NCBI GenBank assembly: GCA_001972305.1
Contig: BDDD01001619.1
Location: 379,627-443,626, forward strand
Length of the DNA stretch: 64,000 nucleotides
DNA from: Cephalotus follicularis
Lineage: Eukaryota > Streptophyta > Magnoliopsida > Oxalidales > Cephalotaceae
Direction: 5' to 3'
Numbering within the stretch: the first letter of the stretch is position 1; the number at the start of each line of letters is the position of its first letter. Both the position numbers and the translations under genes were made by a program. Positions 1 through 64,000 of the stretch are shown in pieces. Below the pieces are notes generated by a model, which saw only the letters and a program-made list of their open reading frames with translations, did no database searches and had not been told where the DNA came from.

Positions 1-2730
1 ATGTTTGTGGGAAAGGGTTATTTCTTTCATGGAATGTATCAACTATCTATTAATAATAATAATAAAGCATATTCTACTTATATTGTTGAGTCATCTTCTA
101 TTTGGCATAGTAGATTAGCTCATTTGAATTATCGTTATTTGAATAACATAAAAAAATTAGATTACATTAATTTTGGTGATGAACTAATAAAGAAATCATT
201 CCCTAGTGTTAAAAGAGACACACAAATACTAGACTTGATACATTCTGATATATGCAAATCTAACGGTTTATTAACTCGTGGTGGTAAACGTTATTTTATA
301 ACTTTTGTTGTTTATAACTTTTGTTGATGATAATAGTAGATATTTATATGTTTATCTTCTAAGATCTAAAGATGAAGTTTTTAATATGTTCAAAATTTAC
401 AAAGCTGAAGTAGAAAATCAACTTGATAAGAAAATTAAAGTATTACGTTCAGATAGAGGTGATGAGTATTTTTTTAAATGATTTTACTGTTTTTTGTTAA
501 GAACATGTAATAATTCATCAAACTTTAGCTCCCTATACACCTCAACAAAATGGTTTGGCTGAAAGAAAAAATCGTTCCTTAGGAGAAATGATTAATTGCA
601 TGCTAATGAATTCTAAGTTACCTTTAAACTTGTGGGGGAAAGCTTTATTAACTGCATGCCATATTCATAATAGAATACCCACTAAAAGAAATAATTTAAG
701 TCCACATGAATTATAGAAAGGAAGAAAGCCTAATATTTTATATTTTAAAGTGTGAGGGTGTTTAGCATATTTTAGAGTACCTGACCCAAAAGAACCAAAC
801 TTGGACCTAGGGCTACTAGAAGTGTATTTGTTGGATATGCTGAAAATAGTAAAGCTTATAGATTACTTGATCTGGAATCTAATGTAATTGTAGAATCTAG
901 AGATGTGGAATTTTATGAAAATAAAATTTCTACTGATTTTAAAATTGTACCAGATAATGTAATAAGTCATAACTCTACTAAAGAGTTGAAAGCACCAGTA
1001 AATATACCCAATGCTATTAAAGAAGTTCCTGAAATTAGAAGAAGTGCAAGAGCTAGGAAAGAGAAAAACTTCACATGAATCTATTGTTTTTCTTGTTGAA
1101 GGAGATAGAAATAATATTGTGATAAATAAATATCCATAGATCTTAAATCTAGAAGGCGATTCTAAAACTTATAAATATGCTATGTCTTCTAGATATGTTT
1201 CCTTTTGGAAAGAGGCAATCAATGATGAAATGGACTCGATTATGTTTAATAATACCCTGGTTCTAGCAGATTTACTATAATGGTCTAAACCAATTGGATG
1301 TAAATGGGTCTTTAGAAAAAATATATATAATTCTAATGGATTCATTCAAGCCTTCAAGGCTAGACTGGTGGCCAAAGGGTTTAGACAAAAAGAGGTTATC
1401 GATTATTTTGATACTTATGTTTCAGTAGCTCGTATAACATGGATTCGAATTCTTATGGCTTTAGCATATATTCATCATCTTTTTATTCATCAAATGGATG
1501 TTAAAACTGCTTTCTTGAATGGAGATTTAGATGAAAAAATTTACATAGAACAACCTGAAGGATTCATCCTTCCTGGTAATGAAAAGAAAGTTTGTAAATT
1601 AGTTAAATCTATATATGGGCTTAAACAAGCTACAAAGCAGTGGCATGAGAAATTCGATTCAGTTATATTATCTTTTGATTTCAAACACAATGGTGCTAAT
1701 AAGTGTGTTTATTCTAATTTTACTAAAAATTATGGGGTCTTGGTATGCTTATATGTAGATGACATGCTGATTTTTGGTACCTGCACGACTGGTGTGTGTG
1801 AAACTAAAAGTTTCTTATCGTCCATGTTTAAAATGAAAGACATGGGTGAAGTTGATACCATATTAGGTATCAAAGTTAAAAAACATAGTGGGGGTTTTTC
1901 TTTAAGCCAGTCTCATTACATTGAGAAGATGTTAAATAAATTTAATCATCTTGGGCTTAAAGAAGTAAATACTCCTTTTGATCCCAGTATTAAATTCACA
2001 CAAAATACTGGAAGAGCAATAGCACAACTTGAGTACGCTAGTGCTATAGGGTCTTTAATGTATGCAATACATTGTACAAGACCAGATATTGCTTATTCAG
2101 TATGTAAGTTAAGTAGGTATACTAGTAATCCAAGTATGGAACATTGGAAAGCTATTACTAGGATTTTTGGTTATCTCAAGAAAACCAAGAATTTAGGTTT
2201 GTACTACAATGATTATCCGACTGTATTAGAAGGATACACCGATGCTAGTTGGATTACCAAAGTGGGAGATAATCAATCTACCTCTAGGTGGGTTTTTACC
2301 ATAGGAGGTGGAGTTGTTTCTTGAGCGAGCAAGAAACAAACTTGTATAACTCATTCAACTTAGGAGTTTGAATTTATTGCTTTATCTACAACTGATAGAG
2401 AGGCATAATGGATAAGGAATTTACTATTGGATATTAAATTGTGGCCTAGTCCTATGCCTCCAATTTCTATTCATTGTGATAGTCAAGCTACTTTGTCAAG
2501 GGCTTATAGTAGTACCTATAATGGTAAGTCTAGACACATAAGTCTAAGACATGAATTTGTGAGATAAGTGGTAGAAAATGGTGTCATAACTATTGTCTAT
2601 GTGTGATCAAGTAAAAACTTGGCAGATCCCTTTACCAAACCTCAAACCAGAGAAGTGGTTAGAATGACATCTAGGGATATGGGGCCAAAACCCTTCATTT
2701 AGATGCATCAGTAATGGTAACTCGACTTAT
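1..2730 (+). mobile_element. Old Ty1/Copia retrotransposon remnant, 3' half of pol
   Basis: Remnant of a Copia polyprotein region reading on the + strand; the 5' part lies outside the window. Parts in order: GAG-pre-integrase (around 60-230, WHSRLAHLNYRYL), integrase core (about 240-800, with PQQNGLAERKNR-type sequence in translation), reverse transcriptase (about 1,200-2,000, with LVAKGFRQKE-like and YVDDMLIFG motifs) and Copia RNase H (about 2,200-2,650, with the typical DSQATLSRAYS stretch). The order integrase before RT is diagnostic of Copia. The copy is clearly broken, with more than five interruptions. It is probably the host into which the nested elements to its right were inserted, and the LTR at 20,668 may be its 3' LTR, but that link is inference. 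Confidence 0.9.
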
Positions 2731-4180
2731 TGCTAGTAAATAACTAGTGTATATGTTTAATGGGTAAAAAAAATTATTGTATGTGCATGTTTAGTACTGA
2801 TACAGTCAAGCCTAGTAAGAGAAATCAGAACAGCCTGTTACATTATAAGAGGTTGAGTAATACTCTTAATGAAGTCTAATACAATAATGTAAAGTGTTTA
2901 AAGTAACGGAGATATATTGTAGAATCTTCACCTATATGGATTTAGAAGTGGTGCCGCTTCTTACGAGAGTTAGGGTTTACTCTTTAGAGAGTCCATGAAC
3001 CCAGGTACGAGCACATGGCCATAATAGTGCTAATTTTGTCACAGAACTTCTTATATGAACAGGAGATTGATATATGTGTATTATTTCAGATTCTGCAATT
3101 AAAAGGTAATTAGTTTAAGGCAATTGCTACTAATGATGACATGACCCATCCCTCATAGTTATAGCTCCACCGGACGAGCCGTGTAAATTTGAACTTAATT
3201 TCATTTCTTCTAGATTTAATCCATTCCCTTGACCTCCATTATAACTATAATGGTAAACAGCCTGTTTGCAGAGAACCGGGCGTGAAGCGCTGAGGTCTGC
3301 CTTAGCTTCCAGAGCTCTTCTTAGCTTCTTTACCCCAAGGACTCACCTCTGCCCTTCAGGTCTGCCTTCATGCATCGAGGTCTAACTTCTAGCCTTGAGC
3401 TCTTATCTCTTCCTCAGGCCTCTATCTTCGAGGTCTGCTCTGGCATTTGGAGCTCTACCTTAATCTCCTGAGCTCCGCCTTATACTGCCTTAGCTCTGTC
3501 TTAGCAGAACTGTTGCTAAAACTTGCAGTTTAAATCACAATTTATATTTCCACACTCCCGAAGGAGGAATCAGTTCATCAAATCCAGATTTATCACATAC
3601 AGTATATAAATAATCAAGAGAAGAGAGTTAGAGAATGAGACTAAGATTTATAGTGGTTCAGCCCAACTGTGCCTACGTCCACTTCCTCAAGTGTCCTTGA
3701 GGTTTCACAAGTGTAAATCTCTTTACATGGATGACATGAGTATTTTATCCATAGATAACATGTGTGTTCAGAATATATTAACAATCGAAATTCCACATAC
3801 CCAAGGCATGAATGTGAAACTGGCCTAAACTGCCAGCGAATAATGTCCATACCCATGGTCTTCCTCTGTCGACCCAACCATTTCAGGGTTGGTGGAATCA
3901 AGTAGCTTGCCATCTGCTATCTCTATTGAAAGGTAGATAAGAGAATACTAGTCCATATGACGTAGTAAGTGGGGACAAATCCTTCCATGTTGCTTCTATA
4001 CCAGAATCCACTGAATAAACTCCATACACAAATAAGAGCTCTGCATCCGCGATAATATCAAAGCACATAATAACATTAGAGGTTGCGGAGGTGATCAAAG
4101 AATGTGCCCCAAAAGATCATAATAATTGGGGACACTATAATCATATATCATATCATCATAATACCTCATCATCCTTGGAT
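2731..4180. other. Noncoding repeat-derived stretch; LTR-like module in minus orientation
   Basis: No gene seen. 2,731-3,180 is AT-rich and may be the untranslated 3' part of the Copia remnant. About 3,270-3,500 is a degenerate array of gaggtctgcc / gagctctgcc words. At 3,645-3,685, read on the minus strand, is a gtggacgtaggc ... gaaccactataaa module that also occurs in the SIRE-like LTR at 24,340-24,380, so this is probably the downstream part of a minus-orientation Copia LTR. Boundaries could not be set. Confidence 0.5.
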
Positions 4181-4199
4181 CATCCGTGCAGAGTAGCCA

Positions 4200-4816
4200 T
4201 ATAGGCGCTCCATCAATAAACCAACCACACGGGCTGCGTATCATCACACAGGATGCATGTCATCAGACCAGCCATACAGGCTGCATGTCTCATCTAACTA
4301 GTTGCACAGGTTGTATCTCCTCTGACTCGCCACACAGGTTGTGACTCATCTGACTCACCATACAGGCGGTATCTCCTCTGACTAGCCACACAGGCTATGT
4401 CTCCTCTGATTGGCCACACAGGTGGTGTCTCCTCTGACTGGTCACACAGGCTCTATCTCATCTGACTCGCCACACAGGCGGTATCTCCTCTGACTAGCCA
4501 CACAGGTTGTGTCTCCTCTGACTGGCCACACAGGCTCTATCTCCTCTGACTCACCACACAGGCAGTATCTCCTCTGACTAGCCACACAGGCTATGTCTTC
4601 TCTGACTCACCACACAAGTTGTATCTCCTCTGACTAGCCACACAGGCTATGTCTTCTCTAACTGACCACACAGGCTATGTGTCCTCTGACTGGTCACACG
4701 GGCTCTATCTCCTTTGACTCGCCACACAGGCGGTATCTCCTCTGACTAGCCACACAGGCAATGTCTCCTCTGATTGGCCACACAGGCTATGTATCCTCTG
4801 ACTAGACACACAGGCT
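4200..4816. repeat. 28-bp tandem array, left part
   Basis: About twenty imperfect copies of a roughly 28-base unit with the core ctgactagccacacaggc followed by a variable ctatgtctcctct. The units differ by point changes, but the spacing is regular. The array resumes at 7,682, so it is one array split by the solo LTR at 4,822-7,676. Confidence 0.9.
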
Positions 4817-4821
4817 GTGTC

Positions 4822-7676
4822 TGTGACACCCATGTCCAAGTACGGTATGTGTCTGTGGAGCCTATGTGGCAATCTGTCTGTCTGTCTAGTGGTTAGGCTA
4901 TTTTTTTTCTGGCTTTCATGACATATGCATCATGGTATTAATAAATTTTTATCGGTGTGATTTTATTCCGGCTGTTTATCTACATAACAAATTATTTTTC
5001 TTTACGGTAAATTGAATGATGTTTTACTGAAATGACTGTTGATTTCGGAAAAAGAGCCAAGTGGTATTTTCTAAATATTCAATTTTTGTCCGTATCGGTT
5101 AAATTCTAGGCAAAACCCAGTTCATTTTGATTAAATATATATGGGAAATGCCAAAAGTTCTCTCATTTTTGCTTTCTCTCTCTCTTCCCATTTTCTCTCT
5201 CCTCTCTCTCGTTCTCTCTCTCTCTGCTCCCTCAGCCACCGGCATCACTGTCGATCTGACGCTGGCGAAGCTACCAGTCGAACAGTCGTCACCTCCCAAG
5301 CATGTCGTACCCTGCCTCGGCGCCGACAACCGCGTCGTGCTGCAGCAACAAGCCTCTCTCTCTCATCCTCTATTTTGCGTCGATTCATCTTCTCTGGCGA
5401 CCGTCACGGCAAGGCGAGCCCAGATCCGGCATCCTGGCATCGCGGTGGTTCGAACATGACCAGCCCCGACCCGTGACGACGTTCGAGCGCAAATTGACGG
5501 CGAAGTCAGCCGCAGTCAAACGCTCTCTTTCTGGTCAGATGCGGTGACACCGTGACCAACGCTCCTCCAATCTGTGATCTCCGTCCTCTGGCGCACCAAA
5601 TACAGCCTTTTCTGCTGCTGACCGATGACCACGCATGGCTGACAGGCACCGACCAGCGGCAGAGTGTGGGCCCACTCACCGGCAGCCTCCAACAGCGCGT
5701 TTCAGACACGTCCATCCTTCCAACTCCGTTTTTCGCGTAGGCGTGATCCGTTTCGGTTCCGTTCTGAGATTTTGGCTCTGTGCTCTGTTCCGTCCGATTT
5801 CGGTAAACTCTGAACTCTGCTTCATTAGTTTCATTTTCCGTTGAATTCTGTTATTCTGTATCTGTTTCTATGGTTATATGAGCTTGAATTGTTTATCTTA
5901 TCTGAAATTAAATAACCTGGACAACCACTTTGACTAGTTTTAAATGATTTCAAAAGTGTGTTTGAATCAAAAGTTTAAACGATGTTATGAATAATCGGAC
6001 TTCTGTTTCTGTCAACCGTATTGATCGGTTATAGTTTTCTGACATCTGCACGTATTTCATTGCATAACATATTTCACGACATTGTACATGTTTGAGTTCT
6101 GATAGTCTGTTGTCTGTTTGTCTGTCTGTCTGTTGGTAGAGGATCCTGCCTTTCAGGTCGATCATGGAGGCGACCAGTCGTGGGACTTGTTCGTATGTTC
6201 TGTGAGTGGAACGCTTTTCTTTAACCTTTTTACTATGAAGTTCTTTTTAATGGTTTGAATGTTTGAAACGTTTTACTTATTGATTTCCGTATCTGAATGA
6301 ATATGGATATGTTTCTGATCTGAAATATGTGTAAGTTTTAAGGCCAAATACACTATTTTAAATGTTTTACAAATGCTCGCATGATTATAGTCATACTATG
6401 ACGATATTTTCAGTTTTATCTGTACTTGAAAGAAAAATGATTTCTGTATCTGTTTAAATCTGTTTTAAATCTGTTTTGACGGCACTGATGAGTTTCTGTA
6501 TCTGTTTAAATGTGTTTAAAGTCTGTTTTGAGGATTCTGTATTCTGAAATCTGAGATTATGTATTCTGAAATCTGTTAAATATGTTTAGATGCATGGTGA
6601 TCTCGGTATTGTATTGATTACATATCTGATGCCCATGAGAGGCTTTGTCTACACATGTATGACTTTCTGATGACGCTTTGACACGACGGTGTCATTGCCA
6701 CTATTTTCTACTGGACGTTCGGCCCGACGGGGCCCATGCGTCAACCTTACCTAGTAGACTCATTGCATCTTTATATATTTATTCTTTTTAAACTTTGTTA
6801 AATACAACATATATCTGAGTTTCTGAGGAATTAAATCTGTTTTGAGAAATGATCTGATCTGCTGATTCAGGAAATTTCTGTTTTAGAAACTTGTTTTTGG
6901 ATTTATGTTCTGTTTAAGATGTCTTAAATTGTTTTGTAAATCAGATTCTGGATTTTATTTCTGTTTCTGAAACTCTGTATCAGTATCTTTTCTGTAAAGA
7001 TATTTATATGCGAGCAAAACTTTGCGGAGTCTTTTTGTTCTATCTCACTAGTCCTGTGGACTAACCCCTCCTCTGTTTTCTGTTTTTAGTTCTGACAGGT
7101 TAGTTTGTTGAGCTCTGTCAGCTGGAGTCAGTCTGTCTGCTGAGGTGAGACCACAAGGGCATGCCTACCAGAGTCAACACTTGCATATCATCCACAATAT
7201 TAGAATTTAAATTTCTGCATTACTTATGTTTTTATATAACTGTTTTGGTTTTGTTTAAATGGGATGAGCCCTATTCAGTTTTTAAGTTTTGATAATATGG
7301 TTGAGACAGAGCCCAACCCATACTTGTTTTCTGTTTAAATTGTGATATGCTGAGGGCTGAGCCCATTTTATAAACTGTTTCCTCCTTTGGGAGTGTGGTT
7401 GCTGAGGGCTGAGCCCATTTTATAAACTGTGTTTTTCTTTACAGGGGGCATAGTCCGATAAACAAATACTACATGCCTGATTTTTGTAAAAATTTAAGAG
7501 TTAGAATTATTTTCAAAGTTTTCAAGAAACTTTTCTGTTTTGAAGAAATTTTCTGTTTAAAAAAAATGTATTTCTGAATCTCTGTTCTGTTGAACCTATG
7601 AGGTGAGTCTCTTAAGGGAGACTTGGCCTCATAGTGGGTACGATGAATTCCAGCTGGGCTGGGTCCGGGCGTGTCA
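4822..7676 (+). mobile_element. Solo LTR of a long-LTR Gypsy element
   Basis: A 2,855-bp block starting tgtgacaccc and ending gggcgtgtca, flanked by a perfect 5-bp duplication gtgtc (4,817-4,821 and 7,677-7,681). It is inserted in the middle of the 28-bp array, which continues in register on both sides, so the empty site can be inferred. There is no internal coding domain, so it is a solo LTR. A TATA-like aaatatatatggg lies near 5,130 and is followed by a CT-rich and GC-rich stretch. The open frames at 5,100-5,850 are within this LTR and match nothing I recognise. The length and TGTGACACCC terminus fit Tekay/Del-type Gypsy; the clade is inference. Confidence 0.9.
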
Positions 7677-7681
7677 GTGTC

Positions 7682-8185
7682 TCCTCTGACTCGCCACACA
7701 GGCGATATCTTCTCAGACTAGCCACACAGGCTATGTATCTTCTAACTCACCACACAGGCGGTATCTCCTCTGACTAGCCACACAGGCTATGTCTCATCTG
7801 ATTGACCACATAGGTTGTGTCTCCTCTGACTGGTCACACATGCTCTATCTCCTCTGACTCGCCACACAGGTTGTATCTCCTCTGAACAGCCATACAGGCT
7901 GTATCTCCTTTGACCAGCCTCACAAGCTGTATGTCCTTCGACTAGCCATTTTGGTTGTATCTCGTCTAAGTAGCTGCACAGGCTCTGGACTTCATCAGAC
8001 TGGCCACACAAGCTCTAGACTTTATCAGACTGGCCACACAGGCTTTGTACTTCATCAGACTGGCCACACAGGCTTTGTACTTCATCAGAATAGCCACACA
8101 GGCTGTAGCCATATAGGCAATAACATCAGAGTAGCCATACAGGTTGTAGCCATACAGGCTGTAGCCACACAGGCAATAACATCAT
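7682..8185. repeat. 28-bp tandem array, right part
   Basis: Continuation of the ctgactagccacacaggc array after the solo LTR. Toward the right the unit drifts to a catcagactggccacacaggctttgtactt form, and then to shorter gtagccatacaggct units at 8,100-8,180. Confidence 0.88.
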
Positions 8186-8194
8186 AACTGAAAA

Positions 8195-8413
8195 TGCTGG
8201 TACAAATAAAACCTCGCCTCTCTTCCCTCGCCCAAGGGGCCTACTTCACTACACTCGCCCTACCCTCGCCCGAGGGTCTACTTCACTGCATGCCTCCCCT
8301 ACCCTCGCCCAGGGAGCCTACTAAGCTGCACACCTCCCCTACCCTGGCCCGGGGAGCCTATGTGCAAAAACATCGTTATATCATCATATCTCAACCTCGT
8401 CCGAGGGGGCCTG
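8195..8413. repeat. GC-rich short hairpin repeats (cctcgcccgagggg)
   Basis: Five spaced copies of cctcgcccgagggg-like words, each a small self-complementary hairpin, separated by 35-55 bases with recurrent cctacttcactgcac text. Similar cctcgcacgaggggc words recur at 10,765-10,880, so the DNA between may be an insertion into one array. Confidence 0.65.
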
Positions 8414-10066
8414 CTGTCACACCCCGGTTTCCGGTGGACACACATAAAGCGGTAAAGGCAATTAACATAAAGATTCAGCTCATGCAAAAACCATTAAAAA
8501 AATTCAAAACAAGGCATCAGTAGTGGAAGCATTAAACACATAAGCTGAAAAACGTAACGTGCATCCCATACTGCACGCTACTCGATACCAGTCTGTCATA
8601 GTCAAAAGCCCACAAGACGGAGCGTGATCACAGTACATTATTAAAATCCATCAATAAACGAAGTCAAAGTACGGTACAAAAGATAACCATCAGTTCAGTA
8701 CATCATTGTCCCTCAGAGTCGACGTTCAAATCCTTAGCGTCAGTGCTTTTCACTGTTTGAAGAAATCGATGTCTATCTTCATACGCATCGACGCTCAAGG
8801 TATGGAACCTTTAAACGTCAGCGTATTACATAAGGCGTCAACGCGTTAAGGTAGGAACCTTAGGCGTCGACGTATAATACGTCAATATCCAAGCAGATGG
8901 CCAAAAGGCGTCGATGTTCTTAAAAGACGTCAACGTGTTTCGAACACCAGTCGTCTTCTTCCTCACGACATGATAAACAGTGACCATCAAAACCACATAC
9001 ATGCAAGGCAACATGTAATCAAGGCAGGAAACCAACATGCAGATACATATCACATATCCAGCATAACATGGCATTGATCCAGTGATAAAAAACAATTCAA
9101 CAATCATGCAATCTATGCACCAAAATCATAGTCCAAGCATCAACATTAATCTCAAAATACGAATATGGCTTCCCCTACCGTTTTGTTCCAAGTTAGGAAC
9201 TAGAAAGTCCACCTCTTTAAGTCCTAGAGTCGTCCATAGTAGCTCCAACCTTGTCCAGCAACTGCAAGCTTTCGAGCTCCGAGTTCCAAGCTCCAATATG
9301 CTCAACAATGGAGGAATCCCTCTCACTTTCTCCCTCTGATTTTCTTTTTCTTTGTAACAGTGTTTAGCCAAGAAATGAGGGAAGGAAGGGCGTTTTATAA
9401 ACCGAATCAGCGGGGAGTAGAGAAGCATTTAAGTTATCCATCTCTCTCTGCCATCAAGAACACTCTCGTGCCCTCCCTCACTTCCCCATTCTATTTCCTG
9501 TGTTCATTTTGTTTTCTTTCTCCCTATTTCTGCAGGTTGCATGCATACTCACATTTGTCACATTCCACCTCTCAACTCATGCATTACAGGTTCAGGGGCT
9601 TCATTGCATGTCCAACACGTCCCAAACCATGTCCCAAGGCGTCTACAAAAGGCCCTAAATAGTTTCCCTATTGCATGTTATACTGTCAGCAGAAGAACGT
9701 GTCTGTCATTTGTCGTTAAGCGTCGACGCATTATACAGGCGTCGATGCCTATAGCGTTTTTCATGAAAGGCGTCGACGCTATTCACAGTCGTCGACGTGC
9801 ATGCACATGCATTCACGTGTGTCTATTTGTTTCAAAGGCATCGATGCGTTTAGAAAGGCATCGACGTGTTTTCCCCAAAACAGCATCGTTTTACTTCAAA
9901 TTGCCCTTTTAACATTTCTTTAACATTTTTACCTCAAAAATTAACATCATTAGAGTTTGGAAAACATCATCAAAGTCTTGGAAATCCATCGTTTTATTAA
10001 TTTCACAATAAAAATACAATTACATTGTGAAATTACAACATATGAAAATCCGGGGCGTTACGTCAA
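8414..10066 (-). mobile_element. Probable Gypsy-type long LTR, minus orientation, with gcgtcgacgc clusters
   Basis: The block begins tgtcacaccccgg and ends ccggggcgttac, a nearly inverted pair typical of the ends of long Gypsy LTRs. Read on the minus strand there is a tttataaaacg TATA-like site near 9,395. Two clusters of gcgtcgacgc-like words (8,700-8,960 and 9,710-9,880) flank it. I found no matching target duplication, so the exact ends and solo status are unsure. No coding domain is seen. Confidence 0.55.
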
Positions 10067-11263
10067 TGCCTATAATCCATCGTTTGTTTCACTGATTGCT
10101 CTGTGAATTTACTGTATTTGTGCTTGAGCCACTAGTTGCATGGCGGAGACTGACAGCGCCGGCTAGTGGCAGGGTTGACCTAGGAGCCAGGAGTTGGCTG
10201 GGTAACTCACTGTACTGTACTGTTGCCTCGCTTGGTTGCCTAGAGTAGGGACCGAAGTGGGAGTGAACGTGGGGCCAGGAGTTGGCGACGTTACACATAC
10301 TGACTGCCTGTTGTGGTCCTTTTGTGGACTTACTGTACTGCCGGTTAGTCCTTCTCGGACATTAATGTGCCTGTTGATGTAGCCCTAGCCGGGTTACTAC
10401 TGTATTGTTGTTGCATACATATATTTTCATATATATGTCCCCACTGATAATTTACTGTACTATTAAACATATATATTTTTTCATATATATAAACTGGGAT
10501 TTCTACTGCACTGCATCATCTATGCATACATATCATGACATGCATTTAATGTTGATCCCGAACTGCTTTTATGACTTAGCCGAGTGAGGACAAAGGCTAA
10601 CCCCCTACTTTACAGATTGATGCAGTGGACCGGTTGGACTAGCATGGACGAAGAACAAGCCTTATTTAGTTGTTGTTGGCTTTATGTTCTTTCGGGTTGT
10701 AATAATAGATTGCCCTTCATACACCGCAAGGACTTAGCCCTCGTCTGATAAAACCATACCTCGCACGAGGGGCTGGTGAATCTCAACGCACGGCCTAGCC
10801 CTCGCCGAGAGGCTCACTGTAACAATCATATCTCGCACGAGGGGCCGGCGTATCTCAACGCACCGACCCTGGACCTCGCCGGGAAGTGAACATGTCATCG
10901 GATAACCAAACACGGTCCGACATGTGAGTAACAGAGCTTCTACTGCACTCACACTCAGCATACCATCATAGACTAATGGTATGCCGCAGATCCATGCTAT
11001 GGATTCCCGGGGCCAATTACCACATAGCACCCCATCATAGACAATGGGCCTACTAAGGAGAGTTGAGCGTCGTACGTACACCTCACCTTCGACTGGTGTG
11101 GTATCTTATGTGACTTGTTTCAAAGTACCAGAATCAGTGTATACAATACGATATCATGAGTTTGATGATACATATCATGGCAAGGTTACCTCGTTACTCA
11201 GAGCCCGAGCACTCAGGTACTCGTGATTCACATCAAATTTACTGCAGTCTGCTACCACGGACT
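10067..11263. other. Noncoding repeat-derived stretch
   Basis: No gene seen. It contains tactgtactg-rich text and an LTR-like gaggacaaaggctaacccc segment near 10,590 that resembles gtcctgtggactaacccc in the solo LTR at 7,050. It also has a second set of cctcgcacgaggggc hairpin words (10,765-10,880). Probably pieces of one or more LTRs. Confidence 0.45.
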
Positions 11264-11268
11264 ATCCT
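11264..11268. repeat. Left target-site duplication atcct
   Basis: The five bases atcct immediately precede the 5' LTR and are repeated at 19,571-19,575 immediately after the 3' LTR, which fixes the element's ends. Confidence 0.93.
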
Positions 11269-12126
11269 TGTAAGAGCCCTAAATATTATAAAGTATTATT
11301 ATTGGACTTTGTAATTATTTTCCTTCCTATTAGGCTGGGCCCGGATATTATGAAGTATTTTTTGGGCCTTAATGGAATATAATTTGTGACTTTGGGCTAA
11401 AGAGATTATTTTATTCTCCATGGGTCGAATTTAATGTAATATGTGGTTTCTTGGGCTCTAATGTAGAAAGTATAAATAGGCCCAAAGGGGGGAGGTTGGC
11501 CCAAGCCTGGCAAGGCCTGCACCCATTGGTTTTAGACTAGGAAATTCTAGACTTTTCCAATGGTGAATATAAAAGGAGGAAGGGATCCTGGAGACACACT
11601 TTTAGCCATTTTCTTTCATGCCTTGTTCTAGAGAAATCGGGAGAGATGAGAGAAAATGGGAAATGGGGCCATTGATATGTATGGTTGAGTAGAGTAGTCC
11701 GAGGACAAAGGATGACTTTTATATGATGTTTTATGGTATGCACGCATGTATTATATTTTCTCCTCTGCTTTGTATTGGTTGTTTCCTCTGGTATGTGCCT
11801 GTATATATTGTAACCTACACAACCAGGAACAGGTAGTGGAGGCGCATCGGAGCAGTATCAAGAATAAAGTTATAGTAAGTTCCTCCTCCTCGACGGTGCG
11901 TTTTATGATCAGGCTTGTAAGGAATAAATATGTATTTATTTATCTGCTGGTTTGTAGCAGTGTATTTTAAATGTATCGAACTGGGTTTGTATATCCACAC
12001 ATTAAATAAATGGTTTATGTTTATGATTATTTAAGTTTTAAATTTTTTATGGTTAATGATTATGATGAATGTATGGATTACCACGTGTTGGGCCGTGGGG
12101 CCCATCCCACGATTCGGGGCGTGACA
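11269..12126 (+). repeat. 5' LTR of the Tekay/Del element (short form, 858 bp)
   Basis: Begins tgtaagagccctaaat and ends ggggcgtgaca, directly followed by the primer-binding site. Its outer parts match both ends of the 3' LTR, but the middle block seen in the 3' LTR and in the solo copy at 54,150-56,876 is absent. Confidence 0.93.
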
Positions 12127-12131
12127 ACTTT

Positions 12132-12144
12132 TGGTATCAGAGCC
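12132..12144 (+). promoter_or_regulatory. Primer-binding site (initiator tRNA-Met type)
   Basis: tggtatcagagcc lies five bases after the 5' LTR end and is the usual plant LTR-element site complementary to the 3' end of initiator methionine tRNA. Confidence 0.9.
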
Positions 12145-15100
12145 GTACTATTCTGAATATGCCGGGATAGGACCCTTGGCAAGTGGAATTAAGACATATG
12201 TGTGGATATTGACCCGTTCTTTTATGTGAATCAGTATGGAAGAACGACGAAGTAGAAGCGTTCGAGGAGAGAGGTCCGGGTCGTGGACTAGGCATACCCA
12301 TTCAAATAGAGCTGCTGAAGAACAAGGAGAAGTTAATGCACCTCAGGAAGTAGAACCTGTTGCTCCTGTGAGAGAGGAACAAAGAGGATTTATGAGGAGA
12401 ATGCATGCCATGATAAGTCAAATGCATGAATTTATGCAAGGGCAACCAGATGAAGATGAACAACCACCTGCTGTTGTACCGCCTAGACGTGCAGCGGAGG
12501 CTTCTGAACAGACATCAATTGCTCGACTAGCCAGACGGGCTGTAGCCGCAAGGAGATCAGTTGACCAACCTTCACGACGAGAGAACCCATTTATTGGATT
12601 CTTGAAGTTAAATCCTCCAGCCTTCACAGGAGTTCCTAATGGTATTTCAGCTGAGAGATGGCTAATGCAAATGGATAAGATTTTTCGAGTTATGGATTGT
12701 TCTGACTCTCAGAAGGTTGTGTTCGCAACGTATATGCTATAAGGTGAAGCGGAACACTGGTGGAAGATGATCGAATCCCAGTGGGAGATATCCAGAACAA
12801 CATATTCTTGGAATATTTTTAAAACAGAGTTTAATGATAGATTCTATCCCGAGGTGGAGATTGATAAGAGAGAAACTGAATTTCTAGGCCTGACACGGGG
12901 AGATATGATTGTGGCCCAGTATGAGGCTAAATTCATCGAGTTATCGAGGATAGCTCCCTACATGGTAAATACTGAGTCAGGGAAAGCTAAGAAGTTCCTT
13001 GGAGGACTACGACCTGACATGCAGGAGAAGTTAATGCCCTTACATGTGCGATCCTTCTTCGAGTTGTCTAACAGGGCACGTGAAGTTGAAGCCTTCGCTC
13101 AGCGATTCCAAAACTTGGAAATTCATACAGGTAATCGGAGACCTGCTCCTTCTGGTGAAAAATCGGGAAAAAGTTCTGGAAGTTGTAATAAATCTCGCAA
13201 GTCCTGTTATCACAGCAGTCCAAGGCAAGGAGAATCTCCCCACAGTGTTGGTAGCCCAACAGGACCTTCGAGGTTGGGAAGGCAATCTCATGGTTCTCAG
13301 CAAAGAAGACCCGGTCGTGATGCACGACGGAGGCATCAGCGGAGGACAGCTTCGCAAGGAGGTTCTTCTAAACCTGCCGATGATGAACAGGAGTCTGTTG
13401 AACCCTGTGTACATTGTGGATGTACCAACCATGTTTCTAATGATTGCTGGTGGAAAGATGGTAGGTGTTGGACTTGTAGAGCTCTAGATCATATATATAC
13501 TCAATGTCCACAGAATCAGTTCAACACAGGAGGTCAAATGCAACAAGGTTCAAACCGATCACAGGGAAGTTTCCAGCAAGGCCGCCCTAGCACCAGTTCA
13601 CGTGGAGATCGTGGCAAACAGCCGATGGGATCCGCACCTATGGTACAAGGGAGAGTATATGCTATGGACCGAAGAGCTGTAGCTGGATCACCCTCAGTGA
13701 TTGGAGGTATGGTTTATGTATCTCAGCTTTTGGCATGAACGTTGATTGATCCAGGCTCATCCCATTCATATGTTGCTTCTCATTTTATAAATCATATGAA
13801 TGTGGAGCCCGAGCCTTTACCTTTTATGATAGAGGTCAGCACACCAGTAGGAGAGTCGGTTACCTCCCGTTGGGTGTGTAGATCTTGTGCCATCAAGATT
13901 TTAGGACATGTTCTTCTGGCAGACCTTATAGTACTGCCGATGGGTGATCTTGACATGATTCTCGGTATGGATTGGCTATCAGAACATTATGCATATGTGG
14001 ATTGTAATAGGAAGGTTGTAACCTTCCATTTGCCAGGACGGTCTCCGTTCTAGTTTATCGGGACGTTAGAGCATCAGCCAGTTTCCATGATATCTGCTTT
14101 TCAGGCTGATAGACTCTTGAGACAGGGTTGTACTGCTTACCTGGTGCATGTTACGGATGACAGTAAATGGACACCGAAGTTGGAAGATGTTCCTATGGTT
14201 TATGAATACCCGGACGTGTTCCCGGAAGAGCTGACATCCTTACCTCCTGAGAGAGATGTGGAGTTTTCTATAGATCTGCTACTAGGAACAACTCCAATAT
14301 CGATAACTCCTTACCGGATGGCCCCTCCTGAGTTAAAGGAATTGAAAGTACAACTACAGGAGTTGTTGGATAAAGATTTTATCAGACCAAGTGTATCCCC
14401 TTGGGGATCACCGGTCTTGTTTGTGAAGAAGAAGGACGGATCATTACGGATGTGTATCGATTACCGCCAATTGAATAAGGTGACAGTTAAGAACAAGTAT
14501 CCACTGCCGCACATCAACGATCTGTTTGATCAACTAAAGGGATCTTCAGTGTTTTCTAAGTTGGATATGAGATCCGGATATCACCAGCTCAGAGTTAGAG
14601 CGGAAGATATTCCCAAGACTGCTTTCAGATCATGATATGGACGCTATGAATTCGTAGTAATGCCTTTCGGGGTAACTAACGCCCCTACAGCATTTATGAG
14701 TTTAATGAACAAGATATTTAGTCCATATCTTGATCAGTTTATAGTGGTGTTCATTGATGACATCTTGATATATTCAAAGTCCATGGAAGAACATGGTGAA
14801 CACCTGCACTTGGCATTGCAGACTCTCAGAGACCATCAGTTGTATGCCAAGTTTAGCGAGTGTGAATTCTGGTTGTCAGAGGTAACGTTCCTTGGTCATG
14901 TTATATCCAGCACAGGATTGTCAGTAGATCCTACAAAGATTGAAGCAGTGAAGAGCTGGAAACGACCAACGAATGTGACAGAAGTTCGAAGCTTTCTCGA
15001 CTTGGCAGGATACTACCGTCGTTTTGTTGAAGGATTTTCAAAGATAGCTACACCTCTGACTAGACTGACACAGAAGAATGTTGCCTTTGTCTTGGATGAT

Positions 15101-16994
15101 GCTTGCGAAGAGAGTTTCCAGGAATTAAAGCATCGCCTAACTACTATGCCAGTCTTAGCCTTACCAGAGGGCAATGAAGGTTTTGTTGTATACAGTGACA
15201 CATCAGGCAGTGGCCTGGGATGTGTCCTTATACATAATGGAAGAGTGATCGCTTACGCCTCAAGGAAATTAAAGCCCCATGAAGAGAACTATCCAACTCA
15301 TGATCTTGAGTTAGCGGCGATAGTGTTTGCTCTGCGTAAATGGAGGCATTACCTATATGGTACCAAGTTCGAGGTGTACACCGATCACAAGAGCCTAAAG
15401 TTCTTGTTCTCACAAAAGGACCTGAATATGAGACAATGAAGATGGATGGAGTTACTCAATGACTATAACTGTGAAATACAATACCATCCAAGCAAAGCTA
15501 ATGTTGTTGCAGACGCCCTCAGTCGTCGATTAGCTTGCCTAACCCTTGCTCATATTCAGACACGTCCATGGTCAATGGACAAGATCTGTGAAGCTTAGAG
15601 CAATGATGGAGACTTACTCAGATTAGCTTTGAGCAAAGATGGAGGTTTGAAGATGGATTTCTCTGTACAAGGTGACGGATTAATCCGATATCAGGGCAGA
15701 ATATGTGTTCCTAATAATAAAGAACTGAAGGATGAACTATTGTCACAAGCACATTGCTCCAGTTTCTCTGTACATCCGGGGAGTACCAAGATGCACCGGG
15801 ATCTAAAGCTGGACTATTGGTGGAACAACATGAAAAGAGAGATAGCAGAGTATGTTGCTTCCTGTTTTACATGCCAACAGGTTAAAGCAGAACACCAAAG
15901 ACCAGCAGGATTGTTGCAACCATTGCCTGTGGCACAGTGGAAATGGGAACACATAATGATGGATTTCGTGACAGGACTGCCCAGAACAAGGAATGGTCGT
16001 GATGCTATATGGGTAATCGTCGATCGCTTTACTAAATCTGCACATTTTCTCACGATCAAGACGAACTTTTCTCTCACACGGCTAGCAAATATGTACATTG
16101 CTGAAATTGTGAGGCTCCATGGAGTACCGATCAATGTGGTGTCTGACAGAGACCTCCATTTTACATCGCAGTTTTGGAGGAAACTGCAAGAAGCTTTCGA
16201 TACTCACCTGAATTTTAGCGCAGCTTTTCATCCCCAGACTGATGGACAGTCTGAAAGGACTATACAGACTCTGGAAGACATGTTACGAGCAAGTGTTTTG
16301 GATTGGCGAGGTAGCTGGGAAGACCACCTACCCTTAGTAGAGTTCTCGTACAACAACAGTTTTCACGCCAGTATTGGTATGGCACCGTTCGAGGCTCTCT
16401 ATGGAAGGAAATGCAGAATCCCGATCTGTTGGTTTGAAGTGGGTGAACAGAGTCTAATAGGACCCAAGCTTGTGCAAGACACAATTGAGAAGGCAAAAGT
16501 TATCTGGGAAAGACTCCGTACAACACAAAGCAGACAGAAAAGTTATGCAGACCACCGCATGCGAGAATTGGATTTCGCTATGGGCGATCATGTATTCCTT
16601 AAAGTCTCTCCGACTAAATGAATTATGAGGTTCAGCAAGAAAGGAAAGTTGACCCCTCGGTTTATAGGACCTTTTGAGATCCTTGAGAGAGTGGGCGCTA
16701 TTGTTTATCGACTTGCCTTACCACCTAGCCTGACGGATGTACACAATGTGTTTCATGTTTCAATATTGCGAAAGTACCATCCCGACCCTTCTCACGTATT
16801 ACAATGGGAGCCATGGGAGTTGAGGACGGATTTGAGTTTCGAAGAGATACCTATCCGGATTCTTGAACGACGAATTAAACAGTTGAGGAATAAAACCATT
16901 CCGTTAGTGAAGGTATTATGGCAATACCACGGAATGGAAGAAGCTACTTGGGAAAGTGAAGATGATATGCAGGCCAAGTACCCCCATTTATTTT

Positions 16995-19570
16995 CATAAG
17001 AGCCCTAAATATTATAAAGTATTATTATTGGGCTTTGTAATTATTTTCTTTCCTATTGGGCTGGGCCCAGATATTATGAAGTATTTTTTTTGGCCTTAAT
17101 GGAATATAATTCGTGACTTTGGGCTAAATAGATTATTTTATTCTCCTTGGGCCGAATTTAATGTAATATGTGGTTTCTTGGGCTCTGATGTAGAAAGTAT
17201 AAATAGGCCCAAAGGGGGGAGGTTGGCCCAAGCCTGGCAAGGCCTGCACCCATTGGTTTTAGTCTAGGAAATTCTAGACTTTTCCAATGGTGAATATAAA
17301 ATGAGGAAGGGATCCTGGAGACACACTTTTAGCCATTTTCTTTCATGCCTTGTTCTAGAGAAATCGGGAGAGATGAGAGAAAATGGGAAATGGGGCCATA
17401 TGTTGACAAAAATAGAGGAAGAGGACAAGAAGGGTACTGTCCAAGTGAGCCCCATGCCCCTGCTCATTCAATTATAAATACTCTTTCCCTGAGAGAAAAA
17501 TTTGTGCAAGGGAGGAGAAATTGGCAAGGTTAGGTGTGTAGCAAAACCCAGCTGAAGGAAGTCCAGAATTATAAACGATATCAGTTTCAAACCACCTTAC
17601 AGGTAGGTTACTCCATGTCCGAGTGCCTACCAGATTATGTGTATTTGTGAATGTCTGCTATGCGTGTTTTATTGTTTGTTGTCTGCTGTGTGTTACTGTT
17701 ATTGTTTGAGCATACATATATATATAATGGAAATGTAAGAATAGAATATATGTGTTCTTTCTCCCCTGGCTTCGCGTCATTGTGCCTGGCGGTACACTAT
17801 GCGTTATAGCGTCATTAACAGGGATGCTGAGAAGGAGCCAGGGCTTCCCTGGTCACGCGACCTGGCATGGCGACATGCTGCGCCCTTCAACGGCACACAC
17901 CCCAAGCTCTATGCCACACCCGAGCTCCATGCCACACCCAAGCTCCACGCCCGAGCTCCATGCCATGCCCGAGCTTCCATGGTGCCAAGCTCCACTGTCC
18001 CGTGGCTGAGCTGCCATGGTGCCAAGCTCCACTGTCCCATGCCCGAGCTGCCATGATGCCGAGCTCCACTATCCATGCTCACCAGGCATGCGTCCAAAGT
18101 ATGCAGAGCATGACGCCGAGCACCATGCCTGACCTGCCAACGAGCTCCCATGGAAAGGCACCGAGAAGGCAAGGTGCCGAGGAGGAGTAGTGCTGAGCAT
18201 GCCATGCGAAGGCCCTGAGCTCTCTCCTGTCCTTCATCCGAACAGGTAAAGGCGCTAGGCACTCTACTCTGCCATACGCCCCTGCATGCGAACTCTCTTC
18301 CTCTGGGCATGTCGCACCCCGGGATGCACTAAGCTCTCCCCCTGTCATGCATTCCAGTATGCGCCCTTGAGACAAGTATGCAACCCACGTGTGCGATGTC
18401 CCTCGCCATAAATCGAGCATGCATTGCTCCCTGGAATGTTGTTCCCTGCATACACCCACTAGGAAAAGGGATATGGAATGTGAGCATGTAAGCGTAACCT
18501 GGCTAGTGTTACATGATGAAGATTGGCTCTGCATGCGCCCACGAAGAAAAAGAATTTAATTATGTATATGTATGCGTCCCCGGGCATGTGTTTTAAAGGT
18601 GAATATTACCTTGCATGCGCCATGCATGCGTTTCTTGCGTGCTTAGCGCCAATCAGTGATTGTGTGCGTCATGCATACATGGTTGGATATGGGTTTGTAC
18701 ATGGGGAAGTGCCATGTAAGCTTGTATGCCTAGGACACGTCAAAAGAATGAAATGAGAATAGAAAAGGATATATATTTTTTCAAATGTTGTCCCAGGCAG
18801 GTGAGCCCAACAAGGGAGAATTCCGTCGAGCAGGTGAACCAATGGGGTGAACTCCGCGAGGCAGGTGATCCTCAGGCGAATCTGCTAATGGAGAACCTAA
18901 GGGTGAATTCCGTCCGAGCTGGTGATCCAAAGGGTGAACCGCCAGAGCAGGTGAGCAAAGGGCGAATTTCGCTTGGTAGGTGAACCTGAAGGAGAATTTC
19001 GCGAGCAGGTGAGCCTAAAGGTGAACCGTACACCAGACCATAGGATGACCGGACTAGACTCCTCTGTAATGTGATTGATATGTATGGTTGAGTAGAGTAG
19101 TCCGAGGACAAAGGATGACTTTTATATGATGTTTTATGGTATGCACGCATGTATTATATTTTCTCCTCTACTTTGTATTGGTTGTTTCCTCTGGTATGTG
19201 CCCGTATATGTGGTAACCTGCACAACCCCCAGGGTTGCTGACCCATTCTTTTGAATGGGCCAGGTACAGGAACAGGTAGTGGAGGCGCATCGCAGCAGTA
19301 TCAAGGATAAAGTTATAAAAAATTTCCTCCTCCTCGACGGTGCGTTTTATGATCAGGCTTGTAAGGAATAAATATGTATTTATTTATCTGATGGTTTGTA
19401 GCAGTGTATTTTAAATGTATCGAACTGGGTATGTATATCCACACATTAAATAAATGGTCTATATTTATTATTATTTAAGTTTTAAATTTTTTATGGTTAA
19501 TGATTATGATGAATGTACGGATTGCCACGTGTCAGGCCGTGGGGCCCATCCCACGGTTCGGGGCGTGACA
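16995..19570 (+). repeat. 3' LTR of the Tekay/Del element (long form, about 2.6 kb)
   Basis: Follows directly on the chromodomain end, with no obvious polypurine tract. Both outer parts match the 5' LTR. The middle block carries gagctccatgcc-type repeats (17,880-18,070) and a ggtgaac array (18,795-19,030). Ends ggggcgtgaca followed by atcct. The minus-strand copy at 54,150-56,876 shares the middle block, so the long form is probably ancestral. Confidence 0.9.
18795..19030 (+). repeat. ggtgaac-type tandem array inside the LTR
   Basis: About eight units of roughly 30 bases, alternating aggtgaacc / aggtgatcc with gggtgaattccgcgag. The reverse-complement array is at 54,700-54,930 in the solo LTR, confirming that it belongs to the LTR family. 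Confidence 0.85.
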
Positions 19571-19575
19571 ATCCT

Positions 19576-20657
19576 TTTGGAAATTCTGGATCGGCTATTG
19601 GATTCGAGTTAGAATATGGTAGAAAATTCACTTCTATACGTGCTTTCTGATTGATGAAATTCTGGCCAAGAGAGTGTAAAGAAAACTTGAAATTCGGCCA
19701 ACACAAATGAAATGGCCCTCACTCTCTCTCCTTTCAATTTTTCTTACCATCCGTGTATTTATATGAGTGTGAAGAGACTTCTAGAATTCTAGAGATTTTA
19801 AGAGAATTTGAAAGATAATGGGCCTAAGTAATTGGTCGAAGTTTTGGGCTTTAATAAAACAGGCCTCAGCCTAGGTTTGCTTACTCCAGAAACTTTCGAG
19901 TCGGCTCCCAGCTATTCCCAAATCTGCTCAACCAGCTCTACTCGTTCTAGTGTGCCCAACCAGGTCTGCTCAACATAGACCAGGTCTGCTCTGGTCTGCT
20001 ATGCTCTGGTCTGCTATGCCCTGGTCTGGTTTGAGCTGCTCTGATCTGCTTTGCTCTTCTCTGCCCTGGTCTGCTCCTTAACAATTGACGCAGAGCATCG
20101 CAACCTGAAGCTGATGCATTAGCCAGTGCAACTCAAATCTGACCCCATAGCAAGGGCACCTCACGAGCTCTGCAACCAACTCAAGTCTACTCTGAAGCCG
20201 AGCATCTCATCCAAGCAGACCCAACCTCGTCTCCTGCTCCATACTAGCTCGGTCCTCTGACTTCAGCACCAAGATCGGGCTAACCACCACAGAGGCGGAC
20301 TAGCAACGAATCTTCTAGGAACATACAGAATGGCAAAAATCGAGGGATCCTCAACAACCCATAGGAAATAAACATGATCATACTCTTATAGCTTTCACAA
20401 CAACCCTGAAGATTCATTTCCACAAATGTCGTGGCTATGATGGAAGAAACAGAGCCCTCACTCAAACAGAGAGGACCCACCTTAAAGATGTACAAATGAC
20501 CTTTATGGAATTTTGAGATAATGACACTAAGTAAATGTTTAACTCGAGAAATACCTTTATGTACATGTATTAGTCTTAAGAATGATTTTTGGCTATAGAT
20601 TAAAATGTTTTACAACTAATTTTGATTTTAAATTATATAAATATATTTTACAAACAA
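19576..20657. other. Noncoding repeat-derived stretch with a ggtctgct-rich array
   Basis: No gene seen. 19,930-20,085 is a degenerate array of ctctggtctgct words similar in style to the one at 3,270-3,500, so both may belong to one element interrupted by the insertions between them. The rest is unique-looking AT-rich text. Confidence 0.45.
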
Positions 20658-20667
20658 AGTGGGGGAT

Positions 20668-21269
20668 TGTTGAAGTTTGTTTGTAAAACTTGTCTCACAT
20701 TGGAAAGGCATAAAGCCTTTGGCTTCTTTATATAGCCAAGTACTCTAATACTTGAGTAAAGTGTTATAGGGTGTATGAGACCACATAATATCGCGTGTGG
20801 GTGGAACACTTAGCACTTTGCACGCTTGCACGGTCCCGAAAATATCGGGATTATTTTTGCTAAATGATTATTAATTTCAGATTATTTATATTTTCATTTT
20901 TTTCATAAATAACCGCTAAATTTCGATTTTTACATAAATAACTGCTTTAGCAGTTATTATTGTTTAAATTTCAAATGAAAGGAGATGTTTGATTTTAACA
21001 AACATCTCTTATCTTTATATAAGTTTCTTTAAACGTTTTGGTTAACTTCTTCTTTCCTTTTCTATCTGCTAAAACTGTTCTTACTATTCAATAGAGAATT
21101 CTAAGGGAAATTGTCAAAATTGCTATCTGTCAATTTCTATTAGAACTTGTTATATCCTAGAACTTTATTTGCAGAACTCAATAGCAATACAGTGAGGCAA
21201 ATAATTCTTTAAAGAGAGTGTCCTACACACCTCAAGTTCTTTTGATTTTTTTATGCTAATTATCTAACA
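20668..21269 (+). repeat. Copia LTR (3' LTR with polypurine tract)
   Basis: Starts tgttgaagtttg right after an aaagtgggggat polypurine tract (20,657-20,667) and ends ttatctaaca, giving TG...CA ends. A TATA-like ctttatatagcc lies near 20,730. It is a 3' LTR by the tract in front of it. The owner may be the Copia remnant at 1-2,730, split by later insertions (inference). Confidence 0.75.
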
Positions 21270-21505
21270 ATAAGTACATTGGCTTTTTTTCTCTTTTCCA
21301 TTAATTGAGCAGAAAGTTTACATGTACATAGTTCTATTCTGGCTTCTCAAATGTAAATAAATAAAACCCGATACAATAGTTGCTACAAAAGGCAAGACAA
21401 AAATGCCACCAAGCCAAAAAAAAAGTGAAACATTCATCCAGGCGGCACAGATACTAAACCATATAAACAAAGTAGGTACACTTGCATAAAAACAACTCCA
21501 ACTCA
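21270..21505. other. Unassigned intergenic stretch
   Basis: AT-rich DNA between the Copia LTR and the hAT element. Nothing recognisable. Confidence 0.4.
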
Positions 21506-21513
21506 CTTGCATG

Positions 21514-23021
21514 CAGGGACGTAGCCAGGGATTTAACACAAGGGGGGCACAAGTTCATTGTTAAAAAAAAAAAAATAGTCGTACCTAATTACAATAATGT
21601 ACGGCGAGTTTTCATATTTTGGAATCGTTGAATTATTGCTTCATTATCAATGACATTAAATAAATCTTTTTCAATATATGTCACCAAAATATCGTTCATC
21701 CATTGATCTCCCATTCGGTTTCGTAGTCGGTTCTTTAAAATAGTCATAACAGAAAAAGCTATCTCCACAGTAGTAGTAGAAACTGGTAAGATTAAATCCA
21801 ACTTTAAGAGCATATAAACCAACGGATATACCTTGTCTTTATTTTTCTCCTTCATTCTCTTCGCAAGTTCTTCAATATCATTCACTTCAGTGAACTCAAT
21901 ATCTGAGCGCATATCAATGATATAAGTTTTCAATTGATTTTTAAGCTCCATAAGATCGTCAGTAGAAAAATCATTTGGATAAAACTTGGTGAATGAAACT
22001 AAATCCTCTGTATTAAATTCCAAGAAATGATTAATGGGATTTAGACAAGTCATGCAAAGAAGCAGTTTGGTATTTACTTTTGTAAAACGATCATTCAACT
22101 CCAGCAATTGCATATCACACATGAGATGATGACAGAATTTCACAATTTTGCACTCTTTTGAAATACCTTAACAAAACTGTTGAATTGAAAAGAAAATAAT
22201 ATTAGAAGATGATGCGAAAGAAGAAATTCTAATTTTGTTATACATGTTAATCTGTTATAATCTAATTTCTATGTTAATTCTCTATTGCTATTCATAAATC
22301 TAATGTTCCATCCATTTATTTTTCGTTACTCTAAAACAAAAACTCCTAAAGATCACAAAAATCAGTATCTACAATCAAATGCAATAAACTATAAATCAAT
22401 AGTTAAAAAGGAAATATCAAACGAACTCTAAAATAGCTAAATAAATTGTGCTTACATTAGAACTTCTAATAAGTTAACTGGTACTTTATACATAAATGAA
22501 AAAAGAAAAAAACTTTTATTGTGTAAAGCTTCTACTAGTAATAATTACGATGAGTCGAAAAGTCTCTCTCGTAGGGTAGTTGAGCAAATGTAAGAAGTAA
22601 GTAACATAGAAATTAGAATCGTAAGGTCTGACTTGTCAAAAATTGATTTTGGCAATCAAGATCCATACCTTAGGTTAGTAACGGCCTGCAATGAGCCTAT
22701 GATGTCGCATCTTTAAACTTCAATGTCAATCTGATCCTAATTCTCAATCTTTTTATTTATTTATTTAAACTGTTCTTCTCTCAAATCTCAATAGTTAATA
22801 GGGTTTATTTATTTATTTCTTTTATTATACCCAATATGTGCTGATATCTTTTACTTAATAAACTACTTAAAAATCCATAATTATTATATCTTAACTAATT
22901 ACACTATAACCCAAATTTATAGGTAAACATACACTGTATGTAATTAAAAAAATAAAAAAAAAACTTTACAAAAGAGAGCGGAGGCACGTGCCTACGCAGG
23001 CCTCCCCTGCCTCTGTCCTTG
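21514..23021 (-). mobile_element. Short hAT DNA transposon derivative
   Basis: 1,508-bp element flanked by a perfect 8-bp duplication cttgcatg (21,506-21,513 and 23,022-23,029), the hallmark of the hAT superfamily. The ends are imperfect inverted repeats: cagggacgtagccagg on the left and, read inward, caaggacagaggcagg on the right. Inside, on the minus strand, only the C-terminal part of a transposase remains, so it is an internally reduced, non-autonomous copy. The bulk of the middle and right is AT-rich noncoding DNA. Confidence 0.93.
21589..22143 (-). pseudogene. hAT transposase, C-terminal fragment with dimerisation domain
   Basis: An open frame of 184 residues that matches the C-terminal third of plant TTF-type/ZMYM1-like hAT transposases. 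The first half is helical (LKNQLKTYIIDMRSDIEF). Residues about 115-170 are the hAT dimerisation domain, with LPVSTTTVEIAFSVMTILKN, LRNRMGDQWMND and YIEKDLF. The full family protein is 600-800 residues; the BED/TTF zinc finger and the catalytic DDE core are absent, so it cannot transpose by itself. The fragment has no stop inside it. It lies about 75 bases inside the left end of the element. Confidence 0.9.
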
Positions 23022-23029
23022 CTTGCATG

Positions 23030-23367
23030 CTAACCAAGGCACAAAAAGGAATTTGTTGTGTCTCTGAGGTGGAAACACGGTAAGATTATAAAAAAATATT
23101 AATAATAACTTGTCAGAAGCAACCTGCTATCTAGGACTCCTAGAACCTCCACACATATAGACAATCAACTAATAAATTTCTCAGCTATTAAAACATCTTT
23201 TTTTGAATTTCCAATTCAATGAGAAGTTCATGAATAACCAAAATGTCATCAAGAATTTCACCCAAAACCAACAAAAAACTAAAATAAGAAGAACCTTAAA
23301 CCTGGACATATAAAAAGAAACAAATTAAATACATCACCATCTATATATTAAAGTGGCAACAAATAAA
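23030..23367. other. Unassigned AT-rich stretch
   Basis: DNA between the hAT element and the SIRE-like element. No frame or RNA gene seen. Confidence 0.4.
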
Positions 23368-23372
23368 AACAC

Positions 23373-24509
23373 TGTTGGCTTTTGCCACCCCTTTTAAATG
23401 TGTTAAAGAGCTATATTTCGATGATTAACAAACATAAAATACTTGTATGCATATTTTGATATATTACAAACTCATCTACTCACTTGATTTTATGTCCAAA
23501 GTGTTGCAAAGTTTAAAGTTGCAGATACAGGCAAAAACAGCCGATTGCCCATGATGAACAGCCGACTGTTTAGGTTGAGTAGCCGACTGCCTGGTTTGAA
23601 TAGCCGACTGGAATTTCAAATAATCCCAGAATCTAGAATTGCTCTCCATCCAACTGACTGTATCAGGGGTCTAGCCAACTGCCAAGCAAAACAGCCTACT
23701 GCCAAGGATTTCTAGCCGACTGTCAAGAAGTGCACTTTTAGACCAGTAGCTTTTGGGACATCCATTTTTCCCACAACAGCCGACTAAAGCAGGGAAACAG
23801 CCGACTGTTTTGGCAAACAGTCGACTGTCAAGTTCATCCAGCCGACTGCCTTCACCAACGGCTATAATCATAAATGCACACCAACTTCTCCAGCCGACTG
23901 CCAAGAAAATCCAGCCGACTGGATTTGGTCTGAAGTTTAAAAAATAGATCCGTTGGAGCATCTCTATATAAGCAAAAGTGAGGTATCATTACAAATATGA
24001 GATAGCAAGTCAATACACATCTCTTCCAAGCAACTAAAGAGCAATCCTACACCTTTCAAATCAATACCGAAGCTTGCCTCAAGTATTTTAAAGCCTATCT
24101 TAGAGAGCTATTGTTTGTAAGCCTTACTTAGAAATATCTAACCTTTAAGAGGTTATTGTAAACTACACAAAACATCTTTGCAATCTTTTATTGTATAAGG
24201 GGAGTGAACCCTTAGTTGGATTATCACGGGAAGTAATCCCAAATCTTGTAAGGTGTGTTTCTTTGATTTGTGCCCGCAATCCAAAATCAAAGGGTGCTAG
24301 TGGGTTATAGTGGAAACTCAATGAGCTACCTTGGGAAAGTGGACGTAGGCATGAGATTGGCCGAACCACTATAAACCGTGTTTGCATCTCTCTCTAACTC
24401 TATATCTCTTTACGTATTTAATTATTCTTAAATTCTTGTATCCCTATTTCCGTAAGTTTATTTTTCCGCAAATCATATATCTTTAGAAGGTTGCCTTATA
24501 AGTCTTTCA
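23373..24509 (+). repeat. 5' LTR of the SIRE-like element
   Basis: 1,137 bp, tgttggcttttgcc to ataagtctttca. It carries about a dozen cagccgactg-like words at 23,540-23,930, then a TATA box ctctatataagc (about 23,963), then the downstream gtggacgtaggc ... gaaccactataaa module near 24,340-24,380. It is followed by a tRNA-Met-type primer site tcggtatcagag at 24,511. Confidence 0.93.
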
Positions 24510-24564
24510 ATCGGTATCAGAGAGGTTATTTCATTATTCTTAATTGTTAGAAATATAAAGATCC

Positions 24565-26221
24565 ATGGCAACCCAAATGAATCTAAACGTAGGATTAGAA
24601 GGTTCCTCCATAACTAGACCTCCTCTCTTTGACGGAAATAACTATAGTTTTTGGAAAACTAGAATGACAATTTTTCTACAATCCTTAGACTATCAATTAT
24701 GGTACATTATTATAAATGGTCCTAGGATGCCCACAAGAACGATAGAAGGAGTAGTCTCTCTTAAGCCCGAAAATGAATTTAATGATAATGATTTTCGAAT
24801 TCTCCAATTAAATTCTAAAGCTAAACATGTTTTATTTTGTGTTGTTGGTCCAAATGAGTCTAATCGCATCTCTTCATGTGACACGGCTAAAGAAATGTGA
24901 GATTTATTAGAAGTTACCTATGAAGGAACTAATCAAGTAAAGAAATCAAAAATTAGTATGCTTGTTCATGAATACGAATTATTTTTGATGCATGACAATG
25001 AAAGTATTAGTGATATGTTTACTCGCTTTACTACTATTATTAACTCTCTTAAAAATCTTGGCAAATCTTATCCTAACCAAGAACTTGTAAGGAAAATATT
25101 AAGGTGCTTGCCGAAAAGTTGGACTCCTAAGGTGACGGCTATTGAGGAAGCTAAGGATCTCTCAACACTTCCACTTGAACAACTCCTTGGTTCCTTGATA
25201 ACGCATGAAACGACTATGAAAAGTCATGAGCATGTGGAGACCAAAAAGAAGAAATCTATTGCCTGAAGATAGTGAGTGTGATGGTGATGGAGACTTGGTA
25301 CTTATCACCTCTCAATTCAAGAAGTTTCTCAAAATTCAAAAGGGCAAGAAGGCATTCAAAAAGAATTTCCCTCAAGAAGAAGAATCAAGCAAAAGGGAAG
25401 AGCCAACTTGTTATGAATGTAAAAAGCCGGGCCACTTCAAAAGCGAGTGTCCAAATCTTAAAAAGAAAGCACAATTCAAGAAGAAGAATGAATACTCCAA
25501 AAAGAAGAAAGTAATGGTAGCCACATGGGATGATAGCGATCCCTCAACCTCCGAAGAAGAAAGTGATAAAGAGGTTGCAAACATTGCTTTCATGGCAATT
25601 GAGGAGGAGGATGAAGATGAGGTAAATTTTACTTTTGATGAGTTGCAAATTGCATATGAGAACTTGTTTAATGAATATGAAAATGTTTGCTTGAGAAACA
25701 AGTCTCTAAAGAAAAATGCTACTTCAATGTCTAAAGAAATTAAAAATCTAAAAAGTGAAAATAGCAAATATATAAGTGAAATTGAATATCTAAAAAATGA
25801 GAAGAGTTATTAAATGAATGAGATTGATGTTTTAAATGTCTCTTCAAAATTGTCAATTGACTTTATGGAAGAAAATGAGAAGTTAAAACTTGAAATTGAT
25901 GTTTTGAAGAAAACTTTTTCTAAGTTTTCTAATAGTAGTGACATGTTAGATAATCTTCTAGGACTTCAAAGGTGTGTTTTTGACAAAGCCGGTCTCGGCT
26001 ATGAAGAAATGAACTATGTCAAACACTTTAGTAATTTATTTGTTAAGAAAGTAGAGCCCAAAATTTCTTGCAACTATTGTGGTAAACTAGGACATGTTTC
26101 TACTTCATGCTTTCATAGAAAGAATTTTGTTTTTGGTAATTCTAAGAAAGTTTGGGTTCCCAAAGGAACCACTTTAACTAACCCTCAAGGACCCAAATTT
26201 ATTTGGGTACCAAAAGTTTAA
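24565..26221 (+). CDS. SIRE-type gag region (fossil)
   Basis: The coding region starts 55 bases after the 5' LTR. The N-terminal part reads like Copia gag (RPPLFDGNNYSFWKTRM), followed by the retrotransposon gag/UBN2-type domain (LVHEYELFLMHDNESISDMF, LRCLPKSWTPKVTAIEEAK). A zinc knuckle CYECKKPGHFKSEC lies near 25,410-25,455 and a second, CNYCGKLGHVSTSC, near 26,070-26,110. Acidic and coiled-coil-like stretches sit between them, as usual for SIRE/Maximus gag. It would form the virus-like particle and bind RNA. The copy is interrupted in places. Confidence 0.88.
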
Positions 26222-26720
26222 ATTTCCTTACTTTGTAGGTGTGCTCGAAGGAAACGGTGCTATGAAAACTTCAACCTAAATTTGATCAATGAGCACATGA
26301 GTAGTAAGTGTTTTGGTTATGTAAATATCATGATTTTTTGTATGATTGTATGCTTTACGAACTTTGTATGCAATTATGTGTTTTGATGTATTTGAAACAC
26401 TTTTCGAATTCATAACTTGCATCCAAAAATTGAGTTTTAACTCAATTATATCAAAATGCTCAAATATCTAAGTCACTATTAGTTTATAATAGCTGATTTT
26501 AGATTTTCAGATCAAAGGGTAGATCAAAATATGCCTTTACGAGTTCTGCAGATTCCAGCCGACTGGTGTCCTGATCCAGTCAACTGTCTGATATCCAGTC
26601 TATTGTTGACGCGAGGATCAGTTTTAATAACCCGATTTTTTCCTTCTCTCTCTAACTTTCTTCTCTAAACAACTGTCAAAACCCTAAACCCCCTCCAAAA
26701 ATTCGCTCCCACTGATTTCC

Positions 26721-27851
26721 ATGGCATCTAAGAAGAGGAAAAGGTTGGGAACCAAGCCGAGAAGCTCAAACCCAGTGAGCACTTTTGATGACGACCTTTT
26801 TCTCTCCAAGGAAAATGAAGAGAGGTATAATTTCGTCCTAAATTCAGTAAAACTCCATAACGAAAAATGGTTAGATAGAGAGATTATGATTAGCAATATA
26901 GCTTCTATTAGGTCTTGGCTTGAGCATTTAGGTTGGTTTGACTATTTGTGTTCATCTCACCCAATTTACCCTATGTTAGTAAAATTCTTTTATGCTAATC
27001 TTGAAAAAACCACTAGTTGTGTAGCAAAATTCTTTGTTCTTGGCAATGCAGTTGAAATTACCCCTGATTTTATTGCCGAAACTCTAGGAATTCCATGCAC
27101 CGGTATCACTCACTTTAATGACATTGAAAAATCCAATGCTTTGGAAATTTGCTTATAACGGTCCGATATTAATCCACTTATGACTGTTACTAGCAGCCAC
27201 TTGCCCATTGCTACTCGCATACTCTTATTGCTTGTCACTAATACTTTGTTGCCTAGAGAGGGCTCGCATACACTTCCATCCGAGCGAGACCTCAAATTAG
27301 TAGCTTGTATAAAAAATGGGACTCTTGTCAACCTTCCGTATCTCATAGTGAACCACATTTTATCTAGACCTAATCACCTCCTCTGTCCTATGCTTATCAG
27401 TAGAATTCTAGCTTCCCTAAACCTTGATATTAAGGATGAACACAATGTCAAACCTAAAACCAAGCAATTGATAAACAAAGCCGGTTTGAAGAGTTGTAAT
27501 ATCAAGTTTGAAGATGGTTTATGGGTAAAACAACCAGTTGGAGGTAGAGCACCCGTGAGGGAACCAGGTGTTGGTGTTGGTGGAGATGACGCGGAAGAAG
27601 AAGAAGAAGAAGATGACGGGGATCGATTTGAAATGAGGCCAAATGTTGGAGGGAGTAGCAGTGGAGGTCGTAGACCTACCATGGAGTCACTTCAAGCAAG
27701 GATGGATTTAGCCCAAGCCAACATTGAATATATTAGAGGAAGAGTGGATCAAATCTATGATCGCCTCGATTCGCAAGATGCACAAATGGCCCAAATGATC
27801 CAAATGTTTCAAAATGCTTTTCCGCAACAACCACCTCCCGGATCATCTTGA
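26721..27851 (+). CDS. Extra ORF with 'putative plant transposon protein'-like domain (fossil, inside the LTR element)
   Basis: A basic start (ASKKRKRLGTKPRS) is followed by a domain with FLSKENEERYNFVLNSVKL, WLEHLGWFDYL, MLVKFFYANLEKTT and ITPDFIAETLGIP. This pattern is typical of the plant-specific domain often annotated as putative plant transposon protein (Transposase_32-like), seen in retroelement-linked ORFs. The C-terminal part has an acidic run and then a probable coiled coil (ARMDLAQANIEYIRGRVDQI) and a Q/P-rich tail. Its role is unknown. It occupies the place where pol is expected. The region is interrupted at least once. Confidence 0.75.
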
Positions 27852-28144
27852 GCGACATTTCATGCATATCATATTTTTTTGTAGTGTGTGATGAAAATGA
27901 ATTTGTAGTGAACTTGTAGTTTATGTTTTGATGAACTTGTAGTTTTATTGTGAGATGATCTTGAAGTTGTGTAATGAATTTGTACTTTGATTATGTAATG
28001 AAATTTTTTAGTGTGTTTATGAAATGAATGTGTCTTATAATGTGTTCTCCTAAATTTGCCATTGTACATTATTGTCAATGATTAGTATTTCCTTTCCCTA
28101 AATAATTAATCTCTTCATTGGAATTGAATTTGTGTATGCATTCG

Positions 28145-28420
28145 TTAAGGGGGAGCTTTGTTGCTCAAGCACTTTGTTAATGCTTAAACATATGCTTTGA
28201 TTAAGGGGGAGCTTTGTTAAAAAAAATTTGTTGTTTGACAAAAAGGGGGAGAATTGTTTAAGTATGCATTATCCTATATGAAATGTGTTCCTGTGTTGCT
28301 CATTCACTTTGACAAATATTCTAGACTTGACTTATTGGAGGTCAGTTAATATTAAATGTTAAATTTGTCAACATTATGCAAAATTAGTTAGATTTTGTCA
28401 ATCATCAAAAAGGGGGAGAT
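28145..28420 (+). repeat. Repeated polypurine tracts before the 3' LTR
   Basis: Four copies of an aaggggga g(c/a)tttgtt-like word at 28,145-28,162, 28,201-28,218, 28,240-28,257 and 28,407-28,420, the last abutting the 3' LTR. Multiple polypurine tracts are a known trait of SIRE/Maximus elements. The final copy would prime plus-strand synthesis. Confidence 0.8.
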
Positions 28421-29558
28421 TGTTGGTTTTTGCCACCCCTTTTAAATGTGTTAAAGAGCTATATTTCGATGATTAACAAACATAAAATACTTATATGCAT
28501 ATTTTGATATATTACAAACTCATCTACTCACTTGATTTTATGTCCAAAGTATTGCAAAGTTTAAAGTTGCAGATACAGGCAAAAACAGCCGACTACCCAT
28601 GATGAACAGCCGACTGTTTAGGTTGAGTAGCCGACTGCCTGGGTTGAATAGCCGACTGGAAATTCAAAGAATCCCAGAATCTGGAATTGCTCTCCATCCA
28701 GGTGACTGTATCAGGGGTCCAGCCGACTGCCAAGACAAAACAGCTGACTGCCAAGGATTACCAGCCGACTGTCAAGAAGTGCACTTTTAGACCAGTAGCT
28801 TTTGGGACATCCATTTTTCCCACAACAGCCGACTAAAGCAGGGAAACAGCCGACTGTTTTGGCAAACAGTCGACTGTCAAGTTCATCCAGCCGACTGCCT
28901 TCACCAACGGCTATAATCATAAATGCACACCAACTTCTCCAGCCGACTGCCAAGAAAATCCAGCCGACTGGATTTGGTCTGAAGTTTAAAAAATAGATCC
29001 GTTGGAGCATCTCTATATAAGCAAAAGTGAGGTATCATTACAAATATGAGATAGCAAGTCAATACACATTTCTTCCAAGCAACTAAAGAGAAATCCTACA
29101 CCTTTCAAATCAATACTGAAGCTTGCCTCAAGTATTTTAAAGCCTATCTTAGAGAGCTATTGTTTGTAAGCCTTACTTAGCAATATCCAACCTTTAAGAG
29201 GTTATTGTAAACTACACAAAACATCTTTGCAATCTTTTATTATATAAGGGGAGTGAACCCTTAGTAGGATTATCACGGAAAGTAATCCCAAATCTTGTAA
29301 GGTGTTTTTCTTTGATTTGCACCCGCAATCCAAAATCAAAGGGTGCTAGTGGGTTCTAGTGGAAACTCAAGGAGCTACCTTGGGAAAGTGGACGTAAGCA
29401 TGAGATTGGCCGAACCACTATAAACCGTGTTTGCATCTCTCTCTAACTCTATATCTCTTTACGTATTTAATTGTTCTTAAATTCTTGTATCCCTATTTCC
29501 GTAAGTTTATTTTTCCGCAAATCATATATATTTAGAAGGTTGCCTTATAAGTCTGTCA
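28421..29558 (+). repeat. 3' LTR of the SIRE-like element
   Basis: 1,138 bp, collinear with the 5' LTR with only scattered base differences. It has the same cagccgactg cluster (28,587-28,976) directly upstream of ctctatataagc (about 29,012). Ends gtctgtca followed by aacac. Confidence 0.93.
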
Positions 29559-29563
29559 AACAC

Positions 29564-30140
29564 AAAATTCAATAACACAGACCTGGCATGTCGCTCCAAA
29601 TGCCTAACAATCCCAGAATTCATGGGGACCAAAACAGAAACAGGACTCTCTAAAGCGGTGCCAGGACTCAACAGATTCTCTTGTTTATAAAAAAAAAACA
29701 ATATTCTCCATGAAAACCTTGCCTATGCATTGACAATCCTCAAAACAAATATTAAAGCGACCCCACAAATAGTTATCCCTAGTTCTCTCAAGAACCACCA
29801 AACAAATATGAAAATATTGACTTCAAAAAAAAAATCAAAAATGTCTTAAAACACCACCAAACACAGATCAACTTAAGCCAACTAAACAACCCTTACAGAT
29901 TTGACAGTACCACACAAAAACAGAGCACCATCCAACAGAGCATAAAAAATGAAAAGAGCACAGAACAACTTACAGATTGAAGGTGTAGTCTCCCAGCCCA
30001 CAAAGTAATTGCCAATTAGGAAAATTCTTGAAACACAAAATAACAAAAAAAAATTGTTTTTGAAAACAAATAGAGCACTATCGACATAAATTGCAATAAT
30101 AAACTAAAAACAAAATCACTTACATGCTCAAATATCAAAG
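29564..30140. other. Unassigned stretch between elements
   Basis: A/C-rich DNA with no supported frame. It is the original flank of the SIRE-like insertion and could be old intergenic or UTR sequence. Confidence 0.35.
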
Positions 30141-30600
30141 AATGATTAGCATTGGTGGTTTTTTGACATTTGGGCCCCTCTATTTATAAGCGTTGAAATC
30201 ACTTGCAATGGCAGTGCGAAGTGGCAGCTTGCAAACTCTGAACGATAAATATAGATACCTGTCGAACAAGCAATTATATAAAGGAAGAAAATAAAAAAGT
30301 AAATTAATAGAATACAAGATTTATCCTGGTTCACCCAGCAACAGGAGTTTCACTATATTGATCAATAGTCTCCTCACTTCTGCACTCACACTACAAGAAA
30401 GTATATATATATATGCGAAAAAACCTAATAGTTTCTTATCATGTGGCTATTCATGGGCCAAGCCCAAACCACAAACAAAACTAAAGAAATACAATTTTTG
30501 GTCAAAAACAGATAGCCCATTTTGGCTACCTTTCGGGGGCGCTGCCCCCGATCCCCCACCCGACCGAGGAGCGGAACCCCCAAACCCCCGAGCGTTAGGG
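30141..30600 (-). repeat. LTR-like block with G-rich segment, minus orientation
   Basis: Read on the minus strand there is a run of G-rich words (30,535-30,602) nearly identical to one in the intronic solo LTR at 46,459-46,560, then a gaaccaggataaatc module near 30,315-30,345 like the downstream part of plant Copia LTRs. No ends or target duplication found. Confidence 0.4.
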
Positions 30601-30915
30601 TCATAGTACTGGTCCTTTAAAGTATTCGCCAACCTTAACAAACTCCACCAAATCTCTCAAGATTGAGCCATTAATGGCATTCAATGCATCCAGAAAATCA
30701 GGCCACGAATCCCCCAAAAGGATTGTACCCGACTATGCCGTTGAATAACCGGATTTGACATCCATGGCAACTTCGAAGTCTTCGATCAACACGTATCCAC
30801 ACCGTACAAAAAACAACAAGAAATGGGGAAGAAAATCAAGGAAGTCCACAAAACAAAGGTTCTGGGACAAGAAGAAGAGAAAGGCACGTGTTGTGCAAGG
30901 AAATAAAATGGACAC
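30601..30915 (-). pseudogene. Unidentified coding-like fragment
   Basis: The minus strand reads a coding-like stretch ending at a TGA at 30,601-30,603: SGTILLGDSWPDFLDALNAI and LRDLVEFVKVGEYFKGP. Another frame-compatible stretch upstream (30,733-30,915) is separated by a stop at about 30,735. Amino-acid composition and phrasing look like a real protein, but I do not recognise the family. It could be a captured or decayed host exon. There is no start or splice context I can defend. Confidence 0.3.
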
Positions 30916-30939
30916 GTGTGCGGTGATGATTTGTTAGTT

Positions 30940-31990
30940 GATAATAACTCGTTCAATTTTGGTGTGATTTATAACAATTTGTAGTGAATATAAATATGGA
31001 GTGTAATTTAACTAAACGTTAACTGTTAAATTAGAGTAGGATTTGTTAACCCTATAAGTTTTAACTATGGGGTGTAATTTGTTAGTGGATATAAATATGT
31101 GGCTTAATCTTACACTTGCACTTTGTTTGTAATTTTATCGGGTGTAATTTTATCGGTAGAGTGTAATATAGGGATATAAATCGATAAATATGAGGATATA
31201 AAAACTGTTAGTACTCGGCATCGTAAATTGCATACAAAAATAATATATAAAAACCATAATTTTTTGTTCAAAATTATTAATCGGAGACAATAAACAGAAT
31301 AAAATTTTTTAAAATATGGAGAACCAAAACAAATTTATATGTTTAAATTTTGTTTTTATAAAGAGAGAAGCATATAATATATATAGGTTGTTGTCACCCA
31401 AGATTTTCATAAATATGATATTTTACATTTTTTTTTATTTATAAAAAGTTAACCATTGGAGATATAATCACTTGGTATGCTCATAGGTTGATATTTTGCA
31501 TGCAAAGGTTAGTCCATAATTTTTTTTTATATAGAGGGCGTAATGTTTTTTTTTTTTTTGTATAATGGGTGTAATATACGTAAATAATGTTTAATGTATA
31601 GAAACCACAATTATCGATTCAAAATTATTCACTGAAGAAAATAAACGAATAAAAACTTTTAACACACGGAAAACCACAACAAATATATTAGTTAATGCAT
31701 ATAAGACATGTTAGTCATTGTCACTTAGAATTCTCAAATGTGGACATATGGACACTCGGCTTGCTCATAGGTTGACATTTGACATGCAAAGATCATACAA
31801 AGATTAGTCCATCAAAAACAAATTGTTCAAGGGGTGTAATTTTATTTGTGTGTGTAATATGGGTGATATGGACCTCTCTTGGATAAAAAAATAATTATTT
31901 TTTTGTTCAAGTGGTGTAATTTTATTTTGTGTGTAATATGGGGGATATGGAACTCTCATGGCATGCCAAGAGAGCTCCATATCTCCTTTT
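30940..31990. repeat. AT-rich repeat block with gtgtaat words and a terminal hairpin
   Basis: Many ggtgtaatttt / gtgtaatatgggg words occur throughout. Two direct copies of an about 80-bp unit start at 31,823 and 31,903 (ttgttcaag...gatatgga). The second ends in an imperfect inverted repeat with 21-base arms (31,941-31,961 and 31,966-31,986; 18 of 21 paired, loop catg). It could be a miniature transposon, but no ends were proven. Confidence 0.5.
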
Positions 31991-32216
31991 ATATATATTA
32001 CAAAGCTAGGGATCAATCCAACATAACAGAATTACACAAGAATCCTGGTAATTCATCAGACCAACTAATCTCATCCTCTATGTTCCTAGCATAACAAGCC
32101 AAACAATGAGCAACACAATTGCCTTCTCGCAGTGTATAAGAGAATCTACACTGCTCCAGTTGAAATCTGAAGGATTTGATGTCCTCTATACTCCCACCAT
32201 AAGCAAATGAACTTTC

Positions 32217-32465
32217 CTAGGAAGAACACACCTCAGAAAACACCACTTGAGCATTTGTCTCTGTTATTACCCGAGATAAACACATCTTCTGAACTGCAGA
32301 CAGCTCATGTAACATAGAAATAGCTTCGACAAGAGCTAGCTCCATAATGCTTGCCATAAATTTAGATCCAACCGCCAACACTACTCCATCATGGTCCTTG
32401 CAAACCCAACCCAGGCCAGCCTTTTCCTTGTCACTAAATAAAGCCCCATCACAATTCAATTTCAC
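32217..32465 (-). pseudogene. LINE RNase H domain
   Basis: 82 residues with LNCDGALFSDKEKAGLGWV, the first catalytic aspartate strand of the plant RVT_3-type RNase H, and VEAISMLHELSAVQKM and VITETNAQVVF further on. The third and fourth active-site segments are cut short. It is the 3'-most coding piece of the LINE, about 215 bases from the estimated element end. Confidence 0.8.
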
Positions 32466-33509
32466 AAAATCACCTAGAAGTCTTTTCGAGACTTTGCACC
32501 TTGCATCTTGAGCATATTTATCAATCTAATTTAGCTTCCTATATTCCTCAATATAATCAACACAAAAGCTTAGAATTTGATCAGGGTCTAGGTCTTTGTT
32601 CTCAAAGATTTGCAAATTACGATTATGTCACATCCTCCTTAGTAAACAGAGGACCAAATAGAAGTCCTCCTTGTTCTTTGTTTTTCTCACCCAACCCAGT
32701 CAACTAATAGCATCTTGATTAGATCTAGGAACAATCCCTACACCAGTTCCACACATACTCCAAACTCGGCTAGCCCATGGACAGTGGATAAAAATATGAT
32801 TTGTAGCATCAGGCGTATGTTACAGGATTTGCATAAGTTTTTTACCTGGATACCCAATCACCAAGCAAAAACTTTGATTTTGTTTGGGACTTTAGCGCTT
32901 CATATGGCCTTCCAAAGCAGGCTTCTATCTTCCCTGGCAGTCACCCTCCTCGCAGCATTATTCCCCTGTTCATTCTCAATCGCTTTGGCCACCTTATACC
33001 CTGATTTGACCATATATAAACCCTTTTGGTCCTTACCCCAAATCATTTTGTCTTCTATTGGGACTACACTTAGAGGGATCTCCAAGATAGCTTTTGTTAT
33101 TCTCTCATCTGAGCAGCGGTGTATGAGCTCAAATTTCCACCTCTTCCCATCATCAATAAGATTTCAAACAAAAGCCTCCTCAGGTAGCAATTTATAATCT
33201 GATGGCTTGGGAAATTTATCATCTCCAGGAATCCACCTATTCTTCCATATTGATATAGACCTCCCATCCCCCGCTCTCCACCAAATACCCCTTTCAATAA
33301 TCTTCCTCACATCATGAATGCTTATCCAAGAGTAAGAGGGGTTATTCTCGAGCGGAGCCCTAAAAAAAGAAGTGTGACGAAAATACTTTGCCTTGAGAAT
33401 TCTAAGACATAGGGAATTTTCATGCTGGATTAACCTCCAACCCTATTTAGCTAGTAAAGCCTCATTAAAAGCTCCCAACTCTCTAGAACCCATTCCTCCC
33501 TCTAATTTT

Positions 33510-34720
33510 TTATTGCAAAGATTTCCCCACTCCATCCAATGAATTTTGCGATGGTCCTCTTTTTGCCCCCCACCAAAATCTGTTGATCAGTTTCATTAAG
33601 TCATCACACAAGCACTTTAGCAGCTTAGAAACACTCATTGCATATGTGGGCATAGATTGTGCCACTGCCTTTATCAGAACTTCTCTACCGGCTTTAGACA
33701 ACAGCTTTTCATTCCAGCCTTTAATCTTTCCCCAAACTCGATCTTTCAAAGGATTAGAAAGCACTCTTCTTGGATTTTCCAACAAATGCTTTCGACGAAG
33801 ATATCTCTCATATTGAGTTTCAACTCTAGTGCCTAGGTATCTTCTAATGTCTCTCCTAGTTTAGAACGGGGTATTTGAGCTGAAATATAATCATGTTTTA
33901 TACACATTAATTTTTTGACCCGATGCGTCTTCATACTTCTTCAAGATTTCAAGAATAATATTGCACTCATTCACCGAAGCTTGCGTGAACAACAAACTGC
34001 AATTCGCAAAGAATAAGTGCGATATTTTTGGACTGCATCTACTCATACCCACCTTAGCTACTCTTTGATCTTTTGTTGCGTTGTTTAACAAACTAGAAAG
34101 ACATTCAACACACATTAAAAACAAGTATGGTGACCTTGTCAGATTCCCCTAGAAGGGATGAAATATCCTGAAGGTGTCCCATTTATCATCACTGAGAAGG
34201 AAACGGTGCTAATACGCTCCATGATCAGCCTTGTCCATCTAACATTGAAGCCCATTATACTCATTACACTTCGGAGAAAACCCCATTGGACTCTATCGTA
34301 CGCCTTACTCATGTCTAGCTTAATTTCCATTGACCCTGTTCCCTTCGTACTCAACTTCATGCTATGGAGGTCCTCAAAAGCAACCAAAATGTTGTCAGTA
34401 ATCATCCTACCTGGCATAAGCGCGCTGTGATTTTCAAAAATAATTTGCGGGAGGATTACTTTCAGCCTGTTCGCCAGAGTTTTTGCAATGACTTTATAGA
34501 CCACATTGCATAAACTTATGGGCCTACAATCCACCACACTAACAGGATTTTTAGTCTTTGGGATCAAGATTATATGCGTGTAATTCCATTTTCTCAGAAA
34601 ATCACCACCATTCAAAAATGAAAGGGCTGCATCAATAACATCTTTCCCTACTATTTTCCAATAATTTTGGAAAAAGGAGGCAGACATGCCATCCGGGCCT
34701 GGAGCTTTTGAGGGATTCAT
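33510..34720 (-). pseudogene. LINE reverse transcriptase, catalytic core altered
   Basis: Plant L1-type RT. From the 5' side: NPSKAPGPDGMSASFFQNYW, WNYTHIILIPK, CRPISLCNVVYKVIAKTLAN, MPGRMITDNILVAFE and KLDMSKAYDRVQWGFL (34,720-34,139). The next frame (34,124-33,891) holds the catalytic box, and then the thumb (SKAGREVLIKAVAQSMPTYA; 33,785-33,510). The FADD catalytic box, which must carry two aspartates, reads FANC at 33,999-34,010, so the enzyme would be dead even apart from the frame breaks. The A-box aspartate in KLDMSKAYDRV is kept. Confidence 0.88.
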
Positions 34721-34879
34721 TTCCTTAATAGCTCATTTAACCAGATTCTCGTTTATTTCATCCGTCACCACTCTTTCCATGCATTCCACCACATTTTTTA
34801 GATTCTGACTATTCTGAGAAGTGAATAGATTTGTAAAATATCTGGTTGCAATTTTAGAAATGTCTTATTCTTTTGTATA

Positions 34880-35323
34880 CTAGATTCCATCTTCATCTTT
34901 CAGGACCTCAATTAAATTCCTTTTTCTTCTTTGGTTTGCTTTGGAGTGAAAAAATAAGGTATTTTTATCCCCACTTTTTAGCCACAAGTTTCTAGAATGT
35001 TGTTTCCACATTGTTTCTTCACTCTGAAGCAAATCATTTAGAACACTCTTAGCTTGCTTGATTTCCTCACTCCTTTCCCCTGCATCAGCCCTTGCCTGCA
35101 GCACCTCTATTATAGTCTTGATCTCTTTGATTGTATCACCCACATGGCCGAATTCAATTTTGTTCCAATTTGCTAACTCTTTTCTGCATACTCTAATTTT
35201 ATTGAACAAGTTTTTCATTATGTCCTCTTCTGACACAAAATTCCAAGCCCTATTGATTACTGTCTTGCAATTTGGATGTTTAATCCACATTTCTTCAAAC
35301 CTGGTCATCCTTTTTTTCTTCAT
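34880..35323 (-). pseudogene. LINE ORF2 linker between endonuclease and RT
   Basis: An open frame of 147 residues with the typical connector of plant L1 ORF2: RFEEMWIKHPNCKTVINRAW, then NKIRVCRKELANWNKIEFG and SEETMWKQHSRNLWLKSGDK, then NTLFFHSKANQRRKRNLIEV. These phrases recur in plant LINE proteins. It follows the endonuclease and precedes the RT core. Confidence 0.85.
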
Positions 35324-36030
35324 CTCTAAACATATTCAAAATAAAAGGAGAATAATCAGAGATAGCGGCCACTCCATGCCTCACAACTGCCTGAGGAAAA
35401 ATCTGGTGCCAATCCCAGTTACCCACCATTTTGTCCAGCCTTGCTCGAATGTGTTCGCTACCACTTCTACCATTATTCCAAGTGAATCGACACCCCTTGG
35501 AACCCATATCAACTAGACCACAATCACTTAGAGCCTCTCTAAAATCTGTTATGTATCAGACTTGGTCTGGTGCTACCTCCCTCCTTTTCTTCTTGGGCGA
35601 TAATCTGATTGAAGTCACCCATACATATCCACGGTCCCACCCCTTGAGAGGCTAGCTCTCTTAACACCTCCATGATTCAACCAACTATCCTACTTTGCTC
35701 GGGATTCCTATAAAAACAAGTTGGCCTCCATTGAGGAGCATTTCCAACACCTCTCACCATTGCAAATATATGCCCCATTGAAAAAGAAGAAATGCTAATA
35801 TCCAAATCATCATCCCAAAGCAGAGCCAAACCCCTTTTTCTTCCCATTGGTTCTATTGTGGAGTAGTTTTTAAAACCCAACCCACCCTGCACTTTCTCCA
35901 ATTCCCCGGTCAGTAAGTGTGTTTCAATAAGGAAAACACACTTGGGACCTTCATTTTTCAAGAGGTCTCGTAGACCTCGAACTGACCGTGGGTTCCCAAG
36001 CCCGCGGTAGTTCCAACTAATGCACGTCAT
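35295..36030 (-). pseudogene. LINE endonuclease domain
   Basis: Start of ORF2: TCISWNYRGLGNPRSVRGL, the conserved N-terminal strand of plant L1 endonucleases, then CVFLIETHLL with the active-site glutamate, and GFKNYSTIEPMGRKRGLALL. The second part (35,507-35,295) reads GSKGCRFTWNNGRSGSEHIR and IFPQAVVRHGVAAISDYSPF, the conserved RLDR/SDH-like region, here SDY rather than SDH. The endonuclease nicks target DNA to prime reverse transcription. It is interrupted between the two parts. Confidence 0.87.
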
Positions 36031-36459
36031 TGTGACCGGCGGGGCTGGTCGGAACCAGCCTCCATCACTAGAGCATAATCTATTTCAGCATCACCTCCAA
36101 ATTTGTATGTGCGCCTTCCTCAGAGAGCTTTCAATCTCCAGAGCAAATATTTTTTTAGGACTTCCTCTCTTGCTACTTCCATCACTGTCACCTTTCTTAA
36201 TACCGCCTTTGCTTCAGCTTTCATTTATGAGGGCTAGCACCGGTCACAAACACGGAAGTGTCCGTTTTGATAATCTTCTGCCTTTTAGTTGAATTCTCCT
36301 CTGAATTACCCTCAATCGTATGAACTCTGCTTCTTCCTTCCTCAATTTGAGCTTGTACTTTTCAGTTGTCAATAATTCCCATTTGCCAATACTTCATAGG
36401 AGACTCTTGCTTTAAAAGTCTTTCCTCACCTCGCTTCTGGTTTCCCAAACATTAGTCGC

Positions 36460-36464
36460 ATAAT
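36460..36464. repeat. Target-site duplication ataat (left)
   Basis: ataat abuts the left LTR and is repeated at 41,830-41,834 after the right LTR. It marks the Copia insertion into the LINE. Confidence 0.92.
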
Positions 36465-37111
36465 TGTTGTAAAAACTAGCCTCAAAAACTCTAACAACCT
36501 AATAGCAAAGTTTAATCAAGCAAACACACACAAGACAATAAAGATAAATCGACACAAGATTTACGTAGTTCGATCAATGTGATCTACGTCCACGGGTAGA
36601 GGTGATATGGTTTTTTCACTATGTAAATATGAGATTACAATGAGTTTCTCACAAACCCTTAGCCCTTGTTACACCCAGAAAGACCCACTCTCTAGTGTAA
36701 AATCGACTGACGGTTGTTATATCTCCTGTTGCTCTCCTCACTTTTGACCTAAGGAAACTTCCCTATTTATATAAGTCGCATGACAGCCGACTCTCTACTT
36801 AAGGCAGCCGACTGTCTCCCCAAAATAGTCGACTGTTCCCAAAACCAGCTGACTGTTTTTGTTAAACAAATTTCCCAAGTCGCGTCGATAGTCGGCTGCC
36901 ATCAGACACCAGCTGACTGTCCTGATAATCCAGTCGACTGTCCAACCTTGATAGCCGACTGGATTCTGCAGATTGCAAATAGCTCCAGACTCTGCATTTC
37001 AGTTGGCTGCCCATCCTTGGCAGCTGACTGCCCATCCAATCCAGTCGACTGTCCAATCCTGACAGCCAACTAGATTCTGCAGAATGCAGAAAATTTTAGC
37101 CAAACTCAACA
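36465..37111 (-). repeat. 3' LTR of the Tork-like Copia
   Basis: On the + strand runs tgttgtaaaaac ... caaactcaaca. It contains a cluster of cagccgactg / cagtcgactg words (36,780-37,075) next to a minus-strand TATA box (ttatataaatagg, about 36,763-36,775), and the gtggacgtag...gaac downstream module near 36,560-36,595. Confidence 0.92.
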
Positions 37112-40100
37112 AATCTCCACCTTGGGTCAATTTTTCTCCAACATTCACATCAGCTACTTCATATCCTTCACCTCTGCCATCCCCAAGAGCTTATCTACAA
37201 CATCCAATTAAGTCCAAGCAAAGCTTGAACTTAATTTCAGGAACCGGTTTAGTCAACATATCTACTGGATTCTCAGCTGTGGCTATTTTTTGAACCGCAA
37301 TTTCACCTCCTTCGATAACATCCCGAATGAAGTGATATCTGACACTGATGTGCTTGATTCTCTCATGAAGCATCTGATTCTTACTCAAATGAATGGCACT
37401 CTGGCTATCACAATACACCGTAGAAACTTGTTGTATCAAACCAAGACTACCAACCAAACCACGCAACCAGATAGCTTCTTTCACCGCTTCAGTCAATGCC
37501 ATGTATTCTGACTCCGTCATAGACAAGGTCATTGTTGGTTGCAAAGTTGCCTTCCAACTAACTGCACAGCCTGACAAAGTAAACACATAGCCAGTAAGCA
37601 ATCTCCGCTATTTCATGTCACCTGCATAATCAGAATCCGAATAACCCACAACATCCATGCTAGCAGCTCCACCGCTACCATAAACTAAACCAATATTTGT
37701 AGAACCTCTCAAGTACCTCATTATCCATTTCACAGCATCCCAATGAGCTTCACCTAGATTAACCATATATCTGCTAACCACACTCACAGCATGTGAAATA
37801 TCTAGCCTAGTGCACACCATGGCATACATCAGACTACCAACCGCACTAGCATATGGAAAACGAGACATGTGCTCCACCTCAACCTCAGTCTTCGGCGATA
37901 ATGAATCTGACAATTTGAAATGTCCAGTCAACGGGGTACTTACCGGTTTAGACTTTTCCATTCCAAACCTCTCAAGCACTTTCTTGATATACTTTTCTTG
38001 AGATACATATAATCGTCTAGCTTGACAATCCCTCTGAATCTCCATACCCAATATCTTCATGGCTGCACCCAAATCCTTCATTTCAAATTCACTACTAAAC
38101 CAAGCCTTCAATGTGTTGATCCCGAATTTATCCTTCGACACAATCAACATGTCATCAACATATAACAACAGATACACAAAAGAACCATCCGGGAGTTTCT
38201 TCAAGTACACAGCTAAAATACTCACATCGACAATAACTGTTCTTGATCATAAAAGTATCAAACCTTTTATACCACTGTCTAGGAGATTGCTTCAATCCAT
38301 ACAAGGATTTCTTCAGCAGGCACACATGATCTTCTTTCCCCGAAAAATGATAACCCTCTGGCTGAGACATGTAAATATGTTCATCTAACTCACCATGTAA
38401 GAACGTTGTCTTGACATCCAATTGCTCAAGCTCCAAGTCTTGACAAGCAACCATAGCAAGTAACACACGTATCGAGCTATGCTTCACAACTAGAGAAATA
38501 CTTTATGAAAGTCCACTCACTCCTTCTGAGTAAAACCCTTAGCTACTAACCATTCCTTGAACCTCTTTGCCTCAACCCCCGGTATACCTTCCTTTTTCTT
38601 GAAGATCCACTTACAACCTACAACCCGTTTCCCCTTTGGTAGCTTTGCTAACTCCCAAGTCTTGTTCTTTTCAAGAAACTGAATTTCTTCATTCATAGCA
38701 GTTACCCACTCCGCTGATTCTTTGCTTTTCACTGCTTCCTTATAAGTGGACGGTTCCTCTCCTTCAACACTTTCAGCGACTGACAAAGCAAAGGCTACCG
38801 CGTCCGCGTGACTGTATCTCAGTGGTGGTCTAATCTACCTCCTCTCTCTGCCTCTAGCAATACTGTACTGTTGCTCCTGAATTGCTCCATCTTCATCCTG
38901 ATCTTGCAATTCGATTTGAGTTGACTGACTGGAAGAAACTTCATCTTCCCTTCTCGGAGCTTCTAGACTAAGCTCCACCTGTTTCTCTACACCAAGGTCT
39001 TTCTCACCATTCTCAACAGACTTCTCCTTCTAGTTGACCATAGCAGACTCATCAAATGTCACATCTCTGCTAATAAGAAATTTTGGCGACTTGGGATTTT
39101 CAATGCACCACAACCGATACCCTTTCACCCCATCTGCATACCCTAGAAATATGCACTTCTTTGCCCTCGGCTCAAGTTTACCATCATTCACGTGAGCATA
39201 AGCAGGACAACCAAATACTTTTAAACCAGAATAATCACCCGCGGTACCTGACCATACCTCCTGTGGAGTATGTAACTCAATGGCTGTTGATGGAGATCTA
39301 TTTACCAGATAAGCTGCTGTATGAACTGCCTCAGCCCAATACTTCTTCGAGAGACCAGCATTAGAAAGTATGCAGCGAGCTCTTTCTAATAACGTTCTAT
39401 TCATCCGTTCCGTAACTCCATTCTGTTGTGGTGTTTTCCGTACAGTGTGGTGTCTCATTATACCTTCATCCTTGCAGAATTTGTCAATTTCCCCCGAGCA
39501 GTACTCCAAACCATTGTCAGTCCATAGAGTCTTGACCACTCTTCCTGTTTTCTTCTCTACCATGGTTTTCCACTGCTTGAACTTGACAAACGCCTCATCC
39601 TTACTCTTCAGAAAATATGTCCAGACCTTTCTAGAGTAGTCATTAATCAAGGTCATCAAATACCGGCTTCCTCCAAGTGACACTTGTGAAGAGGGACCCC
39701 AAAGATCAGAATGAATATAATCCAAAATACCCTTGGTCTTGTGAATGATTGTACTGAATTTCACCCTACACTGTTTTCCATACACACAATGCTCACAGAA
39801 ATCCAGTTTCTCCGACTTCACTCCAACTAGCAAACCCTTCTTGGACAGAATTTGCAACCCTCTCTCACTCATATGCCCCAGACGCATATGCCAAAGCCGA
39901 GTAGTATCAACATCTTTATCCCCTGATGAAGAAGCAACTGCTGCAGTACCCAGCACGGTATTCCCTTGCAACTGATATAAGCCATCGATCTTTTTTCCCT
40001 TCATAATTACCAGTGCACCCCTAAGTACTTTGATTATCCCATTCTCCCCGGTAAACTTGCGACCATGAGAATCTAGAACCCCCAAGGAAATCAGGTTTTT

Positions 40101-41182
40101 CTTCAGCCCCGGAACATGCCAAGCTTCCAAAGTTCTAATCACACCGTCAAACATCTTGATCTGAACTTTCCCACATCTGACAACCTTCAATGCATTGTTG
40201 TCCCCCAACAGAACCTCTCCCTCCTTGACGTCATAGGTGGCGAACCAATCCCTGTTAGGTGTCATGTGAAAAGAACATCCCGAATCAAGAATCCAACTAC
40301 TGGTGTTATTTACCCTAACAGACAAAACTAAATCTGTATCAGCCTCATCCGAACTTTCATGCACTACACCTACATTAGCTTCGACTGTATTCCCTTTGGC
40401 TATTCCATTTCCCTTGTATCTAGGACAATCAACTTTTCAGTGCCCAGTTTCATTACAAATAAAGCATCGAGAATTCTTAGCTCTCGACTTAGACCGTGAC
40501 TTACCCCTTTTACCTGACCCTCTCTCCCGGTTCCTGCCTCTGGCTACCAGACCTTCTGCCTGATTCTCTCCCATATTTTCTGACACCTTTTTCTTCAACT
40601 CCCTAGACTGCATTGCATCCTTAACATCATTTACATCAATGGAGTCTCTACCATATAACATAGTATCCAAAAAGTGATCATATGAGGACGGCAACGAACA
40701 CAGTAAGATCAAGGCTTGATCTTCATCATCAATTTTAATATTTGTATTCTTCAAATCATGAATCACCTTATTAAAATTATCAATATGCTCTTTTACGGAC
40801 ATACCTTCCTTCATTCGAAGAGTATACAGGCGTTGTTTGATATACAACATGTTTGTGAGTGACTTGGTCACGTAGCGACTCTCCAGTTTATTCCATAAAC
40901 CTACCACTGTAGTCTCATCCACAAATTCATGGAGAACGTCATCCTCCAGACACAGCTGAATCGATGTATGTGCCCTGTTTAGGATCCTCTTCTTCTCCGC
41001 CTGAGGCATATCCTCAGGTAAACCTTCTTCACCATCTACTGCCCCACAAACTTCTTGTTGTATCAGTAGTGCCCACATCTTAACACGCCACATACTGAAA
41101 TTGTCTGTTCCATCAAATTTCGCAATATCGAACTTGGTTGACATCTTGAATTCCGAAGCAAGAACCTGTCTCTGATACCACT

Positions 41183-41829
41183 TGTTGTAAAAACTAGCCT
41201 CGAAAACTCTAACAACCTAATAGCAAAGTTTAATCAAGCAAACACACACAAGACAATAAAGATAAATCGACACAAGATTTACGTGGTTCGATCAATGTGA
41301 TTTACGTCCATGGGCAGAGGTGATATGGTTCTTTCACTATGTAAATATGAGATTACAATGAGTTGCTCACAAACTCTTAGCCCTTGTTACACCCAGAAAG
41401 ACCCACTCTCTAGTACAAAATCGACTGACGACTGCTATATCTCCTGTTGCTCTCTTCACTTTTGACCTAAAGAAACTTCCCTATTTATATAAGTCGCGTG
41501 GCAGTCGACTGTCCACTTAAGGCAGCCGACTGTCTCCCCAAAACAGTCGACTATTCCCAAAACCAGTTGACTGTTTTTGTTAAAAGAATTTCCCAAGTCG
41601 CGTCGACAATCGGATGCCATCAGACACCAGCCGACTGTCCTGATAATCCAGTCGACTGTCTAACCTTGACAGCCGATTGGATTCTGCAGATTGCAAACAG
41701 CTCCAGACTCTGCATTTCAGTTGGTTGCCCATCCATAACAGCTATCTGTCCATTTAATCCAGTCAACTGTCCAACCCTGACAACCGACTGAATTCTGTAA
41801 AATACAGAAAATTTTAGCCAAACTCAACA
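41183..41829 (-). repeat. 5' LTR of the Tork-like Copia
   Basis: 647 bp, same ends and motif cluster (41,505-41,800) as the left LTR. Preceded on its inner side by the rc of the tRNA-Met-type primer site (tctctgataccact). Confidence 0.92.
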
Positions 41830-41834
41830 ATAAT

Positions 41835-42590
41835 GTTTTCCCACCGACCTCGATTAGTAGTGATTTGCAATTCATCCCAATCTCCTCCTTTTCTCTTTAT
41901 GCAGTTGAGCTTTCCTCCTTGCCATCTTCTCCATTTACTCCATCACTCATCTCCTCCTTCCCCCTAGCCTTTTTCGTCAAATTCTTCTCTGTGGCACTCG
42001 ATTTAGAGCTTCCATCACCCTCATCTGAACTCATATTTTGCAGCAGCAGATGCAGTCTTGTCAAGCCCCTATTAACAGCCCCCTCTCTCCCCGATCGTTC
42101 GCCTTCCGCTCTCAACCAATGTCCGTATTGGAATGTCACCCCTTTGCCCAAATCCCCATCCTGTTTTACCTGGTCACATTCACTTTCCAGATGTCCCATA
42201 CTGCCACAAGAAAAGCAAAAATTTGGTAATTTTTCATACCTGAATTGGATCCACACTCTCCCATCACTTCCATAAGATAGCATCATGCCTCTTTTGAGTG
42301 GGTTCCTTATGTTCGTCGTCACCCATAGTATCAAATATGGCACATTCGTTCCTTTTCCTTTGATTAGCTCCACTTCTTCCACTTTCATTATGCTATTGCC
42401 TATCACCTCTCTCATTTGTTCAAAGAAACGTAGATAAGGTACCCCCATCACTCTCACCCATGAGCTTTGTGTCATTAAATTTGGCTAGAGCAGGTGTGAT
42501 CTCCTCATTTAACTCCTTCAGCAATAGAATGCTTTTGTCAAAATGCAATGGGCGGCCACCTGCCTAAACCATTTCCTTGTCTTCGACATC
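41835..42590 (-). mobile_element. L1-type LINE, 5' part (ORF1)
   Basis: The 5' end of the LINE whose ORF2 lies at 32,000-36,459, now separated by the Copia insertion. The two parts are in the same orientation, in the right order, and meet at the ataat duplication. The 5' boundary is near the (TA)n tract at 42,595. Confidence 0.8.
41897..42475 (-). pseudogene. LINE ORF1, zinc-knuckle RNA-binding protein (partial)
   Basis: 192-residue frame. SWVRVMGVPYLRFFEQMREV resembles the DUF4283-type region of plant LINE ORF1. The CCHC knuckle is CFSCGSMGHLESEC near residue 90. The C-terminus is charged and low complexity (KKARGKEEMSDGVNGEDGKE). Such proteins coat LINE RNA. The N-terminal part of ORF1 (about 100 residues more in full elements) is only partly visible beyond 42,475, in a different frame. 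Confidence 0.82.
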
Positions 42591-42591
42591 T

Positions 42592-42594
<3 letters not shown>

Positions 42595-42627
<33 letters not shown>
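42595..42627. repeat. (TA)n microsatellite
   Basis: About 16 uninterrupted TA units at the junction between the LINE 5' end and the upstream region of the recA gene. Confidence 0.95.
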
Positions 42628-42630
<3 letters not shown>

Positions 42631-42957
42631 TTGGTATATAGGGTAACTTAATTTGTTACTGTAATGAATCCAACTAATTTTTCTTGTACGTTTAATGAGA
42701 TGAAGAGCAGGGATAAAGATTCATTAACCTCACAGTAAGAAGATGAATCGTCATCCCCTATCGAGAAAAAATGACAGAAACTGATAAAAGATTGAACCAG
42801 TGGGAATAGGGGGCAGTTAAATAAGACAGCCAAATGTGGGGCCCGCTCAAGAAGCCTAATACAAAAAGAAAGACACAAAGCAGCAGCACACATACTACGC
42901 AAATTTATACTCCACTACTCTCCTACAACACAACACATCCAAACCAAAAGTGATGAA
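42628..42957 (+). promoter_or_regulatory. Upstream region of the recA-like gene
   Basis: Only about 330 bases separate the (TA)n tract and LINE from the ATG at 42,958, so the core promoter and 5' UTR must lie here or further into transposon DNA. A weak TATA-like aaatttatac lies at 42,901 with a pyrimidine-rich tccactactctcctac after it. The site of transcription start is not certain. Confidence 0.4.
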
Positions 42958-45900
42958 ATGACATTCTTTTCATCCCCAGTGGTGCGCTCTCTCCGGATTT
43001 CTCGCATCCCCTCTTCCCTCCACCAGGTCTCATTCTCTCTCACTCCCTCTCAACATTTTTTCCCAAGTTTTTTGGGCTTTTGTTAGTTTACTTGTCTCTT
43101 TGTCAACTTCGTAGTTAACGCTGTTTTATGTATTTCTTTAATTCAATCATTAGTTTTTTTTTTTTTTGTTACGCATTGGTTTATCAATATTGTTCTTACA
43201 ACCATAGAGACTTTGAAATAGTTACAAAAATTGTGGAGGAGTCAATTGGTGCAAATCACTTTCTGGGCTTGCTTTGAATTTTTTAGTCAACTTGGAGGGT
43301 TTTTTTTAGCTAATAATCTAAGCTAAATATGGAACTTTTTTATGCTGGCTTGTGGGGTATAGCAGTGCATCAGTTATATATTTTCATTTTGCCCTGATTA
43401 TTATCGCAGTCATGCTTTCCTTTTGTCAGCATGAATCAATTGTTTAAATCTTGCTTTACCTTTGCTATGTCTATATCATTTGATGGATGCCCGTGATGAT
43501 TTCTGTTATTTCCCAGAGTGGAAGAAGAGATGCCATCGCTTGTATTGGGATGAAGACTAGAAGTCATTCTTCCGTGGGTAATGAAAATCTTTCTAGTACA
43601 GACGTGCTTGTGCCTACACAATTATTTATTAATCTATTCTCCCTCTAATTCCCTGAAAAATTCGAACTGCTCATTTTTATTTGTATTGGGTAAATAAAAA
43701 TACTGGAAAGTTTTGCTTTGAGGTAGTTGCTTTTGTGCTCTAGGATCTTCAATGTGTATCTTTTTTACTAATCTTGAACAGGGTGAGTTGTTTTACCCCA
43801 CTATGTGTTTTGATGAGGTTTTATATCCCAGTTTATATTGCTGGAAATGAATTGAATCATTTTAAAATAAATTATGGTTCAAATAGGTCTAGAAAGTGGA
43901 ACCTGTGGTGTTGTTGGACAGAGTAAGGTATGATTTAATGTATATTGACGAAAAGTCTTAAGCTAAAATTTTTGGTATAGTAAAAATTCACCCTTATTCT
44001 TGTTTGATACAATCTAGTCCATCATATTTGGGGTTATTCATGCCCCTGTTCGTTGGTCAGCACCAAGTCTTGCACGCCAAAGCTGCCCAATTGTATCTCA
44101 TTATGTGTGTAATGATTTTTAAACTTTGATTATTGATACTCTAAAAAAAAATTCTTCTAGTCCATCATATTTGGCGTATTCATGTCCCTGTTAGTTGATC
44201 GGCATACAGTCTACATGCTAAAGCTGCTTAATTTTAGGACGTTGTTAAGGAGAGGGAAAAAAAATCTCTCTCCAGCTCCTTCTGCTTTTATTTTCTTGTC
44301 CTCCACCTGTTAGAAAATAAAACAAATTACAGCAGTATAGTTTTTTTTTTTCTGGTTGGATGAAACTTTTCTGGACCTGAATTCCATTCATATTTAAACC
44401 TTATAGAGGTGTCCTTGCTACTTGTGAATTTAGTTGTTCCTGCATGAGTGATTTGGTCCTATTTGTCAATTTTAATGATATTTTATTTCCAGCTGAGGTA
44501 ACAGAGTTTGAATGTGACGATCTCTATGATGATGTAAAAGCAACAGAAAAAGATAGTGCACTACGTATTGCTCTCTCACAGCTTGCTGGTGAATTTGGTA
44601 AAGAGACTAAGTTGTCCATGCAGCGGTTTTTCTGCTCACGACGTGCTCCTGTGATACCCACAGGCTCATTAAAGCTTGATCAAGCACTTGGGATTGGAGG
44701 ATTACCTAAGGTTGTTATTTAATGGAGCAAAGTTTTTTTGTTGCCACATATTAGGATAAGCATAAACTGCACAAGTGTACATAGCATACATGTAGATTGG
44801 ATGGCACATGCATACAGGCAGATTCTATGGCAAATGATGGCACTATATATGGGGCCAATACTAGTGCGTTTTTGGGGTTACAGTAGCATTTTACTGTTCT
44901 AGTTCTGGCATGGGAAGATTACTGGGCCATTTCTGTACCTTTTTTTTTCTTTTCTGCTTAGCATTTTCGCTTATTATGTGTGTGTGTGTGTGTATCTATG
45001 GTGTGGGAAAGGCTAAATAAATCTAGGGGACATGGTATATCAGTATTTAGCAATTCCACGAGTAAGGACTCACAATCCACGAGCTAAAAGACCTAGGGAT
45101 CAAATCCTAATAAGCAATATTTGAAGAAAATAAAGAGAGAACTTTTCTCGAATTTGAATTTATATATTTTTAACCGTAGACACACCAAAAAATTCTGAAA
45201 TTAACATGATAGGGCTTAAAATTAGATAAAAGTACCTAAAATTCTCTTTAATACGAACATAAACTTATGGAATAAACAATTTCATGTGTTTTTACGTAAA
45301 GCAACCAAAATTAAAAATATTATACAATTTCCTTGAATAGAGGTTCATGAGAATCTATGCAAATTTTCTTGTTTCCCTTGTTGTTTCTTCCAATCTTTAA
45401 AAATTGAACATACCAATTAAACCAGTTTAGACTAACTAAGCTAGTTTTCTAGAGCTAAACTTTGGAGATATCTTCTACAAGTAAGTGTGCAGTTTGGGTA
45501 CCAATTTGAACACTTGATAACAAGTGCATATTACCATTGCATTTTATTTGATTTTTTTGACTTATACACTAGTATGAACTTAAATTGTAATAATCATTTT
45601 AATTGTTGAACAGATCGAAACCCCAACTATAATTATAAATTCCTTGTTCGTTATTTGTATCCATGTGCTTGTCTTTTTTGTTCTCCTTTTTTGTCAAAAT
45701 ACCTCCATAATCTGTGTTATACGATTCTTTTAGAGGCCTGAATCTGAATTCGTTTCCAAATGATGATTACCCAACTTCTACAAGCACCAATGATTCTCAC
45801 AGAAGGATACTTACTGAATGATAATAATAGCCACCAAACCCTCGCTCTTTGTCCAGTGGGTTTCCTAGCCAGTATTCTCTGAGAGTAATGTTTAAATATG

Positions 45901-48900
45901 GGCTAAAATTAAGGCCAAACAAGAAGTTGGAGCATTGGCATCAGAGCATTGTTTGAAACAAAATGCAAAAAAATACGGAATGAAGAACCTTAGATTCCTT
46001 TCATGATAAAGGTATCATGCAGTTATCTCTATATCTTTAAATTTGGGTCATTTCGTGGACAACACACTTTACTCATTCTTTTGGAACACATTGGCAGCTG
46101 TTTGAGGTGGAACACATTGGCAGCTGTGTAAGTTGCACTATGTTGTCTTGAATTATTTGACGATATGATTTTTTTCATAAGTAATAACTGCATTTGAATA
46201 TCGGCAAAAGGGGAATAGGAGATGCTTTCTATTACACGAGATCACTCGTATATTATAGGTTACTTTTAATACAATGACTGTCTTGCTTTTATTATGATGA
46301 CTATCTTTCTCAGGTGAATTGAATTAAACATGTAATAGCGAATTAGTAAAAACTTTGACATTTTGTGTAATGACCGGAAGTTTTGAGAACAAGTTGCTCT
46401 AAGTCTTGCATGTTAAGGAGTATGTTGTTTGACAAATGCTACAAGGGACCCGTAGTTTGACCCTAACGCTCGGGGGGTTTGGGGGTTCCGGTCCCCGGTG
46501 AGTTGACGGGGGGTCCTGCTGCCCGGACGGCGAGCAGGGGCTCGGGGGCAGCGCCCCCAGAAGAAAAGGGAAATTGGCTGTTTGTATATGTGGTGGAAAC
46601 GGAAGAAAGTGTCTAATGCGCCGACGGTTCCAGGTAAAGCGGCGACGCTTTGACAGTAAATCGGCGACGCTTAGAACCCCTCTCACGCCGGTTAAAACCA
46701 GTGAATGTTCAATTTGGACAAATTCCTCTAACCGACGACGCTTAAGTGAAAGCGACGACGCTTGGTGCAACCGACGACGCACCAAATGTAAGCTTCGACG
46801 CTTTGAAGTCAAGTGTTTTAGTTGACCTAGACGAGACCTTAAAGCGGAGACGCTTTGTAGGAAAGCGTCAACGCTTTAGTCGGGAAGTAAGTTGAAGAAC
46901 TCAGGATAAGCCCGTGACCGGCGACGCTTAAGGAGAAAGCGTCGACGCTTTGCCCTGTGTCAGGTGCTGAATTCTAAGTTTTATGTCACTTGAAGAGGAA
47001 TTAAATGGATTGAGAGACACATGTCAAGCAAAGAAGTAAAAACTTATGATATTTTGATGTTAAGGGACATGTGTCATCAGCGGAATTGGAGGAATTGTGC
47101 ACATGGGCAACTAAGGAGACAAACATCACATGGGTGATGTCATTACAAGGCAAGGTGGCATCCTAGGCATGCTTGGTCCCCAAGTCTCTCTCTCCTATAT
47201 AGATATGTGTAATTTCAGTTGAGAAAAGGTTAGTTTTCTGCTGAGTTTGGAGAGGAGAATTCGTGGGAGAGCAAGAGAGAAGGAGATCAAAGTAAGGTAA
47301 GGAAATCCAATACCCATTTTATCAAAGTTATTCCTCTGTTTTACTAACAAATAATGCAACAGATAGTTTTATTCATATCTTGCTCGTTTCTTGATGAAAT
47401 TTTGAATGGTTTAATGTTTTGGAAACTTCAAGATGTCTACTTTAACTGTTATGTTTTATGCTTCTCGAAATTATATCGAATTCTTGATGAGAATCCATGT
47501 TTCATTCTACTGCTCATGTTCTATTTTCATATAGAAGCTTTGACTTTAAAAACTCATAACGGATTCGATTTTCAACCAATTTTTATGATCTTGAGCTTTC
47601 TGAATTCGTAAAGATGTCTACTTTAATGTTTATGTTTTAAGTTTTCTATGAAAGTGTTTATTTCTATATGAAATTCAAAATTTAGAAATGTTATGCAAAA
47701 TTGTTTTATGAAGGTTTTGAGTTAAATTACTCAAAGTAATGAAAATGCTTTATGAATTGTGAAAGGAAATGAAATGAATGTTTCTACATGACAAACCAGT
47801 TTTAGAAATGTTGTACAAGGCTATTTTATAAATGTTTTATGAAATGATTTTATGAATGCATTTGAGTTAACTACTAAAATGAAGAGAAATGTTTTATGAA
47901 TGCATTTGAGTTAATTACTCAAATGAAGAGAAATGTTTTACGAACGCTTTGAATGTCTTGTTTTATCAAAAACAACGGATTTCAATGACGTTTTATGACT
48001 ATGATCCTTACTGGGCTATTTGAGCTCACTCCTTTCAATGTCTTGTTTTTAAATGATTTTCCAAGAGACGTCGAACGTAAAAGTGCGAGCTTTAGAGGAA
48101 GTTCGTAAACGAAGTATTGAAAAGGAAGTATGTTATGCTATGAAGTTTTATGCTTAATGTCATGCGTTAATGTTTTCAGCCATGTAACGTTTTATGATAG
48201 ACGATGTATAGATATTAAAGTAAGGAAACTAATGCTATAGTTTATGATGTTTTCAAATAAGACGATGATGTCAAAAGTTATAGAACGTACTTGTGAGTAT
48301 GAGAAGTTAATGGTAAAGGTGAGTAATGAATATGACCGTTTTTATGATGTAATAAGTTTATGTTTTCCGCTGTGTAATGTTTATACCAAGTAATGTGAAA
48401 ATGTAAGATATTAGAAAAAAATGGTTATCATGAGAAATATGGTGATTTTTATGTTGAGGATAAAAGTTGTAAAGGTATCATATGAAGTTATTAAACATGA
48501 TAGATCGTAAGTGATCAAACGATTATGTAATACCATGAATTAGATCCTGTGAAGTTTAGCGTTTAAAATTGTAAGTAAATGTTAAGGTTATCGAATACGA
48601 TATAACATAGAGATGATTAAATGGTTAATAGATCGTTAAATGATTAAACGAATTGATGGTTAATGGTTCACCCCACGTAACGCAACCGATTCCCGTAGTT
48701 ATCTTTGAGTTATTAGCGGACTTGGGTTGGGGACGTTACATTTTGTATTTGTGTACCAGTTTCTTCTAAATTATCCATATTTTGTAGCAGCATGCTATTC
48801 TAATTATATCTGCAGATGTTCTAAACTTTAAATTCGTAGAAAGGAATTATTTTAGCACAGATATACCTTGTACTCTGCAGGGAAGAATTGTTGAAATTTA

Positions 48901-51900
48901 TGGCAAAGAAGCCTCTGGGAAGACAACTTTAGCGCTTCATGTTATCAAGGAAGCTCAAAATCGTGGAGGTTCTTACTAATTTTGTCTTCTCTACTTTCTG
49001 ATTCGGATTGTATGTGATATGACTTGCATTAAGCTTGATGTTAACTCGCTGTTGTAACTCATAGATCAGGAACTTGATGTAGATAACAAATCCTCTTGTT
49101 CTTGTCTTGCATTTAAAATCAATGCTGTCCTTTACATTCTTAGGTTTCATTAGGTTTACTTAACCAGGGCCGGTTGACTTAAGTGTTCAAATAAGGTTTG
49201 TTAGTTTAACTCATTGGGTCCACTTTGTTTATACATTTGCTGTGCTTAAGCAGACCAATCAGGCATTTTCTGAAAGGAAGGGCCTTTCTATATCGATCAA
49301 GGTCCTTTATTTAGCGGGAAAGGGATGAGTCAGTATTTGTGGGACCTTTATAATGTTGCTTGGAGGTCTCACATGCCAATTTCAGTTATTGTGAAATCTA
49401 CTGAAGATTTAAACTGGCATTGTGTTATCTTCTCTCTTTTCATATCTTTGTTGCTGCCCATGTAGAATCTACTCAAGGTTATTACTTGTGGACTATGGGC
49501 TGGAAGTCTCACTGGCTCATCAACTTTGTCCAAAATTTGGCTTACCTTTCAGGAAAGTTGACATTAAATGGAATAAATGTGACAAAAATAAAATTAAATA
49601 TCTCCTATGTGACTCAAGTAAAACAATTATTTTTCTGGCAGGAAACCAATAGAAATGTAATGAGACACTATCTAAATGGGCAGAAAGCACATGAAAGGAT
49701 TGTTTGTTAATGCATCACTTTAATTTTAATAAACTAAATATGGTGATATGGTTGAGATATAATTTTCTTGTTGTTTCAGAATTGATTTCTATAGAAAGTG
49801 ATTAAATTTCTCAGTGTTTTGTTCGTGTAAATGCCATTGCTTTTAGTTTCCTTTAGCTTATCAAAGCTGATTGACTTTGATCGAAGAAGCAGTGCACCTC
49901 TGATACATTTTAATGTTGACAATGGCAACTTGGTGTCAACTAATCTGCTGTTATGTTTGAAAATACTGTTTAAACAATATGTATAGATCAAAATATCCAT
50001 TATCATAAGTACTTTATTTATGAGATACATTTTTCTAAATCATGATAAATAAAAAAACTGTGCATTGTATTTCCTCTCTCATAGTAGTTTATAACCCTAA
50101 TGACCCACTTGTTTTTGTATCAGATCTTTTAGGTGCCTACGACCTGTATTAGTCCTGTTGCGATGTTTCTGCCAACATATTGTTTTCATGGCTTGATATA
50201 TTTATATATTATGGTTTTTATTTGCCTCAGCAAATAATCCTTTTGCAGGATATTGTGCTTATCTTGACGTAGAGAATGCACTGGACCCTTCACATGCAGA
50301 ATCAATAGGTGTAAACACAGAGAATCTTCTCATTTCGCATCCTGATTCCGCAGAAAATTTGCTTAGCATGGTTGATACACTAACTAAAAGTGAATCTGTA
50401 GATGTAATAGTGGTTGATAGTGTAAGTAATCACTTCTTACATACACACATGCACCTACGCATCTACTTTTGCCATCTCTTGTCAGAAAAATTGTAATGTC
50501 GTTTTAAGTTGTGCCTGTACCGCTCAGTTGTTAACCAGTTGATTATGACTTTCAAATTTGTGCTGTTATTTGTCTACAAATAAGATGTTCTAATTTTGGT
50601 TGGTTATGTTTGCTATCTTTGTGGTCTATTTTACAAACCAAAGTTGAGGCATGACCAAGTGATGTACCAGGTCATTTTAATTAGTAATTGATTGGACGGG
50701 GTTACCTTCATTTAAATGGAAAATAAATATGTAGACTTAGTTTTCTGCTACTCTTTATATGTGTGAGGAAACTTCAACCTTCCCCCCCATCAAGACAAAC
50801 CCATTTAACCTCAGCCAATATTATACTGCAGATCATCCCTCTGAATATAATTATTTAGGATGCTTAAATCTGATCCATGTCTGCATGTAGGTCTATTTAC
50901 CCACAAATGGACTATTCAGTTCTCTTCATAGCTGGGAAGGTGGAACCCTGAAATGTTAGGAACATGCTCCTATTACATTGCTGCAAACATGTGTGCTTGC
51001 TCATGTGGCATGACCCATGAACCGATTGCGAGGATATCATTATGCCAGCTCCTTGGATGGGCAATGAAATCTAAATATCTGACATAAATATTCTTGTGTT
51101 TGGTTCTCTTCTATGTAAATGATAGAGACACTTCATGGAGGAGGACAACAAAAGTTAGTGTACACGAATGGTTCACAGTACTGTAATGCTGCTATAGAAG
51201 CAATTTTTTGCTTAGTAGCTTTAGGTCTTTTTACTTCTCTGTTATTTTTTATTGGATGGTGAATATTAAAATTTTATTTGAACTTTAGAATTCAGTTTAG
51301 CTCTTCAAGTTTTAATCACATGAGGCTTTACAATTTTCATTGTTTATTGGTTTAGTCTCTACTGTTTGTCACTGTATGGTTTGGTTCTGCAGTTTATCAT
51401 AGATCACATCTTCTTTCTTGTTATCTTTTTATAGTTGCCTCTCCTGCTACATGAATGTGGATAACTAACAATTTATTATTTTGACTCTTTATATATATAT
51501 ATATATATATATATCTTCTGAACATTCAACCTTAGAATGCCGGCTCCTGCAGGTCGCTGCCCTTGTGCCCCAATGTGAAATTGATGTTTCGATAGGTTAC
51601 TCCCGCCAAGATATGCAATCACGAATAATGACTCAGGCACTTCGAAAAATTCATTCTTCGTTATGCCGTTCTCAAACCCTTATAATCTTCCTTAATCAGG
51701 TTGAGACCCTTTTACTACCCTCATTACAAGACTATGTAATATCTTTCCTTACCATCATTTTTTTCCCCATGTCCAGGTAAGATCACAAGTAAAATCAAGT
51801 CAATTTTTTGGGCGTCTGGATGAGGTCACTTGTGGTGGAAATGCCTTGAAATTTTATGCAGCTGTACGACTGAAAATGATAAGAACAGGATTGCTCAAGA

Positions 51901-52912
51901 CTGAGGATAAGGTAAATCTTCCTGTACGACGGGAGAAAAGTATGAATATTCTCTTAGGACCCTGGAATGAAAAAGAGCTGTGTGTCCTTGAAGTTACACC
52001 CATAAGCAAAATTATTGGCATAGCTCCCCTTGTTGCTGCTTTTTCAGTGCTTTGGTTTTGAGTTATGCTGTTAGATTAACTTTCTAGTCTGGATTTTTAG
52101 CTTTTCTAGGAGATTTTCTAGCTCACTACCACTGTTCTAGTGTCCTTTGGAAAATTTTGAGCACACAATATCTTATTTTGGCCATTAGGTTGATATTTGA
52201 TTGAAATTTGGAGGGAAAACTTCTTGCTGCATCTTAGATGAGTGAAGAGCCCATTTGTTCAATTATGGAGAAGGGTAAACCAAATCAAAAGGCATAAGGC
52301 CGTTCTAATTGAAATGGACGAGCAGGTCTCATGCCTGGCTAATATGAACTGTTCAACAAAGCTCCCGTGATTTCAGTCTTATATTCTGCATAAAGCTTCA
52401 AATTGTAGTTAGCTTCTGTCTCTGGACAATTTTACAATGACGGACTTAGGACCTTTGTTTCTCAATTTAGCTCAGTTTTATTCAATTCTCTTCACCTTTG
52501 TTTCTCAATTTAGCTCAGTTTTATTCAATTCTCTTCACGTGACTACTTTTGTCATTAGAATTTTTAACTATCTACTTTAAATCAGTGAGGTTAAATTGCT
52601 AGTGTTTTTTTTTTCCAGATAACTGGTCTTGGGGTTTGTGTTGAAGTGGTTAAAAATAAACTGGCACCTGCAAAGAAAAAAGCGGAATTGGGGATTCAGT
52701 TTGGAAAAGGCTTTTGCTGTGCATCTGAGGTTTTGCAGTTGGCTTGTGAACATGGAGTCATCAGTAATGAAGGATGCAACTATTTAATATTAGGAGAGGT
52801 TTTTAGTGGTAAACATGCTGCAGAACATTATCTGGCAGAAAATGATGGGGCTCTTGATGAGATAGTCAAAATCTTAAGGGGACTTATTTTTGGTACGAAA
52901 GATAACCATTGA
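42958..52912 (+). CDS. RECA3: Mitochondrial-type RecA recombinase, RECA3-like (8 exons)
   Basis: RecA strand-exchange ATPase, expected in mitochondria where plant RECA3 limits recombination between short repeats. Exons by phase and GT-AG sites: 42,958-43,026; 43,517-43,577; 44,493-44,710; 48,881-48,968; 50,249-50,421; 51,553-51,699; 51,777-51,911; 52,619-52,912 (TGA). Total 1,185 nt, 394 residues; Arabidopsis RECA3 is about the same size. The N-terminus [20 protein letters not shown] is rich in S and R without acidic residues, as in a mitochondrial presequence. Walker A is [12 protein letters not shown] (exon 4); the catalytic glutamate lies in [10 protein letters not shown] (exon 5); Walker B is VDVIVVDS; loop L2 and [16 protein letters not shown] are in exon 7. 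The C-terminus is short, lacking the long acidic tail of RECA2/bacterial RecA, which fits RECA3. FECDDLYDD before the core is also RECA3-like. The start ATG is the first that gives an open frame; the preceding ATG (42,953) stops at once. Exons 1-2 are the least certain. No frame break seen. Confidence 0.9.
44977..44995. repeat. (GT)n microsatellite in intron 3
   Basis: About nine GT units in the third intron of the recA-like gene. Confidence 0.85.
46083..46127. repeat. Short direct duplication in intron 3
   Basis: Two nearby copies of tggaacacattggcagctgt separated by ttgagg; a small local duplication just left of the solo LTR. Confidence 0.8.
46361..46365. repeat. Target-site duplication ttttg (left)
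   Basis: ttttg precedes the intronic solo LTR and recurs at 48,741-48,745 just after it. Confidence 0.92.
46366..48740 (+). mobile_element. Solo LTR of a Gypsy-type element inside recA intron 3
   Basis: 2,375-bp block, tgtaatgacc to ggggacgttaca, flanked by the perfect 5-bp duplication ttttg. No coding domain inside. It holds a G-rich segment (46,459-46,560), a cluster of gcgtcgacgc / ccgacgacgctt words (46,610-46,960), a TATA-like cctatatagatatg near 47,195, and a long AT-rich downstream half with degenerate atgttttatgaa repeats (47,640-48,000). The termini and length fit Tekay/Del-type Gypsy LTRs (inference). Without it the intron would be about 1.8 kb rather than 4.2 kb. Confidence 0.92.
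51489..51513. repeat. (TA)n microsatellite in intron 5
   Basis: Twelve or so TA units about 40 bases upstream of the exon 6 acceptor. Confidence 0.85.
52452..52537. repeat. Exact 43-bp tandem duplication in intron 7
   Basis: Two head-to-tail copies of a 43-base unit beginning cctttgtttctcaattta, identical by eye, about 80 bases before the exon 8 acceptor. Confidence 0.9.
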
Positions 52913-53625
52913 TGATTACGGACTAGCTTATCTGTATTCGAACATAATCGTGTAGCAAAGGAGTCAGGCGAAATCAAATAGAGAACTTCAAATTGGTTAT
53001 TGACCACATCACCAGCATAAACACCCATGCTAGGCAGAATTGGATTATTATCAGTGACATCTCAGAGACGATTTGGTGAGATTAGGAAACGTAAACTTGT
53101 TCCAAGAAGCAAATGGGGTAGTGGATTTTCTTACTGGTTTGGGCACATGAAATGACAATACAATGGGAGAACAGATTTTGAGCGAGTTGGGAAAAGTTGA
53201 TGGTGAAGATCAAATGGGAGTAGCATTTCTTCGAATCTTATTTATACGTTAAACAATTTCTTATGCACGTGTGTGGAATGATTATGTCATGAAAAAATTT
53301 GTTGCAAATATATTTTCTTATTCCATCAAAGCTTTCTACAAAGCTATGACATGAGCCTACAGAAAGCTACAATATGGAAGATCATCTCTTTGCAGACAGA
53401 TTTTTGGGTGTACACGCCATGACATATTTATATTGGGGGCATTAGGGCACATGAACCCTGTGAAAATTTGGATTTTAATTGATTTTTTTTTTTAATTTAA
53501 TATGATACTCAGGAAAATTTTATTAATAAAACGATTAAGACTTAAAAATTTGGACCGGAGAGGAGGGTGGGCAGCGTACAAATTTGATTGATTGACTCGT
53601 GTCAGTTGGCATGTGTGATTGAGCG
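52913..53625. other. 3' flank of the recA-like gene
   Basis: Contains the presumed 3' UTR. No clear AATAAA is seen near the stop; an aataaa at about 53,524 is far for a 3' UTR. The stretch near 53,435-53,470 (gggggcattagggcacatgaaccctgtg) looks like a transposon edge but has no partner here. Confidence 0.4.
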
Positions 53626-53679
53626 GTGACTTGCCTCTTCTCTCTCTCTCTCTCTCTCGCTATCCTTTTGCTTCTTCTC

Positions 53680-53833
53680 ATGGCTCGATCGTCATCGTTG
53701 ATTCTGTGCTTGTACCTCCGATCTTCGCTGCTCTTGCCTGTACTCTTCGTTTTCCTTTTGTCAGGTTCGTTTAGGTCTTACTTTTACAAGATAATAGACC
53801 TTATTTTCGGGGGGACAGAACAAAATAAAAGCT
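53680..53833 (+). CDS. Possible orphan first exon with signal peptide
   Basis: After a 20-base (CT)n tract typical of plant 5' UTRs comes an ATG with ARSSSLILCLYLRSSLLLPV then LFVFLLSG, a classic hydrophobic signal peptide. It is followed by a possible splice donor (tcag|gttcg, about 53,764) or by a short read-through frame to a stop at 53,833; an in-frame upstream ATG exists at 53,626. No continuing exon is visible before the solo LTR at 54,150. It could be a truncated gene for a secreted peptide or a chance frame. Confidence 0.3.
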
Positions 53834-54149
53834 AGGATGACTTAACTGTTTGAGCTTGCAAAAGAAACAATGGAGCATAGCAAAGATCATACATTTATGT
53901 ACATTCTATTCCCTTATAAAGGAGAAAGAAACAAAAAAGTGACCAGTATTTAAATACTTAGGCTTAACACTGAAACTATTGGGAAAAGCATAAGCAATAC
54001 CATTACAAAAATTAAAATTATAAGCCCCACATGAAAAGTTAAAATTATCAAACTATATAGCACCCACTAATCAGTGAGAATATATGAAAAGTTAAAATTA
54101 TCAAACTATATAGCAATTGACAGTATATAGGGCCAACCAGAAAGATGAT

Positions 54150-56876
54150 TGTAATCGTGAGTTTGGCCCCATGACTCGACATATGATAATCTGTATAATC
54201 ATTATCATCATCATAAAATTTAAACTTAAATTAAACAATAAACATAATCATTTATTTAATGTATGGATATACAGACTCATTTCGATACATCATAAATGCA
54301 CTACTATAACCAGCAGGTAAAATAAATAAATAAATATTTATTTATTTCTTGCAATTTGATCATAAAGCGCATCGTCGAGGAGGAGGAGCTTACGATATCT
54401 TTATCCTTGGTGCTGCTGCGATGTGCCTCCACTACCTGTTCCAGTACCTGGCCTATTCAAAGGAATGGGTCAGCAACCCTGAGGGGTTGTGTAGGTTGCC
54501 ACATATACGGGCACATACCAGAGGAAACAACAATACAAGCAAAGGAGAAAATAAATATGCATGCCTACATGAATACAGATCAAAATCCATAACATAACAT
54601 TTCACTTCCTTTGTCCTCGGACTACTCTACTCAACCATACATATCAATCACATACAGAGGAGTCTAGTCCGGTCATCCTATGGTATAGTAAGTATACAAG
54701 GTTCACCTTTAGACTCACCAGTCCAAGGTATTCTCCTCTAGGTTCACATGCTGAAAGGAATTCGCCCTTTACTCACCTGCTCTGCGGTTCACCCTTTGGA
54801 TCACCAGCTCTAGCGGAATTCACCCTTAGGTTCACCATTGGCGGATTCGCCCGAGATCACCAGCCTCGCGGAGTTCACCCCTTAGGCTCACATGCTCGGC
54901 GGAATTCTCCCATGTTGGGCTCACCAGCCTGGGACCATCTACTAAGTCTTTTCCTTTTTCATTCCATTTTCTAATTCTATTTACTTCCCTTAATTATTTC
55001 CCTTTTATTCCATTAGCATACTAAGTCCATTTCTTTAGCCAGACCAGGGCTCACCATTGTGCATAGCACTTTCCATGCACAAGGTTCACCTCCGCATTAC
55101 TTGCATGGTACATGCAAAGACAACATCACATAATAATCTGCCCGCGTCGCATACATATACTTAGGCAAACATCCTTTCCTTTCGCGGGCGCATACACATA
55201 CTATCCTTTCTTGCTCCTTGAGAACGAACGCATGCACGCACAATCAAGTGCTAAGGACGAATGCAAGGTTTACACGCCAGGGGACGAATGTGTATTCCTA
55301 TATCATTGCCTTAACTGGCGAACGCGTGCTGAAGATGCATGCCAGGGGACATATTCATACCACTATTCCATTTCCTTCTCTAACGAGCTCATGCAAGGAG
55401 TACCCACCAGGAAACAACAATAACGTTGGCGCATGCTCGGCTAGTGGCAAGGGAGAACTTAGCGTCGTCACCAGCTCAGGCGAAGGCAGAGGAGATCTTA
55501 GCGCCGTTGGAGACCATGCTCGGGCAGCATGGAAGTTGGGAGCAAGACTCCTCTGGCATTGGAACCCTAGGCGAGTAACTCCCCAAGTATTCAACCATGG
55601 CACCTCAGCATGGCTTCGGGTCCCTCCGGCATATCACCTATGGCGTCATCACCTTGGGCACATGGCTACCCAGGCATTGACAGAGGAGATCGGGCATGTC
55701 TGCCCTGGCATCACATCTCCTCGAGTGCATGTCACCCCGGGCATCGTCTCCTCTGGCTCAGGTCTTCCCTGGTGTCACTTCTCCTTTGGCGCATGTCGTC
55801 TGAGCATGGACAGTGGAGCTCGGGCGTTAGCCTCAAGTATGGAACTTGGGCATCACCACTTTCATTCTTTCCAAGGGCATATGCAGTGCGTTGGGCTCCT
55901 CGGGCGTCATGCATTTCATGCCTTGGACGCATGATCTTTGCTCGCCGACGATAGAGGGAGCTTGGTGCCTGGCAGTGAAGGCGCGGTAAGTCGCCATGCC
56001 CGGACGCATTGTCAGGAGGGGCTCGATCTCCATCTCGGGACCTATTGCAATGACGCCTACGTTCATTTTGCGCTGTTGGCGCACACCAGGAGGAAGCACC
56101 GGGGGCGAGACGCTCATGGTTTACGCGTGTAGACGTGTATGTTGCATTATAACAGATGACGCGCTCAACAATAATATAACTCATATAATTACAAACAACA
56201 AAACCATAACATAAAAGCAAGCAAGCAATGGGCGCACACAGAAGACAAACATCCACAATCACACACACAAGTTGGTAGGCACTCGGATATAGAGTAACCT
56301 ACATGGGGTAAAGGTTGAAAACGAAGATCTTCAAATCTGAACTTCCTTTGAGCTGGGTCTGCTACACTTTAGCTTTGTCAAATTCTCCTTCTTCCTTGCA
56401 CCCCTCTAGCTCCCAAGGAATGGTATTTATACCATCGAAGTGCAGGAGACATGGGGCTCCATGGACAACACCCATTTTGTCTCCTTCTTCCCACTCTCTC
56501 ATTCTCTCGATTTCTCTAGAATAAGGTGTGCAAGAGATGACCAAAGTTGTAGCTCTTTGTCCTATTCTCCTTTTATACTTGCCATTGGAAGAGTCTAGAA
56601 TTCTTGAGAGAATTCTCACGGTGAAGGCCATACTTGGACTTGGGTCAGCCTCCTCCACTTGGGCCAAATTACACTTTCCATATACAAGCCCAAAAATCCA
56701 ATTACTACATTAAATCCAGCCCAAGGAGAAAAACATATTCTCTTTAGCACAAGTTCACAAATTATATTCCATTAAGGCCCAAATAATTATTTCATAAAAT
56801 TCGGGCTCAGTCCAAAAGGAAGGAAAACAATTACAAAGCCCATTAATAATTCTTTATAATATTTAGGGCTCTTACA
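54150..56876 (-). mobile_element. Solo LTR of the Tekay/Del family, minus orientation
   Basis: Reverse-complement copy of the long 3' LTR at 16,995-19,570. It ends (on +) atttagggctcttaca and starts near tgtaatcgtgag, with the ggtgaac array at 54,700-54,930 and the shared segments around 54,390-54,660. aagat follows at 56,877-56,881 and also occurs at 54,142-54,146, three bases short of the expected left edge, so a target duplication is likely but not perfect. No internal coding region, so a solo LTR. The open frames at 55,110-56,270 lie within it. Confidence 0.88.
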
Positions 56877-56898
56877 AAGATAATAATAAATAAATGTA

Positions 56899-57110
56899 TC
56901 ACGAAGATCTGTACTGAGGAAGACCCATGACATCAGCCTGATAGGCTTTGGAGCACAAGATTGGGAGGTGACCTAACTCAAATATGACTATGTCCTTTAT
57001 AGAATGTCCATGGGTAGCTAATCTGTCTGTAATACCATTACCTTCCCTGAACACTTGATGTATCATTATAGAAGCTGGGAGGACTGATCTAGAAGCTCGT
57101 AATTGGATTT
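56899..57110 (-). pseudogene. LINE-type RNase H fragment
   Basis: The minus strand reads MIHQVFREGNGITDRLATHG followed by HSIKDIVIFELGHLPILCSK and a TGA at 56,899-56,901. The FREGN...DRLA phrase is the last conserved segment of the RNase H domain at the end of plant LINE ORF2 (and of related stand-alone RNase H genes). Only this C-terminal piece remains; the solo LTR was inserted just 3' of it. Confidence 0.78.
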
Positions 57111-57411
57111 TAATTGATATTTATAAAAAATTTGATATAATTTTGGTTTTCGTCTTTTAGTGTCAAAATCTTTATTTATTTATTTATTTATTTTTGTGTG
57201 ACACCATCTTTTTTTCCCCCTTCTTTTTAGTGGCTTTGTCCCTTCTGCTTACTTCAAAAGTTGTTTTATATTTTAGTTATGGAAGTGACAATATATCTTC
57301 AAAAACAAATGCCTTCCTAAGTCTATAGTCTTTAGGTGCAACTTGGGAAGTAAATTTGATTTAGGAATACCTTGGTTAATTTACGAGGGTCTATGCTAGC
57401 AGAATGCGAGT
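57111..57411. other. Unassigned AT-rich stretch with (TTTA)n
   Basis: No frame of interest. A short tttatttatttattt tract is at 57,172-57,195. Confidence 0.5.
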
Positions 57412-57617
57412 ACTATGATTTTTAGAGGAACAACTCGGATTGTGCCGAGATGGTTCTGGTCGTCCTGTCTGAGATACACCCAATGGGCAAGGGAACTCGG
57501 TTCAAAACCAAGATGTTTTGCTAACCTATTCGACCGAGAAGCACATAACTTTCCAGGGAACTCGGTTGGAAACCGAGATGTATTACTAGACTTTTGACCG
57601 AGAAGCACATAACTAGT
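57412..57617. repeat. Diverged ctcggtt...aaccgag repeat units
   Basis: Three related units, about 65-75 bases apart, with aactcggttggaaaccgag-like hairpins and gaccgagaagcacataact. They appear to be a diverged edge of the 83-bp array that follows. Confidence 0.75.
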
Positions 57618-58196
57618 CAGGAAACTCGGTTGGCAACCGAGTTGGTTTATGTCTCGGATTAGGGACTTCAATAATTTCATCCGAGTATCCTAAAAGATAG
57701 CAAGACAACTCGGTATTGAATTGAGTTGGATTATGTCTCAGATTATGGACTTCAGTAAGTCCGTCCGAGTACCCTTACTATAGCAAGACAACTAGGTATT
57801 GAACCCAATTGGTTTATGTCTTAGATTATGGACTCTAGTAAGTCCATCGGAGTACCCCAACTATAGCAAGACAACTCAGTATTGAACCAAGTTCATTTAT
57901 GTCTCAGATTATGGACTCTAGTAAGTCCATCTAACTACCCCAGTTATAGCAAGACAACTCGATATTGAACCAAGTTAATTTATGTCTCAGATTATGGACT
58001 CCAGAAGGTCTATTCGAGTACCCCAGTTATGTCAAGAAAACTCAGTATTGAATCGAGTTGGTTTATGTCTCTAATTATGGACTTAAGTAAGTCCATCCAA
58101 GTACCCCAGTTATAGCAAGACAACTCAGTATTGAACCGAGTTGGTTTATGTCTCAGATTATAGACTTTAGTAAGTCCATCCGAGTACCCTAGCTAT
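57618..58196. repeat. 83-bp tandem array
   Basis: About seven head-to-tail units. The word caagacaact or its variants starts at 57,701, 57,784, 57,867, 57,950, 58,033 and 58,116, exactly 83 bases apart each time. Each unit carries an inverted repeat actcggtattgaaccgagt and a second, weaker one around gactt...agtcc. Ends at the Copia LTR. Confidence 0.95.
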
Positions 58197-59979
58197 TGTT
58201 AGAGATAAAGTTCTGCAAGTCAGTGCTGAGCTTGTATTTACTCTATCTTGTGTAAAACGATTTATAAATTCAATAAAAATGTTTATGTTTTATCAATGGC
58301 TATAAGTTCATTTTCTTTAATACATGATTAATAATAAATGAATGTCTTGGAATAAAGTTAAAGAACCAAGCTCATGATGAGATCATGATGTGAGAGTTGG
58401 AATCTCGACATACTTTATTTCGAATATTCCTGGTTGTAGGATTGACACTCAGGGCATGATCAATCCGGATAAACCAGCACGTACTGTCAGATCGGTAAGC
58501 AGAGGGTGACTGATCTCACACTTACTCGCATGGACGATGCTATGACAACTACGTGGGTGCTCATTGATTAATGAGTTCACTGAAGGTGACTGAAAATAGA
58601 ATATATGTATGAAGTTTTACTTACATGTCAGACAGAATTCTAGTTTTACAACAATGCATGTGGTCCTTGGACATGAGCCGTCACTAGATGTCTTGTGCAT
58701 AGGGTGCTGTATTTTGATTGTGCTTAAATACATATTCAATGAAGTGTATACATGCATTAGTTGGACATAATACGTTTATGTATGGAGACATGTGAACGCG
58801 CAATAACGAATCCATTGCTTCTAATAAAAGAAGATTATGCTCAGGATGATTTTCGTTAGCGATATAGTGCCTGGCCAGGCTAGCCATGATATCAAGTGTC
58901 TGATATCATTTGTAAAATATTAGAGGACCTCTAATATTATTTAAGGCTGACGAAAGATAGTCACGAGACTAAAGATTAAATTATTGGGGTCTGACATAAT
59001 CCGTACCCTAGATTTAATCACAGTATTGTCAGTGGAGGGACTATACATGCATGTACCTGTAAATAGTGGTTTGCAGATAATTTATATTACCTAGGGGTCA
59101 TTATGCATTGCTAGATGTCGATGTCAACCTGAAGGATGCCCGAGATTAAATTGAAAAATTATTCTTTGAAGAAAAGAATTAAAAGAGTTTAAATTCAAAA
59201 AGTCTGAGAAAGTATTTTCTTTTTATGTAATAATAAATACTTAATCGGATAATTGTGAGTGTCGCAATTTAATCCTACGGCCAGCGTAATAGTGAACCCA
59301 TAGGGTCACACACAATACATGTCGATATTTCTAACACCGTTATGAGAGAAAAATAATTAGGATAATTATTTTCTAATTATATTTAATGAGATTAAATGAC
59401 CTTAATGATGATTAAGGAAAATAACTAATCTAAAAGGAAAGGAATTCCTTTTAAGGAAGAGAGTTGGTTACATAAGGAAAGCTGACTAAATAAGGAGACT
59501 AAGAGATAAGGTTTATCAGATTTTGGCTAGCACCAGAATAGATAACACGTTTTCTCTTAATATAAGGAAGAACACGTTTTCTCCTCTCAAGAAGCCGGCC
59601 TCTCTCCTTCTCTCTGACGGCATCATACCTGCAAATCAAGAGTTGAAGCTTGAGAAGCTTGGTGTTGGAGATTGAAGCTTTGTGTGGATACCTTGGAGGC
59701 CTTCTATCCTTGGAGGCTATAACCGTTCAAAGAAACAATAGAACCTGTGCTTTCGGAAGCAAGAAGACGCAAAGGAAGGAAGGAGTCGCTCCAATCATGT
59801 GAGTTAATTACGCCCGCTCCTCCTTATTGATATCTGTATATCTAATTGTATATGTATGGGCAAAGATCCTGCGAATGAATCATATGGCTTGATGATCATG
59901 AGATGATAGCACAATAGACATATATTAGGATTGTATGCATCTAGATATTTTATTGTTTGATCACCATAAGGTTACAACA
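58197..59979 (+). repeat. 5' LTR of the right-end Copia
   Basis: 1,783 bp, tgttagagataaag to aggttacaaca. It is followed within a few bases by tgatatcagagagg (59,983-59,996), a tRNA-Met-type primer site variant. The left flank is gctat; the right duplication lies outside the window. Confidence 0.8.
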
Positions 59980-60099
59980 AAATGATATCAGAGAGGTTTT
60001 GATGCATATATACAGTTAGAATCGTGTTGTTAATGATATGTTGAATTGTTTGGGTTAACTCCATGAGACGGAAGCATGAGATGCGATTGCATAATTTCT

Positions 60100-60370
60100 T
60101 GTAACTGCGCAACTGTCAACGGTTTTGAGCAAACCGTCGACACTTAGACGTTACCGCTGTCGATCAAAAGCGCAGTTAAGCGTTAAGTGCTAAGTAAACT
60201 GTCGACACTTAAGCGTTAGGTGCTGACAGTTTGAGAAAACTATTGACGCTTATGGCTTAAAAAAAGTATTTGTACTAAGGCGCGGAAAGGCTACGCAAAG
60301 CGTTGACGCAAATGTTGACGCTTAACCAAACACCGTCGATGTTTATGTCAAAAGCGTCGACTATTCGACT
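60100..60370. repeat. Cluster of gtcgac-type words in the Copia leader
   Basis: About ten words such as ccgtcgacactt, aagcgtcgac, ctgtcgacact, gttgacgctt within 270 bases. They resemble the gcgtcgacgc clusters in two other LTRs of this window. Confidence 0.75.
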
Positions 60371-61099
60371 CAAAATTTAGAAAAAGAGTTTTTCTTAATT
60401 ACCCAATTAATTGTCTATGTTTATAGAAGCATATCTATCAAGGTTATCAGGTAATTCAATGAGATTGAATTATAATTTTGCATGATTGTTAGGGTTATGG
60501 ACTTGACCTAATTTGTCTTATTTAATTCAATTGTTGAATGTATGTTTTATATTCATAATTTTTAGGTTGTGATATTTTGAGACATGTGTGTCTCTCTTCT
60601 CTCTCTTGATTTTTATCCTTAATTCTTCTCTACCTCCTTGTAACTCCCCTTGATTTAATTCAAGTTTTCTGTAGTTTATAGTTAGTTTATGTAATTGAAG
60701 AGCGATCGAGTGTCGCAGCAAAAGCAAGTTTGGGAAGAACAAAGATATTACAAGACCCATGCATGTATGGGAGTAAATGTATGATTGTAATAACATAACT
60801 AGGAATGAGACCATCAGCTTGTTTGAGAGTCAAACAAGTTGTAGTAGTAAAGTCCATAACCTGCCATTAGTTTATAATATGTATGTGATGCATGTCTAAA
60901 TTACATTCTAGAGGTTCCAACGGCCTCTCCATTATATGCCATCTACCTGTAATTTGATTAATAACGAGTTGGCTAATAATAAAGTTATTATTATTCCTCA
61001 TTTATCCCATGATATCAAGTTAAAGCGAAACGGGCACAAGATAGTGTTTGGTCTTTGCCTTCCGCCATTACAACTCATATAGATGCTCTTGGAAATTGC

Positions 61100-61415
61100 G
61101 AGTGTTTTGGCCCCCGTCAAGACTTGCCTTTTCTAGGAACATCTGTATAAGTTAAACATGAGATTGTGCATGCAGATGAATTATGGATGTGAATATTTTG
61201 TCCCCCGTCAAGATTTACATTCATTGATTCATCGTGTATTCAATGGTAGATTAAACTTGACTATGATACATATGGAGATTTGGCCCCCGTCAAGGTCATA
61301 TGCACACTAAAGGCAAAAGCAATGATCGGGAATCATACTATTGTATGGTTGGAAAGAGTTTTGCCTAACTGTAAGATTCACTATAGCATTTTGGCCCCCG
61401 TCAAGGTTATATTGA
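61100..61415 (+). repeat. Four spaced ttttggcccccgtcaag words in the Copia leader
   Basis: The 16-17 base word occurs near 61,108, 61,197, 61,278 and 61,389, about 80-110 bases apart, each followed by a variable AT-rich piece with atgat/catatgga-like text. They lie between primer site and gag. Confidence 0.85.
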
Positions 61416-64000
61416 ATATATTGTAGGACACCGATCCCCACTCGGAATGAGATCCATGAGACTTGGATTGTTATTTCTTGTCTCCCATTTTTAATGAGGA
61501 TTATGGGATTCGCATAAAAGAGTGGGAGCATGAGAGGCAAATACACCTAAAAGATTAAATACCAAATATTTATGGTTATAAACATTGAAATTGAATTTAT
61601 CTGATTTAATTATTATCTTCATTTTATATCTACAGACATCGCAATGACAAACCCACTCGCTGTAATTATTTAGAAGAATCAACTGACAGGTCCAAATTAT
61701 ATGGACTAGCTACGGAATGTCAAAATTGTTTTGAATTCTGAGGACATAGATTATGTCCTAGAAGCCCCTATGCCAGCACTGCCTGCTGAAGATGCCTCAA
61801 CCAAGATCATGCCATTTATAAGAAATAGGTGGCTGATGAAAAGAAAGTCAGAAGCTACCAAATGGCATCGATGAGCAATGCCCTACAAGTCCAACATGAT
61901 GGGATGCGAGACTCTAGGGTTATTCTACAACATCTCTGCAAGTTATACGGAGAGAATAGTAGAAACACTTGGTTCCAAATCACGGCTGAGCTGTATGGCA
62001 CAAAAATGGCTGAAGGATCTTCAGTAAATTATCATGTGCTCGAGATGATCAATGTGATTGAACGTCTTGCAGCTTTAGGTATCATTCAGGATGCTGAGAT
62101 AAGCACAAATTTGATCATTCATTCGCTTCCACTTTCCTTCTCTAGTTTCATCACCAATTTTAACATGAATAGGATATCAGCTACTTTGGTTGACCTCCTA
62201 AATATGCTGAGGGAAGCGAAAGTGAATATGTATAAGGGCAAGGCAACCATCATGATGGTAGGGCAATCCAGTAGGCCCAAGAGGAAGGGAAAGTCAGCCT
62301 CTACAAAGGGGAAGGATAAAAGTGGGACGCTGCCACCACAACAGACAACCTTCAAACAAGGGGTAGCTAGACCACCAAGTCCAACAAAATAGCAAGTTGT
62401 TGATACACCAGATGTTGTTGCAAGAGTTGTACCTGCTGAGGAGAGTACCTCAGAACCTCCTGCTAAGGGACCCTGCTTCTACTGTGGGAAGCCGGGACAT
62501 TGGAAAAGGAATTGTGTGACATTCCTAAGGTCAATTGGCAAAGGTATGCCTCATTTGTCTTATACATAGGTGAATATGTATATTCCTGATTCATCTTCTT
62601 GGATTTTAGATAATGGATGTGGTACTCACATATTTTCTAATTTACATGCCCTCACAGACAGAAGAAACCTTGAGAAGAGTGAGGGAGATCTACAGCTTGC
62701 GGATGGCTCGGTTGTTGAAGCCATAGCTGTAGGATCAGTTAGTATTTTGTTGCCTTCGGGCCAGAGCTTTATACTCAAACAATGCATTTATTGGCCTCAC
62801 ATTTTGCATAATATTATTTCTATTCCAGCATTAGATGCTGAAGGTTTTCAAATTACATTTAAGGACAAGTGTTGTACTGTTTTATTGGATGATGTGATAT
62901 ATGCAAAATGTTTCCTTAATGATGAATTATATGTAATGAGAAACCATGAGATTGTTTTCAATATACAAAAAGAGAGATAAAAGAAAGAGAGATAAAAGTA
63001 ATCAATCTTACTTATGGCACTGCAGACTTGGTCATATTGGTGAGAAAAGAGTACGCCGGTTGATCTCGGATGGATACTTTAACTTTTCAGAGTATCAACC
63101 ATTTCCAACTTGCGAACCCTGTCTCAAAGGAAAGATGACCAAATTTCCCTTCACAGGGAAAGGGGAAAGGTCCCCAGAACTGTTAGGTCTAATGCACAGT
63201 GATGTGTGTGGACCAATGACAGTTGATGCCATAGGTGGATATTCCTACTTCATAATCTTTACGGATGATCATTCTCGTTTTTGTTATTTGTACCTTATGC
63301 GATACAAATCTGAAGCCTTTGAAAAGTTCAAGGAATTCAGACAAGAAGTAGAGAAACAGTCTGGTAAAAGTCTGATGACTCTTTTATCAGATCGAGGTGG
63401 TGAGTATCTCTCCACCAAGTTCTTAACTTGTCTCAGAGATAATGGGATTATCTCTCAGTGGATGCCTCCTGCAACACCACAGCATAATAGTGTGTCTGAA
63501 AGGAGAAATCGTACATTGCTTGACATGGTATGCAACATGATTAGTGATACTGGACTTCCACTATCTTTCTGGGACTATGCCTTGGAGACTGTTGTTCTCA
63601 TATTGAACAGGACTCCAACAAAATCTGCTCACAAGACTCCATATGAGATATGGAATGGGAAGAAACCCAATCTTAGTTACCTAAGAATTTGGGGATGCCC
63701 TGCATATGTCAAGCAGGCAGTAGCAGATAAATTGGACTGTAGGTCCATAAAATGTAAACTTGTGGGATATCCTAAGGAAACAATAGGATATTATTTCTAT
63801 TACCCACCTTACAACAAAGTGTCTGTAGCCAGGCAAGCTACTTTTCTTGAGAAGGACTTCCTATTGGAAGACAGTAGTGGGAGCATGATAGAGCTAGATG
63901 AGTGATCTAAAGAACCACAAGTTGAGGACCCATCAGCTCATGTTCAAGCTAATGAGACTGAAGTACCAATGTCCACAGACACACAAACTCTGAGTAGAAC

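Follow-up and report, generated by a model that had tools for sequence, protein, structure and literature searches.

How does a retrotransposon that encodes none of its copying enzymes come to occupy many places in a genome, and why, having dispensed with pol, should it hold on to gag and to one further ORF? These questions are raised by an element at 23373-29558 of the window (the whole 64,000-nucleotide stretch of Cephalotus follicularis DNA that was analysed), which an earlier note had read as a SIRE-like element with an unrelated, captured ORF in the place of pol.

The borders given in that note are correct: the element is bracketed by AACAC target site duplications (TSDs; 23368-23372 and 29559-29563, neither assigned a strand), and its LTRs are indeed about 97% identical (34 of 1138 aligned bases differ; K2P 0.031). 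Everything between the duplications is annotated on the plus strand. The 5' LTR (TGTTGG...TTTCA; 23373-24509) contains a U3 array of a palindromic repeated motif of the CAGYCGACTG type (23539-23921; 13 matches to AGYCGACTG with at most one mismatch, many of them about 21 nt apart; 0 of 1000 shuffles), with a TATA-like box, picked out by eye, on its 3' side (23965-23971); the 3' LTR (28421-29558) has the same array at 28587-28970. A stretch resembling a primer binding site (PBS; 24510-24522) is followed by gag (24565-26221), by a spacer where pol would be expected (26222-26720), in which the LTR palindromic motif occurs twice (26557-26586), and by the third ORF (26721-27851). Four identical polypurine tracts (PPTs), AAGGGGGAG, lie at 28147-28418, the last of them adjoining the 3' LTR; they are the only exact matches in the 64-kb window, all inside the 3' linker, and none of 100 shuffles (mean 0.34) reached four or more. 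Multiple identical linker PPTs are a mark of Sireviruses in the excerpted account of PMC2829016, and one that the element shares with the ENV-like, RM-bearing members. Neither Pfam searches of six ORF pieces nor a six-frame motif scan detected protease, RT, integrase or RNase H in 23373-29558, just as the note had claimed.

The gag reported between the LTRs is there, although broken in the window copy: its pieces match Retrotran_gag_2 (E 9.9e-18) and zf-CCHC (9.1e-6) above the Pfam cut-off, while a DUF4219 match (5.3e-5) and a second CCHC knuckle fall under it. The third ORF, with an acidic stretch and a Q/P-rich end, is interrupted by one premature stop in the window copy and is open in copies elsewhere. 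Its two halves, searched separately, match PF20167 (Transposase_32) at E 1.4e-7 and 3.9e-8, both under the Pfam cut-off; five open sibling ORFs score above it. Solved structures provided no convincing match (best E 0.078), a search of viral contigs for relatives yielded none, and a literature search found no paper naming "putative plant transposon protein" together with retrotransposons. "ENV-like", as applied to this ORF, is a positional name only.

Is the element a solitary accident? The same gag-spacer-ORF layout, without pol, is present in 20 of 20 fetched siblings: the several copies that had been anticipated exist, and a single copy or one-off rearrangement, like the alternative of siblings that all carry pol, is excluded. 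Own 5-bp TSDs flank 11 of 17 testable copies, the window copy included (chance rate: 26/850). Among the first 100 of 196 sites found with an LTR probe there are 23 same-strand LTR pairs no more than 16 kb apart; 13 of these are spaced at 4.6-5.2 kb and none at 7.7-12 kb, the spacing expected of a copy holding a pol of family B size (family B is introduced below). No pol-bearing element with a window-family LTR was seen, and a search pattern built on a guess at the pol-bearing junction found 0 matches; among the first 100 sites of either kind, 17 exact gag-end and 70 listed ORF-probe sites were placed, and the other 83 and 30, respectively, may include pol carriers. The pol-less family has spread to many places despite losing all copying enzymes; since TSDs show retrotransposition, the enzymes would have been supplied in trans.

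Palindromic repeats in Sireviruses occur, according to the excerpt of PMC2829016, 5' of the TATA box within the LTR's upper half, and again upstream of the ENV gene. The window family is like them on both counts: every one of the 20 fetched siblings has two to four copies of the LTR-type motif ahead of the ORF (70 in total against a shuffle mean of 0.78), at up to four positions, approximately -187, -166, -147 and -126 relative to the ORF. This arrangement, matching that of the published Sirevirus ENV genes, makes it probable that the third ORF has its own promoter. Most of the RMs listed in the excerpt bear a CGG-CCG signature (PMC2829016); the window family differs in having a GTCGAC/GCCGAC core, without that signature. 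Within the spacer, conservation is no higher in the motif columns than in the remaining ones (0.88 vs 0.91). Another copia element in the window has the same motif in its own LTRs, which weakens the case for a motif specific to ORF3-bearing elements.

Where does the third ORF come from? Three other Sirevirus families of the C. follicularis genome (B, C and D), whose pol was read in part or in full, carry a homologous ORF 3' of pol. In family B it lies between pol and the 3' LTR, in the sense direction, and is accordingly an eORF-3'F; in families C and D, whose sequence was followed past pol but not as far as the 3' LTR, it comes after pol. Family B has RVT_2 and the motif WYLDSGCSRHM, which we take to mark SIRE (a first pol motif pattern found 10 places only and missed most family B copies). 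The window family (family A) is placed in Sirevirus through the homology of its gag to those of families B-D, from which it differs at about 40-60% of residues. Further likenesses accompany these: TTTGTAG near the start of the spacer is common to the window copy and five pol-bearing relatives; spacer positions 26443-26498 match, at 77% over 57, the interval between pol and ORF3 in family D; the window's PPT recurs identically in two of three family B copies, and the PBS of the three family B copies read is nearly that of the window copy, with one base different. The autonomous partner with near-identical LTRs foreseen in the earlier note was not found. (A technical note: the 3' pieces read from C87 and C164 start within the ORF and gave no match to the window ORF halves at E 0.1; both copies are linked to the family B ORF through DNA likeness to C1973, 86.5% and 82%, respectively.) Judged by these sequence comparisons, the window ORF is the third, "ENV-like" ORF of Sireviruses and the window family a pol-deletion derivative.

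Could the ORF nevertheless have been captured by the window family from elsewhere? PF20167 is very abundant (13073 first-look candidates in the C. follicularis genome) and is also reported, in an excerpted source, from an Athila element (PMC11728184). Against this, the homologous ORF stands at the same place, 3' of pol, in three other families, and quartets for gag and ORF3 agree on AD|BC (bootstrap 1.0 for ORF3, 0.85 and 0.57 for gag), as vertical inheritance predicts; we therefore reject capture by the window family, giving it only the slightest probability, and with it the description of the ORF as "unrelated" or "captured". An older capture, by a Sirevirus ancestor, may have taken place. 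Best-hit scores raised the different thought of a chimera, in which template switching would have combined the gag of one Sirevirus with the 3' half, U3 included, of a second, pol being lost too. By p-distance the Gag of family A is closer to B and C (about 0.41 from each) than to D (0.57-0.59), while its ORF3 is nearest to that of D (0.62-0.64, as against 0.76-0.78 for the others). The quartets, AD|BC for gag as for ORF3, do not show the discordance that a chimera calls for, and we regard it as quite improbable.

A more serious contender is a plain deletion derivative of TR-GAG type that carries ORF3 as a passenger, kept solely for its position between the deletion and the LTR. Among the pol-less copies, 52 of the 104 ORF variants that at least two copies share are synonymous, compared with 67 of the 261 singleton variants (Fisher 1.3e-5), and a like disparity is found for gagA (45/72 vs 40/139) and gagB (42/91 vs 55/225); 12 wrong-frame and non-coding controls show no such difference (p 0.14-1). 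Both gag and the third ORF are under purifying selection among pol-less copies, which is new here. The signal is clear in the C-terminal part of the ORF (p 2.3e-4), weaker in the N-terminal part (p 0.029) and, in the PF20167 part taken by itself, short of significance (15/32 vs 36/116, p 0.14). That last figure, together with the stops or frameshifts of most ORF copies and the mobility of a gag-only TR-GAG element in Arabidopsis (PMC8704663, in the part consulted), favors a passenger, and the signal might then stem from recombination with pol-bearing relatives or from recent loss of pol. The copies analysed share the same pol-less junction, however, their shared variants are synonymous-rich in the correct frame only, and the neutral look of the singletons is that of decay after insertion; a passenger ORF is, on balance, unlikely.

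The reading that we consider very probable is a non-autonomous Sirevirus family with pol deleted, which borrows Pol and keeps Gag and ORF3 for cis-preferential action. A Ty1/copia Sirevirus ancestor of the form gag-pol-ORF3 would have lost pol by deletion; gag and the ancestral PF20167 ENV-like ORF would remain, separated by a short spacer that holds an internal promoter with RMs. Element RNA would be transcribed from the LTR and packaged into particles of its own Gag; a related pol-bearing Sirevirus would supply Pol, with reverse transcription and integration proceeding through shared PBS and PPT. Gag and the ORF3 protein would be retained because they favor the nucleic acid, RNA or DNA, in which they are encoded, while Pol can be borrowed. 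On this simplest reading, Pol comes in trans and Gag and the third protein help their own encoding element; trans-supply of Pol, the internal promoter and cis-preference are what we infer. Against this reading count the failure to see a pol-bearing element with this LTR, the distance of family A from families B-D in gag, the possible pol carriers among the unplaced gag-end and ORF-probe sites, the non-significant signal of the PF20167 part and the unexceptional conservation of the motif columns. As a general proposition, a cis-acting or strongly cis-preferring role in retrotransposition for the third protein of Sireviruses is conceivable but doubtful. An equally tentative example would be an ORF3 activator or anti-silencing factor binding the family-specific palindromic motif in the LTR and in the ORF's own 5' region.

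How does the family compare with known systems? The parts of the literature drawn on here offer four comparisons. Like TR-GAG elements it combines two LTRs and a gag domain with a lack of RT, integrase and RNase H, and is mobile by its TSDs (PMC6022998). TR-GAGs (for example AT5TE33540) are described as having GAG as their single ORF (PMC8704663); the window family differs in having a second conserved ORF (26721-27851), which some siblings keep open and which is preceded by a motif array of its own. The suggestion of a TR-GAG-type family accordingly survives as regards a multi-copy gag plus ORF without pol, and fails as regards the foreign nature of that ORF. Its third ORF sits, as in ENV-like Sireviruses, 3' of the place of pol and ahead of the 3' LTR, and the family departs from them in being multi-copy without pol (PMC2829016); an eORF-3'F is present in 74% of SIRE (PMC6317226). 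Barley RLC_Giselle is likewise a copia element without RT and integrase, its gag possibly intact, and is thought to depend on an autonomous relative, RLC_Inga being the presumed helper; the excerpted description makes no mention of an ENV-like ORF (PMC5738225). An element named Inga is listed among the ENV- and RM-bearing Sireviruses (PMC2829016). The sunflower Athila has PF20167 Transposase_32 in an additional ORF, as here, but is a Ty3/gypsy element (PMC11728184).

TR-GAG elements, then, are already known; gag plus an ENV-like ORF without pol is a new variation on that theme. The role of the ENV-like third ORF in plant LTR retrotransposons is an open question in the sources consulted (PMC2829016, PMC7264820). 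A family that has dispensed with pol while keeping gag and the ORF under purifying selection separates functions that must be self-made from those that can be borrowed, suggests that the third ORF does more than assist a Pol made by the element itself, and constitutes a natural test of the third protein's role. If ORF3 does act in cis, a pol-less family that keeps gag, ORF and motif would be a natural complementation experiment.

The element at 23373-29558 of the window is an LTR retrotransposon copy whose LTRs (1137-1138 bases) differ at 34 places (20 transitions, 14 transversions; K2P 0.031) and which is flanked by the 5-bp target site duplication AACAC: the pair of about 97% identical LTRs with a clean duplication, described in the earlier note, is borne out. 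At a substitution rate of 1.3e-8 this divergence corresponds to about 1.2 My. A primer-binding-like stretch (PBS) lies 3' of the 5' LTR; the gag region matches Retrotran_gag_2 and CCHC above the Pfam cut-off and DUF4219 under it; a 499-base spacer separates gag from an ORF (26721-27851) with one interruption in this copy; and the 3' linker carries four identical AAGGGGGAG tracts, the only occurrences of that sequence in the whole 64-kb window. Comparing ORF pieces with Pfam and scanning for motifs disclosed no pol in 23373-29558. (A separate Ty3/gypsy element, with domains of gag, RT, RNase H and integrase, occupies 12743-16618.)

Is this layout repeated elsewhere in the genome? With the ORF DNA as query, all 40 places scored singly out of a longer list (3220 first-look candidates), the window's own included, are 91-100% identical and nearly full-length. 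With a query over gag end, spacer and ORF start, 40 places were scored, one being the window copy itself, and 38 span the whole query, to its ends or within about ten bases; the remaining two extend to base 878 and 785 of 907. Twenty of the 39 sibling ORF places were fetched (the better-ranked C6334 was skipped and C868 taken instead), and in every one the C-terminal half of gag is followed by spacer and ORF, with no intervening pol; the absence of pol and the recurrence of a gag-plus-ORF layout, both proposed from the window sequence, accordingly stand. Both LTRs are present within the fetched stretch in 16 siblings, with LTR divergences of 0.025-0.086 (partial LTRs among them), and several siblings have unrelated insertions at other positions. 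Exact 5-bp duplications, all different from one another, flank 11 of 17 copies (the window's and the 16 two-LTR siblings) and are absent in 6; displaced controls give 26/850. Whole-genome probes find 643 gag-end and 176 ORF sites (up to 2 mismatches), and 82 junction and 196 LTR sites (exact); recovery of the 20 known siblings is 19, 20 and 14 for gag end, ORF and junction, and the LTR probe recovers 69% of their 32 LTR copies. The pol-less layout is found at 70 of the first 100 of the 176 ORF-probe sites, and the other 30 may include pol-bearing copies (the 70 are 65 plus 5 later; the first step counted fetched contigs and drew on part of the gag-end list).

Where does the ORF come from? The transposon-protein domain previously read in it is identified in part: each half of the window ORF, searched separately, matches PF20167 with scores under the Pfam cut-off, while the homologue in family B, another Sirevirus family of this genome, matches at E 1.8e-20 (C1973). 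Family B (9117 first-look candidates; of 40 scored places one is the query itself and the other 39 resemble it at about 95-96%) carries gag and pol: its protease-integrase part was read in C1973 and its RT and RNase H end in C87, which retains a part of pol that C1973 lacks. The order is pol stop, ORF, 3' LTR. (A long low-complexity poly-T stretch precedes the ORF in C87, and is possibly an assembly artefact.) Families C (C4055) and D (C812), whose pol was read in part, also have a homologue downstream of pol; its PF20167 matches (E 0.0027 in C, 1.7e-6 for one piece of D) are under the cut-off. The window ORF is closest to D (tblastn E 7e-22 and 3e-10), less close to B (1.2e-6) and C (1.8e-5), and does not match the pieces of C87 and C164, both of which begin within the ORF. 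Quartets of the pol-less family (A) with B, C and D support the grouping AD|BC, both for gag, at bootstrap 0.85 when sibling L011 represents A and 0.57 when the window copy does, and for the ORF, at bootstrap 1.0. The homologues downstream of pol in B, C and D rule out capture by the pol-less family; together with the agreeing quartets they indicate that the ORF, formerly taken for an unrelated acquisition, is an ancestral component of this Sirevirus lineage. PF20167 itself is very common genome-wide (13073 first-look candidates; 150/150 scored exceed the cut-off), many places having open frames of 250-440 aa.

The spacer resembles sequence from both sides of pol in relatives. Its start is like their junction of gag and pol (TTTGTAG is present in 5/5 aligned; L030 and L034 share a 20-base match, TTTGTAGGTGTGCTYGAAGG), and a 57-base stretch further along is 77% like the pol-ORF interval of family D, which places the excision of pol between the two. 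The breakpoints are approximate, no pol-bearing copy of family A itself having been seen. Shortly 3' of the gag stop the window reads TTTGTAG|G (26232-26239), splice-acceptor-like; TTTGTAG follows the gag stop in 15/20 siblings (by eye) and also in the five pol-bearing relatives, and the message may be spliced.

The spacer also holds a palindromic motif. U3 has 13 matches to AGYCGACTG (up to 1 mismatch; shuffle mean 0.08), immediately 5' of a TATA-like box; the window spacer has two (0/1000 shuffles), and R-U5, gag, ORF and 3' linker of this copy have none. Upstream of the ORF, 13 of 20 siblings have four copies, 4 have three and 3 have two (70 in all; shuffle mean 0.78), at about -187, -166, -147 and -126 relative to its start. 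In family B (C1973) the motif is another one, ATCGACGYCTTT, which at up to 2 mismatches occurs 12 times in the LTR and a further 6 times in the pol-ORF interval, with none in gag-pol, the ORF or downstream; motif copies also precede the ORF in families C (4) and D (3), whose LTRs are not among the sequence read. This placement is that of the 13 Sireviruses of Bousios et al., with palindromic boxes in the LTRs and, in the nine with an ENV gene, also upstream of ENV, which was cited there in favour of an internal promoter for ENV (PMC2829016). Against strict constraint on the motif, its columns in the spacer are no more conserved than the rest (0.88 vs 0.91). Although such arrays are called Sirevirus-specific (PMC2829016), the LTRs of a second copia element in the window (36464-37088 and 41182-41806, minus strand) have a palindromic CAGTCGACTG/CAGYCGGCTG array of the same motif as family A, its units often spaced by about 21 nt, 5' of a TATA-like box. 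Further CGTCGACGTCTTT/GCATCGACGCTTT-type arrays lie outside the studied elements (L047:1-200, L040:5337-5515), and LTRs of this genome may commonly carry palindromes centred on GTCGAC.

By Inpactor's rule (PMC6022998) the window element is a TR-GAG, a class of which one element has been observed to move in Arabidopsis (PMC8704663); barley RLC_Giselle, a copia with gag and without RT and integrase, is thought to depend on RLC_Inga (PMC5738225). A sense ORF lies downstream of pol in 74% of SIRE elements, in 19 groups with little likeness to one another (PMC6317226), and Athila has an additional ORF with PF20167 (PMC11728184). In the open-access listings searched, no account was seen of a Sirevirus family that lacks pol while retaining gag and the ENV-like ORF. 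Which Pol might serve family A? The window PBS is one base off from three family B copies, and two of the three share AAAAAGGGGGAGATTGTTG, without change, where the 3' LTR begins; in principle, then, the Pol of family B could act on family A. The autonomous partner with near-identical LTRs earlier envisaged was looked for and not found: of 196 exact LTR-probe sites, the first 100 contain 23 same-strand pairs no more than 16 kb apart, of which 13 are spaced by 4.6-5.2 kb, four by 1.1-3.4 kb, one by 6.8 kb, one by 7.6 kb and four by 12.7-14.2 kb, and none by 7.7-12 kb. The first 100 exact gag-end sites comprise 17 with the pol-less layout, 12 of them near an exact LTR-probe site, and 83 others, 3 of them so placed; the 83 could be pol-less copies that have diverged, or the helper.

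Selection can be sought by comparing, over 21 copies, variants seen once, read as mostly post-insertion decay, with variants common to two or more copies, read as inherited through replication (sites with <12 letters or >2 alleles dropped; L013, L015 and L028 do not cover gag 24565-25224). Singletons in the ORF look neutral (93, 81, 87 by codon position; 67/261 synonymous); shared variants number 28, 22, 54, with 52/104 synonymous (Fisher 1.3e-5). The synonymous share is likewise 45/72 shared vs 40/139 singleton in gag 24565-25224 (3.4e-6), where singletons are slightly uneven by codon position (55, 32, 52; p 0.034), and 42/91 vs 55/225 in gag 25268-26221 (2.5e-4). Twelve controls (two wrong frames each, spacer, linker) show no such difference (p 0.14-1), and the excess persists when a variant must occur in at least three copies to count as shared, and when L009-L011 are left out. 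Within the ORF it is clear for the C-terminal part (p 2.3e-4) and weaker for the N-terminal 68 residues (p 0.029); for the PF20167 part alone it is not significant (p 0.14). Because all copies used have the pol-less junction, constraint on gag and ORF postdates the loss of pol, unless recombination with pol-bearing relatives imported the variants.
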